A stretch of 64,000 nucleotides of DNA from Natrialba hulunbeirensis JCM 10989 (GTDB taxonomy: Archaea; Halobacteriota; Halobacteria; Halobacteriales; Natrialbaceae): the NCBI RefSeq assembly GCF_000337575.1, contig NZ_AOIM01000041.1:113827-177826 (forward strand). Direction: 5' to 3'. The position numbers and the translations under genes are program-made. The notes beneath the pieces are model-generated. The model was not told where the DNA came from and did not search any database. It saw only the letters and a list, made by a program, of their open reading frames with translations. Position 1 is the stretch's first letter. Every line of letters begins with the position of its first letter. Shown piece by piece: positions 1 to 64,000 of the stretch.

Positions 1-33
1 CCTCGCGCCATCAGAGATGTGTATAAGAGACAG
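1..33 (+). other. sequencing adaptor remnant (454 primer A + Nextera mosaic end)
   Basis: Bases 15-33 are the 19-base Tn5/Nextera mosaic end exactly, and bases 1-14 match the 3' part of the Roche 454 primer A. The two are joined as in a 454-compatible Nextera library. Coding sequence of the TFE gene begins right after base 33 and is cut in mid-gene. These 33 bases are library sequence left at a contig edge and should be trimmed. Confidence 0.95.
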
Positions 34-449
34 GGACACTCGAAGCCGAAGTCCATCGCCTCACCGAACTCGAAGCGGATCGAGCAGATCTCACAGAGGT
101 AGAACTCGTGATTGCGCTCGTACTCCTGGCGCTGTTCGAGTGCGTCGTGAAGGCGATACATCTCCTCTTCTAAGTTCTCGGGAATGTTGTCGTACTCGAA
201 GGTCCAGAGATACGTCAACCAGCCCGAGTCCTCGTCGCGCAGCCGTCGGTAGCTGGCGAGATCGTTCTCGTACAGGATAAACAGCGCGCGCCGAACGTCG
301 TTCAACTCGAGATCCAGCTCCTCCGCGAGCTCCTCGTCGGTCACTTCCCCGTCCGGTGGTGCCGCCGCAACGGGCATTCCCTTGGGACCGACCAGCTCGT
401 GCAAGTACTTCTGGATGACTGGATCCTCGAGCAGGTCCTCAAAAGCCAT
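34..449 (-). CDS. tfe: transcription initiation factor E subunit alpha (partial, 3' end missing)
   Basis: The protein starts MAFEDLLEDP at base 449 and reads through a winged-helix region (residues about 1-90) into the start of the C-terminal zinc ribbon. There YLCEICSIRF supplies the first CxxC and GFECP the third Cys, after which the adaptor interrupts the gene. TFE alpha binds RNA polymerase and TBP/TFB and aids promoter opening. The family is normally about 170-180 residues in haloarchaea, so roughly 35-40 residues are missing. The truncation is a contig-end artefact, not a biological break. The family is recognised from the highly conserved haloarchaeal N-terminus. Confidence 0.93.
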
Positions 450-510
450 TACCTATGCGTAACGCCATGTGGCCATTAAGTCTTTTGAGGGACGGCGCTC
501 GGACGGTGGG

Positions 511-595
511 CTATCGTAACAACGGAACCGGTTTACACACCGATCGCCGATCCATCTGGCGATCAGGTGTGCACTGACTTACAGTGGCTACTATA
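511..595 (-). repeat. 85-bp structured intergenic repeat, copy A (reverse orientation)
   Basis: The reverse complement begins CTATAGTAGCCACTG and ends with a degraded form of the partner arm seen in copies at 24178 and 39795. It has an internal hairpin, GATCGCC/GGCGATC with a 9-base loop, and a small CACTG/CAGTG hairpin. It lies between tfe and the amphi-Trp gene. Its distal arm (CTATCGTAACAACGG as read on the plus strand) carries more changes than in the other copies. Confidence 0.85.
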
Positions 596-638
596 GATGA
601 CGACCTGCGCTCGTCCGTCTCGGCTGGCACACCGAGCG

Positions 639-956
639 CTACAGCACGCCGTCGTCTTCCTCTTCCCGTTCCTCGTCCGGCCGGTGGTCCCGCTCCTGAT
701 CGACGTTTGCATCCGCTGTCGCCACTTCCCACCCCAGCGTGAGCGTAATTTCCTCGCGCTCGCCGCCGAGCATCGGTGAGCGCTCCTCGACTTCGATGCC
801 GTACTCGAGTCGGTCGTCGGGCGAGAGCGTCAGGAGTTTGTTGCCCACCTGGATGTCGGCGGTGCCGGTGCCGTCGACTTCGGCGGCGATCGCTTCCAGT
901 AGATCGGCGGCTTCCGAGCGGGAGACGTCGTCATCGTAGGTCGTCGTTTCACCCAT
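639..956 (-). CDS. amphi-Trp domain-containing protein
   Basis: A 105-residue acidic protein starting MGETTTYDDD. The N-terminal 70 residues have the pattern of the short amphi-Trp domain: a leading helix (SRSEAADLLEAIAAEVDG), then strands with LLTLSPDDRLEYGIEVEER, then LTLGW near the end of the domain. The C-terminal tail is rich in D, E and R and probably disordered. The function of the family is not known. The start at 956 is preferred over the in-frame upstream codon at 983 because conservation begins at MGETT. It stands alone, convergent with no obvious partner. Confidence 0.8.
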   Translation of the reverse strand: MGETTTYDDDVSRSEAADLLEAIAAEVDGTGTADIQVGNKLLTLSPDDRLEYGIEVEERSPMLGGEREEITLTLGWEVATADANVDQERDHRPDEEREEEDDGVL

Positions 957-1110
957 ATCGACTTGTCCACCGAATGGACACAAATAGGTTGGCTGGGAAG
1001 CAGCAGGGCGCGTTCACGGCATCTCTGGCTGGGTCGGTAGGGGAAGCACCACGGGGCCCGTCGGTCCCGTTGCAGGACGGCTTTATCGTGTTCGTCGTCG
1101 TTCGACTCCC

Positions 1111-2319
1111 ATGACCACGGCAGTTTCGAGCTTCGAAAGCGACGAATTCACCGCACAGCTCGAGCGCACACTGGGCAAGGTCTACTACGGCTGTGCCGAT
1201 GTCGGCGAGTGTCTCACGACGGCGGACCGAATCGAGGACGACAACTACGAAAGCTGGTACGACGAGTGGTTCGCGACCGCCGAAGCAGTTGAAGCTATCG
1301 CCCGCGAGTCACGCGAACGGGGCCACGACGTGAGCGCTCGCGAGGCGTACCTGCGGGCGACCGAGTACTACCGCTCGGCGTACTTCTTTCGCAGACACGA
1401 CCTCGACGATCCGGACTTGCACGAAGCCTGGCAGCGTCAGCGCGACTGTTTCCGGGCTGCAATGGAGATGGCAGACCACACCTGCGAGGTCCTCGACATC
1501 CCGTTCGAGGAGACGGTACTCGAGTCCTACTTCCTGGCACCGGACGACTCGGGGACTGCTCGCCCGACAGTCATCGGCTTTCCAGGCTACGATTCACCAG
1601 TTGAGGAGTCGTACGCGATGCTTGCGCGGGCCGCCCTCACTCGCGGCTACAACTGCCTGCTGTTCGAGGGACCGGGCCAGGGCGGGACGCTGTACGAGAA
1701 GCGTCTGTTCTTCCGGCCGGACTACGAGGCCGTCGTCACACCGGTCGTCGACGGTGCCGTTGGTCGTGAGGATGTCGACGAGAGCCGACTCGCGCTGGTC
1801 GGCCGAAGCTTCGGCGGCTACCTCGCGCCGCGGGCGGCGACCGCGGAGCACCGCCTCGCCGCGCTCGCTGCCGATCCCGCGATCTACGACCTCGGCACGC
1901 TCGTGTTGCAACTGGTCCCCGAGGAGCTTCGGACGCCCGTTCTCGAGGGCGACCCCGATGCCGACGCTGCGCTCGACGAGCAACTCACAGACCCGCACGC
2001 GCTGGAGTTCTTCGGCTCGCGAATGGCAGCCCACGGGCTCGATTCGCTCGGCGAGTACGTCCGCGAGTTACAGGCGTACACGTACGAATCAGCAGTCGAC
2101 TCGATCGACTGTCCGACGTTCGTCGCGGACAACGAGTCCGATCGGCTCGCGGTTCAGTCTCACGACTTCGCAACCCGTCTCGCGGTACCGACGAAGTACA
2201 CGAAATTCACGGACGCCGACGGTGCGGGCGGTCACTGCGAGGGGATGGGACAGTCGCTGTTCCACCAGCGGCTGTTCGACTGGCTGGACGAGACACTCGA
2301 TAGGACAAAATCCTCGTAA
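1111..2319 (+). CDS. alpha/beta hydrolase (FrsA/dipeptidyl-peptidase-like esterase)
   Basis: A 402-residue cytosolic protein. An all-helical N-terminal part (about 1-130) precedes an alpha/beta hydrolase core. The core shows an oxyanion-region strand (VIGFPGYDSP, about 150-160), the nucleophile elbow GRSFGGY (about 230-236, Ser nucleophile), a likely acid Asp in the DNESDRL segment and a C-terminal GHCEGM His. This layout resembles the FrsA/2,6-dihydropseudooxynicotine hydrolase group of C-C or ester hydrolases. The substrate cannot be inferred. An A/T-rich element (ggctttatcg, near 1079) about 30 bases upstream of the ATG suggests a leaderless or short-leader transcript. It is monocistronic and convergent with trm56. 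Confidence 0.88.
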   Translation: MTTAVSSFESDEFTAQLERTLGKVYYGCADVGECLTTADRIEDDNYESWYDEWFATAEAVEAIARESRERGHDVSAREAYLRATEYYRSAYFFRRHDLDDPDLHEAWQRQRDCFRAAMEMADHTCEVLDIPFEETVLESYFLAPDDSGTARPTVIGFPGYDSPVEESYAMLARAALTRGYNCLLFEGPGQGGTLYEKRLFFRPDYEAVVTPVVDGAVGREDVDESRLALVGRSFGGYLAPRAATAEHRLAALAADPAIYDLGTLVLQLVPEELRTPVLEGDPDADAALDEQLTDPHALEFFGSRMAAHGLDSLGEYVRELQAYTYESAVDSIDCPTFVADNESDRLAVQSHDFATRLAVPTKYTKFTDADGAGGHCEGMGQSLFHQRLFDWLDETLDRTKSS

Positions 2320-2350
2320 CCCGTCGGACACCGATGGTGGCGCGTATGCG

Positions 2351-2926
2351 TCACGAATCAGACTCTTCGTCGTTTGAATCCGCCGAAATCACTCGCTTCC
2401 CTGTCTCCATCGGTACCACCCGCTGCTCGGCGTCTTCCCAGTCGGACTCGAGTTCTTCGCCCTCGAAGAGCCGGTCCAGAAAGACCGCGAGGCCGGCAAC
2501 CTCGGAGTGGGGCTGGTTGGTAACGCCGACGTTCCACTCCGCTTCCTCGTAAACGTCGAACGAGACTTTCTCGGAGCCGACGACGACGAGGACGGACTCG
2601 CCATCGCGGTGGCGCTCGCGAATCTCGCCCTCGACGTCCTGGACGCGCTCGCCGTACATCGTCAGGTGGACGACCTGCCCCTCCCAGTTCCGGATGATGG
2701 CTTTCGGCGAGTCGGTCAGGTCGACCTCGAACGGGCCGCCAAAGCGATCCGTGATGTCGGCGACGGTATCGCGTGACTGGCCGGCGTTGTCCGGAATCCA
2801 GACGCGGTCCGCCCCGAGCGCCCGTGCCGTCAGGCCCACGTGGGTCGTCATCCGTTCGTCCCGGCCGGGGCGGTGTCCGAGGCGGAGGACAGCTACCTCG
2901 GCACCGGCCGCAGCGTCGTCGTGCAT
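2351..2926 (-). CDS. trm56: tRNA (cytidine(56)-2'-O)-methyltransferase
   Basis: A 191-residue SPOUT-superfamily methyltransferase (aTrm56, formerly DUF127/UPF0106). It is recognised from the near-start motif VLRLGHRPGRDERMTTHVGL, the central VGSEKV segment and the C-terminal knot region VTNQPHSEVAGLAVFLDRL. These form the S-adenosylmethionine-binding trefoil knot. The enzyme 2'-O-methylates C56 in the T-loop of archaeal tRNAs. The acidic tail after the knot is typical for haloarchaea. The start at 2926 gives an N-terminal stretch of about 10 extra residues before the conserved VLRLGHR, so a later start is not available without loss of the fold. Confidence 0.93.
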   Translation of the reverse strand: MHDDAAAGAEVAVLRLGHRPGRDERMTTHVGLTARALGADRVWIPDNAGQSRDTVADITDRFGGPFEVDLTDSPKAIIRNWEGQVVHLTMYGERVQDVEGEIRERHRDGESVLVVVGSEKVSFDVYEEAEWNVGVTNQPHSEVAGLAVFLDRLFEGEELESDWEDAEQRVVPMETGKRVISADSNDEESDS

Positions 2927-3208
2927 GGTCCCACTCTGTCCTGCAGCGGGTTAGGGGGTTTCGCTTTCGAGACGGACCAGGTCCGCTCGGTCGCCCGGTC
3001 GAGTCGAGCACCGTACCGAGTACGAGGAACGTGAGTGAGAATCGCGAACGAGGAGCGGAGAACAGCATGACCCGCAAGCGAGTAACTGAGCGAGAACCGC
3101 GAACGTGCGAGCAGTGTGTACCCATTGCAGTTGTTGCGATCAGTGTCGCTCACTCACCACCCTGAATCTCACACAAACGTTCATTGTTCGACACCCTGCA
3201 TACCGGGC

Positions 3209-3685
3209 ATGGAGAAAGTCAACACAGACGCACTCGAGTGGCGCGAGTACGACCACGGAGATGCGACCTTCCGACGGAAGCAACTCTCGAGTGCGGTCGG
3301 TGCGGACGACATCGGCTGTAGTCTCTACGAGCTACCCGCCGGGAAGCAGTCGTGGCCGTATCACTACCATACGGCGAACGAGGAGGCGCTGTACGTGCTC
3401 GCAGGGAAGGGGTTCCTCCGCTGTGCTGACGGCGAGGACTCCCTTACCGCGGGCGACTACGTCGCCCTCCCGGCCGACGAGCGCGGCGGCCACAGAGTCG
3501 TCAACGACAGCGAGGAGCCGCTTCGGTATCTGATGGTCTCGACGATGCACGAACCGGACGTGACCATCTATCCCGAAATGAACAAGTTCGGCGTCTTCGT
3601 CGGCTCACCGCCCGGTGGGCGTGGTGAGCGGGCGTTCCACGGCTACTACGACCTGGACGCAGACACCGACTACTGGCCGGAGTGA
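3209..3685 (+). CDS. cupin domain protein
   Basis: A 158-residue single-domain cupin starting MEKVNTDALEW. The cupin motifs are visible: PYHYHTANEEALYVLAGKG (metal-binding His residues and Glu, about 50-70) and the second motif around ALPADERGGHRVVN. A metal-dependent enzyme or sugar-binding role is possible, and the substrate is unknown. The frame is open upstream to 3116, but the 5' extension has no cupin features and the ATG at 3209 fits the family start. The stop lies just before the next gene on the same strand, so the two may be co-transcribed. Confidence 0.88.
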   Translation: MEKVNTDALEWREYDHGDATFRRKQLSSAVGADDIGCSLYELPAGKQSWPYHYHTANEEALYVLAGKGFLRCADGEDSLTAGDYVALPADERGGHRVVNDSEEPLRYLMVSTMHEPDVTIYPEMNKFGVFVGSPPGGRGERAFHGYYDLDADTDYWPE

Positions 3686-3741
3686 ACGGCTCGTCGGTAG
3701 GCTTTTTCACGCGCTCTGTGAATATTCCTCACGATGAGAGG

Positions 3742-3993
3742 ATGTCGCGGCCTGCGTCCGCAGGTGACGAGTCGATGAGCGGACTTGCCGAGTGGCTCCG
3801 GACCGCTCGCGAGGAGCGCTGGGGACTGCTGTTCGATCTGGTCTTCGCAATCGTCTGGGTGACGATGGTCGACGGTCTCTTTCGCGTCCTCGAGGGGCCT
3901 GACTGGGCCTACTACGGCTTCATGCTCGCTGGCATCGTCGCGTACTTCGGTTTCGTGACGAGTCTCGAGTACGCACGACCTGAGCCCGAGTGA
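3742..3993 (+). CDS. small two-helix membrane protein
   Basis: An 83-residue protein, or 72 residues if the later ATG at 3775 (MSGLAEW) is used. That start has a GGTG-type ribosome-binding sequence a few bases upstream and may be the better choice. After RTAREERWG there are two hydrophobic helices (LLFDLVFAIVWVTMVDGLF and YYGFMLAGIVAYFGFVTSL) and a short acidic tail. I recall similar short proteins as a haloarchaeal DUF but cannot assign a function. It follows the cupin gene at short distance on the same strand. Confidence 0.7.
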   Translation: MSRPASAGDESMSGLAEWLRTAREERWGLLFDLVFAIVWVTMVDGLFRVLEGPDWAYYGFMLAGIVAYFGFVTSLEYARPEPE

Positions 3994-4126
3994 GGAGTGA
4001 GTGTAGTGTGTGGTGTGTGGTGTATGACTCCGAATCCTGTGTTCCGCGGGAGACGTGACGGTTTCGTTCAATGGAGGGGAACCGCTCAGGGGCATCGGAT
4101 CAATGAGCTAGCCCACTCTCGACAGC

Positions 4127-4789
4127 CTACTCCGAATCGGTGACGCTGAGACGCAGTGTTAGGTCGAGTGCTGCGTCTTCAGGGTGACCGATCGTGAGCC
4201 GTTCATCGGAGAACTCGTACGTTCCGCGCGGGAAGCACATATTGTTTCTCGGACTACTGAGAACGGTGAACGTTCCCCCCTTCTGTTCTCCCGGGTGCAG
4301 TTCGACCGTGGGATACCCCACGTCTGGCCAGACCGGCCTGATCTCGGTTTTCGCCGTCCAGCACCCGTCCGTTGGCGCTTCTGGGACCCACTCGTCGGGT
4401 TGGTCTTGGTCGGGGTCAGCGGAAAGGTTCTCCGTGTCGTCTGGAATGAGGTGAATCGCTGCCGCTTCGTTCGCATGGATTCCACCATAGTGCCGCCATG
4501 GATACGGGTACGGAATCTCCACCTCGTACGGATCGTCTCCGTCGTTCCTGACTTCGAGTGTAAGCTGCGGTGGATTCGCAGCCGTGGGCTGGCGAGTGAC
4601 CTTTCCCTCGAAGGCGAACGCAGCAGCAAGTTCTTCGTCACCAATCGTTGTCGAAACGGTCACATTCGGCCACTCGATATCCGCAGAACCGGTTTCCAAT
4701 ACCGCATCGTCCGTCGTATCGGCCAGGCAGCCGCTCAGCGTCGAGATTGTCCCCACGGAGGCGGCTGTGAGCAACGTTCGCCGGTCCAT
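4127..4789 (-). CDS. secreted lipoprotein of unknown function
   Basis: A 220-residue protein with an N-terminal export signal, MDRRTLLTAASVG, containing twin Arg, and a lipobox ending LSGC (Cys about 21). It is therefore predicted to be Tat-exported and lipid-anchored to the outer face of the membrane. The mature part looks beta-rich (LTLEVRNDGDDPYEVEIPYP, then LRLSVTDSE), like an Ig/BsuPI-type fold. Two Cys (DGCW and NMCFPRG) may form a disulfide. No catalytic motif is seen. It stands alone. Confidence 0.82.
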   Translation of the reverse strand: MDRRTLLTAASVGTISTLSGCLADTTDDAVLETGSADIEWPNVTVSTTIGDEELAAAFAFEGKVTRQPTAANPPQLTLEVRNDGDDPYEVEIPYPYPWRHYGGIHANEAAAIHLIPDDTENLSADPDQDQPDEWVPEAPTDGCWTAKTEIRPVWPDVGYPTVELHPGEQKGGTFTVLSSPRNNMCFPRGTYEFSDERLTIGHPEDAALDLTLRLSVTDSE

Positions 4790-5041
4790 ACACAGTCCAT
4801 CGCGGAATCCGCCAATGAATGCTGGGGACGGTCAAATAGCTCTGTGGCCGTTTCCGTTCGATGTAACACATCGTCGCCGAACTGCCCGATTCGGTTTTGA
4901 ACGCCGAGCTGAGTACCGGGCTGGACTGCTACTATTACTATTCGGGTGGGAAACGAGGACAAAACCAACCCAGTCCGAACTCAGTTCGAGTCCGAGTCCG
5001 AACTCGAGTTACCCGAGAAACGCGCCCGTCTCTCCCGGCCG

Positions 5042-5512
5042 TCAGTCCGACCCCGTTCCGGTCTCGGCGTCGACGACGAGGACGGGCCGGCGGGTCGTCC
5101 GTAGCGTTCGTTCGGCGACGCTGCCGAGGAGTGCTCGGCGGACGCCGCTTCGGCCGGCTGACCCCATGACGATCAGGTCGACGTCGTGGTCGTCTGCGTA
5201 GTCCGCGATCTGTCTGTGTGGCTGGCCGCCGATAACGGCCTCAGTGACGGCGAGACCGCGATCAGCAGCCTTCGATGCGACGGCCCCTGTCGCGTCCCTG
5301 GCTCGCTGTTCGAGTTCCGGCATGTCGCCGAACTTCCCCTGTCGGATACGGTCGACCTGTTCGGTACCGAGTCCGACATCGACCGCGCTGGTGTCGACGA
5401 CGTACAGGGCGTGCACGGCTGCGTCGTACGTTTCGGCGAGGTCGATCGCGTGGTCAACGGCGTGTTCGGCAACGGTGCTTCCGTCGGTTGGAACGAGTAT
5501 GGTGTCGTACAT
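5042..5512 (-). CDS. universal stress protein (UspA family)
   Basis: A 156-residue single Usp domain starting MYDTILVPTDGS. The ATP-binding loop is intact: MGSAGRSGVRRALLGSVAE (G-x2-G-x9-G/S type, residues about 117-135), followed by the RRPVLVV strand. It is the most downstream gene of the minus-strand acetate locus, 27 bp after the SSS symporter. Such Usp genes often accompany transporters and may sense nucleotide status, but the partner is not shown by sequence. Confidence 0.9.
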   Translation of the reverse strand: MYDTILVPTDGSTVAEHAVDHAIDLAETYDAAVHALYVVDTSAVDVGLGTEQVDRIRQGKFGDMPELEQRARDATGAVASKAADRGLAVTEAVIGGQPHRQIADYADDHDVDLIVMGSAGRSGVRRALLGSVAERTLRTTRRPVLVVDAETGTGSD

Positions 5513-5539
5513 GATTGCTGGTGTGAATGCGTTCAGTCC

Positions 5540-7198
5540 TCAGTCGTCAGCCGGTGTGCCACCGTTCGCAGCGTCCTCGGCGGACTCCGTCTGACTCATC
5601 GGTTCCGGGCTGTGACACTGCCGGACGAGTCGCTTGACGTGCTGTGGCGGGTTGTCCGTCGCGACCGAGACGACGATGATGACGGTGAAGACGACGGGCA
5701 CGCCGACCAGTGCCGAGGAGGTTCCCGGCAGCCAGGTCGCGACGGCGGGAATCACGGCGTCCTCGACGCCTGTGTACATCGGAATCGCCGTGTCGTTGAG
5801 AATCGCACCGAACGAAAGCACGATGCCGGTGAGCATGCCGGCAATCGCACCCTCTCTCGTGGTGTTTTCCCACCAGAGCCCGAGGAAGAACACGGGGAAG
5901 AAGACGGTGCCCGCGATGGCGAACGACATCGCGACGAGTTCGCCGATGAGCGCCGGCGGATTGAGGCCGATGAGCGTCACCAGGATACCGATTCCCAGGA
6001 TAGTCACGCGACCGACGAGCATCTGCTCGCGCTGGGTCGCGTTCTCCTTGTAGAGATTCGTGTAGATGTCGTGTGCAGCGGCCGAGGAGGCCGTGATGAA
6101 CAGCCCCGCGGTGGTCGCGAGTGCTGCGGCGACGGCACCGGCAGCAACCAGTCCGACGAGCCACGTCGGCAGTTCGGCGAGCTGTGCGGTCAGGACGACG
6201 AGCGCGTCGGCTTCGACGGTGAGCATGTCCGCGAATCCGCCGCCGGTCACGGCGTCGTCGTAGAGCAGGCCGCCCCACGCGGCGTAGGTGGCCGTTCCCC
6301 AGTACAGCAGGCAGATGAAGAACAGTCCCCAGACGGTCGACCAGCGGGCCGTCCGCTCGTTCTCGACGGTGTAGAACCGGACGAGGACGTGTGGCAGTCC
6401 GCAGGTGCCGACGATCAGACTGAACGCCAGCGCAATCCAGGCGTAGTAGGAGCCTTCAGCGAACGGCTCGATGAAGTGGGCCTCGATCTCGGCTGCCGCC
6501 GCGACCTCGCTGCCGAACTCGACGTACGGCAGAACGGTCGACCAGCCCTGGCTCCAGCCGACGGCGTAGAGGCCGACGGTGAAGGCGATGATGAGGATCA
6601 CGTACTGGATCGCCATGTTCTTCGTCGTCCCTAGCATTCCCGAGAGGGCGACGTAGCCGATGGTGACGCCCATCAAGAGGATCACCCCCATCTCGTAGGA
6701 GATGCCGAAGATGTACTGGGCCATCAGCCCCATGCCGCTTGCCTGTCCGATCGCGTACGTGAACGCAATCGCGAGCGTCGTGAACGCCGCGATACCGCGC
6801 GCCCAGTCGGAGTAGAACCGGTCGCCGACGAAGTCGGGTGCCGTGTACTTCCCGAATCGACGGAACTGTGCCGCCAGGAAGATGAGCAGGATGAAGTAGC
6901 CCGTCGTCCAGCCGACGACGTACGCCAGCCCGAAGTAGCCCGAGAGGGCAATAATCGACGCGACACCCAGATAGGACGCCGCACTCATCCAGTTCGCACC
7001 GATCGCCATTCCGTTCTCGACTGCACCGATCGATCGGCCGGCAACCCACAGGTCGTCGACGGCCGCGACCCGGAAGAAGTAGCCGACGCCGAGGAACAGC
7101 GCCAGCATCGCCGCAACGGTCAGCGCCGGCACGAGTTTGAATTCGCCGACGTCGAGCGCGGTCTCCTGCATCACGAACGGCTCGAGTAGCTCGATCAT
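5540..7198 (-). CDS. sodium/solute symporter (SSS family, acetate-permease-like large subunit)
   Basis: A 552-residue integral membrane protein with about 13 hydrophobic helices and SSS-family signatures. These include GRSIGAVENGMAIGANWMSAASYLG in the first third and the LPHVLVRFYTV segment near the middle. It resembles the ActP/VC_2705-type symporters that work with a DUF4212 small subunit. Its ATG overlaps the stop of that small-subunit gene by 4 bp (7195-7198), so translation is probably coupled. Neighbouring acetyl-CoA synthetase genes suggest acetate or another short monocarboxylate as substrate, which is an inference from context. The C-terminal tail is short and acidic. Confidence 0.92.
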   Translation of the reverse strand: MIELLEPFVMQETALDVGEFKLVPALTVAAMLALFLGVGYFFRVAAVDDLWVAGRSIGAVENGMAIGANWMSAASYLGVASIIALSGYFGLAYVVGWTTGYFILLIFLAAQFRRFGKYTAPDFVGDRFYSDWARGIAAFTTLAIAFTYAIGQASGMGLMAQYIFGISYEMGVILLMGVTIGYVALSGMLGTTKNMAIQYVILIIAFTVGLYAVGWSQGWSTVLPYVEFGSEVAAAAEIEAHFIEPFAEGSYYAWIALAFSLIVGTCGLPHVLVRFYTVENERTARWSTVWGLFFICLLYWGTATYAAWGGLLYDDAVTGGGFADMLTVEADALVVLTAQLAELPTWLVGLVAAGAVAAALATTAGLFITASSAAAHDIYTNLYKENATQREQMLVGRVTILGIGILVTLIGLNPPALIGELVAMSFAIAGTVFFPVFFLGLWWENTTREGAIAGMLTGIVLSFGAILNDTAIPMYTGVEDAVIPAVATWLPGTSSALVGVPVVFTVIIVVSVATDNPPQHVKRLVRQCHSPEPMSQTESAEDAANGGTPADD

Positions 7199-7650
7199 TC
7201 TGCACCCCCGTCTGCGGCGACGGTGTCTGAGTCGGAGTCAGCGTCGGTATCGGTGTCAGTATCTGTCCCACCTGCCTCTGCGTGTTCGTGTGAAATCCCG
7301 TATCTGGTATCCAGTCGGTCTCGTTGCATCGCGTAGCCGACCGAGAGCACGAGTGCACCAAGCGGCGTAACGATTGCTGCCAGGAAGAAGTGCAGTGGGA
7401 ACCCGCCGAGTATCGTCGTCTCGGTCATCACGCTCGTTTCCAGCCACAGGGATTCGATCAAAATCGCCGTCGTCGGGCCGAAGACGACGACTACCCAGGC
7501 TGCAAACGAAAGCCAGATCACCCGCAGATGATCTCGCATGAACGGTGTCGCGGGTTTGAAGATGTTTATCTCCTTGTCGAGGTACGATTCCGTCGTGACG
7601 CCGCCGTCAGTCAGGGCGTCTTCGCTAGATTGTGTGTTGTCATCAGTCAT
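7195..7650 (-). CDS. DUF4212 symporter small subunit
   Basis: A 151-residue protein with two transmembrane helices (VIWLSFAAWVVVVFGPTTAI and FFLAAIVTPLGALVLSVGYA). DUF4212 proteins are the small partner of SSS acetate-type symporters, which matches the 4-bp overlap with the next gene. After the second helix the tail contains a TD/DS dipeptide run (about residues 128-143) encoded by hexanucleotide repeats. This run is absent from the core of the family and is likely a recent expansion. Function is inferred from the family pairing. Confidence 0.9.
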   Translation of the reverse strand: MTDDNTQSSEDALTDGGVTTESYLDKEINIFKPATPFMRDHLRVIWLSFAAWVVVVFGPTTAILIESLWLETSVMTETTILGGFPLHFFLAAIVTPLGALVLSVGYAMQRDRLDTRYGISHEHAEAGGTDTDTDTDADSDSDTVAADGGAE

Positions 7651-7748
7651 GGCTTATGTCCATTCGATGTCGTTTTTGGTTATTATTGTCTCGTGTTCGG
7701 ACGACTGGCGTGTGTTGTGGGCTCGTGAAAGTGTGAAAAGCGCAGTCG

Positions 7749-9725
<1,977 letters not shown>

Positions 9726-9981
9726 GATACACACTCACAATGACGTACAAGGGTAGTAAAGGCAACCTCTAGCTGTACAAACCAGCAGCCGGACGCAGAC
9801 GGGAGATTGGTATTTGTTATTTGAGGAGTGTACTCGAGTACCCGTTCCGTGACTGTCAGGGATGGCGATGATGTTCGGACAGAATGGGATTCACAACCGT
9901 TCTACGCCGGATTTGACACCCGCACCTAGACGTTTAGGCACTCGTGACACACCACAGCGTATCGTGTCAGGATGAGGGCTG

Positions 9982-12270
9982 CTACGTCGACGGCGACCCA
10001 CTGCTGGTCTCACTCGTGCGCTCACCGGAGACGTTCTCGCGGGTCTGGCCCTCGGAGGGCACGTCAAAAAACGTCCGCAACAACTCGTGTTGGCCCTTCC
10101 GCAGGTGGTTGTGCAGCGTCGGCGAAGAAATCCCCATCGCGTCGGCCACCTCCTCGGCCGTACTCTCGCGCGGCCAGTCGTAGTACCCGCCGAAGTACGC
10201 CGCCCGCAGCGCCGTCACCTGCCGCTCGGTCAACCGCTCTTCCAATCCGTCACGGAACTCCCTGGCCGTCTGGACGGTCCGTTCTGTCTCCCGCTTACCG
10301 AGCAGCGTCGAGGACGGGAACGCCGACCGGAGTCCCTCGAGTACCGTCCGCACGTTCGTCTCCGCTGCGGCCTCCGCCGTGATCGTCGTCGCTCCGTCCT
10401 CGGTGATGGCCTCGAGAACCGTCAGCCCGTACTCCGTCAGCGTGCGCGCCGGTGACGACCCTTCGACGACGACCTCGATGCGCCAGCCGTCGGGGTCCGT
10501 CTCGAGTAGCCGGCAGTCGTCGATCCCCGGATCGTCCGCCGCGAGATCGAACACCTCGGCCGGCGGCGCGTCCTCGAGTCGGAGGTAGTACAACTGCGTC
10601 GACTCCGAGATGGGAACGAGGGACTCGAGTTCGAACCGGCAGCCGAGGCGCTGAGACACATCGACGAAGAACGAGGTTGCGTCTTGACAGCGGACATCGA
10701 GTTCGACGACGCGGTCCGAGAGGAGGAGGTTGCGCCGGCGAACGGCGGTGATCGCGTAGCCGATCTGTCGGCCGGCAGTGGCGAGCCACTGCTGTTCGTC
10801 TGCCGAGAACGCGTCCGGGCGGGCGGTTGCAACACTCAGCCTCCCGTACGTCGTATCGCCGTAAGTGAGCGGGACGCTGGCGAGAGTGAGTTCGTCGCCG
10901 TGCTGTTCGTCCATCACCGTCGTGACTGCGACGGCTGATTCCGACTCGGACACGGAGTCATCGTCCGGACTCTCCCGCTCTCCATCCACCCATTCCGCAG
11001 GAACGAGTCGCTCAATCGTCGCCGCATCGACCTCGCTCCCGCCGTGGTCGCCGCTTGTCGTTCGTCGTCCCTCACGGTCGGCTCCGGTCGTCCGATCGAT
11101 CCAGCTGAACGCGTACCCCGCACCCGCCGCGAGCGCCTCACAGACCATCGCCTCGACCGCCTCGTGATCCGTCGCCTCGAGCACCGCCGCCGTCACCGCT
11201 CGATACCGCTCGCCAACCGAAACCGCTCGGCGCAACTCGTCGCGCTCTGCGCGGACGGACTCGAGTACCTCGTGCTGTGCCGAGCTATCGCGGACGAAGA
11301 CGGCGTAGCCATCGTGGCGGCCGCGGTCGTCCCGCAGAGGCGAGATGACCTCCGTCGCTCGAAAGCGCGAGCCATCACTGTGGACGCGCCAGCCCTCCTG
11401 TTCGGTGCCCGACTCCTCGAGTGCCATCGAGAGCGTCCGCTCGGGAACGCCGCTGTCGACCGCCTCGTCCGTGTAGAACGCCGAGACGTGGGTGCCGACG
11501 ATTTCGCCCGCTCGGTAGCCGAACAGCGCAGCGGCGCTCCGATTCCAGCGTTCGACGTAGCCCTCCTCGTCGAGCCGAACGAGCGCGTAGCGGTCGCTCG
11601 CGGCCAGCAGCAGGCGGACGACGCTGTCGTCGCTCATCGGTCGCCCGGTCCGACCGGAGCCGCCTGCACCCGCGGGTCGCGGCGTCGACGGCCGTTCGAC
11701 GGCCTCGAAGGCGTCGACGAGTGCCGTATCCGAGGGCTCTGGCAGGTAGGACTCGAGTGCCTCGAAGCTCTGCCAGCCCCCGGCGGCCTTGACCGCGCGC
11801 GGGTTGATGTCGTGGTCGACTAGCGACCGACGGGCGAAGTACTGCCGGAGGTCACTCGAGGAGGTGTCTGCAAGCGCGGGGCGGTCGAACCGGTCCGCAG
11901 CGCGGGTCGCGACCTCGGTAACGAGCATCTGCAGTCGACGAGGCGTGACGTCGAAGAGCTGGTCGTCAGCACTGAGGCCGTTGCTCCGGGCGTAGCGTCG
12001 GATTTCCTGTTCGACGTCGGTTGGAAGATACGCGGTTCGGTGCTGTGCGTTGGTCGTGTGGTTGCGGTCACCGACGGGAGGGACGCGCACGACGTACCGC
12101 GGCGGATCGATGCGGACTTGCTCGACGTCACCGACGGTGAGAGAAGCGAGTTCGGCGGGCCGCAGGCCCACGTCGCCACAGCAGCGGACGACGAGGACTT
12201 CACGGTAGGTTTCGGCGGCGTCGAGAAGAATTTCGTACTCGCGGGCCGAGAGCGCCGCCTCCGCAGTCAT
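9982..12270 (-). CDS. Bat-like regulator: recombinase-like domain + PAS + GAF + bacterio-opsin activator HTH
   Basis: A 762-residue cytosolic regulator. Residues about 1-180 resemble a tyrosine-recombinase catalytic domain: GLRPAEL (Arg37), a DLRQYF segment (Arg142; the usual preceding His is Ser), GGW (Trp166) and ESYL (Tyr175). A PAS domain (about 215-330, NRSAAALFGYRAGEIVG), a GAF-like region (about 350-505) and a bacterio-opsin-activator region follow. The C-terminal HTH-10 is LTERQVTALRAAYFGGYYDW onward. Bat-type proteins are transcriptional activators responding to redox or light in halobacteria. It sits between two acs genes and may control them. The recombinase-like part is probably a DNA-binding or dimerisation module. 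Confidence 0.85.
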   Translation of the reverse strand: MTAEAALSAREYEILLDAAETYREVLVVRCCGDVGLRPAELASLTVGDVEQVRIDPPRYVVRVPPVGDRNHTTNAQHRTAYLPTDVEQEIRRYARSNGLSADDQLFDVTPRRLQMLVTEVATRAADRFDRPALADTSSSDLRQYFARRSLVDHDINPRAVKAAGGWQSFEALESYLPEPSDTALVDAFEAVERPSTPRPAGAGGSGRTGRPMSDDSVVRLLLAASDRYALVRLDEEGYVERWNRSAAALFGYRAGEIVGTHVSAFYTDEAVDSGVPERTLSMALEESGTEQEGWRVHSDGSRFRATEVISPLRDDRGRHDGYAVFVRDSSAQHEVLESVRAERDELRRAVSVGERYRAVTAAVLEATDHEAVEAMVCEALAAGAGYAFSWIDRTTGADREGRRTTSGDHGGSEVDAATIERLVPAEWVDGERESPDDDSVSESESAVAVTTVMDEQHGDELTLASVPLTYGDTTYGRLSVATARPDAFSADEQQWLATAGRQIGYAITAVRRRNLLLSDRVVELDVRCQDATSFFVDVSQRLGCRFELESLVPISESTQLYYLRLEDAPPAEVFDLAADDPGIDDCRLLETDPDGWRIEVVVEGSSPARTLTEYGLTVLEAITEDGATTITAEAAAETNVRTVLEGLRSAFPSSTLLGKRETERTVQTAREFRDGLEERLTERQVTALRAAYFGGYYDWPRESTAEEVADAMGISSPTLHNHLRKGQHELLRTFFDVPSEGQTRENVSGERTSETSSGSPST

Positions 12271-12419
12271 GTTTCGGAGTTTCAGCTACGGAGAATATAA
12301 TAGTACCGCTCCTGCTACTGTCTCTCACTCCTGTTTCCCACTACTATTTCTCACTATTTTCGAGGGAGTACCATCTCTGTTCCGCTAGCTGATTTCGCTT
12401 CAGTTGGATTCCCGAAGCG

Positions 12420-14498
12420 CTACGGTTGTTCTCGCTCGCTCTGGATCTCACCGACGATTTCGGGATTTCGGAGCGCGCTCGTATCGCCCAGTTTCTCACC
12501 GTTCGCGATGTCCTCCAGCAGGCGGCGCATGATCTTCCCGGAGCGAGTCTTGGGGAGTTCGGGCGTGAAGACGATCGCTTCGGGCGTCGCGATCGGACCG
12601 ATCGCGGCCTCGACGCGCTCGAGAATTGATTCGCGGAGCGCGTCGTCGGGGTTCTGATCGCCAGCGGCCGAGACGTAGGCATAGATTTGCGTGTTCCCCT
12701 GTGAACCCGAGCGACCGACGACGGCGGCCTCGGCGACGCCGTCGACGTCGGCGATCGCACCCTCGATCTCCATCGTGCTCAGTCGCGTGCTGGCGACGTT
12801 GATCACGTCGTCGACGCGGCCGAGCATGGTGATGTAGCCGTCCTCGTCGACCGCGGCGGTGTCGCCGCTGAAGTAGCGCCAGACGCCGGTGTTGGCGTCA
12901 GGGTCGGGGCTGGGGCTAGAATCGGTGTCTGGGTCGGAGAACCGATCCCAGTACTCGGCCCGAAACTGGTCGTCACCGTCGTACAGCGTCCGGGCCATGG
13001 CAGGCCACGGCCGCGAAATAGTGAGGTAGCCGGTCTGACCAGGGTCGACCGCATCGCCGTCCTCGTCGACGACTGTTACGTCGACACCGGGCAGCGGCGG
13101 CCCCGCAGCGCCGGGTTTCATCTCGTCGACTCCTGGGAGTGTCGAGATCAAGATTGCACCGGTCTCGGTTTGCCACCAGGTGTCGACGATCGGGCACTCG
13201 CCGTTCCCAATGTGTTCGTGGTACCAGCGCCACGGTCCCGGACTGATCGGTTCGCCGACGGTCCCGAGCAGGCGTAGCGACGAGAGGTCGTGTCGCTGGG
13301 GGTACTCCTCGCCCCACTTCATGAACGCGCGGATCGCCGTCGGCGCGGTGTAGAAGATGTCCACCGCGTTCCGGTCGATGATCTCCCAGAGTCGATCACG
13401 GTCGGGGTAGTCCGGTGTTCCCTCGTACATTACTGTCGTCGTCCCGAGCGCAAGCGGGCCGTAGACGATGTAGGAGTGGCCCGTGATCCAGCCGATGTCT
13501 GCGGCACACCAGTAGGTGTCCTCGGGCTGGATGTCGAGGACGCTTCGGGCGGTCCAGGCGACCTGCGCGAGGTAGCCACCCGTCGAGTGGACGACGCCCT
13601 TCGGGTCGCCGGTCGTCCCCGAGGTGTACATCAGGAACAGCATGTCCTCTGCGTCTCGTGAAACCGGTTCGACTGACGCGCCTGCAAACGCCTTGCGGAG
13701 TTCGTGATAGTCCGACTCGCCGTCGCCGAGGACGTGCGGCAGTTCGTCGCCCAGTCGATCGACGACGACGGTTTCGACGTCCTGTTCGACCGAGAGGCGG
13801 GCGTTGTCCGCTTTGCTCTTCTGATTGAACGCGTCGCCGCGGCGGTAGTAGCCGTCGCAGGTAACGAGATACTCGCTGTCGGCGGCGTCCAGCCGCGTCG
13901 CGAGCGCGTCCGCCGAGAGCCCCGCGAAGACGACGCTGTGTGGCGCACCGATGCGAGCACAGGCCAGCATCGCGATGGGGAGTTCCGGAATCATCGGGAG
14001 GTAGATCGTCACCACGTCGTCCTCCTCGACGCCCAGGTCTCGAAGGGCCGCGGCAAACTCGTTGACCGCGACCGCGAGGTCCTGATACGTGTAGGTCTCG
14101 CGCTCGCCTTGCTTTCCCTCCCAGCGGATCGCCGCGTGATTCTTCCGGCCGGCCTCGAGGTGTCGATCCACGCAGTTGTAGGCGGCGTTCAGCTCACCAC
14201 CGGTGAACCACTCGTAGAACGGCGCGTTCTCCTCGGCGAGGACGGTGTCGTACGATTCGTTCCAGGTGAGGAGGTCGGCAGCCCGCTCCCAGCAGTCGGG
14301 CCAGTTGCGCTCGACCTGCTCGCCGAGTGGCTGGTTCCCGATCGCGTCCGCGTCCGCGTCTGTGCCCATGCTCATGCCCATACCCGCATCCGTATCCGTG
14401 ACTGTGACGTTCGCCTGTTCGACGAACGCTTCCGGCGGGTCGAGCGTCGGCCCGGTGGGCCCGGGACGGTTTCGCCCCCACCCGTTCCGATCGTCCAT
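12420..14498 (-). CDS. acs: acetate-CoA ligase paralog
   Basis: A 692-residue AMP-forming acyl-CoA synthetase, closely similar to the one at 7749. It has the same YTSGTTGDPKGV, TWWQTETGA, GRVDDVINVAS and PKTRSGKIMRR motifs. The hinge reads VAS-TRLS where the paralog has VSG-HRLG. Two low-complexity insertions distinguish it: a TD/GM/DA run near residues 32-55 and a D/S/P-rich run near residues 535-555. Both are encoded by hexanucleotide-like repeats. It lies upstream of the Bat-like gene on the same strand. Substrate may be acetate or propionate; the sequence does not decide. Confidence 0.93.
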   Translation of the reverse strand: MDDRNGWGRNRPGPTGPTLDPPEAFVEQANVTVTDTDAGMGMSMGTDADADAIGNQPLGEQVERNWPDCWERAADLLTWNESYDTVLAEENAPFYEWFTGGELNAAYNCVDRHLEAGRKNHAAIRWEGKQGERETYTYQDLAVAVNEFAAALRDLGVEEDDVVTIYLPMIPELPIAMLACARIGAPHSVVFAGLSADALATRLDAADSEYLVTCDGYYRRGDAFNQKSKADNARLSVEQDVETVVVDRLGDELPHVLGDGESDYHELRKAFAGASVEPVSRDAEDMLFLMYTSGTTGDPKGVVHSTGGYLAQVAWTARSVLDIQPEDTYWCAADIGWITGHSYIVYGPLALGTTTVMYEGTPDYPDRDRLWEIIDRNAVDIFYTAPTAIRAFMKWGEEYPQRHDLSSLRLLGTVGEPISPGPWRWYHEHIGNGECPIVDTWWQTETGAILISTLPGVDEMKPGAAGPPLPGVDVTVVDEDGDAVDPGQTGYLTISRPWPAMARTLYDGDDQFRAEYWDRFSDPDTDSSPSPDPDANTGVWRYFSGDTAAVDEDGYITMLGRVDDVINVASTRLSTMEIEGAIADVDGVAEAAVVGRSGSQGNTQIYAYVSAAGDQNPDDALRESILERVEAAIGPIATPEAIVFTPELPKTRSGKIMRRLLEDIANGEKLGDTSALRNPEIVGEIQSEREQP

Positions 14499-14615
14499 GC
14501 TCGTTCGGACCGAAGCCGGTCAGCGGAATAAACGTTCCTCCGTCGGAAAGGCAGACGGCGACGCGATTTGCCGGTATCTGCTCACGACTGCAGTCACGAC
14601 CGGACCACTCCCCCC

Positions 14616-15068
14616 TCAGCCAGCGTCTCTGTAATCTGTCTCGTCCCCGTCGACCACGAGCACCGGCCGATCTGCGAGCCGAACCACCGCGTCGACCGTG
14701 CTGCCGAGCAACGCCCGCTTGAATTCCGAACTCCCGCGCGCCCCGACGACGATCGCGTCGACATCCCAGCGGTCGGCTACTGCGAGAATCTCCTCGTGTG
14801 GAACGCCAGCCCGAACCGTCGTCTCTGCCGTGAGATCTGCCACTCGGGCACGTTCTTCGAGAGCAGCGAGCGAGTCCTCCGCGGCCGCACGGAGTGTTCG
14901 CTCACGCTCCTCGGGGTCGACAATCGCGTTATCGTACTCGGTTCTAGATTCGACGACGGCGACACCATAGAGGTCCGCACCTAGAGCCGATGCGAGGCGA
15001 ATCGCGTGCGCCGTCGCCGCCGTCGCGTCGTCGCTCCCGTCCGTCGCCACGAGCACAGCGTCGTACAT
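14616..15068 (-). CDS. universal stress protein (UspA family)
   Basis: A 150-residue Usp domain starting MYDAVLVATDGS. The ATP-binding loop is GARGSSEFKRALLGSTVDAVV, followed by DRPVLVVDG. It is clearly diverged from the Usp at 5042, so the two Usp genes bracket the acetate locus rather than being a recent duplicate. It is the most upstream gene of that minus-strand group. No DNA-binding or membrane segment is present. Confidence 0.9.
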   Translation of the reverse strand: MYDAVLVATDGSDDATAATAHAIRLASALGADLYGVAVVESRTEYDNAIVDPEERERTLRAAAEDSLAALEERARVADLTAETTVRAGVPHEEILAVADRWDVDAIVVGARGSSEFKRALLGSTVDAVVRLADRPVLVVDGDETDYRDAG

Positions 15069-15133
15069 GGTGGCGCGTATGCGGTCCGTGGTGAAAGATG
15101 TGGACCCGCATTCTCCGTTATCGGTTGGACTGA

Positions 15134-16114
15134 CTACTCGTCTTTCTTCGGCATCGTCGAAAACCGGGCCGGCGACCGCATGTCGGCCCGCTTCGAGGGG
15201 GACGGAGCCAGTGTCGAGTAGCGAACGACGCCACGTGAGGTCTGTCCGCCATCAGAGTCAGTACCGAGGTCGGGCTCGAGATCGGCACCGAGACCCTCGT
15301 CCAGCAGGCCGTCGTCGTCATCGGCAGCATCAGCCTCAGCCTCAGCATCTGCATCGTCTCCCTCATTCTCATCGTCCGCGTCCGCTTCGCTCTCCCCACC
15401 TACCGAACTCACCTTCTCTCGAAGCCCCTCTACATCCTCACTGAACGACGACACCCGGTCGCCCAACGCCTCGCCCAGTTCATCCTCGACGAACTCGAGT
15501 ACGTCGTCGCCAGTGCTGCTGTCGCTGTCGCTGTCGCTGTCACTCTCGGTATCGTCGTCACTGTCACTATCGCTGGCACTGTCGCCGTCGCTGTCATCCT
15601 CACCTACTCTCTCTCCCGCTCCCGCTCCTGTATCGCCCTCGTCACTATCCGCCGTCGTGGCGTCGCCACCACTGTCCGGCTCATCATCCGCCGTGTCCCG
15701 GTGCTCACGAATCGCCTCGTGTAACCCGCCGACGGCGTCCTCGAGTCCCTCCTCGTCCGTACTCTCGCCGACTCTCGCCAGCCGCAGGAGGCGCTCGAGA
15801 TCCTCGACGTGTTCCGGGTCGCCCTGTGCGATCGCCGCCGGAATCGTCTCCGGTTCGGAGCCGTCCGGCAACGTTCCGAGGCCAACCGCCTCGAGGAGGT
15901 CGCGTGGCTCGGCCGACTCGAGAAGGTCGCTGGCGGTTTCCGAGAGTGTTGCCATCGTCGACCCGCTGGGTGTGTCGGTGGCGGTAGCGGTGTCAGTGTC
16001 GGTACTGCTATCGGTGTCCGTGGCCGTGGCCAGCGCGCCAGCCTCGGCGTCGGCCGTCTCCAGCAGGTCGGTCACCTGTTCCTGGAGATCCTGGGAGTCG
16101 TCGGTGTCACTCAT
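15134..16114 (-). CDS. acidic low-complexity protein, fourth gene of the acidic cluster
   Basis: A 326-residue protein starting MSDTDDSQDLQEQV. It alternates predicted helices (LLETADAEAG; TASDLLESAEPRDLLEAVGL; VEDLERLLRLARVGES; VLEFVEDELGEALGDRVSSF) with long D/S/E/A/T repeats, including an SDSD run near the middle. The extreme C-terminus turns basic and aromatic (RGVVRYSTLAPSPSKRADMR). No signal peptide or membrane helix is seen. The start at 16114 is chosen because the open frame further upstream is basic and T/P-rich, unlike the cluster. It follows gene three by 112 bp on the same strand. No known family recognised. Confidence 0.72.
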   Translation of the reverse strand: MSDTDDSQDLQEQVTDLLETADAEAGALATATDTDSSTDTDTATATDTPSGSTMATLSETASDLLESAEPRDLLEAVGLGTLPDGSEPETIPAAIAQGDPEHVEDLERLLRLARVGESTDEEGLEDAVGGLHEAIREHRDTADDEPDSGGDATTADSDEGDTGAGAGERVGEDDSDGDSASDSDSDDDTESDSDSDSDSSTGDDVLEFVEDELGEALGDRVSSFSEDVEGLREKVSSVGGESEADADDENEGDDADAEAEADAADDDDGLLDEGLGADLEPDLGTDSDGGQTSRGVVRYSTLAPSPSKRADMRSPARFSTMPKKDE

Positions 16115-16226
16115 GGGCGCTCTCGTTCGTCGAACGGTCGCCAGTCCCGTGAACGTTGGCCGGGCCAGTTCCGGGTTCGGGGGTGACGCTGTGGACTGTG
16201 TTGTTTGGGTTTGGTGTTGGTTTGGG

Positions 16227-17132
16227 TTACTCGTCCTCGTCACTGTCGTCGTCTTCGGTGTCCTCGGCGTCCTCGGAATCTTCGGCGTCTTCACTATCCG
16301 CCTCGCCTCCATCGTCCCCATCGGCTTCGTCACCATCCCCATCGGTACCCTCGTCTGCATCAGTCTCGCCGTCATCGTCGGTAACCGTGTCGACGATTTC
16401 GTTCGTCATCTCCTCGCGACTGAGGTTCGCCTTGACGCCGACGTCCTTGGCAACCGACTGGAGGTCCTCGTAGGACATCACGCCGAGGAAGTCCACGAGT
16501 GTGTCCCGTCGGAGATTCTCGAGATCCTCCGCGGACTGTTCGAGGTCTGACTCGTCGACTTCCTGTTTGTCATCGTCCTCGTCTTCACCGTCACCGTCGC
16601 CTTCGCCTGCGTCTTCATCTTCTTCGCTTTCAGCCCCACCCTCGTCGCTGGCAACAGCCTCGTCCGCCTCAGCATCCTCACCCGTCGCCTCATCGACAAC
16701 GCCTTCGAGACTCGTCCCATCAGCAAGATTCTGGGCCACCGACTCGGCGGACTCACGCGCATCGCTACCCTCGAGTGCCGTCGCGACTCCGCGTCGAATC
16801 GCTGCTGCGAGTTCGGTGAGCAACTGTGTTGGGAGTCGACCGCTGTCTTCGGCTTCGGCTTCTGCTTCAGAGTCGGCTTTATCGTCAGTATCCTCCTCAC
16901 GTTCCTCCCCGCGCTCTGTGACTGCATCCGAGAGCACCTCGTGAATCTCACCACCAACTGACGCGCCGACGTTCCGGCCGAGCTGTTCGCCGAACTGCCG
17001 ACCGACTGCAGCGCCGATCTCGCCAGCGTCGATGCCGTCCTCGAGTGAGCCGCCGTTGATGACCTCCGCGACGTCGAGCTGTTCGGACACCTCGTCGGCG
17101 ACGAGCTGCTTCAGGCTGGAGTCTTCACTCAT
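16227..17132 (-). CDS. acidic protein with glycine-zipper-like helix and SAP/Rho-N-like segment, third gene
   Basis: A 301-residue acidic protein starting MSEDSSLKQLVADEV. Residues about 36-62 carry G-x3-G spacing (GEIGAAVGRQFGEQLGRNVG) like the helix in the second gene of the cluster. A second helical part (LPTQLLTELAAAIRRGVATAL) follows. Residues about 205-250 (LRRDTLVDFLGVMSYEDLQS then VAKDVGVKANLSREEMTNEI) look like a short helix-extension-helix of the SAP/Rho-N type, often nucleic-acid binding. The rest is D/E repeats. It lies 53 bp downstream of gene two. Function unknown; the DNA/RNA-binding idea is weak. Confidence 0.75.
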   Translation of the reverse strand: MSEDSSLKQLVADEVSEQLDVAEVINGGSLEDGIDAGEIGAAVGRQFGEQLGRNVGASVGGEIHEVLSDAVTERGEEREEDTDDKADSEAEAEAEDSGRLPTQLLTELAAAIRRGVATALEGSDARESAESVAQNLADGTSLEGVVDEATGEDAEADEAVASDEGGAESEEDEDAGEGDGDGEDEDDDKQEVDESDLEQSAEDLENLRRDTLVDFLGVMSYEDLQSVAKDVGVKANLSREEMTNEIVDTVTDDDGETDADEGTDGDGDEADGDDGGEADSEDAEDSEDAEDTEDDDSDEDE

Positions 17133-17185
17133 AGCTGGTCCCTCGGTGCGGTCGTGCCCGTCGGAGGTGGTCGTGGCAGTGGGTG

Positions 17186-17758
17186 TTAGTCATCCTCGGA
17201 GTCGTCGTTCTCGGTGTCGCCGTCTTCGTCTCCGTCCTCGTCCTCTCCCTCGGATTCGTCATCACCTTCGCCGTCTTCGCTCTCTTCGTCGTCTTCGCTC
17301 TCACCGTCGTCACTCTCCTCGTCTTCACCGGCTGAATCTCCACTGTCGTCTCCATCTCCCTCACCGTCATCTTCGTCGCTCTCCGCTTCGTCCTCACTAT
17401 CTTCGTCTTCCGCTTCCGCTTCTGCTTCCGTTTCGTCACTCTCCTCTGACTCCACATCTTCCTCCGACTCCTCGTCTCCACGACTGAGCACCTCCTCCAG
17501 AGCCATCTCACCAATCGTCCGCCCGAGGCTCGCACCGATCTTTCGGCCCACAATCGCTCCGATCAACCCACCGAGCGACTCGCCGAGTGGCTTCTCCTCG
17601 TCGAGTTCGCCCTCCCACTGGGTCCCCTCCAGTAGTTCCTGCAAATTGATGTTCTCGGCGATCTTTTCGTAGTCGATTCGATCCACGACCGATCCGCTCT
17701 CGTCGGTCGTATCGGTACTCGAGTTCGAGTCTGAATCTGAACCTGAATCGTCGCTCAT
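17186..17758 (-). CDS. acidic protein with glycine-zipper-like helix, second gene
   Basis: A 190-residue protein. The N-terminal region (VVDRIDYEKIAENINLQELL) precedes a helix with regular glycine spacing, LGGLIGAIVGRKIGASLGR, at about residues 60-80. The C-terminal 95 residues are almost only D, E, S, G and A. The glycine-zipper-like helix suggests oligomerisation or close helix packing at a membrane. Its ATG overlaps the stop of the upstream gene (ATGA, 17755-17758), which points to translational coupling. It appears to share an ancestor with the third gene. No known family. Confidence 0.75.
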   Translation of the reverse strand: MSDDSGSDSDSNSSTDTTDESGSVVDRIDYEKIAENINLQELLEGTQWEGELDEEKPLGESLGGLIGAIVGRKIGASLGRTIGEMALEEVLSRGDEESEEDVESEESDETEAEAEAEDEDSEDEAESDEDDGEGDGDDSGDSAGEDEESDDGESEDDEESEDGEGDDESEGEDEDGDEDGDTENDDSEDD

Positions 17759-18963
17759 GACTGGGCCTCCGGCTGTGATTCCGCCTGACTATCCGAACCG
17801 TTCTGTTCGTCCGATCCGCTGTTGCCGCCGCTTGACTCCACCTGCTCGATGAGTTGCTCGAGTACCTCGCGGACGACGATCGCGACGAGTTCCTCGACCG
17901 GGAAGCTTGGGACGAGGCTGCGAGCCTTCTGTTTCGCCGTTCCGCCCGCCGAGGAGAGCGAGTCCGAGACTGAGCTGGCGGCCGAGGAGATGGGGCCGGG
18001 AGTGTCGTCGGCTGGTTCGTCGTCGCCGTTTTCGGCTTCGTCCTCGGTTTCGTCTGCCTCGTCTGCGTCCTCCTCCTCGTCAGTTTCGTCGTCACCTTCG
18101 CTTTCGTCCGCAGCTTCCGCGTCCTCCGCTTCATCCTGTCCGCCTCCACGAAGCCGTCCAATCATCGACTTCGGCTTCTGTACCAGCTTGCTCGGGAGCG
18201 ATTTGAGCCAACTCACCGGCTTCCCGAGCGCGGATTTCAGCGCCTCGATCGGCTTCGAAACCGCAGAGCGGAGCATCGATACGGGTTTTTTCAGCATCGA
18301 CTTCGCACTCCCGGCTAGCGATTTGGCTTTCTCCAACAGTGCACTGGGGCCGTCCAGTAAGCCGGTGACTGCCGACAACAGGTTCCCGAGCAGGTTGTTC
18401 TGTCCCGGCCGGGCCGAGACGTCGAGGGTGACTGGATTCAGGTTGACCTCGAGCCCGAGCAGGTCGAGAAACAGGCCGTCGAGATCGAGGTGGAGGACGC
18501 CGCTTGCGTCGTCGTCCTGATAGACATCCTCTGCGTCCTCGACGTGGTCGCTCGTGACGGTGTCGTCGTCACCGTCGTCGTTGTCGTCACCGTCGGTATC
18601 GCCGCCATTCTCGCCATCGTCACCACCGTCGTTCTCCTCGGGTTCCTCGTCCTCATCGCCGTCCGCGGTATCCGCTGACTCACCATCGTCAGCTGCGCTT
18701 TCTGCCTCATCCGCGTCTTCGTCGCCATCTCCGTCTTCGTCACCACCTCCGCCTTCGTCTTCAGTGTCGCCTTCGTCAGTTTCCGCGCTATCACCACCTG
18801 TTTCAGACTCATCGTCGCCGTCTGCCTCTGCCTCGCCGGTCTCACCGCCGTCGGTCACCAGTCGCTGCCGACAGCGTTCTACGACGGGGGCGCGAGGCGA
18901 CGGCCTCTCGAGTCCGGGTGGGTCGTCCCACCCATCACCGTCTCTCTTTGACCCATCTGTCAT
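17755..18963 (-). CDS. acidic protein with central hydrophobic domain, first gene of the acidic cluster
   Basis: A 402-residue protein. Residues about 40-145 are D/E/G repeats. A non-acidic core (about 152-275) begins VLHLDLDGLFLDLLGLEVNL and LLGNLLSAVTGLLDG, a short module I recall from secreted and hypothetical proteins of bacteria and haloarchaea. It continues with basic helices spaced by KP/KS steps (MLKKPVSMLRSAVSKPIEAL). A second acidic linker and a C-terminal amphipathic helix (VEELVAIVVREVLEQLIEQV) end the protein. No signal peptide is seen. It is the promoter-proximal gene of the cluster. Function unknown. Confidence 0.78.
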   Translation of the reverse strand: MTDGSKRDGDGWDDPPGLERPSPRAPVVERCRQRLVTDGGETGEAEADGDDESETGGDSAETDEGDTEDEGGGGDEDGDGDEDADEAESAADDGESADTADGDEDEEPEENDGGDDGENGGDTDGDDNDDGDDDTVTSDHVEDAEDVYQDDDASGVLHLDLDGLFLDLLGLEVNLNPVTLDVSARPGQNNLLGNLLSAVTGLLDGPSALLEKAKSLAGSAKSMLKKPVSMLRSAVSKPIEALKSALGKPVSWLKSLPSKLVQKPKSMIGRLRGGGQDEAEDAEAADESEGDDETDEEEDADEADETEDEAENGDDEPADDTPGPISSAASSVSDSLSSAGGTAKQKARSLVPSFPVEELVAIVVREVLEQLIEQVESSGGNSGSDEQNGSDSQAESQPEAQS

Positions 18964-19113
18964 TATCCGAGAACATGCACGGCAAACAGTACTGTGGTAA
19001 TTTGCCTTGCGTGTGCGCCCATCCCCGACTACTCCGGAACACGAATTATCGAAGCTACCGCATACAAGACACTACCAGTGCGGAGAGTCTCACCGACGGT
19101 CGGGACACTGCCA

Positions 19114-20478
19114 TCACAGCGACTCGAGGAACCGATCGAACGCGCCGCTCTCGGGATGGACGTGTGCGTACGTCCCCAGGGAGTCGTACGCCAACAGCCC
19201 ATCGTGTTCGCCGTCGATTCCCTTTCCGCGGACCGTCTCGAACGCAAACCGCGCGTCCGAGTCTACGTCGGCACTCGAGTAGTGGAACTCGTGGCCACGA
19301 ATCGTGTCGCCGGCGCGGGCGGTGAGGGTATCGTCGATGGCCTCGAGTTCGATGTGGTCGAGGGCCTGGTAGCGGTCGTGCATAGTGATGTCGGCGGGGA
19401 GGATGCCGGCCATGTCGTGGGTTGTGGGTTCGGTGTCGGTATCGGTGCCGGCGCCGCCTCCTCCAGTGGCGGTCAACGACCGACTCATCGCCATCAACCC
19501 ACCACACTCGCCGAACACCGGCAGTCCATCGCTCGCCCGGTCGCCAAGTTGTGCGAGCGTGCCGGCGGACTCGAGTGCAGCCGCGTGCAGTTCGGGGTAG
19601 CCACCGGGGAGGTAGACGCCGTCGCAGTCCGGAACGGGGTCGCCGGCGACGGGCGAAAATGTGACGAGCTCAGCGCGCTCGCGAAGGCGCTCGATCGTCG
19701 CAGGATACCGGAAACAGAACGCTGCGTCGCTGGCGACGGCGACGGTCGCGTCGACCGGGGCTGCGGGTTCGGCCGGCGTCTCGGGTGCAGCGGGTTCACG
19801 GGCGGCCGCGAGGAGTCGGTCGGTGTCGATCGTTTCTGCGGCCTCCCTGAGTGCCGACCGCGGCAGTGCGGCTTCCGATCCCATTTCGAGCCCGAGGTGG
19901 CGGTCGGGGATTTCGAGGTCGGCGTTCGGCGGGATTCGACCGAAGTACTCGAGTTCGTCCGGAAGCGCGTCCCTGATTCCCTGCTCGTGGCGGCCGCCGT
20001 GGGCTCGCTGGGCGATGATGCCCGCAACGTCGATGTCACGGCCGATTTCGGCGGCGTACTCGCGGAAACCGTACGCCGTCGCGGCGACGCTCTCCATGCC
20101 CGCCTTGGCGTCGACGACGAGGACGACGGGGAGGTCGAGTGCGGCGGCGACCATGGCGGTACTCGAGGCGTCGCCGTCGTAGAGGCCCATGACGCCCTCG
20201 ACGAGGCAGATGTCGGGGTCGGTGCCGGCGTCGGCGCCACCAGTCTCCGCCGCGCGAGCACAGTTTCGCCGGATCCCATCCTCACCGGAGAGCCACAGAT
20301 CGAGCGTTCTGGAGGGGCGGCCGGCGATGGCCTCGTGGTGGCTCGGGTCGATGAAGTCCGGGCCGGCCTTCGCGGGCTGGACGGTTTGCCCCGCGTCGGA
20401 GAGCGCCTGCATCGTCGCGAGCGTCGCGACGGTCTTGCCGACGCCGGAGCTGACGCCGCCGAGGACGAGCCCTTTCAT
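19114..20478 (-). CDS. cbiA: cobyrinate a,c-diamide synthase
   Basis: A 454-residue two-domain enzyme. The N-terminal P-loop domain starts MKGLVLGGVSSGVGKTVATL and contains AKAGPDFIDPSHHE, while EGVMGLYDG is the second nucleotide-site motif. The C-terminal type-1-like glutaminase domain has the nucleophile in FGECGGLM (Cys325) and GHEFHYS. CbiA amidates side chains a and c of cobyrinate in cobalamin synthesis, using glutamine and ATP. A TD repeat insertion sits between ATGGGG and EPTTH (about residues 340-350), beside the glutaminase domain. Cobalamin genes occur again at 55264, so the pathway is dispersed here. Confidence 0.94.
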   Translation of the reverse strand: MKGLVLGGVSSGVGKTVATLATMQALSDAGQTVQPAKAGPDFIDPSHHEAIAGRPSRTLDLWLSGEDGIRRNCARAAETGGADAGTDPDICLVEGVMGLYDGDASSTAMVAAALDLPVVLVVDAKAGMESVAATAYGFREYAAEIGRDIDVAGIIAQRAHGGRHEQGIRDALPDELEYFGRIPPNADLEIPDRHLGLEMGSEAALPRSALREAAETIDTDRLLAAAREPAAPETPAEPAAPVDATVAVASDAAFCFRYPATIERLRERAELVTFSPVAGDPVPDCDGVYLPGGYPELHAAALESAGTLAQLGDRASDGLPVFGECGGLMAMSRSLTATGGGGAGTDTDTEPTTHDMAGILPADITMHDRYQALDHIELEAIDDTLTARAGDTIRGHEFHYSSADVDSDARFAFETVRGKGIDGEHDGLLAYDSLGTYAHVHPESGAFDRFLESL

Positions 20479-20759
20479 CGGATACCCCCGCGCCTACTGT
20501 CAGTTCTGCGCGCTCGAGTTTGTCGTCCGGTTCCGGTCGACGGTGGCCTGCGGCTTGCCATTGTACTTGTCTTCGCACAACTGTACTTGAATTCGTCGGT
20601 GAGACGAGTGGACGGAGAGCAAATGCACAGCGACCAACTCGAGTGGAACTGCAGATCTGGAAGCAAAGTCGAACGGTCGAACCCAGGTAGAGCCAAGCGG
20701 TTGGAACCACGTAGATACGCTTCGGTACTTTCAATCGTCACTGGTACGAACACTGACTA

Positions 20760-21116
20760 ATGGCTACACGCGGCGCTGTCAGATCTCGGTTGCTTCATAT
20801 CCCGCTCGCAGCCCTCGGACTTTTCGTTCTTTTCGGGACGGTGGCTGTCACCTTGGTGGTCGGCAATGCCCTGTTTCACTCGATATTCTTGCTCCTGCTG
20901 GGTGCCCCCATCGGGGAAGTTGTAGAAACTATGTCGATCTCACAAATTGCGGCCGATCTATCCGGTGATCTACACGGGTGGATGGCTGGCATTCTGCTCT
21001 GTATCCTGTTGCTACCACTGTTCATGCGGTACAACGACTGGTTGGGACGGGTACTCTACGATCAAGAGAAAGACCGAGATCAAGACCAAGGCCACGCTCT
21101 TGACTCGGAGCCCTGA
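20760..21116 (+). CDS. small membrane protein with two or three helices
   Basis: A 118-residue protein starting MATRGAVRSRLL. Hydrophobic segments are HIPLAALGLFVLFGTVAVTL, a following LFHSIFLLLLGAP stretch and MAGILLCILLLPLFM. A charged tail (DQEKDRDQDQ) follows. No family recognised. An A/T-containing element (ggtacttt, near 20724) about 35 bases upstream may be its TATA box, giving a short leader. It is divergent from cbiA across a 281-bp intergenic stretch in which I see no other gene. Codon use looks haloarchaeal, so I take it as real. Confidence 0.68.
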   Translation: MATRGAVRSRLLHIPLAALGLFVLFGTVAVTLVVGNALFHSIFLLLLGAPIGEVVETMSISQIAADLSGDLHGWMAGILLCILLLPLFMRYNDWLGRVLYDQEKDRDQDQGHALDSEP

Positions 21117-21187
21117 ATACCATCACAGAGAGAGCACCCACGCAGTCACGACCCCCGAACCAACGCTATGGAACGCGTCGTTTGCCA

Positions 21188-21232
21188 CTCACTGAACGCT
21201 GAACGCCGAACGCTGACGCTGGACGCTGAACG
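21188..21232. repeat. short degenerate tandem repeat (GCTGAAC unit)
   Basis: The stretch contains five or six imperfect copies of a 6-9 base unit of the form CGCTGAAC/CGCTGGAC. It lies in the gap between two plus-strand genes, about 65 bases before the small gene at 21297. It looks like simple-sequence slippage. No dyad or coding potential is evident. Confidence 0.6.
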
Positions 21233-21296
21233 GCGTCCGTCGGATCGCCGACGAACTTAACGGCACCAATCGGCTACCACTGGATCCAGATCATCC

Positions 21297-21536
21297 ATGA
21301 CTGACGACCAGCCAGCAACCGAGACACCGCCCGACGAGACGCCCGCAAACGAATCCACAGCGGCCGACGGCAGCCCCGAAGCCCACCTCCGCGAGGCCCT
21401 TCGCCATCTCGACGCCGCGCGCGACACCGGTGAACTCCGGAAGACGCACACGGTCGCACTCGAGGAGGTCGCGCGCACGATCACGACCGTGCTTCGAGAA
21501 CACGAGACAGACGGGAACCCCAAACAGGACGGATAG
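21297..21536 (+). CDS. small acidic helical protein
   Basis: A 79-residue protein. The first 28 residues are T/P/E/D-rich and likely disordered. Residues about 29-70 form a helix-turn-helix-like pair of amphipathic helices (PEAHLREALRHLDAARD and KTHTVALEEVARTITTVLRE). I recall similar short haloarchaeal proteins but no function. An ATG directly after a TGGATCCAGATCATCC leader suggests a short 5' UTR. It precedes the nucleobase permease gene by 88 bp on the same strand. Confidence 0.72.
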   Translation: MTDDQPATETPPDETPANESTAADGSPEAHLREALRHLDAARDTGELRKTHTVALEEVARTITTVLREHETDGNPKQDG

Positions 21537-21624
21537 CGTGTCTCTGTGGTGATGATTCGGCCGCGTTGCGACCGAGGATCAACACGCCTTTGAGCCCCCT
21601 CGCGCGTTATCCGGTGAGTCTACG

Positions 21625-23211
21625 ATGACGGGGGACGACGCTGGGGCCGAGACGCGCGCCGACGACATCGAGTACGGGGTCGACGACAGACCACCGCTCG
21701 GTGAGTCGGCGGTGCTCGGGATCCAGCACTATCTGACGATGGTTGGAGCGAACATCGCCGTGCCACTGATTTTGGCCGAGGCGATGGGAATGCCGACGGA
21801 GCTGTGGCCGCAGTTCATCGGTACCTTCTTCGTGGTGTCGGGGATCGCGACCCTGGCCCAGACGACGTTCGGGAACCGGTACCCGATCGTACAGGGCGCA
21901 CCGTTCTCGATGCTCGCGCCGGCACTCGCGATCATCGCGGTCGTCACGGCTGGCGGGGTGGCGGGACAGCCTGACTGGCAGGCCGCACTCTTACAGTTAC
22001 AGGGTGCGATCATCGTCGCCGCGGTGGTCCAGGTCGCGATGGGATACTTCGGTCTGGTCGGGAAACTGCAGCGGTTCCTCTCGCCAGTCGTCATCGCCCC
22101 GACGATCGCACTGATCGGACTGGCGCTGTTCGATGCGGGACAGATCACGTCGCCGGACCAGAGCTGGTGGCTGCTCGGGCTCACCCTGGGGCTAATCTTG
22201 CTGTTCTCGCAGTACCTCGACCTCAAGCACAAGGCGTTCCGACTGTATCCGGTGATTCTGGCAATCGCGCTGTCGTGGATCGTCGCCGCAGCGCTGTCGG
22301 CGGCCGGCGTGCTCGGAATCGACCACCCCGGTCACGTTCCACTCGGGGATGTCACTGACACCTCGCTTATCCTGCCGATTGCACCGTTCCAGTGGGGAAT
22401 CCCTGAACTCACGACGGCGTTCGTCATCGGCATGTTCGCCGGCGTCCTCGCCTCGATCGTCGAGAGTATCGGCGACTACTACGCCGTCGCAAACCTGACC
22501 GGGGCCGCCGCACCCAGCGAGAAGCGGATCAACCACGGTATCGGGATGGAAGGCCTGATGAACATCTTCTCGGGGATCATGGGCACTGGCGGATCGACCT
22601 CCTACTCCGAGAACGTCGGTGCGATCGGACTCACTGGCGTCGCCTCACGTTACGTCGTCCAGATCGGGGCGCTCGTCATGCTGGTCGTCGGCTTCATCGG
22701 CTACTTCGGCCAGCTCATCGCGACGATTCCCGACCCGATCATCGGCGGCCTGTTCATCGCCATGTTCGCCCAGATCGTCGCCGTCGGGATCGGCAACCTC
22801 CGCCACGTCGATCTCGAATCCTCGCGCAACGTGTTCGTTATCGGCTTCGCACTGTTCATCGGCCTCGCGATTCCGGAGTACATGGCCAACTTCGAGACGA
22901 CCCTCGCCTTCCGCGACGCCGTTGGCATCGAAGCGACGATCGCACCGCTCGTTACTGCTGACGTCATCACCGCGATCGGACTCGGTGCAGCGATCGAAGC
23001 TGCCGCTACCGTCGCCGTCGACACGGTGTTCATCATCGGTTCGACCGGGATGGCCATCGGCGGGCTCGCCGCACTACTGCTCGACAACACGATTCCGGGC
23101 ACCCGCGAGGAACGCGGACTTACCGAACTGAATCAACTCACCGAGGACGACGAGGAATTCGAGTCGTTCTGGGACCGCTGGGTCAGTTCGGACGGCGAGC
23201 GCGGGCGGTAG
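21625..23211 (+). CDS. nucleobase:cation symporter-2 family permease (uracil/xanthine type)
   Basis: A 528-residue membrane protein with about 12-14 helices and NCS2 features. These include GIQHYLTMVGANIAVPLIL at the first helix, PIVQGAPFSMLAP (family QG motif) and SIGDYYAVANLTG with the downstream GLMNIFSGIMGTGGSTSYSE loop, the substrate-site region of this family. The protein should import uracil, xanthine or a related base with a cation; the exact base is not shown. The C-terminus is short and acidic. It stands alone after the small helical gene. Confidence 0.92.
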   Translation: MTGDDAGAETRADDIEYGVDDRPPLGESAVLGIQHYLTMVGANIAVPLILAEAMGMPTELWPQFIGTFFVVSGIATLAQTTFGNRYPIVQGAPFSMLAPALAIIAVVTAGGVAGQPDWQAALLQLQGAIIVAAVVQVAMGYFGLVGKLQRFLSPVVIAPTIALIGLALFDAGQITSPDQSWWLLGLTLGLILLFSQYLDLKHKAFRLYPVILAIALSWIVAAALSAAGVLGIDHPGHVPLGDVTDTSLILPIAPFQWGIPELTTAFVIGMFAGVLASIVESIGDYYAVANLTGAAAPSEKRINHGIGMEGLMNIFSGIMGTGGSTSYSENVGAIGLTGVASRYVVQIGALVMLVVGFIGYFGQLIATIPDPIIGGLFIAMFAQIVAVGIGNLRHVDLESSRNVFVIGFALFIGLAIPEYMANFETTLAFRDAVGIEATIAPLVTADVITAIGLGAAIEAAATVAVDTVFIIGSTGMAIGGLAALLLDNTIPGTREERGLTELNQLTEDDEEFESFWDRWVSSDGERGR

Positions 23212-23243
23212 TACGGGTTCACTATTTTACGGTAGATCGTTCG

Positions 23244-23843
23244 CTATTCGTGGCTACTGCGCCTGCTGCGGTCGGTCGGCGAGACTTGCTCGAATAGCTC
23301 CGGATACGTCGTGACGAGCCCATCGGAATCAACCGGTAGCTCAGCCGTGAAACCACTGGAGAGGCTCTCGTAGCGATACCGCCCGCCGTTCTCATCGAGC
23401 GGGTCGAGACACGTGTACCGTTGCCTGGCAGTCTCGACGCGGAGTTCAGGTACGCCAATATAGACTGTCCCGATCTCGGCCGATTCGCTTCGGTCGAGTT
23501 CCAGTCGTCGAATCGGTACCGTGTTCGTAAACGGCGTCACCGAGATATCGACATCGGTGCAGCCATCTAGTTTCGCTACCGCCTCTCCTCGAGCGTCTGT
23601 CCAGGTACCTTCCCCATCGGCCTGGAGCGAGAGTGATTCGGATTCCCGGCCGAGAGTCGCAATCTCCACCCGCTGAACGCGATAGTGGTGGTCGCAGTCG
23701 ACCTCGTATCGGACACGAAACGACTCACCGTCGGCCACACCAACGACGACGCTCTCTGCATTGACAGCACTCGAATCTTCACGAAGATGAAGCGATTCGA
23801 TACCAATTCCGGCCGCCGGAATCCAAAATACGTCTCGATTCAT
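23244..23843 (-). CDS. putative glycolipid-binding family protein (PF06475-like)
   Basis: A 199-residue, probably cytosolic beta-rich protein. The family pattern is recognisable: FRVRYEVDCDHHYRVQRVEI, then LQADGEGTWTDARGE, LDGCTDVDISVTPFTNTVPIRRL and a C-terminal QRYTCLDP. These match my memory of the putative glycolipid-binding domain first named from Mycobacterium and Pseudomonas proteins. A ligand-binding rather than catalytic role is assumed for that family and has not been shown here. It is convergent with the nucleobase permease. Confidence 0.8.
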   Translation of the reverse strand: MNRDVFWIPAAGIGIESLHLREDSSAVNAESVVVGVADGESFRVRYEVDCDHHYRVQRVEIATLGRESESLSLQADGEGTWTDARGEAVAKLDGCTDVDISVTPFTNTVPIRRLELDRSESAEIGTVYIGVPELRVETARQRYTCLDPLDENGGRYRYESLSSGFTAELPVDSDGLVTTYPELFEQVSPTDRSRRSSHE

Positions 23844-23962
23844 GTCACGACATCAATTCAATAGTAGATAACGCTACTGTCCCTGCCCGGTCTTTGCACT
23901 GCGTTGCTCGTCAGCCGTCGGTCCGCTCCGACAAGTTCGAACCTGGCACTGTGCTCAGACTG

Positions 23963-23990
23963 TACTCGAGTCCAATTCGACTCGAGTACA
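23963..23990. repeat. perfect inverted repeat, 10-bp arms
   Basis: Arms GTACTCGAGT and ACTCGAGTAC are separated by 8 bases. The site lies in a 500-bp gene-free stretch upstream (relative to its transcription) of the minus-strand gene at 23244. It could be an operator for a dimeric regulator or a terminator-like hairpin. CTCGAG is abundant in this genome, which raises the chance that the arms pair by accident. Confidence 0.55.
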
Positions 23991-24177
23991 CCCCACTCCA
24001 GATGCGTTTCGGCCGGCAACTTCAGTCTGCATCGGGGGCGTCATGTGGCAGTGTGCAGGGCGAATGTGCGTGTCGGTGAGGGGGAGGGGACTCGAGTACC
24101 GATCTTCTGAACCAGCGGATCAGATTCCGAGCGGGTACGTAGTACGAACGGAGATTGTAGTGCACCGATGGCACTGG

Positions 24178-24263
24178 CTATAGTAGCCACTGAAAGTCAG
24201 TGCACACCTGATCGCCAGCCGGGTCGTCGATCGACGTGTAAACAGTTTCAGTTGTTACTATAG
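24178..24263 (+). repeat. 86-bp structured intergenic repeat, copy B
   Basis: It begins CTATAGTAGCCACTGAAAG and ends TTTCAGTTGTTACTATAG. The terminal arms pair over about 18 positions with two mismatched steps. The inner CACTGA/TCAGTG hairpin is perfect, and the GATCG/CGATC hairpin has one internal mismatch. The same element occurs at 511-595 (reverse) and 39795-39880. No gene lies in it, and the surrounding 23844-24343 stretch holds nothing else I can support beyond a short palindrome. Confidence 0.88.
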
Positions 24264-24343
24264 TTGGCCTGCGACGAGGAGTATCTGCGCCGATTCGCTA
24301 CCTGTGAGGCGTGAGTGGAGCCCATACTGCAGCGCCAAGCCGG

Positions 24344-24433
24344 CTACTCATCCGCGATAATAATCTCTTCAGACTCTTCCTGCTCGCACTCTTGAATTGC
24401 TTCCTTGACCTCTTCTTGCGTCGCTTCTTCCAT
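24344..24433 (-). CDS. tiny acidic protein, 29 residues
   Basis: The frame reads MEEATQEEVKEAIQECEQEE and then SEEIIIADE and stops. A GGAG Shine-Dalgarno sequence lies 8 bases upstream of the ATG, an unusually good signal for this genome where many genes are leaderless. The peptide is a single strongly acidic amphipathic helix with one Cys. No family recognised. It sits 139 bp downstream of the candidate restriction nuclease on the same strand. It could be a small regulator or inhibitor; only the expression signal supports it. Confidence 0.55.
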   Translation of the reverse strand: MEEATQEEVKEAIQECEQEESEEIIIADE

Positions 24434-24572
24434 CCTGTACTCTCCTTGTGGCTAGCATTCGACGCCGGGAGTGTAAAACGCCACTAGCGTATTCTCATCG
24501 AGAAAATACCCTCGTTCCATTTTGGAGGGGGTAACTGCAGCGTGATGTGATGTCCGTGCCCTTCGACTCGAC

Positions 24573-25475
24573 TCACTCCAACCCGTGCAGTTCTCGATGG
24601 TTTTGGAAGGCCTCCGAAGACGGCTGCTTCGCTGGGTCTTCGGGCACAGCGAGTCGTGTTCCCTCGAGTGTCCGAATTTCCTCGGGGGCTGCCTCGTCGG
24701 TTCGGTCGTTCAGGATGATCTCACGGTCGTCCGTCACTGCGAACCAGCCTGTATCGAACGCCCAGTGGTGGAGTCGGCACAGTGCAAGTCCGTTGTGAAT
24801 CCTGTCTACGCCGCCCTCCGCTTTCCGATAGATGTGAGCCGCTTCAACCTCTGGCTTGCCGTCCGGTGATCGCCGCGCTGCGCCGCACGCCGCACACGTG
24901 TCCTCGTAGGCACGTTTGACCTGCTTGGCGAACGCCGATGACCGTGCGAGTCGTGTCGTTTGTTCGCGCTCCGTTGTTTCTGTGAGCGGCGGATCGTCGT
25001 CTTCAGCCGCCACAACTGCCGCTTGGGCGTCGGTATATTCGTCCCATCCTGCAATTCCGAGCTTTTGCATCTCAAACCGGTAGACCATCCGCTCGCCGTC
25101 GTTCACGTACGTGTGGTCCATGACGTCGACGAGTCCCTCATACTCGTACGCATCCACGCCCTCCACGCTGGTGAAGAAGTAGATCGGAATGAGGTCGCGG
25201 GTTGCCTCCTTCAGCGCACGATTGGCGGCCGTCTCCGGCTGGTCGCCCTTCTCGGGGACGCCCTCGCCAATGTAGCGAAACCGGTCGCCATGCCCGATGC
25301 GGTCGTCGTAGATCTCGCCCTCGTTCGACAGCAAAATTATGTATCGCTGGTCGCCCGCCCGGCGGAGATTGATTCCCTTGATCTGATAGCCGAAATTCGT
25401 GCTGAATACGTCCTCCAGTTCCGCCTGTGTGACTGTCTGGTGCAACTCGAGTTCGAACTCCCCTGGACAACCCAT
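24573..25475 (-). CDS. SRA-like/HNH endonuclease, candidate modification-dependent (McrA-type) restriction enzyme
   Basis: A 300-residue protein. The N-terminal half (about 30-140: GDRFRYIGEGVPEKGDQPET, NRALKEATRDLIPIYFFTS, YEYEGLVDV) resembles the SRA/YDG-type modified-base-binding domain of ScoMcrA-like enzymes. The C-terminal domain is a complete HNH nuclease: CAAC (Cys194, Cys197), EAAHIYRKAEGG (His214), HNGLALC (Asn228, Cys233) and RLHHWAFDTG (His236/237). Together they suggest cleavage of DNA with modified bases, as in type IV restriction. No methyltransferase gene lies nearby, which fits a modification-dependent enzyme. The modified base is unknown. Confidence 0.8.
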   Translation of the reverse strand: MGCPGEFELELHQTVTQAELEDVFSTNFGYQIKGINLRRAGDQRYIILLSNEGEIYDDRIGHGDRFRYIGEGVPEKGDQPETAANRALKEATRDLIPIYFFTSVEGVDAYEYEGLVDVMDHTYVNDGERMVYRFEMQKLGIAGWDEYTDAQAAVVAAEDDDPPLTETTEREQTTRLARSSAFAKQVKRAYEDTCAACGAARRSPDGKPEVEAAHIYRKAEGGVDRIHNGLALCRLHHWAFDTGWFAVTDDREIILNDRTDEAAPEEIRTLEGTRLAVPEDPAKQPSSEAFQNHRELHGLE

Positions 25476-25611
25476 TGTCTGAATTGACTGTCTTCGTCAG
25501 CAGAACCCTAAAGCTGCTGGCATCAGTCTGTCCACCGTCGATTTTGTCTTGGTCTCAAACGTCAATTCTAACGAAAGAATAAATTCATTCCACTGAGAGT
25601 TTCAGCCATTG

Positions 25612-26160
25612 ATGGTCTCACAGGAATCACTCAACAGACTCAAGCCGTTTATCGACGAGGGCGAAACGACGATCGATGGCTACTCCACCAGCCACGAAAT
25701 CGGCGTCCTCACCGACCGGCAACTGCTCAGTCTCGAAGTACGCGGCCGAGAGAACTCCACGACAGTGGTCGACACAACGTACCTCGACCAGCTCGGCGGT
25801 GTCTCGATCGAGCACAATACGACCCCCGACTTCCATCAGGACAAGCTCCTCTCAGCCATCGTCTCACTGGTCCTCGCACTCATCTCGCTCGCTCTCTTCG
25901 GCGCGATCGACGCGGAGGGACCCGCAACGGTCCTCCTACTCGTTGGTCTCGGCGTCGGTGTTCTGAGTCTCGTCCTGTTCGCAGAAGCGTTCAACACCCC
26001 CGAGGATACGGTTCACATCCAGCTCCAGACCGATACTGGGGAAACCGCCTGGCAGGCCCGGCTCGATGAGGAGTATCTCGAGTTCGCCGAAACGCTCTCG
26101 CGAACAGTCAGTTCGACACACGCGACGGCAGAGCCCGCGACCCGTACGATCGGTGGGTGA
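25612..26160 (+). CDS. membrane protein with N-terminal PH-like region and two helices
   Basis: A 182-residue protein. The ATG at 25612 is preferred over the in-frame TTG at 25609. Residues about 1-75 are beta-rich with a regular hydrophobic pattern (TIDGYSTSHEIGVLTDRQLL) like bacterial PH-type domains. Two transmembrane helices follow (LLSAIVSLVLALISLALFGA and VLLLVGLGVGVLSLVLFAEA). A further strand-rich segment (VHIQLQTDTGETAWQARLD) closes the domain. No catalytic motif is seen. It may bind a membrane partner; function unknown. Confidence 0.72.
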   Translation: MVSQESLNRLKPFIDEGETTIDGYSTSHEIGVLTDRQLLSLEVRGRENSTTVVDTTYLDQLGGVSIEHNTTPDFHQDKLLSAIVSLVLALISLALFGAIDAEGPATVLLLVGLGVGVLSLVLFAEAFNTPEDTVHIQLQTDTGETAWQARLDEEYLEFAETLSRTVSSTHATAEPATRTIGG

Positions 26161-26212
26161 CTGTCGAGAACTCGAGTGGGAGGGGCGGAATACGGCTGCA
26201 ACTAGCTGGTTG

Positions 26213-26423
26213 TCACCGACTAGTACGTGAGTTGAGCGTGTCATACGATAGCCCAAAACAGCTATTCTTCACGCTTTCATGAACCTGTATAATCCCCTGG
26301 TAAAGGTATGAGGCGTTTTCTACAACACGCTCCTTGAACCGAGCCTGTGCGAGCACTGTCGTTCTGACCGAGATGACCGTCTTTACGAGGTTGAACCACT
26401 CTTCCAGTAAATCTGATGGTAAC
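26213..26423 (-). pseudogene. possible truncated gene remnant without a start codon
   Basis: A stop-free minus-strand frame reads LLEEWFNLVKTVISVRTTVL, AQARFKERVVENASYLYQGI and IQVHESVKNSCFGLS before a stop at 26213. The codon pattern and residue composition look protein-like, but a stop precedes it and there is no ATG, only an internal GTG. It fills most of a gene-free stretch between two plus-strand genes at the edge of the accessory region. I cannot name the parent family; a truncated mobile-element or phage gene is possible. Confidence 0.35.
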
Positions 26424-26518
26424 TATTAAGGAACACTGTTACAAATTCTAACAAAATGAGTCGCTGGATTGGCTCCCAACGCCGGGCATGCACGACCTCC
26501 AACGTGGTGAGTCGGTAG

Positions 26519-27700
26519 ATGGGACGGAAACGGAGACGCAAGCGAGCATCAAAGTCAACCGACTCCGACAAGTCGCCGAAGTCAGAGTCAGAAGCCAAGC
26601 GCCGCTCCTCAAGCTCGACTCAATCGAAGCGTCGACGCGGCCCACTGGACGGAACCGCAGCGTTCGATCAGGGTATCGGCAACGATATCAACGCCTTGAC
26701 CGGTCAACCCGAGGGATTCGACGCGATGGCCGGGTCAAACACGCCCGACTTCGAGCCACTTCCGACTGGTCCCGACGCGCATATTCAGCGTGCACTCGAG
26801 GGCACGGATACCACGCGAGACGAGGTCCCCGGTACAGTCCTCGACGTGCTCGGCCAAGGTGGGAAGCCGTTAGACGGTCCGATTCAGCGAGCACTCGAGG
26901 AGCGCATGGATGCGGACTTCTCGAACGTGCGGATTCATACGGGTGCGAAAGCCGCTGAAGCGGCCGATGCGATTGGCGCGAAGGCGTTCACGTGTGGGAA
27001 CGATATCGTGTTTAATTCGGGTGAGTACAACCCCGAGTCAGGTGAAGGGCAGTTCCTGCTGGCACACGAGTTAGCTCACGTCAAACAGCAGACAGGGGCG
27101 GCGATTTCGATGATGCCCCAGGAGGGCGGACTGCAGATCGACCCGGATCCGCAGTTAGAACGAGAGGCCGACGAGGCGGCAATGCAAGTGCTGTCGGGCG
27201 AGGAGCCGGCGACCGTCCAGCGGTTAGGGACCGATATCCAGATCCAGAAGATGGACATCAATGCCATCTTACCGTTGCTCGCCGCCGCGCCCCACCTCAC
27301 CCCGCAGCTAGCGTCACTTATGCAAGTGTACGGTCCGAAGGCTGAAGAGGATCTTGAAGAGCACAAAGACCTGCTCAAGAACGGAGAGGAGATCGATTGG
27401 GTTGAAGCCTCCTACGAGGGTGTAAAAGAAGACGCCGGGCGGATCCCTCAACTGGTTACCGAACTTCCCGGACTCAAAGCCATCAAAGAAACCGTCAATA
27501 ACGCCAAAGAACAACGACAGGACCAACGTGAACCCACCTTCCAAGAGCAACTCGAGGAGGCGGCACTGCCAAAGAACTGGAAAGACGAACTGCTCGAAGA
27601 CTTCGAACTCCCAGAGGACCTCAGAAAAGAGCTCGTCGAGGAAGCCAGACAGGCTGTCGAAGATGCGACTGGGGCGTCCTCCCAGGAGGTAGATTATTGA
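26519..27700 (+). CDS. DUF4157 (eCIS-core-domain) protein with HELAH metallopeptidase motif
   Basis: A 393-residue protein. The first 40 residues are strongly basic and Ser-rich (GRKRRRKRASKS). Residues about 116-195 match the DUF4157 pattern: PLDGPIQRALEERMDADFSN, VRIHTGAKAAEAADAIGAKA, FTCGNDIVFNSGEY and HELAHVKQQ (183-191). The last is an HExxH-like zinc-binding site. DUF4157 is frequent in proteins linked to extracellular contractile injection systems and in toxins. The C-terminal 200 residues are helical and acidic without a recognised toxin domain. Its TGA overlaps the ATG of the next gene. No contractile-system structural gene is in the window. Confidence 0.85.
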   Translation: MGRKRRRKRASKSTDSDKSPKSESEAKRRSSSSTQSKRRRGPLDGTAAFDQGIGNDINALTGQPEGFDAMAGSNTPDFEPLPTGPDAHIQRALEGTDTTRDEVPGTVLDVLGQGGKPLDGPIQRALEERMDADFSNVRIHTGAKAAEAADAIGAKAFTCGNDIVFNSGEYNPESGEGQFLLAHELAHVKQQTGAAISMMPQEGGLQIDPDPQLEREADEAAMQVLSGEEPATVQRLGTDIQIQKMDINAILPLLAAAPHLTPQLASLMQVYGPKAEEDLEEHKDLLKNGEEIDWVEASYEGVKEDAGRIPQLVTELPGLKAIKETVNNAKEQRQDQREPTFQEQLEEAALPKNWKDELLEDFELPEDLRKELVEEARQAVEDATGASSQEVDY

Positions 27701-28719
27701 TGGAAGCAGAGATAAAAAAGGAGACGAATAACGGATTTGGCGTTACTGTCCTCGATAATAACGGTGTAAAACACAAAGTTGGTGTACTCTACGATGGTGA
27801 CATTAGCGGCCACCTTCAAGACGGCTATCCGGACGACCCGTCCGAGCGCACGCAGGAAGAAAACGAGCACGTGAATCAGGCCCGTAGGTTCGCCAAGTAC
27901 TGGGTGTACCGTAAGCGCGGATACGACACGCTTGATCCGCTCCGAAATCCCGACCGAATCCTCGCGTCGGTAATCGCCATCGCCCCGCTCACACCCGAGA
28001 TGGCCGAGCAACACTTCGGCGACCTCTACCAGCAGTACTGCCACATCTACGATGACGCCGAGCCGACCGTCGACTTGCCAGACGGAGTCGGCCCGAAAGA
28101 CCCCGTCTACCTCAAAGACGTATATCTCGGCATCGGTGACGGCGGCCTCGACGCCGGGGCCGCTACGATTCTGGGCGACCCGGACATGATGGATCTCGTC
28201 GGAGCCACCGTCAACGTGAGCGGTGACCGACCGATCGAAGGTGAATACCTCCCCAAGTTCCACGAGTTGCTGGCGGCTGCTGCAGATGTCAATCCAGACT
28301 CGCTGCCGAGCCTCCGAGAGGGCTTGCTCATCGACGACATCTCGGGGATCCACGTCCAGACCGGCTCGTTCGACGGTCCAACCATCCAGTACGGCCGCCA
28401 GCCGGAGATCGACCGTAAGCCCGACGCACGAATTCAACTCGATCGCCTGGAGGTTGAGTCAGTTACTGACCTCCAAATTCGATTGGCGAATCACCTGATT
28501 TGCCAGGTTCGGGATTGCTATCTGTTGATGGGAATTGCGCCACCAGAGCCCTTCAGAATTCAGGGAGTTGGCATTCGAGGAGCCGTCGGCTGGTTCAACT
28601 CCATCGATCTCTACGAGATGTACTGGAACTCCGATGCAGAGATCTCGAGTTGGTTCGAAGCGCACACACCCGACGACGCCTACGAACACACCGGGGAGTC
28701 TGTCACACCAGAAGCGTAA
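27700..28719 (+). CDS. DUF4157-coupled protein of unknown function
   Basis: A 339-residue protein starting MEAEIKKETNNGFGVTVLDN. A strong AGGAGGT Shine-Dalgarno lies at 27684-27690, and the ATG overlaps the upstream TGA (TGATG), so synthesis is coupled to the DUF4157 protein. No signal peptide or membrane helix is seen. Segments such as VYLKDVYLGIGDGGLDAGAA and IQGVGIRGAVGWFNSIDLYE suggest a globular mixed fold. I recognise no family. Given the coupling it may be an immunity, chaperone or delivery partner, which is inference only. Confidence 0.8.
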   Translation: MEAEIKKETNNGFGVTVLDNNGVKHKVGVLYDGDISGHLQDGYPDDPSERTQEENEHVNQARRFAKYWVYRKRGYDTLDPLRNPDRILASVIAIAPLTPEMAEQHFGDLYQQYCHIYDDAEPTVDLPDGVGPKDPVYLKDVYLGIGDGGLDAGAATILGDPDMMDLVGATVNVSGDRPIEGEYLPKFHELLAAAADVNPDSLPSLREGLLIDDISGIHVQTGSFDGPTIQYGRQPEIDRKPDARIQLDRLEVESVTDLQIRLANHLICQVRDCYLLMGIAPPEPFRIQGVGIRGAVGWFNSIDLYEMYWNSDAEISSWFEAHTPDDAYEHTGESVTPEA

Positions 28720-28791
28720 TCCATCTCCGCCCAAGTTTTTTGTTCAGTTACGCGACGATGTCCAGCAGTTCGCTTTCTTCTGACTGCTGCC

Positions 28792-28928
28792 ACCCGCTTG
28801 ATAAGGGTGTGCTCGACAGCCGGATGGACTCAGACTTCTCGAACGCGCGACTCACACAGGCTCGAAGGCGGCTGACGCGGCTGATGAAATCAACGCGAAG
28901 ACGTCCACCTGTGGGAATGATATCGTGT
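28792..28928 (+). pseudogene. frameshifted DUF4157 fragment
   Basis: Reading from 28792 gives PLDKGVLDSRMDSDFSNARL, matching PLDG...RMDADFSNVRI of the intact DUF4157 protein 2 kb upstream. After a one-base loss near 28852 the match continues in another frame as HTGSKAADAADEINAKTSTC then GNDIV. Homology ends there: the HELAH region is missing, and the following bases encode nothing similar. It is a decayed partial copy lying just downstream of the intact pair. Confidence 0.82.
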
Positions 28929-29250
28929 CTCGGTCTCGTGGTCTCTTCTGGTGGGACTTTTCCGTGGCCACCGTGGGGCCTCCCTGTAATACCCTGCGAC
29001 CGCAGGACGGATCGCGATTTCGACTCGAGTGCCACGCAATGCGCTCGGTTGTGATGGGGTGGTCGGTGGTGGTGGTTGTGGTTTTGGTGGTGGTTCCGAC
29101 TTGGATTCCGGTGAATCCCACCCATCACGCGCACACACTGCCCGACACTCGATATTCCGCCGTGATCCGACTGCGTGCGGCCCCGTTTCGCCCCCAATGA
29201 GGGACCGAGGGCCAGGCAAGGGACGAGTGTAGAGTCGGAGGGAACTCGAG

Positions 29251-29616
29251 TTAGGTGCCGTCAGCTCGATCGGGGGAGGTGACCTGCGTGGTCCGATCGG
29301 TGTGGGTTTTCTGGTCGGGGATGGGTGGGGCGATGCGACAGCCACAGGGGCCGGCGACGGCGTCGGTGGGGCCGATTATCGTTGTACGGTGGATGGGAGT
29401 GTTACATCGCGGGCACGGTCTGAGTTCGTGGTTGGTGGTCGTCTGGTCGTCGGTGTCTGTGTGTTTGGTGGTGTGGTTGTCGTTGTGATTGCCTTGGTTG
29501 CCTCGGTTGGCTTGGCTGTCTTGGTCGTCTTGGGTCGCGCCACTCCGTCGAGCATCGCCTCGGCCGGCATCGTGACCATCGAGATCACGGGGCCCGTCGT
29601 CGTCACTCAGGTCCAT
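29251..29616 (-). CDS. small zinc-ribbon-like protein with long disordered N-terminus
   Basis: A 121-residue protein. The N-terminal 75 residues are D, H, N, T and Q repeats (NHNDNHTTKHTDTDDQTTT) and likely disordered. The C-terminal part has LRPCPRCNTPIHRTTIIG and AVAGPCGCRIAPP, a CxxC plus CxC pair typical of a small zinc ribbon; I recall similar C-termini in haloarchaeal small proteins. A GAGGTG ribosome-binding sequence lies upstream of the ATG at 29616, which decides this start over the GTG at 29625. The 28930-29250 stretch next to it is GT-rich simple sequence with no gene I can support. Confidence 0.65.
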   Translation of the reverse strand: MDLSDDDGPRDLDGHDAGRGDARRSGATQDDQDSQANRGNQGNHNDNHTTKHTDTDDQTTTNHELRPCPRCNTPIHRTTIIGPTDAVAGPCGCRIAPPIPDQKTHTDRTTQVTSPDRADGT

Positions 29617-29743
29617 TGGGACCACCTCGGAACGTCGGTGGGGTTGCCGACGACTGTGTTGGTAATCCCTTCGGCAACTCCATCGCTAAATCCGGACGAG
29701 AGCGACGCTACTGGGTGGACGCGACGACGCGTCAATCGTGCGG

Positions 29744-29900
29744 GATGTTTATATCCCGTGAGAATGTACGCAAACATGGCTTCAGGCCAAGCGGTAGAAG
29801 CCACGCCTTGGGTGCTCCAACACCCGGGGCATTTCCATACCCCAACGTCGCGGCTTCCGTTCTAATTGTTAACTGGTAGTGACTTATATCTACCGCTGAA
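29744..29900 (+). other. run of four short hairpins in a gene-free stretch
   Basis: Consecutive stem-loops can be drawn: GGGAT/ATCCC (near 29752), GGGTG/CACCC (near 29813), GGGG/CCCC (near 29828) and GGTAG/CTACC (near 29874). The stretch 29617-30090 has no convincing gene on either strand. It may be a structured RNA or the relic of a mobile-element end. The stems are short and I could not test them against relatives. Confidence 0.35.
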
Positions 29901-30090
29901 TGGTGGGAATAACCCTGGAACAGACGCTCGATTTGGGTACATGTATCCACTTCGAAGACAATCCCACACTGGTCTCCTTTCGGCCACTCCAGTGCGTGGT
30001 ACGACGATCAATACCGGCTCGGCAGCAGTGTCCAAAACAGTCACCAACCGGTGTGATTACTACAAATGAGCATGTATAGCTAGGAACGAT

Positions 30091-30972
30091 ATGGTAAACC
30101 GCGTCCCCTACCACCACGAACTGGATAAACAGTTCTCGGTGGACTTCGTCAGCCCTGAGCTGGAGGACGTAGGAGAGCGTGTCGTCGGCTACGATAGTCA
30201 CAACTCGGTCAAGGTCGAGTCGTTCGAGTTAGATCGAACCGTCTACGTCGTTTATACTGCGTCCGGTGCGAGTGGAGCTGCGGACGAAATCGACTACGAT
30301 CTCGTCGAATATATCGACTCAATGGAGCCAGCGAACGGTGTCATCGCGACCAGATTAGTTGATGTCTTCAAGAACGTCCTTGCGGAGAACTACGAGGAGG
30401 AAGGGAAGCGAGTGCAGGCGTACAAGGACATCGCGGCCGAAGAGATCGAGCCAGCACTCAATCAGATCGACTGGAACGGAACGGCAGTCGAGGTAGCGGG
30501 TCGCCTGACCTCGAACCTGATCCTCAAGCATGCGCTGCCCAACGCGAACCATCGAACGGCTATCGGAATGTGCCAACTTTATCTCAGACGAGTGAATCCA
30601 GATTTTTCGATGCCAGAGACGTCGACACAACTCGATGAGGCCGACGAGTACGATTGGATGGAGTGGGTCAACGACTACATCAACGAGTCAAAGAGACTAC
30701 TGACGGTTCGACGAAAAGGTGGCCGGTTCAAGTATCTCGAGGAGTTTGGTTGCGATGTGCTCGTGCGAAAGCACGATATCGAAATCCCTCTCGAGGAGTA
30801 CGAGTTAGATCTTCGGCGAGGTGAGCGGTGGAGACGGTATGCAAAACGGCACGAAGACCTGTGGATCGATTTCACCGAGGAAGCCGTTCGACGTGCGGAG
30901 ATGACCGGGTTGGTCGATATGGATGGCCTTACAAAGCACGAATTCGCGGACGATCTAAAAGAACTCGAGTGA
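30091..30972 (+). CDS. Fic/Doc-family protein
   Basis: A 293-residue protein. Residues 147-155 read HALPNANHR inside LILKHALPNANHRTAIGMCQ. This fits the Fic/Doc active-site motif H-x-F/L-x-D/N-A/G-N-x-R, closest to the Doc form. Fic proteins transfer AMP and Doc phosphorylates EF-Tu; which reaction applies cannot be told here. A helix preceding the motif (AVEVAGRLTSNL) fits the fold. The C-terminal 130 residues are charged and unrecognised. No inhibitory (S/T)xxxE(G/N) helix is evident in the N-terminal part. A tiny ORF ends 3 bases away on the opposite strand. Confidence 0.8.
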   Translation: MVNRVPYHHELDKQFSVDFVSPELEDVGERVVGYDSHNSVKVESFELDRTVYVVYTASGASGAADEIDYDLVEYIDSMEPANGVIATRLVDVFKNVLAENYEEEGKRVQAYKDIAAEEIEPALNQIDWNGTAVEVAGRLTSNLILKHALPNANHRTAIGMCQLYLRRVNPDFSMPETSTQLDEADEYDWMEWVNDYINESKRLLTVRRKGGRFKYLEEFGCDVLVRKHDIEIPLEEYELDLRRGERWRRYAKRHEDLWIDFTEEAVRRAEMTGLVDMDGLTKHEFADDLKELE

Positions 30973-30974
30973 AA

Positions 30975-31079
30975 TTAGTCCTGAAGACGAGCGACGGTCC
31001 GACCGGTCTCTTCCACTTCTTCGCTCCGACTCATTCCGAGACGGTCCTCTAATTCTCGGATGTTGTCTTCTAGGGTCAT
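30975..31079 (-). CDS. tiny ORF convergent with the Fic/Doc-like gene, 34 residues
   Basis: The frame reads MTLEDNIRELEDRLGMSRSE then EVEETGRTVARLQD and stops two bases from the end of the Fic/Doc gene. The peptide is one heptad-like charged helix. An A/T-rich element (TAGATTTTTGG) about 35 bases upstream of the ATG could be a promoter. It may be an antitoxin-like or unrelated small protein. Chance occurrence cannot be excluded. Confidence 0.4.
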   Translation of the reverse strand: MTLEDNIRELEDRLGMSRSEEVEETGRTVARLQD

Positions 31080-31354
31080 ATTACTAGATCTCTCACTAGG
31101 AGCCAAAAATCTACCGGTGAAAGCAGGGTCTAAAATAGCAGAAGGGACGGATGTGTTGGAGGGCCATCTTTCGGGTAGTTTTTCGGCAAGCCACAGTTAC
31201 ACACGATACTACGGAGGCACCCTCATATCCACCTATCGAACCACACGATGGCGTCGACCTCTATTTGGAAACCGAACGACTCCAACCGCTCCATCGTTAC
31301 GCGTTAGAAACAAGTCACCGCTGTCTGTTGTGTTCGAACCGTTCAAAAGACGGA

Positions 31355-31418
31355 TGGCGCTACAGGATTTGAACCACGCGAACACCTCGCTTCGCTCGGC
31401 GTTCTCTCGTTCAAATCC
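31355..31418. repeat. tRNA T-arm-derived direct repeat and palindrome
   Basis: Bases 31356-31375 repeat 20 bases of the tRNA-Arg 3' end (31469-31488). From 31365 to 31418 the sequence forms a large imperfect palindrome: GGATTTGAAC at 365-374 pairs with GTTCAAATCC at 409-418, with a GAACaCC/GGCGTTC inner stem. The 113-bp offset from the tRNA suggests an attachment-site remnant, or a tRNA-adjacent palindromic repeat that reused the T-arm. The stretch 31080-31354 before it shows no gene. Confidence 0.75.
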
Positions 31419-31466
31419 CTCGCGATCCAGTATCTGTCGCTCACGAAGTTGTTCGCGACAAAAACA

Positions 31467-31541
31467 TGGGCGCTACAGGATTTGAACCCGTGACAGCTTG
31501 GTCCGAAGCCAAGTACTCTGTCCAGACTGAGCTAAGCGCCC
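31467..31541 (-). tRNA. tRNA-Arg (anticodon TCG)
   Basis: The minus strand folds as a full cloverleaf: acceptor GGGCGCT/AGCGCCC, D-stem GCTC/GAGT, anticodon stem CTTGG/CCAAG around loop CTTCGGA (anticodon TCG), 5-base variable loop, T-stem ACGGG/CCTGT around TTCAAAT, and discriminator A. No intron and no encoded CCA are present. The 3' end faces the accessory region, as expected for an integration target. Confidence 0.95.
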
Positions 31542-31708
31542 GCACCCTTCCGTATCCGTCGACCTCCTATAAGTCACTCGATTTTCACCGGTTCAGACAG
31601 GCACCACCATACCCTAACCCCACCCGCTCACTCGCACCCCGCTCACTCATTCCCAGCCTGTGAAAACTACCGTGACCGGTCTTTATCTGGAGGGCAAAGG
31701 CATCGCTA

Positions 31709-31894
31709 ATGACCGCACGCGAGTACACAGCTACCGACGAACCGGATTCGCCTCCGTCCGATGCACTCGAGTTGCACCACACTGAGCCGGGAACGGTGAC
31801 CCTGATCCCGGCGGATGCGAGTGAGGTCGAGCGAGCGGAGGCGTGGCTGTCGGTGTCGGAGTCGGTGTGTTGTGAACTCGGGCGGTGGCGGTAG
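31709..31894 (+). CDS. DUF7511-like small haloarchaeal protein
   Basis: A 61-residue protein starting MTAREYTATDEPDSPP. The pattern LELHHTEPGTVTLIPADASE followed by RAEAWLSVSESVCCELGRWR resembles the short haloarchaeal family I recall as DUF7511, with its invariant W near the C-terminal third. A TTTATC element about 28 bases before the ATG suggests a leaderless transcript. Function unknown. Confidence 0.7.
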   Translation: MTAREYTATDEPDSPPSDALELHHTEPGTVTLIPADASEVERAEAWLSVSESVCCELGRWR

Positions 31895-32048
31895 GGGGAG
31901 TGCAGTTGGTGTGCAGTTGGTGTGAAGTTAGTATGCAGTTGCTGTAATGGAGCGCCACTGCTACACCTGTAGTCGCGGGCACGCTGAGTCGGATGCCCGT
32001 CGAACGCGGACCGTACGGTTTAACCGGCCTGCCTGAGCACTCCCGGCA

Positions 32049-32900
32049 ATGACAGCGGGGGAGACGATTCGCGGGTTGCTCGAGCTGACACGACCGGTGA
32101 ACGTGCTGGCCGCGAGCGTGTTGACGTTCATCGGCGCGTTCGTCGCTGGCGGTCTTGGCTCGTATCCACTGCAGACGAGCGCGGCAGTCGCGGCAACCGG
32201 GCTCGCAGTCGGTGCAGGGAACGCGATTAACGACTACTTCGATCGAGAGATCGATCGGATCAACCAGCCCGATCGGGCGATCCCTCGCGGTGCGGTGAGT
32301 CCGCGCGGCGCACTGGTGTTCAGCGTCGTCCTGTTCGCCGCCGCGGTCGCGCTCGCACTCACCCTTCCCCTGGCAGCGCTCGCTGTCGCCGGGATCAACC
32401 TGCTCGCGCTGGTGGCCTACACGGAGTACTTCAAGGGCCTCCCCGGCCTCGGAAACGCGCTTGTGGCCTACCTCGTCGGGAGCACATTTCTCTTCGGCGC
32501 GGCGGCAGTCGGCGAGATCGGCCCCGCAGTCGTCCTCTTCGCGCTCGCGGCGATCGCGACGCTCACCCGCGAGATCATCAAGGACGTCGAGGACATCGAA
32601 GGCGACCGCGAGGAGGGACTGAACCCCCTCCCGATCGCCATCGGCGAGCGCCAGTCGCTGTACGTCGCAACTGCCCTGCTCGTGATCGGCGTGATCGCGA
32701 GTCCGCTGCCCTACGTGCTCGGTTACTTCGAGCTCGAGTACCTCCTGCTCGTACTCCCGGCGAACGCGATCATGATCGTGGCGGTCTACGAGAGTTTCGA
32801 GGATCCCACGATTGGACAAACCCACCTCAAGTACGGCACCTTCCTCGCGGCGCTGGCGTTTATCGTGGGACGGGCGGCGCTCGAGGTCAACGTGTTCTGA
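32049..32900 (+). CDS. digeranylgeranylglyceryl phosphate synthase (UbiA family)
   Basis: A 283-residue membrane prenyltransferase with about 8-9 helices. Both Asp-rich sites are present: NAINDYFDREIDRINQPDRA (about 60-79) and EIIKDVEDIEGDREEG (about 179-194). These bind the Mg-prenyl diphosphate. In archaea this UbiA subfamily adds the second geranylgeranyl chain to geranylgeranylglyceryl phosphate in membrane-lipid synthesis. Other UbiA enzymes share the sites, but the length and sequence fit the lipid enzyme best. It is monocistronic, with the CoA-binding gene 119 bp downstream. Confidence 0.9.
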   Translation: MTAGETIRGLLELTRPVNVLAASVLTFIGAFVAGGLGSYPLQTSAAVAATGLAVGAGNAINDYFDREIDRINQPDRAIPRGAVSPRGALVFSVVLFAAAVALALTLPLAALAVAGINLLALVAYTEYFKGLPGLGNALVAYLVGSTFLFGAAAVGEIGPAVVLFALAAIATLTREIIKDVEDIEGDREEGLNPLPIAIGERQSLYVATALLVIGVIASPLPYVLGYFELEYLLLVLPANAIMIVAVYESFEDPTIGQTHLKYGTFLAALAFIVGRAALEVNVF

Positions 32901-33019
32901 GCCACCTGAAGTGCGAGCGAGTGGAATCCAACAGAGACCAGACCGGTCACAGTCATGCACGAACCGCGCGAGAAGGTGACGGCGAATCATACAACTGTTT
33001 GCAGTCGGTACACGATACC

Positions 33020-33454
33020 ATGGCATTTACCGTCGGAATCGACGATCCGGATGCGCTTCGGGAGGTACTCGAGTCCGAGACGATCGCGGTCGTCGGCTGT
33101 TCGCGGACGCCGGGGAAGGCGGCCCACGACGTGCCGGCGTACCTGCTCGAGCAGGGCTACGAGGTGATTCCGGTGAATCCGTTCGCGGACGAGATTTTCG
33201 GCCGGGAGGCGTTTGAATCGCTCGCAGCGGTCGCCGAGCAGTCAGTTGCCGACGTCGACATCGTCTGTGTCTTCCGCCCGAGCGAGGAGGTCGCCGATGT
33301 CATCGAGTCGGTACTCGATTCCGCGGTCGGCGACGTGATCTGGCTTCAGCAGGGGATCCGCGACGATCAGGCGGCCGAGCGCGCTGTGGACGCAGGATAC
33401 CGTGTCGTGCAGGATCGGTGTCTCAAGGTCGATCACCGCCGGCTCGTTGTTTGA
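33020..33454 (+). CDS. CoA-binding domain protein
   Basis: A 144-residue Rossmann-type protein starting MAFTVGIDDPDALREVLES. It shows the CoA-binding family pattern: TIAVVGCSRTPGKAAHDVPA, YEVIPVNPFADEIFG, VDIVCVFRPSEEVADVIESV and VIWLQQGIRDDQA with the C-terminal RCLKVDH. It covers only the CoA-binding domain found in succinyl-CoA synthetase alpha subunits and YccU-type proteins. The partner is unknown. The start is chosen at 33020 because the upstream extension is unlike the family. Confidence 0.9.
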   Translation: MAFTVGIDDPDALREVLESETIAVVGCSRTPGKAAHDVPAYLLEQGYEVIPVNPFADEIFGREAFESLAAVAEQSVADVDIVCVFRPSEEVADVIESVLDSAVGDVIWLQQGIRDDQAAERAVDAGYRVVQDRCLKVDHRRLVV

Positions 33455-33573
33455 CCGAGACCGAAAACAGGCGTAGTGGGCCTGGTGGCGGGAGGAGACG
33501 GCCATTGATCAAACACTGAGGGGTACCACCGACAGAGACTTACATACCAGCGGACTACACGAGAGACGTACCT

Positions 33574-33768
33574 ATGTGTGACCGGTCCGGGAACTGTTCC
33601 AACGACGGGGTCTGTCAGCTCGTCTTGCGGAACCGGCAGACGGGCATGGATGTCGTCGAGCACCACTGCAAGGCACATCTCGTCCTCCGGGTGTGGGAGG
33701 TCGAGCGCGATGACGAATTCGAGGTCGTCGATGCGACGACGCTCCAGCAGTCCTCGACGGCCGGATAA
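33574..33768 (+). CDS. small Cys-rich protein
   Basis: A 64-residue protein starting MCDRSGNCSNDGVCQLVLRN, with three Cys in the first 14 residues and HHCKAH near residue 30. These could bind a zinc ion. The composition is balanced for a haloarchaeal protein, and no convincing frame competes on the other strand. No family recognised. It stands alone, divergent from the cysteine synthase region. Confidence 0.5.
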   Translation: MCDRSGNCSNDGVCQLVLRNRQTGMDVVEHHCKAHLVLRVWEVERDDEFEVVDATTLQQSSTAG

Positions 33769-33978
33769 TGGCTGATTGCTGCAACCGGCCTTCGTCGTAG
33801 ACTGTCGAGGACCTGGGCTCACGACGCCTGTCTCTCCCGTGAGAGCAGGTGCTTGCACCCCTACTCGTCGTTACTCGTTCTCGTACACGCACACACGCTG
33901 GCGTGTTTGATGGCTGCTGTAGCTGTGGAACAGGAGAGATTGCGGTTACATGGTTACGGCGACGGTCACGGGTTCAGT

Positions 33979-34026
33979 TACGGTCACAGCCACAGCCACA
34001 GCCATAGCCATAGTCACAGTCACACA
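33979..34026. repeat. CACAGC hexanucleotide run
   Basis: About seven units of CACAGC/CATAGC/CACAGT lie in the 300-bp gap between the small Cys-rich gene and the cysteine synthase gene. A frame through it would encode SHSHSH, but no gene start or plausible protein is attached. It matches the hexanucleotide slippage seen inside genes of this window. Confidence 0.7.
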
Positions 34027-34076
34027 ACCAGTACTCGAGTACTCCACACTGAACCGCGACACCGGCGATGCGGTGC

Positions 34077-35057
34077 TCAGGAACTCCACTCCTCGAATGA
34101 GCGGTAGATCCCCTTCGAGAGGTAGCGCTCACTCGAGTCCGGGAACACGGTAACGACGGTGTCGTGGGGCGTCTCGATCTCTCCGGACGCGATCTCGCGG
34201 GCCACCTGCTTCGCGGCGACGCCGGCGGCACCGGCACTCGAGCCGACGAGATGGCCTTCCTCGCGTGCGAGGCGCTCGAGTTCCGCGTGCGCATCACGGT
34301 CCGCAACCGGATACACCGCGTCGACGAGTTCGGGGTCGAACAGTTCGTTCGTCTCGACGTTGTGGGTGCCGATACCTTCGATCTTGTACTCGCCTTCCTC
34401 GCGGTCCTCGCCGAGGAGTTCGCCGTAGACGGAGCCGTCGGGTTCGACTGCGCCGACGTAGGTGTCCGGGTCCTGTTCGAGTGCGTAGCGGGCGATTCCC
34501 ATCAGTGTGCCTGCGGTGCCACAGCCGGCGACGACGGCACCGATGTTGCCGTCGAGTGCCTCGTAGATTTCGGGGCCGGTGGTGGCGTAGTGGGCCTCCG
34601 TATTCAGCGGGTTCGCGAACTGCTGGGGGACGACGGCGTCGTCGAGTTCGTCGGCCAGTTCGTGGGCGCGGTCGATCGCGCCGCCCATGCCGTCCTCTGT
34701 CGGCGTGTTGATGACCTCTGCGCCGAGGGCGGCCATGAGCTGCTGTTTCTCGACGCTAAAGCGCTCGGGAACGACGAAGATGGCGTCGAGCCCGAGCTGC
34801 TGGGCGGCCGTCGCGAAGCCGATACCGGTGTTACCCGCGGTCGGCTCGATGACCGTGCCGCCCGCCGGAACGTCGCCGCGTTCGAGCATCCGCTCGAGCA
34901 TGTAGCGGCCGATCCTGTCTTTGACGCTCGCGCCTGGGTTGAACGACTCGAGTTTGGCGTAGATTCGGACGCCCTGTGGGCCGTCTCGAATCCGTACGAG
35001 GGGCGTTTGCCCGATCGTCTCGAGCACCGAGTCCAACGGTCGCTCGTGGGTCGTCAT
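34077..35057 (-). CDS. cysK: cysteine synthase / PLP-dependent beta-family enzyme
   Basis: A 326-residue fold-type-II PLP enzyme starting MTTHERPLDSVLETIGQTPL. The Schiff-base Lys is in ESFNPGASVKDRIGRYMLE, the substrate loop is EPTAGNTGIGFA and the phosphate-binding Gly loop is GCGTAGTLMGIA. These are the cysteine synthase (O-acetylserine sulfhydrylase) signatures; the C-terminal GSSAGAAG is also typical. A cystathionine beta-synthase activity is possible for some relatives. The ATG at 35057 is favoured over 35078. Confidence 0.92.
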   Translation of the reverse strand: MTTHERPLDSVLETIGQTPLVRIRDGPQGVRIYAKLESFNPGASVKDRIGRYMLERMLERGDVPAGGTVIEPTAGNTGIGFATAAQQLGLDAIFVVPERFSVEKQQLMAALGAEVINTPTEDGMGGAIDRAHELADELDDAVVPQQFANPLNTEAHYATTGPEIYEALDGNIGAVVAGCGTAGTLMGIARYALEQDPDTYVGAVEPDGSVYGELLGEDREEGEYKIEGIGTHNVETNELFDPELVDAVYPVADRDAHAELERLAREEGHLVGSSAGAAGVAAKQVAREIASGEIETPHDTVVTVFPDSSERYLSKGIYRSFEEWSS

Positions 35058-35590
35058 CGTTCTGGCAAATGTTGCCACTGTTGTTAGGTCTTCCCTTTCT
35101 TCGTGTCCCTATCCAAGAGTCCCCCGTCCGAAAATTCTCGACTTACTACCGGTCCAATGGAATAGGTCACGAGTCACGACGGGGTGACCGTGAGTCTATC
35201 GTCGATGGGTTTGTCTCTAACTAACCCGTCCACGTCGAACTGTGGTATAGATTATATCACAAAGCCCCAGTACGTTTATAACAGACGTGTCCGTCCTTCG
35301 GTGTACCGTTTCATGACCGACCGACGTGCAGTGCGTTCGGTGTACGATCCGCTCGCGCCCCCTGCCTCCGGGCGGCCCGAGTAGCTGCAGCATTCTCCAT
35401 CCGTTGCCTCGCTCCGGCCTGTAGCCGCAGTACACCCATCACCGATGCACGTACATGTCAATCGCTATCGAAGCAGTCGCACACGCTAGTCGTTCGATCG
35501 ATCTCGTATCGCCAGATAGCCGCCCGCTCATCCGAGCACGGCCCGCTTCTCGCGATCATACCGCACCACCGCTTCGGGGTGAGCAGTGAG
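35058..35590. other. gene-free intergenic stretch
   Basis: This 533-bp gap separates divergent cysK and MFS genes. It holds an AT-rich box (CGTTTATAACAG near 35273) followed by a 23-codon frame (MTDRRAVRSVYDPLAPPASG) at 35313 that I cannot support as a gene. No repeat or RNA motif is recognised. Confidence 0.5.
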
Positions 35591-36892
35591 ATGGCGACCT
35601 CGAGTGCAGACGCCGAGCCGGCCTCTGTGTGGCGCAACTGGGACTTCCGGCTATTCTTCGCCGGCCAGTTCGTGACGAATCTCGGAGACAGTCTCTACAC
35701 GGTCGCCGTGCTGTGGCTCGTTTACGACCTCAGTGGGTCGACCGTGCTGTCGGGCGTTGCGAGCTCCCTGCTGTTGCTTCCCTGGTTGCTCCAGCTGTTC
35801 GCGGGGCCGCTCGTCGATCGGCTTCCGCTCAAACCCGTCCTCGTTAGTGCACAGCTCGTGCAGGGAGCTGTCGTTCTCGTCTTACCACTGGCGGCGATTA
35901 CTGGTCGACTGAGTGTCGGAGTGTTATTCGCGGTCATTCCGGTACTCACGCTCGCAGCGACGCTCATGTCACCGATGCAGTCCGCCGTGCTCCCCCGTAT
36001 CGTTGTGGAGGACCGACTCTCCAGCGCGAACTCCGCACTGGCGACGGTTACACTGGGTCTGGATATGCTGTTCGATGCACTGGGTGGCATCGTCATCGCC
36101 ATCTTCGGTGTGACAGTGCTCTTTGTTTTCGATTCGATCACGTTTGCAGTCGCTGCACTGCTGTTCGGGAAGATTACCGCACTCTCCGCGGATACCGCGA
36201 AGCAAGAGCGAGAAACGGAGACGACAGACCCACTACTCGCCACATACGTCTCTGACCTCCGAGTCGGTTTCGACGCACTCCGTGGAACCGTCTTCGTCGA
36301 ACTGGTCGCTCTCACGGCGATCGTCAACTTCGCAACCGGAATGACGCTTGCAATCCTGCCCTCGTTCGGGAGTCTACTCAGCGGTGCCGCCGTCTACGGG
36401 CTGTTGCTCGGTGCGCTCGGCACCGGTCGACTCATCGGATCGGTTATCGCGCCGTGGTTCGAGCACGTCGGATACGGACGCATTACGTTTGTGACCTACC
36501 TGACGAGCGCGTGCGTCTGGCTCGTGGCCGTGTTCGTCCCGTCGACCGCGCTCACGATCGTTCTGTTCGGCCTCGCCTGGATCCCTCCGGGGGTCAACAG
36601 CGTGCTCACAGCGACGCTGAACCAGACGGTATTCCCGACGGAACTCCTCGGACGGGTCACCTCGCTCAAGGGAACGGCCTCGGGAGGGACGCTCCCACTG
36701 GGCTCACTCGTCGGGGGCGTCGTCGCTGCGGTGATAGGGACAACGCCGACCATGGCAGTGGCTGCGCTTGGGTTCGGACTCGCCGGACTGTACGTTCTTG
36801 CTCGTCCACGACTCCGACAGTTGCCAGCGGTTGCTGACGCGGATCTAGACGATTTCACCGTTCCGACTACAAACGATCAGACCGCGCCGTGA
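35591..36892 (+). CDS. major facilitator superfamily transporter
   Basis: A 433-residue membrane protein with about 12 helices. It starts with a charged MATSSADAEPASVWRNWDFR and has the entry LFFAGQFVTNLGDSLYTVAV, typical of the MFS_3 (enterobactin/macrolide-exporter-like) branch. The motif-A-like loop GPLVDRLPLKPVL lies between helices 2 and 3. A central acidic loop (DTAKQERETETTDPLL) separates the halves. An efflux role for small molecules is likely from the subfamily; the substrate is unknown. The ATG at 35591 is used; a GTG at 35579 is in frame. Confidence 0.88.
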   Translation: MATSSADAEPASVWRNWDFRLFFAGQFVTNLGDSLYTVAVLWLVYDLSGSTVLSGVASSLLLLPWLLQLFAGPLVDRLPLKPVLVSAQLVQGAVVLVLPLAAITGRLSVGVLFAVIPVLTLAATLMSPMQSAVLPRIVVEDRLSSANSALATVTLGLDMLFDALGGIVIAIFGVTVLFVFDSITFAVAALLFGKITALSADTAKQERETETTDPLLATYVSDLRVGFDALRGTVFVELVALTAIVNFATGMTLAILPSFGSLLSGAAVYGLLLGALGTGRLIGSVIAPWFEHVGYGRITFVTYLTSACVWLVAVFVPSTALTIVLFGLAWIPPGVNSVLTATLNQTVFPTELLGRVTSLKGTASGGTLPLGSLVGGVVAAVIGTTPTMAVAALGFGLAGLYVLARPRLRQLPAVADADLDDFTVPTTNDQTAP

Positions 36893-37012
36893 GGTAACGG
36901 ATTGCATCAGGATCCCTACAGGGACGCGGGATTTTTGTCGCGCTGCTTTCTCCCGGGAGTGTCCACTGAGAATCGCGAGAAGACGGTACAGTGGCCGTGC
37001 TCGATTCGGAAG

Positions 37013-37360
37013 TTACTCGGCGGGCTGTTCGCCAGCGTCAGTGCTCGGTGTATCTCCGTCCTCTGAATCGTCGTCACCCGTCTCGTCGTCTGCCTCAGCC
37101 GCAGCGAGGTCGTCGGCGTCGTCGATCGCTGCATCGGCGAGGATCTGTTCGCCGTCGATACCGTGCTCGTCAGCGATTGCGAGCAGCAACTGGCGTTGTT
37201 CTGTGATCTGGTGATCCATGCGCTTGACGGTGTCGTGTGTGTCGTCGACCTCGCCTTCGAGGTTGGTGATGCGCTGTTGTAGCTGCTGTACCTGCTTGTA
37301 CATCGCTTCGGCGCGGTCGGAGAGGCCCTGAATCTTCTTTGCGGTGCTGCCAAGTCCCAT
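37013..37360 (-). CDS. DUF5798-family protein (haloarchaeal, coiled coil)
   Basis: A 115-residue protein starting MGLGSTAKKIQGLSDRAEAM. Residues about 7-60 form a coiled coil (VQQLQQRITNLEGEVDDTHD), followed by ITEQRQLLLAIADEHGIDGE and a 35-residue acidic tail. This matches the haloarchaeal DUF5798 family. Function unknown. It is convergent with the MFS gene. Confidence 0.85.
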   Translation of the reverse strand: MGLGSTAKKIQGLSDRAEAMYKQVQQLQQRITNLEGEVDDTHDTVKRMDHQITEQRQLLLAIADEHGIDGEQILADAAIDDADDLAAAEADDETGDDDSEDGDTPSTDAGEQPAE

Positions 37361-37548
37361 GTATCAGACATACAGCGGCTGGCTAATGGGCTTTTTCCTC
37401 CGGTCGGATGGCGAAACGAGCGGTCTCCCTCTCCTCAGGACGGACGACAGGGGCAGAATGGGTGGCAGGGGCCACAGCGGACACTGGATAACCGACAACC
37501 GACAACCGACAACAAACGCCAACCCGCCAAACATCATGCTCCCGCACG

Positions 37549-39303
37549 GTGTGGGACCGGTATGACCGAGCCGAACCCGTCGGAACGGTCCCGACGCTGG
37601 CCGAGGGGAGAAGGCGGGGGTGTACCACGTTGGTTGCACTGACCCGACGCCTGGTGGTCTATCTGGCATCGTTCGTCGTCCTGCTCGCCGTCTACACCCT
37701 CATGTACCAGTGGGGAATGGCCGTCTTGGAGGGTGAGTCGCGAACCTGGCACCAGGCGCTGGAAATCGTCGTCCAGTCGATGACCACCACCGGCTACGGA
37801 CAGGACGCACCCTGGGAAACCCTCGAGATGACCGTCTTGGTGATGCTCATCCAGGTAACCGGTATCGCCTACATCGCCGTCGCAATCCCGCAGTTCGTCA
37901 TCCCTTGGCTTCAGCAGATGGTGGAGCCGACGCCGCCAACAGAGACCGACGCGCTCACGGATCACGTGGTCATCGTCGGCTACACTGCCAGTTGCGAACA
38001 ACTCGTCGACGAACTGATGGCCAACGGAACGCCACACCTCATTATCGAACATGATCCGGAACGAGCCCAGTCGCTCCACGAATCCTCGTTAACCGTCCTC
38101 CACCGCGATCCGACGACCACCGACGGCCTCGAGGCTGCCCGACTCGACGAAGCCCGTGCCGTCGTCGTCGACGCTACAGAGCGCGACGTACTGCGCGCCA
38201 CTCTCACCATCGAAACGTCCACACCCACAGTCCCAGTCTTCGCCTTCGTCGGCGAACTCTCGTTGGCCCGGTACTTCCGGTATGCCGGCGTCGACGAGGT
38301 CCTGCTGCCGAAACACCGACTCGGCAAGGCACTCGGTGACCGCGTCCGGGCTGTCGTCACACTCACAGTTGACGATCGCGACGCCTTCGAGGAAGCATAC
38401 GACGTACTCGAGTACCACGTCGATCCCGAGTCGGAGCTGTTCGGAGAGACGGTCGCGTCGATGCGACGGCTCGAGCAAACTGGGGCGACGGTGCTCGGTG
38501 CCTGGGTGCGTGGCGATTTCGTCACTGTGCTCTCCGAACACGTCCGTGTCGACGAGAATACGACACTGGTCGTCGTCGGCACGGAATCAGAGCAGGCAGC
38601 GGTCGCCGAGCGAACGGGTACCCAGGGAACGCAGTACCGAGAGACCGGTGGTCGGGTCGTCGTTGCTGGCCGGGGGCTGGTCGGAGCGACTACCCGTGGA
38701 ACGCTCGAACGGGCGGGCGTCGAAACGACGGTGATCGACACCGATCCCGCAGCGCAAAGCGACGTGGTTGGTGACGCGACCGAGGAGGCAGTCCTCATCG
38801 AGGCAGGGATCAGGGATGCACAGGCGTTTCTCGTTGCACTCGAGTCGGATGCCGAGACAATCCTCGCAACGTTGACTGCGCGGGCGCTGAATCCAGCAGT
38901 GCGGATCATTGCTGGTGCGGAGACGACGGCCAATGTGAACGCGTTACGAACGGCAGGTGCGTCTGACGTTCTCGCACTGCCAAGCGTTGCAGGCCGGATG
39001 ATCATGCTTCGGGTGTTCGAACACGAGACGATGCGACTCGGCGATCGGGTGGTGATCGAACAGGTCGCGGTCCCGTCACGCAGTGGGACAGAACTCTCAC
39101 GGGCACGCATTCAGCGCGAGACCGGCTGTGCCGTCGTCGCACTTGAGCGAGAGGGGACGTTCTACAGCGATCCGGACGGGATGGTACTCGAGTCGGATGA
39201 CTCGCTTATACTGTCGGGAACGGATCGACAGCTGGAGGTGGTTCGGGAAGTGTACGGGCAGCGTCGAGAGCGGACTGATGGCGACAGCGACGGTGCTCAG
39301 TGA
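37549..39303 (+). CDS. K+ channel with RCK/TrkA-type NAD-binding domains
   Basis: A 584-residue protein. Two membrane helices (RLVVYLASFVVLLAVYTLMY and MTVLVMLIQVTGIAYIAVAI) flank a pore loop with the selectivity filter TTTGYGQ. Two RCK/TrkA-N Rossmann domains follow: DHVVIVGYTASCEQLVDELM and GRVVVAGRGLVGATTRGTLE. TrkA-C-like segments lie between and after them. It should gate K+ flow in response to nucleotide or ligand binding. The GTG at 37549 is the best in-frame start; no ATG precedes the first helix. Confidence 0.9.
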   Translation: MWDRYDRAEPVGTVPTLAEGRRRGCTTLVALTRRLVVYLASFVVLLAVYTLMYQWGMAVLEGESRTWHQALEIVVQSMTTTGYGQDAPWETLEMTVLVMLIQVTGIAYIAVAIPQFVIPWLQQMVEPTPPTETDALTDHVVIVGYTASCEQLVDELMANGTPHLIIEHDPERAQSLHESSLTVLHRDPTTTDGLEAARLDEARAVVVDATERDVLRATLTIETSTPTVPVFAFVGELSLARYFRYAGVDEVLLPKHRLGKALGDRVRAVVTLTVDDRDAFEEAYDVLEYHVDPESELFGETVASMRRLEQTGATVLGAWVRGDFVTVLSEHVRVDENTTLVVVGTESEQAAVAERTGTQGTQYRETGGRVVVAGRGLVGATTRGTLERAGVETTVIDTDPAAQSDVVGDATEEAVLIEAGIRDAQAFLVALESDAETILATLTARALNPAVRIIAGAETTANVNALRTAGASDVLALPSVAGRMIMLRVFEHETMRLGDRVVIEQVAVPSRSGTELSRARIQRETGCAVVALEREGTFYSDPDGMVLESDDSLILSGTDRQLEVVREVYGQRRERTDGDSDGAQ

Positions 39304-39396
39304 GGTGGAGAGGGTTGTGTATTCGTTGGGAGGTGATCGTCGTGGACTGGGTGGTCTGAGTAGACTGCCGTCGTGCGGTTGGCGAGGCGAAAGGTC

Positions 39397-39404
39397 CTTA
39401 AGTA
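39397..39404 (+). promoter_or_regulatory. TATA-like box of the 7S RNA gene
   Basis: CCTTAAGT lies about 20-25 bases before the predicted 5' end of the 7S RNA, in an otherwise GC-rich context. This is the usual archaeal TATA spacing. The upstream gap from 39304 contains no gene. Confidence 0.5.
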
Positions 39405-39420
39405 GCCGGCCGCTACATCC

Positions 39421-39730
39421 GGGTGGATAGGTCGGGCAGTTTGGCCCTGCTCACTACCCGCGCTATGGTCATTAGCGGGGACCGAACACCGCGGGCGTCC
39501 GGTCAGACCGACCGGGGCCTCGGGAGCCAACGTGGAAGCCTCGTCCGTCGGGGACAGCGGTCTACGGTGGCCGTCCGCAGGGACGTCCCATCGTGGTTAG
39601 CCGGCGACAGCCCATCAGGCGCGGAAGCGAGCAGTGGACCGCCGGACACCTGTCGCTCGACGGGTCGCGGGGTGGAGAAGGCAACCGGGATTCCCCCGGC
39701 CGGAACGCCGGGCAATCGCGGCCTCCACAT
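39421..39730 (+). ncRNA. ffs: signal recognition particle 7S RNA
   Basis: A GC-rich stretch of about 310 bases without an ORF. The 5' end GGTGGATAGGTCGGGCAG pairs with GCGGCCTCCAC at the 3' end, forming the closed terminal helix of archaeal SRP RNA. The S-domain helix-8 loop is recognisable as GGAAGCGAGCAGTGGACC (near 39640), the SRP54-binding motif. The Alu-domain start GGGCAGTTTGGCCCTGCTCA is also typical. The RNA scaffolds SRP19 and SRP54 for co-translational membrane targeting. End points are estimates. Confidence 0.93.
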
Positions 39731-39794
39731 TCATACTTCATACTGCGTTCTACTCGTTCAGCACCAGCCACGATCATCGCGTTGGCCGACACAC

Positions 39795-39880
39795 CTATAG
39801 TAGCCACTGCAAGTCAATGCACACCTGATCGCACGACTGCTGTGCGATCAGTGTGTAAATCGTTGCAGTTGTTACTATAG
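39795..39880 (+). repeat. 86-bp structured intergenic repeat, copy C
   Basis: It begins CTATAGTAGCCACTGCAAG and ends TTGCAGTTGTTACTATAG. Compared with copy B, the arm base A in CTGAAA is C here (CTGCAA) and its partner is changed to match (TTTCAG to TTGCAG), so pairing is kept. The inner hairpin is GATCGCAC/GTGCGATC with a 7-base loop. It lies between the 7S RNA and the HTH-10 regulator. Confidence 0.88.
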
Positions 39881-39938
39881 CATCGCAGTTCCAGCCGCGA
39901 CCACAACACGATTGGCCATCGGCCACCAGCCACTACAT

Positions 39939-40688
39939 ATGATCAGCCTCGCGCTTTCGATCCGGCAGGACGACTGCCCACTGAGCGCGGCCAGCGACGC
40001 CCACGACATCGCGTTTGTCACCCCACACTGGCACTACGACCACGACCGCTCCCAACTCGAGTTACGCATCCTCGCAGACGCCGCCGACCGGCCCGCACTC
40101 GAGTGCGGGCTGGACGTGATCCGTGCACACCCAGAGACGGACTCCTTCAATTTGCTCGCAAAGCAGAGTGGAACCGCGCGTGTCCACCTAACGATGGGAA
40201 CGACCGTGACGATGGGCACTGTCGTCGCTAACGGCGGCTACCTCACTGCGCCCTTCGAGAACGTCGACGGCCGCGAGCGCTGGCAGATCGGCTTCGACGA
40301 CGAGCGTGCCGCCGAGCATACGCTGGCCGTCCTCAGCGACCACGACGACGAGTTCGAGGTCCACGACCGCCAGCGTCTCGACCCCGAGACGGTGCTGGCG
40401 GATGTCCGCGCCGACGCGGTCGGCACCACCGTCCTCGAGGGCGCGCGGCAACTCACCGCAACCGAGCGCGAGACGATTCGCCGCGCCGTCGCTGGGGGCT
40501 ACTATGCGGTCCCGCGGACCGCAACGCTCGGCGACCTCGCGACCGACCTCGGCGTCTCGGACGCCGCCGTCTCGAAGACGCTCCGACGCGCCGAGCAGAA
40601 GTTGTTGGCTCCGATGGTGGGTGTACTCGAGTCCACTGCAGAGTCACAGGTCGGTCGACTGGGTTGTTCCGACGACGAACAGACGTGA
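39939..40688 (+). CDS. bacterio-opsin activator HTH-10 regulator
   Basis: A 249-residue regulator starting MISLALSIRQDDCPLSAASD. An N-terminal sensory-like region of about 170 residues has no PAS/GAF hallmark. The C-terminal HTH-10 domain is clear: LTATERETIRRAVAGGYYAV, PRTATLGDLATDLGVSDAAV and SKTLRRAEQKLL. These proteins act as transcription factors in haloarchaea. The target genes are unknown; the DMT exporter follows 76 bp downstream on the same strand. An in-frame TTG at 39912 is less likely than the ATG. Confidence 0.88.
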   Translation: MISLALSIRQDDCPLSAASDAHDIAFVTPHWHYDHDRSQLELRILADAADRPALECGLDVIRAHPETDSFNLLAKQSGTARVHLTMGTTVTMGTVVANGGYLTAPFENVDGRERWQIGFDDERAAEHTLAVLSDHDDEFEVHDRQRLDPETVLADVRADAVGTTVLEGARQLTATERETIRRAVAGGYYAVPRTATLGDLATDLGVSDAAVSKTLRRAEQKLLAPMVGVLESTAESQVGRLGCSDDEQT

Positions 40689-40764
40689 TCGGCTGAACGC
40701 ACAGCCGGACTGAGGTTAACATCCTAACGATAGCACCCATTCCCGGACAGTTCCTACTCTGAAT

Positions 40765-41688
40765 GTGTACTGGAAAGCCGTTTCACTGCCGTCGATCTCG
40801 CCGTATCTCTTCGCACTGGCCCCGCTCGCCGCCGCAGCACTCTGGGGCGGTCTCTACGGTGTCAGCAAATGGGGCTTCGATGCCGTCCCGCCGCTGACGC
40901 TCGCGTTTCTGCGGGTCGCCGTCGGCGCGATTGCACTGCTTACCGTCGTTAATCTGGTCTACCCACGCCGGCGCTTTTCCCGCCGAGACCTGCTCAGCTT
41001 CGCGCTTCTGGGAGCCGTCGTCGCCGCCTCGCTTGCGACGCAGTTCGTCGGCACCGCACTGACGACCGCCAGCCAGGGCTCGCTCATCACCGTCCTGACG
41101 CCGATCTTCACGATCCTGCTCGGTGTCTCCCTGCTCGGTGAGGACCTCTCCCCGCGGCTCGTCGCTGGTATCACCATCGCGACCGCTGGCACCGTCATCG
41201 TCCTCTCCGGGCAGTACCACCTCGCCGAACTCGCCGGCGTCGCGACGACCGGCATCCTCATGCTCCTGCTCGCGAGCGCGACGTGGGCGCTGTACACTGT
41301 CCTCGGGAAGCCGCTGATCGAGCGCTACTCCGCACTCGAGACGGCGACGTACTCCTGTGTCGCCGCCGTGCCGATGCTCGCCGTCCTCGTGCCGGTCGAA
41401 CTCGCTCGTACTGACGCCTCGCTGTCCTCGATTCCGGTGACGCCGGAACTCGTCGTCGCGGTGCTCTACCTCGGCCTCCTCGGCACCGCCGCTGCGTGGT
41501 ATCTCTGGTACAAGGGACTCGAGTACGTCGGCGCGAGCGTCATCTCGGCGTTCTTCTTCGTCCAGCCGGTCGTCGGGGCGATTTTCGGAGCGGCGGTGCT
41601 GGGTGAGTCGCTCGGCTCGCGGTTTGTGTTGGGCGGTGCCGTGATGGCGGTTGGCGTCTATCTGGTGTCGACGGAGTCGGCGGCCTAG
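40765..41688 (+). CDS. EamA/DMT-family transporter
   Basis: A 307-residue protein with ten predicted helices in two EamA repeats (ALAPLAAAALWGGLYGVSKW in the first, LMLLLASATWALYTVLGKPL in the second). The family exports metabolites such as amino acids or purines; the substrate is not shown. The GTG at 40765 is the first in-frame start and gives a usual length. It is the last gene before the IS605-type element, whose left end lies about 30-55 bp downstream. Confidence 0.88.
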   Translation: MYWKAVSLPSISPYLFALAPLAAAALWGGLYGVSKWGFDAVPPLTLAFLRVAVGAIALLTVVNLVYPRRRFSRRDLLSFALLGAVVAASLATQFVGTALTTASQGSLITVLTPIFTILLGVSLLGEDLSPRLVAGITIATAGTVIVLSGQYHLAELAGVATTGILMLLLASATWALYTVLGKPLIERYSALETATYSCVAAVPMLAVLVPVELARTDASLSSIPVTPELVVAVLYLGLLGTAAAWYLWYKGLEYVGASVISAFFFVQPVVGAIFGAAVLGESLGSRFVLGGAVMAVGVYLVSTESAA

Positions 41689-41741
41689 ATCGGCGTGGCC
41701 TGTCTGTTCTAAACGAAAAGCAGCGCGAGTTCCCCGCCCTT

Positions 41742-41784
41742 CCGAAAACCGCAGGTTTTCGGCTTTCGCAAATCTTTGATTTGC
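41742..41784. repeat. left-end subterminal hairpins of the IS605-type element
   Basis: Two adjacent perfect stem-loops: CCGAAAACC/GGTTTTCGG with a 3-base loop (41742-41762) and GCAAATC/GATTTGC with a 3-base loop (41768-41784). Such hairpins are recognised by TnpA on single-stranded DNA. Confidence 0.8.
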
Positions 41785-41813
41785 GTCAACACCGTGGGCG
41801 GGGGTGAAGCGCG

Positions 41814-42221
41814 TCACTTCGGCACGTGTTCCGTCTCTTCGATATACCGTTCAACCACTTCCTCCGACACCGCACCTGTCGTTCCCACATAGTACCCAAC
41901 CTTCCAAAATCCGCCACCCCAGAAATACGACTCCTGAATCTCGGGATACCGCTCCAGCAAGTGCTTACCCGAGTACGACTTGAACTGCCGGGCGAGGTCG
42001 GCTGGACTGTGTTTTGGGTCGCACTGGACGAACAGGTGTACGTGGTCGTCTGCAATCTCCAACGCCAGAATTTTGTGCCCGAAGTGGTCGGAAGTCTCAT
42101 CAAACAACTCTCGTACATCGTCTTCAACCACGTTGAGAACCGGGTGTCGGTACTTGGGACACCAGACAAAATGATATTTACAGGAACTAACCGAATGTGC
42201 GTGACTGCGGTACTCTTCCAT
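41814..42221 (-). CDS. tnpA: IS200/IS605 TnpA transposase (Y1 HUH)
   Basis: A 135-residue single-strand DNA transposase. The HUH motif is DHVHLFV (His60, His62) and the catalytic Tyr is in FWKVGYYVGTTG (Tyr110 or 111). The N-terminus SSCKYHFVWCPKYRHPVL is typical. It should cut and join single-stranded element ends at the flanking hairpins. It has its family's full length and no frameshift. It is divergent from tnpB across a 44-bp gap. Confidence 0.95.
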   Translation of the reverse strand: MEEYRSHAHSVSSCKYHFVWCPKYRHPVLNVVEDDVRELFDETSDHFGHKILALEIADDHVHLFVQCDPKHSPADLARQFKSYSGKHLLERYPEIQESYFWGGGFWKVGYYVGTTGAVSEEVVERYIEETEHVPK

Positions 42222-42265
42222 CCCTAATCCCTACATTTATGATAATCTGGAACGATTGTCAATGC

Positions 42266-43570
42266 ATGGGTGAAGAAGCCACGAAGACGATCCAGACGCG
42301 GCTCCACATAGCGTCTGGTGAACGATCGTGGCTTCACGACGCCCGCCTCGCCTCACGCGAGATCTTCAACCAAACCATCCGCCTCAAACAACAAGGGGAC
42401 AATCGCACCGAGATACAGAAGGAGGTTGACCGCGACGACTTCCTACGGAACAACAAGTGCGCGGTCGTCGGCAAAGCCCTCCAAACATGGGACTCCTACC
42501 AATCACTCAAAGACTGGTGGGAGAATCAAGACGACCCCGACCGAGGGAAGCCGACGCCGCCGAGTACGGACAAATCTAGTGCCTACCCGCTTGTGATGGC
42601 GCACACGGAAGGCTACCGCCTCACCGTGAACGACAACACGAACCGCGTCCAGTTCCGCATCAGCCCGAAACCCTACAAGAAGGTGAAGGGCCATCTTCGC
42701 GGTGAGCCGGACGCAATGGACGAACTTCGAGACGCCCTCACGTCGAATGAGGTGGATATAGGACAGGCCGAACTCCTGTACCGCGATGGCGTGTACTACC
42801 TACACGTCACGGTTACACGCGAGTTCGACGTACCCGAACCCGACACCGCCGATACTGTGATCGGCGTGGACATCAACGAGCGCAACGTCGCACTCACCGC
42901 CCTTGACCGCGAGACGATGCAGACGAAAGGTACACTCGTCCTCGATTACGGACGAGTCAAGCAGGAACGCCAACGCTACCACACTATCACCACTCGCTGT
43001 CAAGAACACGGCAAAACGAGCATCCACCATAGACTCGGTGACAAGGAGGAGCGGTTCACCGAGTGGGTGTTGCATCGACTTTCCCGTGCTGTCGTGGAGT
43101 TCGCAGAGCAGTTCTCGAATCCGGTTATCGTGTTCGAGGATATGAGCGGCATCCGCGACGAAATCAAGTACGGGGCGTATATGAACCGCCGATTGCACAA
43201 ACTGCCGTTTCACAAGTTCGAGACGTTCGTCTCGTACAAGGCGACATGGCGGGAGGTTCCTACGGACACGGTTGATGCCTACTACAACTCGAAGACGTGT
43301 TCGTGCTGTGGTGAGCGTGGGTATCGGCAAGGACGGCGGTTCCGCTGTACGAACGACAAGTGTAATCTGGCGCAAGATCACGCTGACCGGAATGCGTCGG
43401 TGAACATCGCGTGGCGCGAGAAGACGAAGCTCGACGGTAATACGACGAATTACCGGACTCACAAAACCCAACCGCAGGTGCGGGTGGTGCGTCTGTCCGG
43501 GTCGGGGCGCGTAAGCCGCCCAACCTCATCCCGTTTCCTCGCGGAACAGGGAGTGCTAGCGCACGGCTGA
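42266..43570 (+). CDS. tnpB: TnpB RNA-guided nuclease (IS605 family)
   Basis: A 434-residue protein. The RuvC-like triad is complete: Asp202 in GVDINERNVAL, Glu291 in VIVFEDMSGI and Asp374 in HADRNASVNIA. The zinc finger CSCCGERG...CTNDKC lies between the second and third motifs. TnpB proteins cut DNA guided by an RNA made from the 3' end of the gene and the right end of the element. The ATG at 42266 fits the TnpB N-terminus; the upstream open frame to 42197 does not. A basic C-terminal tail (RVVRLSGSGRVSRPTSSR) is encoded over the likely guide-RNA scaffold. Confidence 0.93.
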   Translation: MGEEATKTIQTRLHIASGERSWLHDARLASREIFNQTIRLKQQGDNRTEIQKEVDRDDFLRNNKCAVVGKALQTWDSYQSLKDWWENQDDPDRGKPTPPSTDKSSAYPLVMAHTEGYRLTVNDNTNRVQFRISPKPYKKVKGHLRGEPDAMDELRDALTSNEVDIGQAELLYRDGVYYLHVTVTREFDVPEPDTADTVIGVDINERNVALTALDRETMQTKGTLVLDYGRVKQERQRYHTITTRCQEHGKTSIHHRLGDKEERFTEWVLHRLSRAVVEFAEQFSNPVIVFEDMSGIRDEIKYGAYMNRRLHKLPFHKFETFVSYKATWREVPTDTVDAYYNSKTCSCCGERGYRQGRRFRCTNDKCNLAQDHADRNASVNIAWREKTKLDGNTTNYRTHKTQPQVRVVRLSGSGRVSRPTSSRFLAEQGVLAHG

Positions 43571-43584
43571 GGGAACTACAAAAG

Positions 43585-43606
43585 CCTCGGGCCACCGCGC
43601 CCGAGG
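43585..43606 (+). repeat. right-end hairpin of the IS605-type element (probable reRNA 3' part)
   Basis: CCTCGGGC and GCCCGAGG form a perfect 8-bp stem with a 6-base loop, 14 bases after the tnpB stop. It is both the TnpA-recognised right end and, by analogy, the last scaffold stem of the TnpB guide RNA, with the guide read from flanking DNA starting after about 43612. Confidence 0.8.
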
Positions 43607-43644
43607 TTGTTTACAAGAGTCGCTGTGTGTCTTTTCGCTGCGTG

Positions 43645-43784
43645 TCGACCGTACTGGTGGTCGTCGGTGGTTGTCTGTGATCTCCGATGGTTGTCTGTGG
43701 TTTCCGGTGGTTGTCGGCACCTACCAATGATTTCCGGAGATGATCGGTGCTGCCCGATGATTTCCGGAGTCTACCGGTGGAACA
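43645..43784. repeat. degenerate 20-bp-period tandem repeat
   Basis: From 43645 the sequence shows about seven 20-base units beginning C-G/A-G/A-T-G-style. The best pair is CGGTGGTTGTCTGTGATCTC (43665) and CGATGGTTGTCTGTGGTTTC (43685). It starts about 30 bases after the IS right end and runs into the 3' end of the YhbY-like gene. The units are contiguous, so it is not a CRISPR array. Confidence 0.6.
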
Positions 43785-44019
43785 CTGCCGTATGGCCGCG
43801 CGTATCGATCACCTGTGCGTTGACGCTGTCTGCGAGGCCCGCTGCCTTTTCCTCGGTCGAACTGCCGGCGCGGGCCGCGCGGAGGAACTTCACTTTCACG
43901 AGGTCTCGATCGGCGAGCTGGTCGTTGAGTTCGTCGACGACGGCGTCGACACCGCTCTTGCCGACCCAGACGGTGACGTCGACGTCGTGGGCCCGCTGTT
44001 TGAGTTTCTGCTGATCCAT
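43771..44019 (-). CDS. YhbY/CRM-domain RNA-binding protein
   Basis: An 82-residue single CRM domain starting MDQQKLKQRAHDVDVTVWVG. The family GKxG loop is VWVGKSGVDAVVDELNDQL, followed by LVKVKFLRAARAGSS and the C-terminal VIDTRGHTAVFHR. CRM domains bind ribosomal RNA precursors or introns. It lies 84 bp downstream of the RNase P component 4 gene on the same strand, a common archaeal association of RNA-processing genes. Confidence 0.9.
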   Translation of the reverse strand: MDQQKLKQRAHDVDVTVWVGKSGVDAVVDELNDQLADRDLVKVKFLRAARAGSSTEEKAAGLADSVNAQVIDTRGHTAVFHR

Positions 44020-44103
44020 ACCGACACGTATCGGGTCCAGGCGGTTAATCCTCTCGAAGACGGGGCTGCGCGGTCATTGCTGCCACGACACCAGTATCCG
44101 CAG

Positions 44104-44436
44104 CTACTGCCCGTCAGTGGACGATTCCGGTCCGGTATCCGACTCAACACTGTCCTCGCGCTCCGTGTAGGGGTAGCGAGCGTGTGCACCACAGTCACAG
44201 GTGATCACAACGTGTCCGTTCTGCAGCCTGACTCGTGCGTTCTTGCCCGGACGAAGATAGGTGTCGCAGTCGTCACAGGTGAAGCGCCGAAACTCACGCG
44301 GGAGGGGCAATCGGTTTCGCTCTGCGACTCGACGAGCGAGTCGAACGTAGTATCGCGCACGGTCGTCCTCGCCGTCGGCTGCCGCCGCTCGAGCGAGATC
44401 GTGAAGACGACCGATCCGTTCCTCGGCGACGGTCAT
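44104..44436 (-). CDS. rnp4: ribonuclease P protein component 4
   Basis: A 110-residue Rpp21/Rpr2-family protein starting MTVAEERIGRLHDLARAAAA. The zinc site is visible as FTCDDCDTYLRPGKN and VVITCDCGAHARYPY (four Cys). The N-terminal helices contact RNase P component 1 homologs in archaea. The enzyme removes tRNA 5' leaders. The ATG at 44436 is taken; a GTG at 44442 is two codons earlier. Confidence 0.93.
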   Translation of the reverse strand: MTVAEERIGRLHDLARAAAADGEDDRARYYVRLARRVAERNRLPLPREFRRFTCDDCDTYLRPGKNARVRLQNGHVVITCDCGAHARYPYTEREDSVESDTGPESSTDGQ

Positions 44437-45208
44437 AGCCACGGCTTGTACCGGTTTGCCTATTGGTGTTGTGTTCTGCTCCGTCGATTCCAGCCCGCTG
44501 TCGGCTCCAGCAGACCGTCGGCACTACGACACTGACGACACCAAGACACTGGCAGGGCAACCACACCGCGAGTTCCAACACCCCACTGGTCCCAGCCTTC
44601 CCGACCGGTGGATCCACACACTCCGCTCATCAATTCTGTCTCAGGAACGGTTTAGTCACGTCATATCGGTGTCCCTGACGCTCAGTTCGGTCAGGTTTAC
44701 TCGAGTACACCACCGTTCAGTAGCACCGCATTTCGAAGCGTTTTATACGGGGGGTGTCGACGGACTGAAGTGTACGACCGACCGCACTGTCCCGCCCTGT
44801 GACGACAGCACGAGACACCCTTCACTGACCGTCCTGCGACCGACCACCCGTGAACGCGCTACAGCCCTCCACCAACCCGCTGACGGATGCCGTTTCCACG
44901 CATAAATCACCAGTACGAATAGCGGATGCTATGCGTTCCCGTCACGCGGTTACCATCACTATAACGATACGTCGACGGATCGAATCGAAACTGAACCCAC
45001 CGCATACGCGATTCCCGTCTCTCCCACCGACCCGTTCCGACCCCTCCCTGAGTATCCAGAATGACGACACCAAGCACGACTGCCGAAGCGAGAACGACAG
45101 CGATGGAACCGATGCGTGGTCTACGCGTGAGCGCCTGCGCGCAGACGACCACAGCCACAACCACAACCACAACCACAACGACAACGGCGACCAATGGGGG
45201 TGCAACGC
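44437..45208. other. gene-free intergenic stretch
   Basis: Open frames here have unlike composition and no family features. A TTTTATACGG box near 44740 and a CATAAATC box near 44900 look like promoter elements for the solute-binding gene or an unseen RNA. A CACAAC/CACAGC hexanucleotide run lies at 45140-45180. I see no tRNA or known RNA. Confidence 0.5.
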
Positions 45209-47146
45209 ATGAGTTTGCCGTCTGACGACGTTGGCGCTGACGCCGACGCCGACGCTAACACCGGATACAGCCGCCGGTCGCTCCTCGCCGCCGGTGCGAC
45301 CGGTCTCTCGGTCGCTGCGAGTGGCTGTATCGACCGCGTCCAGAGCGTCGTCGACTCCGATACCGCCGAACAGGTCTCGCTCTCTATCCTTTCGCTCCCT
45401 GCTGCCGACGGTGACAGAGAAACCGCCGAAATCGCACGCCATCTCGAGTCCAATCTCGATGCGGTCGGCATCGACGCGACGATCAGCACTCGCTCCGAAT
45501 CCGAGTTTCTGGAGACGATCCTGATCGATCACGACTTCGACCTCTACGTCGGTCGCCACCCGGCGGACTTCGACCCAGATTTTCTCTACGAGACGCTGCA
45601 CTCGACGTACGAATACGACCAGGGGTGGCAGAACCCGTTTGGCTTCACTGATACGCTGACGATCGATCGGTTGCTCGAGCGCCAGCGCGAGGAAACCGGT
45701 GCCGACCGCGAACGGACCGTCGCAACACTGCTCGAAGGGATCGCACAGGAAAAGCCGTTCGAGCCGATCTGCGTGGCGAACGAGTACCGAGCCGTTCGAA
45801 CGGACCGGTTCGACGGCTGGGACGAGAACTACCTCACGACCGGCAGCGGCTACCTCGGACTCGAGTCCGACGCTTCGTCCGACACCGAACAGCTTCACGC
45901 ACTCGTCACGGACCAGCGCCTGACCCAGACCTTCAATCCGCTCTCTCCGACGACACACGAGCAGCGCGTTATCGTCGACCTGCTGTACGACTCGCTCGCC
46001 GTTCCAAGGTGGTCCGTTCCCGAGGAGACGGAGGCGACAGACGAGGAGACGCAAGCGGGCGAGGAAGTAATCGACGCGGCAAACGTCTCGATCGAGCCGT
46101 GGCTCGCGACCGACTGGGAGTGGGACGGCGAAAACCGAACCATGACCGTCGACATCCGCGAGGACTGTACGTTCCACGACCACACCGGCGGCGACGACAC
46201 TGACGCAGACGGTAGCGATGACAACGGTAGCGAGAGCGCCATCCCTCTCACCGCCGAGGACGTCGCGTTCACCTACCGCTTCCTCGCGGACACGACGTAC
46301 GGACGCGCCGCGAGCGCCTCGCCTGCACCACGGTATCAGGGCCACGTGAGCGCTGTCGACTCCGTCACCGTCGAGGACGAATACCAACTCACGATCTCGT
46401 TCTCGACGGACCGGGCCGTCGCCGAGCGCGCGCTGACGGTCCCGATCCTTCCATCCGGCTCGGATTCGCCCTGGATCTCCCATCTCGAGAGCAGTGTCGA
46501 GTCCGCAGACGACGACTGGTCGCCGACACAGGGTGACTGGAGCATCGTGACGACCGACCACGCGCCACCGACCGGCAGCGGCCCCTACAAGTACGACTCC
46601 CACGACGCAGGCACCTCCGTCACGCTCACACGCGTTGAAGACCACTTCACGCTCCGGGACGACGATCACGACCTGCCAGCGCCAACCGCCGACGAACTCC
46701 ACTTCGAGGTCGATCCGGGAACGAGTTCGTCCGTCGAACGGGTCGCAAACGGCGATGCCGATATTACGACAACCCGGCTCGATACGTACGCACTCGAGTC
46801 GACGATCGACGACGATGCCGTTTCGTTCGTCGAGTCCCCGTCGTGGTCGTTCTACCATATCGGATTCAACACTCGCAGCATGCCGTGTGGGAACACGCAC
46901 TTCCGTCGTGCGGTCTCACAACTGGTCGACAAGCAGTGGGTCGCCGAGGAGGTGTTCGCCGCCGAGGACAGTGCACGGCCCGTCGCGACGCCGGTCGCCG
47001 AGGAGTGGGTCCCCGACTCGCTCGCCTGGGACGACGGCGAATTGGTGACGACGTTCGAGGGTGAGGACGGCGACCTCAACGTCGACGCTGCGCGAGAGCT
47101 GTTCGCATCGAACTTCGAGTACGACGACGGCGCACTGGTCTGGTAG
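45209..47146 (+). CDS. family-5 extracellular solute-binding lipoprotein, cassette 1
   Basis: A 645-residue SBP_bac_5-type protein. The Tat signal RRSLLAAGATGLSVAASGC ends with a lipobox Cys, so the protein is exported folded and lipid-anchored outside. Family-5 pattern: VSIEPWLATDWEWDGENRTM, DIREDCTFHDH, LTAEDVAFTYRF and GFNTRSMPCGNTHFRRAVSQ. Such proteins usually deliver peptides or nickel to an ABC permease, but none is encoded here. The membrane PAP2-like gene follows by 11 bp. ATG at 45209 has a GGGGTG sequence just upstream; 45194 is also in frame. D/T/S-rich linkers interrupt the domain. Confidence 0.88.
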   Translation: MSLPSDDVGADADADANTGYSRRSLLAAGATGLSVAASGCIDRVQSVVDSDTAEQVSLSILSLPAADGDRETAEIARHLESNLDAVGIDATISTRSESEFLETILIDHDFDLYVGRHPADFDPDFLYETLHSTYEYDQGWQNPFGFTDTLTIDRLLERQREETGADRERTVATLLEGIAQEKPFEPICVANEYRAVRTDRFDGWDENYLTTGSGYLGLESDASSDTEQLHALVTDQRLTQTFNPLSPTTHEQRVIVDLLYDSLAVPRWSVPEETEATDEETQAGEEVIDAANVSIEPWLATDWEWDGENRTMTVDIREDCTFHDHTGGDDTDADGSDDNGSESAIPLTAEDVAFTYRFLADTTYGRAASASPAPRYQGHVSAVDSVTVEDEYQLTISFSTDRAVAERALTVPILPSGSDSPWISHLESSVESADDDWSPTQGDWSIVTTDHAPPTGSGPYKYDSHDAGTSVTLTRVEDHFTLRDDDHDLPAPTADELHFEVDPGTSSSVERVANGDADITTTRLDTYALESTIDDDAVSFVESPSWSFYHIGFNTRSMPCGNTHFRRAVSQLVDKQWVAEEVFAAEDSARPVATPVAEEWVPDSLAWDDGELVTTFEGEDGDLNVDAARELFASNFEYDDGALVW

Positions 47147-47157
47147 CACGACTCCAC

Positions 47158-48039
47158 ATGCTTGCACAAGTGCTCACACGAGTCGCGCTCGTCGTTGCGC
47201 TCGCACTCGCGGTCTCGCTCGTCGTCTTCGTCGGCCGCGAACGACTCGCCTCGCTTCGCACCGAGTGGCAACCACGGCTCCGCCAGAGCGCTCCCGCGTT
47301 CGCTCTCTTGGTCGTGATCCTCGGACTCAATCGGATCATGCGACAGGACGGGTACGACATCTCTCAGGCGTACGGGATACACATGACCGAGGTGTTCTAC
47401 TCGCTCGAGGGCGACTTCGTCCTGCTCTTTCGTTCGATCGCGACACCGGAAGTGACGACGTTCTTCTCGGTTGCGTACGTCTACGTCTACGCGTTCGTGT
47501 TGATCTTTCCGGTCGTCGCCTACGTCGCGCTCTCGAACACCGTCGTGCTCCGCCAGCTGTTGACGGCGTACTCGCTCAACTACGTGATCGGGCTCGTCTT
47601 CTACCTGCTCGTGATCGCCTACGGGCCACGAAACGTCATGATCGAGGGAATGGACGCGACACACCTCTACTACGCGAGCCCGGAGTACATTCACCTCACG
47701 ACGGAGGTCAACCAGAATCGGAACGTCTTCCCGTCGCTGCACACCTCGCTGTCGGCGACCGTCGCCATCTTCGCCTACATGACTCGCGACCAGTATCGGG
47801 CGTGGTTCCCCGTCGCCGTCGGCCTCGCGACGAGCGTCATCATCTCGACGATGTACCTCGGCATCCACTGGGCGATCGACGTTGTCGCCGGCCTCGTCCT
47901 CGCCGTCGTCTGTGTCGTCCTCGCAAAGCGTCTCGTCGGCCGCTGGTCGCTGTCTGCTGTCTTTGAGCGCGTGCGAGCCGGTGACCACACCGAGTCTGTG
48001 TCCGGACCGGACCGCGAACAGGGAGAGGACGGCGTCTGA
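47158..48039 (+). CDS. PAP2/AUR1-like membrane protein, cassette 1
   Basis: A 293-residue protein with about 7 helices. PAP2-superfamily motifs: NVFPSLHTSLSATVAIF (PSLH, 192-195) and STMYLGIHWAIDVVAG (His237, Asp241). The PSLH form and the H-x3-D spacing resemble inositolphosphorylceramide synthase (AUR1) and related phospholipid head-group transferases more than soluble phosphatases. YGPRN (155-159) may replace the first PAP2 motif. It should act on lipid phosphates on the outer face. It pairs with the preceding solute-binding gene. Confidence 0.85.
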   Translation: MLAQVLTRVALVVALALAVSLVVFVGRERLASLRTEWQPRLRQSAPAFALLVVILGLNRIMRQDGYDISQAYGIHMTEVFYSLEGDFVLLFRSIATPEVTTFFSVAYVYVYAFVLIFPVVAYVALSNTVVLRQLLTAYSLNYVIGLVFYLLVIAYGPRNVMIEGMDATHLYYASPEYIHLTTEVNQNRNVFPSLHTSLSATVAIFAYMTRDQYRAWFPVAVGLATSVIISTMYLGIHWAIDVVAGLVLAVVCVVLAKRLVGRWSLSAVFERVRAGDHTESVSGPDREQGEDGV

Positions 48040-48132
48040 GGAGACGCCGACATCGACACCACACATCCCGCGGGGCGACGCTGCAGCGCAATACTGTTAT
48101 ATCGCCACGGGCGAACTGTGGCAACGGACCTA

Positions 48133-50097
48133 ATGAGCGACCCCGCCCCGTCAGCCAGCCCCGAACACCACGCACACGCCAGCGACGACGCCGCTCGCAG
48201 CGGTCTCAGTCGCCGGTCGATGCTCGCCGCGACAGCCGGCCTCACCGTCTCGATGAGCGGCTGTATCCGCGAAGTACGGAGCATCGTCAACCGCGACGAG
48301 GTCGAACAGCTCTCGCTGACCATCTCCACCGTGCCCGCCGACGGCGACCGGGAAAGTATCCAGCTTGCCCGCGCCGTCGGCTCCGCACTCGAGTCCGTCG
48401 GCGTCGACATCGCGATCGATATGCTCTCACACGAGGAGTTTCGGCGCGCGATCCTCGTCAACCACGACTTCGATCTCTACGTCGGTCCCCACCCTGGCGA
48501 CACGACGCCGGATTTCCTTTACGAACTTCTGCACTCACGCTTCGCGGAGGAAGCCGGCTGGCAGAACCCCTTCGGACTGACGAATCTGGCTATCGACGAT
48601 CGACTGGACGCACAGCGAGTCGCCGCGGGCGGGACTGGAAACGGGGGTGGCGAGGAAGACGGGACCGACACTACCAACGAGAACGAGAACGAGAACAACG
48701 ACCGCGAAGACGCGATCACAGCGACACTCGAGTCGGTTGCGCGCGAGCAGCCGTTCATCCCGATCTGTCGACCGACGGAAATCAGACTCGCACGCTCGGA
48801 TCGGTACGAGGGCTGGGGAGACGGACATCCGGCGACGCGATTTGGCTATCTCGGCCTCGAGCCACAGTCCGAGAGCGCGGCGGCGGAACTTCGGACGGTG
48901 AATACGGATGCGCGGCCGTCACAGAACCTGAACCCGCTGTCGGCGGAGTATCGCGAGCGAAATATTGTCGTCGGATTGCTGTACGACTCGCTCGCGGTGG
49001 TACGATGGCGCGGTGACGAAAGCACGGTTGCTGGAGGCGAACAGGCGGATGCCGACACTGACACGGATACCGACTCCGATCTCGACCCTGACTCCGCGAC
49101 GGACATCACGCCCTGGCTCGCCGCCGACTGGGAGTGGACCGACGAGGAGACGCTCCACGTCACCCTCCGGGAAGACTGCGAGTTCCACGACGGAACCTCG
49201 CTTACTGCCGAGGACGTCGCCTTCACCTACGAGTTCCTCGCGGACACGACCCGCGGTAGTCGACGCTTTTCCGCACCGACCCCCCACTACCGCGGTCAGG
49301 TCGCCGCAATCGACGACGTAACCGAGGTAAGCGAGACCGAACTTGAGTTCACCGTCGCGACGAGCCAGCCGGTCGCCGAGCGCGCACTGGCGGTGCCGAT
49401 CCTCCCGAAACACATCTGGGACGAGCGCACGGATCAGGCGAGCCTCCGCGGCGTCACGGTCGCCGAGGGGACGACCGAGGCACTCGTCACCGACAACGTG
49501 CCGGCGATCGGCAGCGGTCCCTACCAGTTCGGGAACCGGACCGACCGCGAACACCTCACGCTTGCACGCTTCGACGAGCACTTCACGCGACGAAGTGGCG
49601 TTGATCTCCCCAAACCGACGAGCGAGCGCCTGCGCATCCAGATCGACCCGCGGAGTACGTCTGCGATCGAACTCGTCGAGAGCGACAGCGCTGACGTGAC
49701 GCTATCGACACTCGAGTCCTACGTCGTCGACGACGTGTTCGAAGACGACGGGGAGGTTCCGGAAACGACGATACTCGAGTCCCCCTCGTGGTCGTTCTAC
49801 CACGTCGGATTCAACGCGCGGAAGGCACCGTTCTCCAATCCGCGATTCCGGCGGGTCGTCGCCCAGTTGCTCGACAAGGAACACCTGGTCGAGGAGGTGT
49901 TTCACGGCTACGCAGAGCCGATCGCGACACCAGTTGTCGAGCAGTGGGTTCCCGACTCGCTCGCCTGGAACGGGAACGATCCCGAGACGCCGTTTCTTGG
50001 AACAGACGGTGACCTCGACGTGGCGGCGGCGCGGGAGGCGTTCGAGGAGGCGGGACTGCGCTACGACGACGACGGGAACCTCCGGGTGAGACACTGA
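48133..50097 (+). CDS. family-5 extracellular solute-binding lipoprotein, cassette 2
   Basis: A 654-residue homolog of the protein at 45209 with the same architecture: Tat signal RRSMLAATAGLTVSMSGC, WEWTDEETLHVTLREDCEFH, LTAEDVAFTYEFLADTTRGS and FYHVGFNARKAPFSNPRFRR. Linkers contain NENENENN and TDTDTDSDLDPDS runs. The ATG at 48133 follows a TGTTATATCG promoter-like box about 35 bases upstream. Its TGA overlaps the ATG of the second PAP2-like gene, so the pair is translationally coupled. The substrate is unknown. Confidence 0.88.
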   Translation: MSDPAPSASPEHHAHASDDAARSGLSRRSMLAATAGLTVSMSGCIREVRSIVNRDEVEQLSLTISTVPADGDRESIQLARAVGSALESVGVDIAIDMLSHEEFRRAILVNHDFDLYVGPHPGDTTPDFLYELLHSRFAEEAGWQNPFGLTNLAIDDRLDAQRVAAGGTGNGGGEEDGTDTTNENENENNDREDAITATLESVAREQPFIPICRPTEIRLARSDRYEGWGDGHPATRFGYLGLEPQSESAAAELRTVNTDARPSQNLNPLSAEYRERNIVVGLLYDSLAVVRWRGDESTVAGGEQADADTDTDTDSDLDPDSATDITPWLAADWEWTDEETLHVTLREDCEFHDGTSLTAEDVAFTYEFLADTTRGSRRFSAPTPHYRGQVAAIDDVTEVSETELEFTVATSQPVAERALAVPILPKHIWDERTDQASLRGVTVAEGTTEALVTDNVPAIGSGPYQFGNRTDREHLTLARFDEHFTRRSGVDLPKPTSERLRIQIDPRSTSAIELVESDSADVTLSTLESYVVDDVFEDDGEVPETTILESPSWSFYHVGFNARKAPFSNPRFRRVVAQLLDKEHLVEEVFHGYAEPIATPVVEQWVPDSLAWNGNDPETPFLGTDGDLDVAAAREAFEEAGLRYDDDGNLRVRH

Positions 50098-51086
50098 TGT
50101 TGACGCAAGTCCTCCTCCAGCTGACCGTCGTGGTCACGCTCATGGTGCTCGTCTCGATTGCCGTCTTCGTTGGTCGCTACCGGCTGCGAGATACGCGACT
50201 CGAGTGGCGCGCTCGCGTCCGGGCAGCAGCGCCGGTGACGGCACTCCTCGCCGCAGTCTTGCTGTTCAACAGCGTCGCGAGACAGTACGGCCCTGACGTC
50301 TCCTGGATGATTCACTGGAATCTCACGTGGCCGATCTACGACGTGGAAGGCGAGTTCATCCTCTGGCTACAGTCGTTCGAAGCGCCGGCGATCACGGCGT
50401 ACTTCTCGTTCATCTACATCTACGGCTACGTCTTCCTGCTGGTCTTTCCCGTGATTGCCTACTTTGCGCTCTCGAATACGCGCCCGCTTCGCGAACTTCT
50501 GACGGCGTACACGCTGAACTACGTGCTCGGACTCGGCATCTACGTCTTCATCGTCGCCTATGGGCCGCGAAATATGATGCCAGAACTGGTCGATGCGTTG
50601 CTGTACGATACGTATCCCCAGTACCAGCACCTCACGCGACAGGTCAACCGGAACACGAACGTCTTCCCGTCGCTGCACACCTCGCTCGCGGCGACCGTGA
50701 CGTTCCTCGCGTTTCGCACCCGTGCGATCTATCCGAAGTGGTTCCTCCTCGCGACCGGCCTCGGCGTCTCGGTTGCGATCTCGACGATGTACCTGGGTAT
50801 CCACTGGGCGATCGACGTAGCCGCAGGGATCGTCCTCGCGTACATTTGTGTCGCGCTCGCTGGGTTCCTCGTCGGCCGCTGGTCGGTTACGGCGTGGGTC
50901 GCGTCGCTTCGGGACTCGAATCCGAGTCCGAGTACGAGTACGGGCACGGACACGAACCCGGATACGGATCCGAATCCGGGCTCGTCCTCCGGTTCCGAAC
51001 CGAAAGCGGACGCTGGAACGCCCGACACAACGCCGTCGGAGTCAGAGCCAGAAACGGGTTCGGATCCCGAACCGGAACGCGCCTAA
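50097..51086 (+). CDS. PAP2/AUR1-like membrane protein, cassette 2
   Basis: A 329-residue homolog of the protein at 47158. It shares NVFPSLHTSLAATVTFLAFR, STMYLGIHWAIDVAAG and the YGPRN segment, and the same helix layout. The extra C-terminal 60 residues are a P/S/T/D/E low-complexity tail (GTDTNPDTDPNPGSSSGSEP). TGATG overlap with the upstream solute-binding gene indicates coupling. The tail ends before a gene-free gap of 116 bp. Confidence 0.85.
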   Translation: MLTQVLLQLTVVVTLMVLVSIAVFVGRYRLRDTRLEWRARVRAAAPVTALLAAVLLFNSVARQYGPDVSWMIHWNLTWPIYDVEGEFILWLQSFEAPAITAYFSFIYIYGYVFLLVFPVIAYFALSNTRPLRELLTAYTLNYVLGLGIYVFIVAYGPRNMMPELVDALLYDTYPQYQHLTRQVNRNTNVFPSLHTSLAATVTFLAFRTRAIYPKWFLLATGLGVSVAISTMYLGIHWAIDVAAGIVLAYICVALAGFLVGRWSVTAWVASLRDSNPSPSTSTGTDTNPDTDPNPGSSSGSEPKADAGTPDTTPSESEPETGSDPEPERA

Positions 51087-51202
51087 CCGCTGGGACAACG
51101 CTGTTGCTCGTGGACGTAACTCGGTATGTCTGGGTGACGGAGTCCGAAAATGGATGGTGAACACTGAGCACCGACGGTGCTCAACGGTTCACCGCTACGA
51201 CG

Positions 51203-51625
51203 TTAGTTGTCTTCGAGTGCGTCAGCGATCCGCTTGAGCGCGCGCGTCTGGTCGCGCATCTCGTCGCGCAGTTGGCGAACTTCGCGGACGAGTTCCTCGT
51301 TGCCGACCTCGTCGCTGCCGCCTGGGCCGCCTGGGCCGCCGCCCATACCGCCCGGACCGCCTGGGCCGCCACCCATCATGCCGCCCATCATCTGTGCGAA
51401 CGGGTTGCCGCCGCCACCCATGCCGCCGGGGCCGCCGCCACCGAACGGACTTTCTGGGGGCTCGCCCTCGCCTTCACCTTCTTCGGCGCGCTTCTCGCGG
51501 ATTTCCTCGACGCGCTCTCGGAAGGACTTCTCTTCGCCCTCGTCGCCGCCGTCGCTACCGTTGTCAGGTTCGGTTTCGTCCGTCATACCCTCGGATTCTT
51601 GACCGCCGCGGAAAAGGATTGCCAT
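51203..51625 (-). CDS. glycine/methionine-rich protein with C-terminal coiled coil
   Basis: A 140-residue protein starting MAILFRGGQESEGMTDETEP. The middle is a GGPGG/MGGG repeat (NPFAQMMGGMMGGGPGGPGG), and the C-terminus is a coiled coil (EELVREVRQLRDEMRDQTRA). The glycine segment resembles self-associating tails. I recall haloarchaeal relatives without function. An alternative start at 51586 (MTDETEP) would remove the first 13 residues. Confidence 0.7.
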   Translation of the reverse strand: MAILFRGGQESEGMTDETEPDNGSDGGDEGEEKSFRERVEEIREKRAEEGEGEGEPPESPFGGGGPGGMGGGGNPFAQMMGGMMGGGPGGPGGMGGGPGGPGGSDEVGNEELVREVRQLRDEMRDQTRALKRIADALEDN

Positions 51626-51782
51626 GTTTTCGGGGTTGCTGACGTATTCTGTTCCGTCTCACACGAGACAGCCGAGACGCAAGACGCCACAGAACAGAGC
51701 CGAACATAGACGGCACGCTCGCACTGCTGAACCGGCACCGTTTTCGCCGCTCGCTCCTGAACCCCGACCAACGGCGACAGGT

Positions 51783-52580
51783 ATGAACGAGCGAGGCAGT
51801 CAATCACTGATGGATCAAGAAACGCTCGACCGGCGCGTCCAGGCCGGTGAAACACCGCAGTGGGTCGCCGACCACTGGGACTCCTTTCAGGAGGGGCTGC
51901 TCGGCGAGCGAAACAACTCGCCGTTCCCCTGCTTCTTCGGCGCGGAATCGGTCGCCGCAGGCGAACCGCTGTATACCGCCGTCCCATCGATGAGCGACGC
52001 CGACGCCCTGTTGACCCTGCGCGACCGGGTACTCGAGTACCTCGACGTCTACCAGGACCACGCGGGACGTGCGTCGCTCGTCACGTTCTTCAAGCCACCT
52101 GCGGAACCGCTCTCGGAGCGCGAGTATCACGACGCACTCTGGCACATCCTCCAGACGCTGCACCTGCACGATCCGGAGCCCTGGCCCGAGGACATTCCGA
52201 CGGATCCCGACGACAAGCACTGGGAGTTCTGTCTGGGCGGCGAGCCGATGTTCCCGACCTGTCGCGCGCCGTTTTACGACACCCGGAAGAGTCGCTACTG
52301 TCCGATCGGCCTCGAGATTACCTTCCAGCCGCGGGCGCTGTTCGAGTCGTTGAACGTCACGGCGGAGTACGAGGCCGGCCAGCGCGCCCGCGACGTGATT
52401 CAGGACCGGCTCGAAGACTATGACGGCGTCTGTCCACATGCTGATCTCGGCGATTGGGGTGTCGACGGCGACCGGGAGTGGCCCCAGTACATGCTCTCTT
52501 CGGACGAGGAACAAGCGCCCGCCGAGTGTCCGATCACCGTCACGCGCGAGCATCCGAAGCCGGCAGCGAGGTTGTCATGA
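51783..52580 (+). CDS. YqcI/YcgG-family protein
   Basis: A 265-residue protein. Recognised from [32 protein letters not shown]-like [40 protein letters not shown] and [20 protein letters not shown]. These match the YqcI/YcgG family. The molecular function is not established. Its stop overlaps the ATG of the following isochorismatase-type gene (ATGA), so the two are coupled. The ATG at 51810 is an alternative. Confidence 0.85.
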
Positions 52581-53149
52581 CTGCTCGCGACTCGATCAAC
52601 GACGCTCTGCAGGACGCCGCGCTCGTCCTCGTCGACTTCCAGACCGGCTTCGACGACTCCGCCTGGGGCACGCGAAACAACCCCGACGCGGAGGAACGCG
52701 CCGCCGACCTGCTCACACACTGGCGCGAGACGGAGCGCCCTATCGTCCACGTCCGCCACGCTTCGACGGAGGCGGAGTCACCGCTTCGGCGCGACCAGCC
52801 CGGATTCGCGTTCAAACCCGCTCTCGAACCGCGCGACGACGAGCAGACCTTCGCCAAGTCGGTCAACGGCGCGTTCGTCGACACCGCACTCGAGTCCTGG
52901 CTGCGCGAGCGCGGCATCGAGTCGCTTGTGGTCGCTGGACTGACGACGGACCACTGCGTCTCGACGACGACGCGGATGGCCGAGAACCGCGGCTTCGACG
53001 TCCATCTGGTCGCCGACGCGACCGCGACGTTCGACCGGACGTTCGACGGCGAGGAGTTCGACGCGGAGACGATGCACAAAACGGCGCTGGCGCAGCTAGA
53101 TGGTGAGTTCGCGATGGTCGTACGGACCGCGTCGGTCATCAGCGAGTGA
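52577..53149 (+). CDS. isochorismatase-family cysteine hydrolase
   Basis: A 190-residue hydrolase. The Asp-Lys-Cys triad is visible: [13 protein letters not shown] (Asp19), FAKSVNGAF (Lys about 94) and [15 protein letters not shown] (Cys about 122-125). The cis-peptide-forming VVAG precedes it. The substrate could be nicotinamide, an N-carbamoyl compound or isochorismate; the family does not decide. It is coupled to the YqcI/YcgG gene by a 4-bp overlap, which suggests a joint pathway. Confidence 0.9.
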
Positions 53150-53259
53150 GAACAGAGTGAGAACAGGTACAGTTCGAGGAATGGACTGTCCGCCGGAATA
53201 CACCTTGCTCACTGTACGCTACCCTCGTGTTTATCGACGCTGCTAGCGAAGTGTGACAT

Positions 53260-53673
53260 ATGGGAACAACAACCATGAGTGTCGTGGATCGGTTTCGGCG
53301 GTCGATGAACGATCACGACCTCGACGCGCTGTTCGACTGCTTTCACGAAGACTATCGGAGCGAGACGCCCGCCCATCCCGAGCGGTCCTTTACCGGACGA
53401 GAACAGGTTCGTGAGAACTGGATCCAGATGTTCGAAACGACGCCCAACATCGCGGTCGAGTTTCCGCGAGTGACTGTCGACGGCGACACGGCCTGGATCG
53501 AACTCCGAATGCACGGAACACAGACCGACGGCGACACGGTGGACGTCCGTGGCGTCGTCATCAAGGGTATCGTCGATGACCGTATCCAGTGGGGACGAAT
53601 CTACCTGGAGCCAGTACAGCAATCGGCAGACGTGACGTGGGAAGAGGTGTACGCTGGCGAGGAACACAAGTGA
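53260..53673 (+). CDS. SnoaL-like (NTF2-fold) protein
   Basis: A 137-residue single NTF2-like domain starting MGTTTMSVVDRFRRSMNDHD. The fold markers are the long first helix, DALFDCFHEDYRSETPAHPE, GREQVRENWIQMFETTPNIA and the C-terminal strands VDVRGVVIKGIVDDRIQWGR. Such domains are small-molecule isomerases or polyketide-cyclase-like. The substrate is unknown. MSVVDRF at 53275 is an alternative start. It stands alone. Confidence 0.85.
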   Translation: MGTTTMSVVDRFRRSMNDHDLDALFDCFHEDYRSETPAHPERSFTGREQVRENWIQMFETTPNIAVEFPRVTVDGDTAWIELRMHGTQTDGDTVDVRGVVIKGIVDDRIQWGRIYLEPVQQSADVTWEEVYAGEEHK

Positions 53674-53739
53674 GCGGCTGGTGTGGCAGTATTCCAGGCG
53701 GGGAGTCGTTCAAACACAGGGCACAGTAGCGACCGTTGC

Positions 53740-54510
53740 TCACCCGAACGAGCCAAGCGACGACTGCAACTCCCGCTCGGTCTCGCCGTCCTCGAGTTCG
53801 TAGCCGACCAGATCACGCATGTCGACCGCGTAGGTCGTTCCTCCCTTCTCTACCACGAGAAGCCGCCCCTTCACACCGCGAACCGTGCCCGACGCGATCG
53901 TCTCGCGAACCGGCCGGGACTCGAGTACAGGTTCGAAATCGTAGTCGAACTCGAAGCGTTCGATGACGTCGAACGCCGCGAGCACGTCCTCCCAGGCGTC
54001 CTCGTCGACGCTGCTCGCGAGGGCGGCGACCTTCGGACCGGTGCGGACGCGGTCGACGAGCCACTCGGCGATTTCGGCCTCGATCTCGCGGGCGATCTTC
54101 CCGTTTGAAACGGTGTGGATGTGTGCCGCCCGGTCGGCTCCCTGCTCGCGGAGGCGCGTTTCGAGCCGCCAGCTTCGGGTGACGCCGACCTTGAACGTGT
54201 CGGGTGCGAAGGCCGCGATATAGACGGCATGTTCTTCGTAGCAGTCCATTTCGTCTTTCAGGCAGGTGCCCGTACAGCGCGCACAGACCCAGGTGCTCGT
54301 GTGGAACTCACAGTACGGTGTCGACGCGCGGTCGCAGGCGATGTGGCCGGCCTCGCCGATGGTGCCGGCGCAGTGGCGCTCGCCCAGCGAGTAGGTAAGT
54401 TCGTCGCCGGACTCGAGTGGCCGGTGCTCCACGTCGTCGCTGTCAGCGTCCCCATTCGCGAGGAGGAGAGCCGAACCGCGGCCGCTCGGCTCGTAGCCGA
54501 CCACTTGCAC
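53740..54510 (-). CDS. DUF2797-family protein
   Basis: A 256-residue protein. It starts VQVVGYEPSGRGSALLLANG, then LTYSLGERHCAGTIGEAGHI (Cys), the treble Cys/His cluster YCEFHTSTWVCARCTGTC and a GIY-YIG-like segment HAVYIAAFAPDTFKVGVTRS. DUF2797 has no assigned activity; the second half looks like a GIY-YIG-type fold without a clear nuclease centre. The GTG at 54510 is favoured by a TATA box about 27 bases upstream, which would make the transcript leaderless. The frame stays open to a GTG at 54588. Confidence 0.82.
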   Translation of the reverse strand: MQVVGYEPSGRGSALLLANGDADSDDVEHRPLESGDELTYSLGERHCAGTIGEAGHIACDRASTPYCEFHTSTWVCARCTGTCLKDEMDCYEEHAVYIAAFAPDTFKVGVTRSWRLETRLREQGADRAAHIHTVSNGKIAREIEAEIAEWLVDRVRTGPKVAALASSVDEDAWEDVLAAFDVIERFEFDYDFEPVLESRPVRETIASGTVRGVKGRLLVVEKGGTTYAVDMRDLVGYELEDGETERELQSSLGSFG

Positions 54511-54530
54511 GCGCGTTCGTTGGGGGTGGG

Positions 54531-54540
54531 GGCAAATATA
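54531..54540 (-). promoter_or_regulatory. TATA box of the DUF2797 gene
   Basis: On the minus strand TATATTTGCC lies in a GC-rich setting with its centre about 27 bases before the GTG at 54510. That is the spacing of an archaeal TATA box for a transcript starting at the start codon, and it decides the start. Confidence 0.6.
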
Positions 54541-54667
54541 CTCCTCGCTGTCGCCACAGTCGGGGCTCGACTCGAGTAGCGCGCGCACTCGAGTTCACCG
54601 CCAATCCGAGTTCGTCTTATCGACCACGCGGACGAACAATTATGGGCCGTGGGGGAGATGCGGACGT

Positions 54668-55015
54668 ATGGCACTCGAGGGACAACTCGACGCGACAGTA
54701 TCGTCGGACGCGACGGGGTCGGATACCGTCGCGCTCGCGTTCACGGTGCGAAACGAGGGAACGGAGACGGAAACGCTGCGGTTTTCGGACGCCTGTAAGG
54801 CCGAGTTCGTTGTCCAGGACGAGGGCCGAGAGGTCTGGCGCTACACGGACGGGCGGATGTTCGCCCAGATGCTGAGCGCCGATGAGCTCGACCCGGACGA
54901 GGAGACCACCTACGAGGCGGAGTGGGAAGAGCCACAGTCGGGCGAGTTCACTGTCGTTGCGGAGTTGCAGGCGCGGGAGACGACGTGCGAGGCGCGGACG
55001 GAGCTGACGGTTTGA
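54668..55015 (+). CDS. BsuPI-type proteinase-inhibitor-fold protein
   Basis: A 115-residue cytosolic beta-sandwich protein starting MALEGQLDATVSSDATGSDT. The BsuPI pattern is seen in VALAFTVRNEGTETETLRFS, EGREVWRYTDGRMFAQML and LDPDEETTYEAEWEEPQSGE, ending with EARTELTV. The family name comes from an intracellular proteinase inhibitor of Bacillus; inhibition is not shown for archaeal members. It stands alone. Confidence 0.85.
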   Translation: MALEGQLDATVSSDATGSDTVALAFTVRNEGTETETLRFSDACKAEFVVQDEGREVWRYTDGRMFAQMLSADELDPDEETTYEAEWEEPQSGEFTVVAELQARETTCEARTELTV

Positions 55016-55263
55016 GAGGCTGCCAGGCTAATCGGCTGTCTGTGCGTTGTAGTCGAAACTCGTGCGCTGTGAGCACTGGTGTGCCATCCGTAAGCGGGAT
55101 ATCACGGATGGTCGCCAGCCAGTGGAAGCACGTGCGAGACGGACGACCAATACCGAACATTGGTTTCCGATGGCAAACATCTTCTTTCTACTTCCCGACT
55201 CAGAGTTCCCGGTTCGACAGAAACAACGAAGTGAATAAACCACTCCTCTCCTAACGAGTGGAC

Positions 55264-56169
55264 ATGCAAGCGCTGGTCATCGCGGCACACGGCTCGCACC
55301 TGAATCCGGATGCCTCGACGCCGACGTACGCCCACGCGGACACGATCCGCGAGACGGGCGCGTTCGACGAGGTCCGCGAGGCGTTCTGGAAGGAGGAACC
55401 GCACTTTCGCGAGGTGATCCGCACACTCGAGTCCGACGAGGTGTTCGTCGTCCCGCTGTTTATCAGCGAGGGTTACTTCACCGAGCAGGTCATCCCGCGA
55501 GAACTCCGCCTCGACGACTGGGATCCCGACAAGTGGGAGTCGGATGGCACCAGTGCCTCGCAGGTTACCCTCGAGGCGACGGACGTCGGCAAGACGATTC
55601 ACTACTGCGGCCCGGTCGGCACCCACGACGCGATGACGGACGTGATCGTCCAGCGCGCCGAAAGCGTCACCGAAGACCCCGACGTGGGTGAGGGTGTCGG
55701 CCTCGCAGTCGTCGGCCACGGCACCGAGCGCAACGAGAATTCGGCGAAGGCGATCGAGTACCACACCGAACGCATCCGTGAGCGAGGCCGCTTCGACGAG
55801 ACCAAGGCGGTGTTCATGGACGAGGAGCCGGAGGTAGACGACGTGACGGACTTTTTCGAGAGCGACGATATCGTCGTCGTCCCCCTCTTTATCGCCGACG
55901 GCTACCACACGCAGGAAGACATTCCAGAGGACATGGGCCTCACCGAGGATTACCGCCTTGGTTGGGATGTCCCCGCTGAAGTCGACGGTCACCGTATCTG
56001 GTACGCCGGCGCAGTCGGCACCGAAGGCCTGATGGCCGACGTCCTCCTGGAGCGTGCAGCCGACGCAGGGGCAGAACTCGGCGACGCAATCGACCGCGTT
56101 CGTCAACGTACGAGCACAGCAAGCGGCGCTGACGGTGATGCTGAGCGACACAGCCAGGCAGGTGACTGA
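55264..56169 (+). CDS. cbiX: sirohydrochlorin cobaltochelatase
   Basis: A 301-residue two-domain class-II chelatase. The two halves each start with a metal-chelating strand, ALVIAAHGSHLNPD and GLAVVGHGTERNENSAKAIE, and each carries a second site: VVPLFISEGYFTEQVIPREL and VVPLFIADGYHTQEDIPEDM. CbiX inserts Co2+ into sirohydrochlorin in cobalamin synthesis. The DR2241-type gene follows 2 bp downstream, an association typical in haloarchaeal cobalamin clusters. ATG at 55264 preferred over GTG 55258. Confidence 0.92.
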   Translation: MQALVIAAHGSHLNPDASTPTYAHADTIRETGAFDEVREAFWKEEPHFREVIRTLESDEVFVVPLFISEGYFTEQVIPRELRLDDWDPDKWESDGTSASQVTLEATDVGKTIHYCGPVGTHDAMTDVIVQRAESVTEDPDVGEGVGLAVVGHGTERNENSAKAIEYHTERIRERGRFDETKAVFMDEEPEVDDVTDFFESDDIVVVPLFIADGYHTQEDIPEDMGLTEDYRLGWDVPAEVDGHRIWYAGAVGTEGLMADVLLERAADAGAELGDAIDRVRQRTSTASGADGDAERHSQAGD

Positions 56170-56171
56170 CG

Positions 56172-57479
56172 ATGGGGATGGATGACGGATCGGCGAGCGC
56201 CACACAGCGGCTGTTGACGACGCTTGCGGCTGCCAACGAGAACGAGACGGGCACAGACCAGACCCACACCGTCTCCTTCGACGGTCTCCAAGTCACACGA
56301 GACGCAGACGATACGTTTACGCTCACGATCGACGCCGCCGACATCGCCCACGCCGGGCTGGATGCGGACGCACTCGAGTCCCTGCTCGCTGGCGAGGAGT
56401 CGGCTCTCGAGTCCGGGGGCGTTGCGGCGTACGTGACGAACTGGCACTACTGGCAGGAGACGGTCGGTGGCGAGGGAACTGCCCGGCGGGCGTTCCTGCG
56501 GTGGTGTGAGCACGCGCCGCTTTCGAATTCTCTGGGCACTCACACCGGGGTTGAAGCTGGAAATACCGGCGGAGAGGCAGACGGAGACGAGCAAGGACAG
56601 GACCGAACGCTCCCTGTCCCGGATCGCTACGCCGCCCTGCAGGATGGCATCGACCGCGAGTGGGGCCAACTCTGCATCACCGCCCGCTTCGCGGACGTCG
56701 ACCAGCCTGACGGCGAACGGGTCTACGATCTCTGGCACGTCGCGGATGCTGGCACGGATATCGCCGATCTCACGGTGTACGACGACCCGCGCGAGGCACG
56801 CGAGATCGCCACCTACGACGAGGACGGCCGATACCGACCGCTGAAGACCGCGCCGACACTCGAGACCGGGTGGGCCTTCACGGGCCTCTCGGGCGAGGAA
56901 CTCGTCGACGCCGTCGGCTTCTTCTACCCGGCGACGATCGCCAACTGGCATCGCGAGCGCGAGGGCAACCTGGACGTCGACCACTGGGCCGAGACCGCAG
57001 ACCGCCAGAGCGGCATCTACGAGGTCGTCTCCGAACTCCCTCACGACGCCGTCGGCTGGATGGCCGAAGCCTGCTGTGTCGACTCCCAGTGTCTCCGCCG
57101 ACGCGAGTGGGAGTACGAGGACGGCGACGAACTCGACGCCGACGGCGGTGACGGGCCGTTCCCCTGCCGGGAGCCGTGCTCGCTCGTCGTCGCCGCCGCG
57201 CGCAAGTGGGCTATCGCCGAATCCGAGTCCGAGCGCACGTACGAACTGGAACTCACGCCGACCGAGCGCAACCAACTCGAGGAGCTAATCGACGCGGTTG
57301 CGGACGACAGAACGGACGAGATTCGTGAGGCAGACGTCAACGACGGCGCGAATCGGTACCGCGCACGGTACCTGCGGGCGAAACGGTTCTCGGACGAGGG
57401 TAAACTCGAGATGCGAGAGCAGTCCGAGTCTGAGTCCGGGTCTGAGTCTGCATCCGAAGTCGAATCCGAATCTGGCTGA
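56172..57479 (+). CDS. DR2241-family protein with Fe-S-type Cys cluster
   Basis: A 435-residue protein that follows cbiX by 2 bp and is likely co-translated. The conserved central region has VTNWHYWQETVGGEGTARRA, FLRWCEHAP and DLWHVADAGTD. A C-terminal Cys group (EACCVDSQCLRRREW and PFPCREPCSL) fits the 4Fe-4S-binding domain described for the DR2241 family. A role near cobalt chelation or redox in cobalamin synthesis is inferred from the neighbour. An SESESGSESASE tail ends the protein. Confidence 0.85.
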   Translation: MGMDDGSASATQRLLTTLAAANENETGTDQTHTVSFDGLQVTRDADDTFTLTIDAADIAHAGLDADALESLLAGEESALESGGVAAYVTNWHYWQETVGGEGTARRAFLRWCEHAPLSNSLGTHTGVEAGNTGGEADGDEQGQDRTLPVPDRYAALQDGIDREWGQLCITARFADVDQPDGERVYDLWHVADAGTDIADLTVYDDPREAREIATYDEDGRYRPLKTAPTLETGWAFTGLSGEELVDAVGFFYPATIANWHREREGNLDVDHWAETADRQSGIYEVVSELPHDAVGWMAEACCVDSQCLRRREWEYEDGDELDADGGDGPFPCREPCSLVVAAARKWAIAESESERTYELELTPTERNQLEELIDAVADDRTDEIREADVNDGANRYRARYLRAKRFSDEGKLEMREQSESESGSESASEVESESG

Positions 57480-57522
57480 CGAAATAGAACCGCGACACAC
57501 AGGTCTTCTTCTGGACGTACGC

Positions 57523-58224
57523 CTACCAGTACAACAAGAACAGTGCAACCGCGACACCGGCGAACACGATTCCAACACCGAGTGTCGCAACCGGCCCACC
57601 GACCGCAGAGGTAACCGCGACCGCCAGCGCAAGCGCGAAGATTCCGAGTCCGATAACGGCGAGTGTCCCCGTGTCTATCTCGACTCCGAGCTGCGTCGTC
57701 ACCTCTTCGACGAGCGTTTGCTGTTCGTCGTCCGCCGAGCGTGCTGGTGCGGCGAGTGAGTCGTCGACGTCGACGCCTGTCGGTTCCGGCGTCACCGTTA
57801 CCGTAATCGAGACGGACTCCGATCCGTAGCCGGTGAGTAACTCGAGTTCGCCGCGGACTGGCTGGTCGAGTCCGTCGGCGGTGATGTCGATGGGGACCGG
57901 CGTTACGGCGTCGGGTTCGATGTAATAGTTGGGAGTCCGAAGCGAGGCGACGTGTGCGATGTCGCCGTCGAGTCGGCAGTGGACGTGTGCCGGCGAGCCC
58001 TGTCCGTGGAGTTCGACGACGAACGAGGAGTTCGTCTCGAGTGCGTTGTGCGCAGGTGAGAGTGCGTCCTCCTGCTTGCGGTCGACGTGGACCGGCAGCA
58101 CCGTTGTCCCGGTGGGTGTGCCACTGTCGCCGACTCGTGAGTCGGTCGTTCCCTGCGTGTTACTGGCCGCCGACTCGTTCTCGCGCGACGATGTGGATGG
58201 TGGTGTGGATTCGGACCTGGTCAC
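57523..58224 (-). CDS. DUF7524-like membrane-anchored protein
   Basis: A 233-residue protein. An S/T/E-rich N-terminus of about 40 residues is followed by a beta-rich domain (VLPVHVDRKQEDALSPAHNA, SPAHVHCRLDGDIAHVASLR, NYYIEPDAV, LLTGYGSESVSITVTV). Two C-terminal helices close it (VIGLGIFALALAVAVTSAVG and ATLGVGIVFAGVAVALFLLY). I recall haloarchaeal relatives as DUF7524. It probably exposes the beta domain at the membrane. Function unknown. Confidence 0.72.
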   Translation of the reverse strand: MTRSESTPPSTSSRENESAASNTQGTTDSRVGDSGTPTGTTVLPVHVDRKQEDALSPAHNALETNSSFVVELHGQGSPAHVHCRLDGDIAHVASLRTPNYYIEPDAVTPVPIDITADGLDQPVRGELELLTGYGSESVSITVTVTPEPTGVDVDDSLAAPARSADDEQQTLVEEVTTQLGVEIDTGTLAVIGLGIFALALAVAVTSAVGGPVATLGVGIVFAGVAVALFLLYW

Positions 58225-58311
58225 GGTACAGATACAGATAGTGGTCTGGTGCCAGTTACAAGTAGTTTCCGTCGTTTGACACAGTCGTGCCGACTGACGT
58301 TCCGTTGGACT

Positions 58312-58548
58312 CTATGCGGGGGACTCCTCTCGCATGTCCGGGGGGAGCAGGTTCGGAATACCGTCCTCGACCGGGTAGCGCTCGCCACACTCGGCACAGA
58401 CGAGCGTGCCGTCGACGACTTCGGCTGCGTCCTCGCCGTTCGAGTCGTCCGAGTCGCCGTCAGCACTCTCATCGTACGTCGCATCTTCGAGTTCCAGTTC
58501 GTGCTTGTCGAGCGGGCAGCGCAGGATATCAAGCAACGACTCCTTCAT
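58312..58548 (-). CDS. Trm112-family protein
   Basis: A 78-residue protein starting [20 protein letters not shown]. The zinc site is RCPLDKHEL plus [20 protein letters not shown], and the C-terminal PVxxGIPxLL segment is the family hallmark. Trm112 proteins activate several methyltransferases that act on tRNA, rRNA and release factors, also in haloarchaea. The acidic insertion between the two zinc halves ([17 protein letters not shown]) is longer than usual. The ATG at 58548 fits the family. Confidence 0.88.
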
Positions 58549-58686
58549 ACTTGGAAGGCATATCGCAGACAGCAAAAGGCTTCGGGAACGGTCGGCGCGG
58601 TTCGGCCACTACCAGTGAACATATATACGAAACTGTGCATCACAGTACCAATGCATTCGAGCGCCGTTTTGAGGTGACCGCGACGG

Positions 58687-60504
58687 ATGGCTTCTTCCCC
58701 TCTCGTCGACAGTGTCGCAGCACTCGGCCGTCTCGCGTCCGAACTCGACACGCTCGATTCAGTCACAGAGGTATACACCCGTGCCGTTCGCGCGGCCGAC
58801 CGCGTCCTCGAGTTCGACACGGCTATCATCTGTACGGTCGAAGACGGCGTCTTCGAGCCACAGGCGAGCTACACGACCCGCCTGATCCCAGCACCACCGC
58901 TTGCGGCCGACGCCGGTATCGCCGGCAAAACCCATCGGGAGAACGAAACCCACGTCGTCGACGATCTGACGACACACACCGATGCCAACCCGACGAGCGA
59001 TGCCTTTCGGTCCGTCCTCTCGATTCCACTCGAGGACGGCGGCGTCGTTCAGTTCCACGCGACCGAGCCAAACGCCTTCTCGGAGGCTGACCGCCACCTC
59101 GGCGAGTTGTTCGTCGCGACGGTGACGAGCGCCCGAAACCGGGTCAGCTACGAGAGCGCACTCGAGACGGAGCGCGATCAGTTCGCGGCGCTGTTCGAGA
59201 ACGTTCCCGATGCGGCGCTGCAGTATCATCTCGAGGATGGGGTGCACGTCGTCGACGCGGTCAACTCGGCGTTTATCCGGGTGTTTGGGTTCGACGCTGA
59301 GGCTGTGGTCGGCGAACCGTTGACGGAGCTTATCGAGCCGGGGGAGAGTGTGACGGAGACAGAGACACAGACTGAGACACAGACAGTACAGGAACCGTCA
59401 AAGCCCTCGACTACGCCAGCAAGAGCGCCCTCACACCACCAGTCCGCTACCGCAGGAACCACGTCGGCAGGCTACGTGCAGCCACAACTCGTCGAAACCA
59501 AACTGTCCGAGCGTGCAGACGTCGAAGTCGTTCGCGAAACCGTCGACGGTCCACGCCCGTTCTTGCTCCGGAACATCCCAGTTGCCACCAACGACGGGAC
59601 GACACGCGGCTATCTGATCTACACCGATCTGACCGACCTCAAACTCCGGGAGCGCGAACTCGAGCGCAAGAACGAACGTCTCGATCAGTTCGCAAGTATC
59701 GTCAGCCACGATCTGCGGAATCCGCTCAACGTCGCCGATGGCTACCTCGACATCGCACTCGAGGACGCCCCGGAAGATGTTCGGCCTGCACTCTCGGAGA
59801 TACAGGACGCACACGACCGTATGGCGCGGTTAATCGAGGACGTCCTGACGATGGCGAGAGGGGAGACAGTCGACAACCCTGACCCGGTCGACCTCGACAC
59901 AGTCGCGGCGGCCGCCTGGGACAACGTCGAAACTGACGCGGCATCACTCGAGACGACGAGTCAGTTGTGCATCGAGGCCGACCGGACGCGGCTGTTGCAA
60001 CTGTTCGAGAATCTCTTCCGGAACGCAGTCGAACACGCTGGTCCCGATGTGAGAGTTAGCGTCACGGAATTAGCTGACGGCTTCGCCGTCGAAGACGATG
60101 GCCCTGGTATCCCACCCGAGCGCCGCGAGGATATTTTCGAATCCGGATACACCGATAGGGCCGAGAACACCGGGCTCGGACTGGCGATCGTCGAGCAGAT
60201 CGCGACCGAACACGGCTGGACGGTTGCGGTTCAGTCGGCAGACGGTGAGGACACAACTGCAAGTGACACCGGTGCGCGCTTCGAGTTTACAAACTGTCGT
60301 CTCGAGGGCGATGCCGACGCCGATGGCGAGACAGGCCGCGGGCTCGACCGCTCACTGTCAGCAGAGCGCGATGGTGCTGATGGCGAGCACGAGCACGCAC
60401 GCGACAGCGGGCACAGCTACAGTCACAGATACGGCCACGGACACGAACACCAACACGAGTTCGACTGGGAACTTACCCGCCACCAACTGGAGGGATGGCG
60501 ATGA
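58687..60504 (+). CDS. soluble histidine kinase (GAF-PAS-HisKA-HATPase)
   Basis: A 605-residue cytosolic kinase without membrane helices. A GAF domain (about 15-160, FDTAIICTVEDG) is followed by a PAS domain (about 165-320, FENVPDAALQYHLEDGVHVV). A TE/TQ repeat insertion (about 218-232) interrupts the PAS. HisKA has His341 in IVSHDLRNPLNVADGY; the N box NLFRNAVEHAG, G1 DDGPGIPPE and G2 GLGLAIVEQI follow. A His-rich SH/GH/EH tail ends the protein. Its TGA overlaps the ATG of the CHAT-like gene, so a functional link is likely. The signal is unknown. Confidence 0.9.
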   Translation: MASSPLVDSVAALGRLASELDTLDSVTEVYTRAVRAADRVLEFDTAIICTVEDGVFEPQASYTTRLIPAPPLAADAGIAGKTHRENETHVVDDLTTHTDANPTSDAFRSVLSIPLEDGGVVQFHATEPNAFSEADRHLGELFVATVTSARNRVSYESALETERDQFAALFENVPDAALQYHLEDGVHVVDAVNSAFIRVFGFDAEAVVGEPLTELIEPGESVTETETQTETQTVQEPSKPSTTPARAPSHHQSATAGTTSAGYVQPQLVETKLSERADVEVVRETVDGPRPFLLRNIPVATNDGTTRGYLIYTDLTDLKLRERELERKNERLDQFASIVSHDLRNPLNVADGYLDIALEDAPEDVRPALSEIQDAHDRMARLIEDVLTMARGETVDNPDPVDLDTVAAAAWDNVETDAASLETTSQLCIEADRTRLLQLFENLFRNAVEHAGPDVRVSVTELADGFAVEDDGPGIPPERREDIFESGYTDRAENTGLGLAIVEQIATEHGWTVAVQSADGEDTTASDTGARFEFTNCRLEGDADADGETGRGLDRSLSAERDGADGEHEHARDSGHSYSHRYGHGHEHQHEFDWELTRHQLEGWR

Positions 60505-63089
60505 CCGACACAACAGTCACTGATCCCGTGACGATTTCGGTGCACGGGACGACGTTGCAGGCCCGGGATATCGCCGGCAACACTACCTCGTTCGGACTGG
60601 TTGGCTGGGACCGTCTCGAGGACCAACACACGTTCGACGAACCGATCGATGCGACCATCACCGGCCGCGTCTCCGAAATCCGGTACGATCTGCTGAACAT
60701 GGTCGATATCAAGCGCCTCGACGGAGATGCGCCACAATCAGGTGTTGCGTTCGAAACCGATGGCGAATCTGAAGCGGATGGCACCGAGGCTGGGGCTGGG
60801 ACTGAAGCTGAAGCCGAAGCCGAAGCCGAAACCGACAGTACCGACCCCGAATCACGCACACGTGATGCAGACGAGACCGGGACCCCGAACGCAAACACAA
60901 ACATAGGCGACGACACCAATGCACGTGTCTCCGTCGAGGCCGGCGATCAGGAAGTCTCACTCAGTAGCGGCGCGTACGTCTGCCGGTTCGAAGTAGGTCT
61001 CTATATCCGCCTCCGATTCGACGCATCCGCCGTCATCAAAAACCGGTCGCGTGGACCAATGACCATCTCCTTCGAACACCCCACGCGAGTAACGTTCGGG
61101 TTCAAATCGCCAGTCGACTATCCGCGCGACGAAATCACAGTCGCACCGACGCCCGACGGTATCGCAACTGCCCTCTCACACCTCTCTGCATCGATCGGAA
61201 CCACGACCGCAGACCGGGTTCACAGAAACTACCGCGGCTACCCGCCGCTGCTCGAGATCGATCCCGCCGTGACGGACACACACGTCCCGTCGTCAGTTCG
61301 TGAGGACACACCCGACACCGACCTCGAATTCGTCGTTCCGCCCGACCGCTCGACACTCTTCGTCGCAGCCCCACTCGCCTACTACCTCGGTGCACGAGTT
61401 CGAACGACAGCGCAAGCTCCCCTCGATGCGAACGAAAGTGCACCGCTACTGCGCGCACCGTCGATCGGACTCCACCACGAATTCGCCTCTGGATCCGCGT
61501 TCGCAGCGGACGTTCGCTCGCTTCTGCGACGGACGTTCTTCCTCGACCTGCTCGTCTCCTGGCTCGAGCCAACGGAGCCGACGGTACTCGAGTACGATGC
61601 GCTGACAGCGGCGGGGATCGACCTCTCGGGCTGTCCCGGAATGTCGATCGCGGAGCGAGTGCAGACGTACCTCTCGTTCCCGGAGCAGCCGATCGAGGCG
61701 GTGCTTCCACAGTGGCCGTACCGAATGACGGTGTCACCGACGACGGACCACGTCAGCGTGTTGCCCCACTTGCTCTACGATATGGCCGCGATCGAACTGC
61801 CAGTGGACTCGAGTGAGAGTGGTGACTCCGTGTCGACGGCTGCGTCGGCTGGTCTGTCTGGGGCTGTGTCTGAGAGTGGGGATGGAGAGAAGGCTGAGGA
61901 AGAAGCTGAAACTGCGGATGATGGTGTGAATGAGGATATGGATGGGGTTAGAGAGTCACAGGTAGGGCCAGCAGCGACGGCTGATCTCGGTGTCGACCTG
62001 GACCTCTGTCTGGAGAACAGCCTGGGCGAGCGAGCGTCGCTCGACGATCAACTCGTGGAGCAACGGCGAATCCACGGTGTACTTGCGGATCCGGAGTGTG
62101 CTGGTGAGGATGGCGAGTATACGATGGACGGGCCGCGATTTTCGCTTTCGTCTGCGGGTGTCTCTGGTTCTTCGTCCACGTCCACGTCTGCGTCTGCATC
62201 CACGTCTGTGTCTTCCACCCCCCACCAGTCGACAGCCAACTGCTCTCCGTTTGTCGCCCATCCAAAGGCCTACGAGAACCGTCTCTCCGATCTCGAGCAA
62301 CAGTCGGACGAGCGAAGCGTCGTTGTCGTCTTCGCAACCGAGCACATCCCCGAATCCGCACGCGAGCGTATCGTCGATACCTACCGGCGTCGGTCAGATG
62401 CGGTCTCTCCACGGGTTGACCGGGTCGACGATCCGACACGGGTCGAACTCGCGGACGTGTTCGCAGCCGGAGCTGACTTCTTACACTACATTGGAGACTG
62501 TGACGAGGATGGCGCCGGCTTCGCGTGCACGGACGGCGTCCTGTCGCCGTCGGCGCTACCGACCAACGAGGTCGGACTGTTCCAACTCGACGCAGCGAAC
62601 GCCGTCGATGTCGCGTGGAAACTGATCGAGACGGGAAGCATCGCTGGCGTGGCGGGCTATCGGACGGCAGCGTCCGAGCGCGACCTCCGGGCGGTGACGA
62701 CTGTCGGCGAACTCCTCCTCTACGGACAGAGTCTCGCAACGGCCCACACCTGTGCAACCGTCCAGACGAACGGCACAGGCGGTGTCGTCGTCGGTGACGG
62801 CACGCACCGCTTCGTCGCAAAGTGGCAGCCATCGGAGATTCAGTCGCTACAGGAGACCGACGACGGCCTGGTTCGAGGCATCTCCGTCCCGTTCCCGGTC
62901 GATCCGGTTGGGGCACACTGGCGGGGCAGTCGGTCCGACCGAAAGCGACTGATTCCAGCGACGATCACACACGAGGTCACACCGGACGAACTCAACGAGT
63001 ACATCTCGAACACGATTCGGCCGATCTACTACAACGGCGAGTTCTACTGGCCAGAAGAGCAAAAGCAGTTGTTGTATCCGATCTCGTAG
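60501..63089 (+). CDS. large protein with degenerate CHAT-protease-like domain, coupled to the histidine kinase
   Basis: An 862-residue protein. Residues about 1-430 are beta-rich with conserved-looking blocks (SLSSGAYVCRFEVGLYIRLR, VAAPLAYYLGARV, TFFLDLLVSWLEPTEPTVLE). Three low-complexity insertions (AEAEAEAE, an E-rich run near 460 and an STSASAST run near 565) separate blocks. The C-terminal part resembles the haloarchaeal CHAT-like family I recall: DFLHYIGDCDEDG (659-671) aligns with HYIGH...G, but Asp666 stands where the catalytic His is expected, and FQLDAANA (694-701) replaces a Cys-containing NAC motif. It is therefore predicted to be a protease-dead CHAT. ATGA overlap at 60501-60504 couples it to the kinase. 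Confidence 0.78.
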   Translation: MTDTTVTDPVTISVHGTTLQARDIAGNTTSFGLVGWDRLEDQHTFDEPIDATITGRVSEIRYDLLNMVDIKRLDGDAPQSGVAFETDGESEADGTEAGAGTEAEAEAEAETDSTDPESRTRDADETGTPNANTNIGDDTNARVSVEAGDQEVSLSSGAYVCRFEVGLYIRLRFDASAVIKNRSRGPMTISFEHPTRVTFGFKSPVDYPRDEITVAPTPDGIATALSHLSASIGTTTADRVHRNYRGYPPLLEIDPAVTDTHVPSSVREDTPDTDLEFVVPPDRSTLFVAAPLAYYLGARVRTTAQAPLDANESAPLLRAPSIGLHHEFASGSAFAADVRSLLRRTFFLDLLVSWLEPTEPTVLEYDALTAAGIDLSGCPGMSIAERVQTYLSFPEQPIEAVLPQWPYRMTVSPTTDHVSVLPHLLYDMAAIELPVDSSESGDSVSTAASAGLSGAVSESGDGEKAEEEAETADDGVNEDMDGVRESQVGPAATADLGVDLDLCLENSLGERASLDDQLVEQRRIHGVLADPECAGEDGEYTMDGPRFSLSSAGVSGSSSTSTSASASTSVSSTPHQSTANCSPFVAHPKAYENRLSDLEQQSDERSVVVVFATEHIPESARERIVDTYRRRSDAVSPRVDRVDDPTRVELADVFAAGADFLHYIGDCDEDGAGFACTDGVLSPSALPTNEVGLFQLDAANAVDVAWKLIETGSIAGVAGYRTAASERDLRAVTTVGELLLYGQSLATAHTCATVQTNGTGGVVVGDGTHRFVAKWQPSEIQSLQETDDGLVRGISVPFPVDPVGAHWRGSRSDRKRLIPATITHEVTPDELNEYISNTIRPIYYNGEFYWPEEQKQLLYPIS

Positions 63090-63144
63090 TGTGCGGATTT
63101 GCAGTTAGAGACCTGGTCGCGGTCACGACCGCGCCAGTATCGCC

Positions 63145-64000
63145 CTACGCTGCGCCCGTCGGCGTCTCGACGACGACAGTCTCCTCGCGACCAGGGCCCA
63201 CACCAACTGCGTAGATCGGCGCGTCGAGTTCGTCACTGATGTACTCGAGATACGTCCGTGCGTTCTCGGGGATGGCGTCGTAGCCCTCCTCGGCGACGGC
63301 GGCCCAGTCGACGTCGTCCCAGCCGTCGAACGTCTTGAACGTCGCCTCACAGCGACCCCACTCCTCAGTAGTCGGGGGCATCGCGAGCAGTTCCTCGCCA
63401 TCGAGTTCGTAGCTGTGGCCGATTTTCACTTCGTCTAAGCCGGCAAGCACGTCGATGTGGTTGATCGCGAGGCCGGTGAAGCCGTTGACGCGCGCGGAGT
63501 GGCGCAACATCGGCATGTCGAGCCAGCCGACGCGGCGCGGGCGACCGGTGACAGTCCCGTACTCGCCACCCTCCTCGCGGATGTACGTGGCGAGTTCCTC
63601 GTTCTCGCCGTCACCTTGCTCGTCGTAGTCGGGCGTGTCGCCTTCGACACCGCCGAGTTCGGTCGGCAACGGCCCGCTCCCGACGCGCGTGAGATAACCC
63701 TTGACAATGCCGATGATCTCGCCGTCTGCGATGACGTTCGGGCTGAGTCCCGTGCCGACTGCCGCACCGCCCGCGGTCGGGTTCGAAGACGTGACGTAGG
63801 GATAATTTCCGTGGTCGATGTCGATGATAGTCCCCTGTGCACCCTCGAACATGACGGTCTTGCCTTCGGCCATCGCGTCCGTGAGGAACGCACTGGCGTT
63901 GACGGTCATGTTCTGCTCGGCGAGGCGCTCGCCGATCTCGCGGTACTCCTCGAAGAGCGCGTCCACGTCGAACGCGTCCGGATCGTCGAGCTCCGAAACG
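63145..64000 (-). CDS. purA: adenylosuccinate synthetase (partial, 5' end beyond window)
   Basis: The C-terminal 285 or so residues of PurA. Motifs: VMFEGAQGTIIDIDHGNYPY and VTSSNPTAGGAAVGTGLSP (IMP/GTP site), GRPRRVGWLDMPMLRHSARV, INHIDVLAGLDEVKIGHSYE and the C-terminal GVGPGREETVVVE. The enzyme forms adenylosuccinate from IMP and Asp with GTP in AMP synthesis. An acidic insert (DEQGDGENEELATYIREEGG) is near the middle. The gene continues past the window edge. Confidence 0.94.
   Translation of the reverse strand, partial: VSELDDPDAFDVDALFEEYREIGERLAEQNMTVNASAFLTDAMAEGKTVMFEGAQGTIIDIDHGNYPYVTSSNPTAGGAAVGTGLSPNVIADGEIIGIVKGYLTRVGSGPLPTELGGVEGDTPDYDEQGDGENEELATYIREEGGEYGTVTGRPRRVGWLDMPMLRHSARVNGFTGLAINHIDVLAGLDEVKIGHSYELDGEELLAMPPTTEEWGRCEATFKTFDGWDDVDWAAVAEEGYDAIPENARTYLEYISDELDAPIYAVGVGPGREETVVVETPTGAA

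What the first reader, a model, noticed from the sequence alone, without database searches (positions are those of the whole stretch)
24178..24263. Dispersed 85-86 bp intergenic element with compensatory changes in three copies
Copies at 511-595 (reverse), 24178-24263 and 39795-39880 share CTATAGTAGCCACTG ends and CAGTTGTTACTATAG-type partner ends. Between copies B and C an arm base changes from A to C and its partner from T to G, and the inner hairpins change as GATCGCC/GGCGATC versus GATCGCAC/GTGCGATC. Retained pairing despite base changes points to selection on a folded RNA or DNA, or to mobilisation as a MITE with hairpin ends. None carries a gene.
Basis: seen in the sequence. Interest (0 to 1): 0.66.

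Follow-up and report, generated by a model that had tools for sequence, protein, structure and literature searches.

The report
80-bp IS630-type MITE of haloarchaea
The repeated 86-base block is a tiny gene-less jumping element of salt-loving archaea (an 80-base hairpin-shaped MITE that inserts at TA within CTAG), present in dozens of copies per genome across many genera; it is a real and very widespread but unsurprising kind of parasite, and who moves it now is still open.

Summary
In detail: three 86-bp copies, and about 33 in the whole genome. The block is an 80-bp palindromic element (TAGTAGCCACTG...CAGTTGTTACTA) between duplicated TA dinucleotides, inside a preferred 5'-CTAG-3' target (C-TA-[80 bp]-TA-G). 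Close relatives carry the same loci without it: each time exactly 82 bp (80 bp plus one TA) is missing, although the target bases often differ. It is therefore a mobile element. Its two ends resemble, in matching order, the 3' and 5' ends of haloarchaeal IS630 insertion sequences of the ISNamo16/ISNpe3 type, which also use TA/CTAG. I file it as an IS630-type MITE. It occurs in 106 of 125 genomes of the family (probably Natrialbaceae) and 158 of 391 of the class, mostly at exactly 80 bp. The compensatory changes are real: the eight best-covarying column pairs among 112 distinct copies lie on or within two columns of the palindrome axis, but only one pair is individually significant against a tree-based null. 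Paired change in a palindromic transposon needs no RNA function. Open points: some genomes hold identical copies at different sites but no detectable IS630 transposase of this type, and no autonomous element with exactly these ends was found. I found no published description in the papers searched.

The parts
514..593 (-). copy A: 80-bp MITE body (TAGTAGCCACTG...CGTTGTTACGA read on the minus strand)
   Evidence: sequence; covariance model match G000:C41:114337-114422; absent in relatives G044 and G045
512..513 (.). TA target-site duplication, low side of copy A (block 511-596 reads C-TA ... TA-G)
594..595 (.). TA target-site duplication, high side of copy A
24181..24260 (+). copy B: 80-bp MITE body
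   Evidence: absent in relatives G044 and G045
24179..24180 (.). TA target-site duplication, left of copy B
24261..24262 (.). TA target-site duplication, right of copy B
39798..39877 (+). copy C: 80-bp MITE body, about 60 bp downstream of the SRP RNA gene
   Evidence: absent in relative G045
39796..39797 (.). TA target-site duplication, left of copy C
39878..39879 (.). TA target-site duplication, right of copy C

Best explanation
An 80-bp non-coding, almost fully palindromic miniature inverted-repeat transposable element (MITE). It is inserted, probably by cut and paste, at TA within a preferred 5'-CTAG-3' target, duplicating the TA, by an IS630/Tc1-mariner-type transposase supplied in trans. 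Shown here: clean insertion, TA duplication, target preference, similarity of both ends to the two ends of ISNamo16/ISNpe3-type IS630 elements, high copy number, identical copies at different sites. Inferred: that such a transposase moves it, the cut-and-paste chemistry (from published work on ISY100 and IS630), and that matched arm changes reflect selection by the transposase for matched ends and/or arm-to-arm conversion within the palindrome.
For: Empty sites for all three window copies in same-genus genomes have exactly the expected length: A, GCGGACTATATGACC in G044 against a predicted GTGGGCTAGATGACG; B, GCACTGGCCAGTTGG in G045 against GCACTGGCTAGTTGG; C, CATCCAGCATCGCAG in G045 against CACCTAGCATCGCAG. 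Of 127 copies with TA on both sides, 99 have C before and G after; the outermost bases also take other values on one side only, as target bases should. IS630 elements of 1055 bp in the same family of genomes end in TAGTAG[A/G]C..TTAGAAATAATTGCTCAC and TAGTAACCGTTAGAAC and sit mostly between C-TA and TA-G. The MITE left end matches the best IS 3' end at 17 of 25 bases beyond TAGTA (mean of shuffles 6.1, none of 20,000 reached it) and the right end the 5' end of that IS at 12-13 of 22 (p about 0.001-0.002) (best of several IS copies, not corrected for choice). The IS in L090 is identical to one annotated IS630-like ISNamo16 family, and its two ORFs match NCBI's IS630 model. 141 of 176 copies are exactly 80 bp. 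Identical copies lie at different sites in G083 and G098. About 33 copies in this genome, 106 of 125 family genomes, 158 of 391 class genomes.
Against: The ends are similar, not identical, to those of the IS630 elements found. No autonomous element with exactly these tips was found. Several high-copy genomes, among them G083 with identical copies, have no detectable DDE_3 or ORF1 relative, so the mobiliser there is unknown or lost. In this genome the four DDE_3 matches are interrupted or partial. Only one of the empty sites (A in G044) still reads TA; the others have a substitution in the target.
Confidence: 0.85

Rival explanations
1. The hairpin itself is what is selected: the copies are domesticated and act as a folded RNA (transcription terminator, mRNA stabiliser) or as a DNA cruciform bound by a host protein; mobility is only how they spread.
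For: Palindrome partners covary over nearly the whole element, beyond the first 12 bases of the tips (pairs 13-68, 20-63, 24-59, 29-53, 30-52). Stable folds, z down to -7. Mostly outside annotated genes on plasmids: 31 of 33 listed annotated records show no gene under the best match.
Against: The three window copies are not conserved at orthologous sites even within the genus. No Rfam family. Both strands fold about equally. Only one pair is individually significant against the tree-preserving null. Avoidance of genes is expected of any MITE.
Confidence: 0.08
2. A MITE moved by a transposase of another family that also uses CTAG/TA, the similarity to IS630 ends being ancestral or convergent.
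For: Recent-looking amplification in G083, a genome without a detectable IS630 relative of this type. No exact-tip IS630 found.
Against: A TA duplication with CTAG preference is the published hallmark of IS630 (PMC2170065 and works cited there), and both ends match IS630 ends of the same family of genomes in matching order. The transposase may simply have been lost.
Confidence: 0.06
3. A REP/BIME or IS200/IS605-derived (PATE-like) palindromic repeat moved by single-strand transposition.
For: Palindromic, intergenic, many copies; an IS200/IS605-type element seems to be present in the window (ORF 41814-42221 and the sot2652 RNA).
Against: True terminal inverted repeats and a TA duplication; published PATEs lack both (PMC3119063).
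Confidence: 0.01

Closest known systems
IS630-family insertion sequences of haloarchaea (ISNamo16, ISNpe3 type)
   Same: TA duplication, CTAG target, TAGTA tips, about 27-30 bp of end similarity in matching order
   Different: 1055 bp with two overlapping transposase ORFs; inner tip sequence differs (CGTTAGAA against CACTGNAA)
MITEs of Haloquadratum walsbyi (PMC3119063)
   Same: Non-coding, inverted repeats related to a transposon, intact transposase sometimes missing from the genome
   Different: IS630 is not named in the text of that paper; the sequences of its families were not available for comparison
Short mobile repeats (SMRs) of Haloquadratum (PMC3119063)
   Same: About 80-110 bp, prominent terminal inverted repeats, frequent
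   Different: SMRs make no target duplication and have no related transposon; this element has both
Stowaway and other Tc1/mariner MITEs of eukaryotes; Correia element of Neisseria
   Same: From general knowledge: short hairpin-forming MITEs with TA duplication
   Different: Different hosts and sequences; not compared here

Membership tests
MITE | Short and non-coding, too small for a transposase | tested here: met
   80 bp in 141 of 176 copies, 120 bp in 8
MITE | Terminal inverted repeats | tested here: met
   Outer 15 bp pair at 14 of 15 positions in most copies counting G-T
MITE | Mobile: clean empty sites with a target duplication | tested here: met
   Lengths of empty sites for copies A, B, C fit 80 bp plus TA
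MITE | Ends related to those of an autonomous element | tested here: met
   Similarity beyond chance to IS630 ends, not identity
IS630-derived | TA duplication within CTAG | tested here: met
   99 of 127 copies are C-TA...TA-G
IS630-derived | Mobilised by an IS630 transposase | not testable with these tools
   Needs an experiment; presence of the transposase does not follow copy number in all genomes
IS630-derived | Autonomous partner with the same tips (supporting, not strictly defining) | tested here: inconclusive
   None among about 80 DDE_3 loci, the loci around copies, or 1.06 Mb of G083; search incomplete
SMR (Haloquadratum) | No target duplication | tested here: not met
   TA duplication present
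PATE / IS200-IS605 | No terminal inverted repeats, no target duplication | tested here: not met
   Both present
Known structured RNA | Match to an Rfam family | tested here: not met
   Only SRP RNA, sot2652 and a tRNA in the window

The most novel reading that the evidence does not exclude
The whole 80-bp hairpin, not just its tips, is under selection (as a DNA hairpin used in transposition or as a functional RNA/terminator), explaining the fixed length and the covariation across genera, and it spreads with a transposase not yet identified in genomes such as G083.
Probability: 0.12. Interest if true: 0.6.

Novelty: new member of a known kind. Interest (0 to 1): 0.38.

Why it matters
One small MITE family, apparently undescribed in the papers searched and unannotated in the one N. 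magadii plasmid stretch inspected, occurs in about 40% of sampled genomes of the class and 42 of 86 genera, mostly at one fixed length. The 2012 N. magadii genome paper (PMC3403918) counted about 36 transposase genes and judged the genome perhaps only minimally affected by such elements, while this search gives 120 strand-wise model matches there, which I estimate as roughly 60 or more copies. It gives insertion markers for comparing Natrialba and relatives, and a natural experiment on how a palindromic element keeps both arms matched and amplifies where its transposase seems to be missing.

Tried and rejected
Rfam: no family. Tandem copies as a real arrangement: the pairs at G000:C12:22628/22718 and C43:79925/80015 are joined by TGNG with shared flanks, so they look like scaffolding artefacts. 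Autonomous partner: looked for among DDE_3 loci, around copies without a near right end, by tip pattern in G083 and G007, and by TATAGTA...TACTATA pairs in 1.06 Mb of G083; the one candidate (L387:12693-13575) contains a decayed MITE and a HAD-type hydrolase gene, no transposase. Phage records: no copy in that collection. Literature: no hit for the tip sequence except an unrelated paper, none for IS630 + MITE + haloarchaea.

Full report
Observation. The three copies are real and far above chance. The own genome (G000, 4.16 Mb, 48 contigs) holds about 33 distinct matches to a covariance model of the family (58 matches counting both strands of the palindrome; two apparent tandem pairs are probably assembly artefacts).

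Mobility. In same-genus genomes the flanks of all three copies are found without the element, and the junction has the length expected if 80 bp plus one TA had been inserted. For A the empty site in G044 still reads C-TA-T. For B and C the relatives read CCAG or CCGA where the insertion implies CTAG, so the target itself has changed in one lineage; CTAG is depleted here (29 seen, 70 expected in the window), which may favour such loss. Over 127 copies with TA on both sides, 99 are C...G, the rest mostly C...A, C...T or C...C. In G083 three or more copies of one subfamily, and in G098 six copies of one subfamily and two of another, are identical but have different flanks, which indicates recent movement.

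Relation to IS630. DDE_3 (PF13358) elements were collected from the family. A common group of about 1055 bp ends in TAGTAG[A/G]C[G/A]TTAGAAATAATTGCTCAC (3' end) and TAGTAACCGTTAGAAC (5' end) between C-TA and TA-G. The MITE left end TAGTAGCCACTGNAAGTCANTGCACAC is most like the 3' end and its right end, read inward, TAGTAACAACTGNAAC, is like the 5' end, above shuffled controls. The copy in L090 is identical to a plasmid element of Natrialba magadii annotated as IS630-like ISNamo16 family; its ORFs match NCBIfam IS630. In L090 and L111 such an IS has inserted into a MITE copy, at the CTAG in AACTAGTT or a similar site of the right arm. Published work gives TA duplication for ISY100 and IS630 and CTAG preference for IS630 (PMC2170065 and its reference list).

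Spread. 106 of 125 genomes of the family (26 of 29 genera) and 158 of 391 of the class (42 of 86 genera), with copies on plasmids of Natrinema, Natronorubrum, Haloarcula, Halomicrobium and others. Named contigs with an exact 31-base pattern are mostly Natrialba, Natrinema, Natronorubrum, Natronococcus, Natrarchaeobius and relatives. G045 matches N. magadii plasmid coordinates exactly, so the window is probably from another Natrialba species (inference). Length is 80 bp in 141 of 176 copies, 120 bp in 8; in copies such as L005 and L012 the extra 40 bp is a palindrome in the loop that occurs in both orientations. Counts per genome are capped and partly count both strands.

Compensatory changes. 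On 112 distinct 80-bp copies, pair 13-68 is A-T in 64, C-G in 32, G-C in 5; pair 29-53 T-A 72, C-G 26; pair 30-52 G-C 96, A-T 6, C-G 3; pair 20-63 A-T 38, G-C 30. In a home-made covariation test (G-test with background correction, null that shuffles substitutions on the tree and keeps column rates) the eight top-scoring pairs of columns lie at i+j = 81 to 83, the palindrome axis; only 13-68 is individually beyond the null (0.01 expected), and the test has little power with so few changes. It fits matched-arm subfamilies of a palindromic transposon; it does not by itself prove a functional RNA.

What remains open. Genomes such as G083, G060, G065, G050 and G063 have many copies but no detectable DDE_3 or ORF1 relative. 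G083 was scanned further: no element with these tips and a transposase in 1.06 Mb of it. The partner may have been lost, may sit in the unread part, or may be another enzyme. In the window's own genome all four DDE_3 matches are interrupted or partial, as was seen for some Haloquadratum MITEs (PMC3119063).

Prior knowledge. Archaeal MITEs are known, including in Haloquadratum and Halobacterium (PMC3119063, PMC10969869). I found no description of this element; the N. magadii genome paper does not mention MITEs. ISfinder and most subscription papers were not available, so an existing name cannot be excluded.

Noticed in passing
window 39420-39731 (+): Archaeal SRP RNA gene; MITE copy C lies about 60 bp downstream of it.
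   Followed up: partly
window 43449-43637 (+) and ORF 41814-42221 (-): sot2652 RNA (sense overlapping transcript) by Rfam, with a nearby ORF that looks like an IS200-type TnpA by eye; an IS200/IS605-type element.
   Followed up: no
G000:C12:22628-22803 and G000:C43:79854-80029 (L002, L018): Apparent head-to-tail MITE pairs joined by TGNG with shared flanks G[element]TG; likely scaffold-joining artefacts. Similar close pairs appear in L234, L246 and L282.
   Followed up: partly
L005, L012, L025 (120-bp copies): A 40-bp palindrome (GCGCGGTTCGGAGCGAG...CGCGG) sits in the loop in either orientation, as if it had inverted or inserted twice.
   Followed up: no
L090:1429-2483 and L111:935-1989: ISNamo16-type IS630 elements inserted inside MITE copies, with TA duplication in the right arm, so the MITE offers a landing site for its presumed partner.
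   Followed up: yes
L387:12693-13575 (G083 contig 5): A HAD-type hydrolase gene bounded by MITE-like tips with C-TA...TA-G; the right part is a decayed MITE, so this may be chance or an insertion into a MITE rather than a cargo element.
   Followed up: partly
window, whole: CTAG is under-represented (29 seen, about 70 expected), although it is the preferred target of this element.
   Followed up: partly
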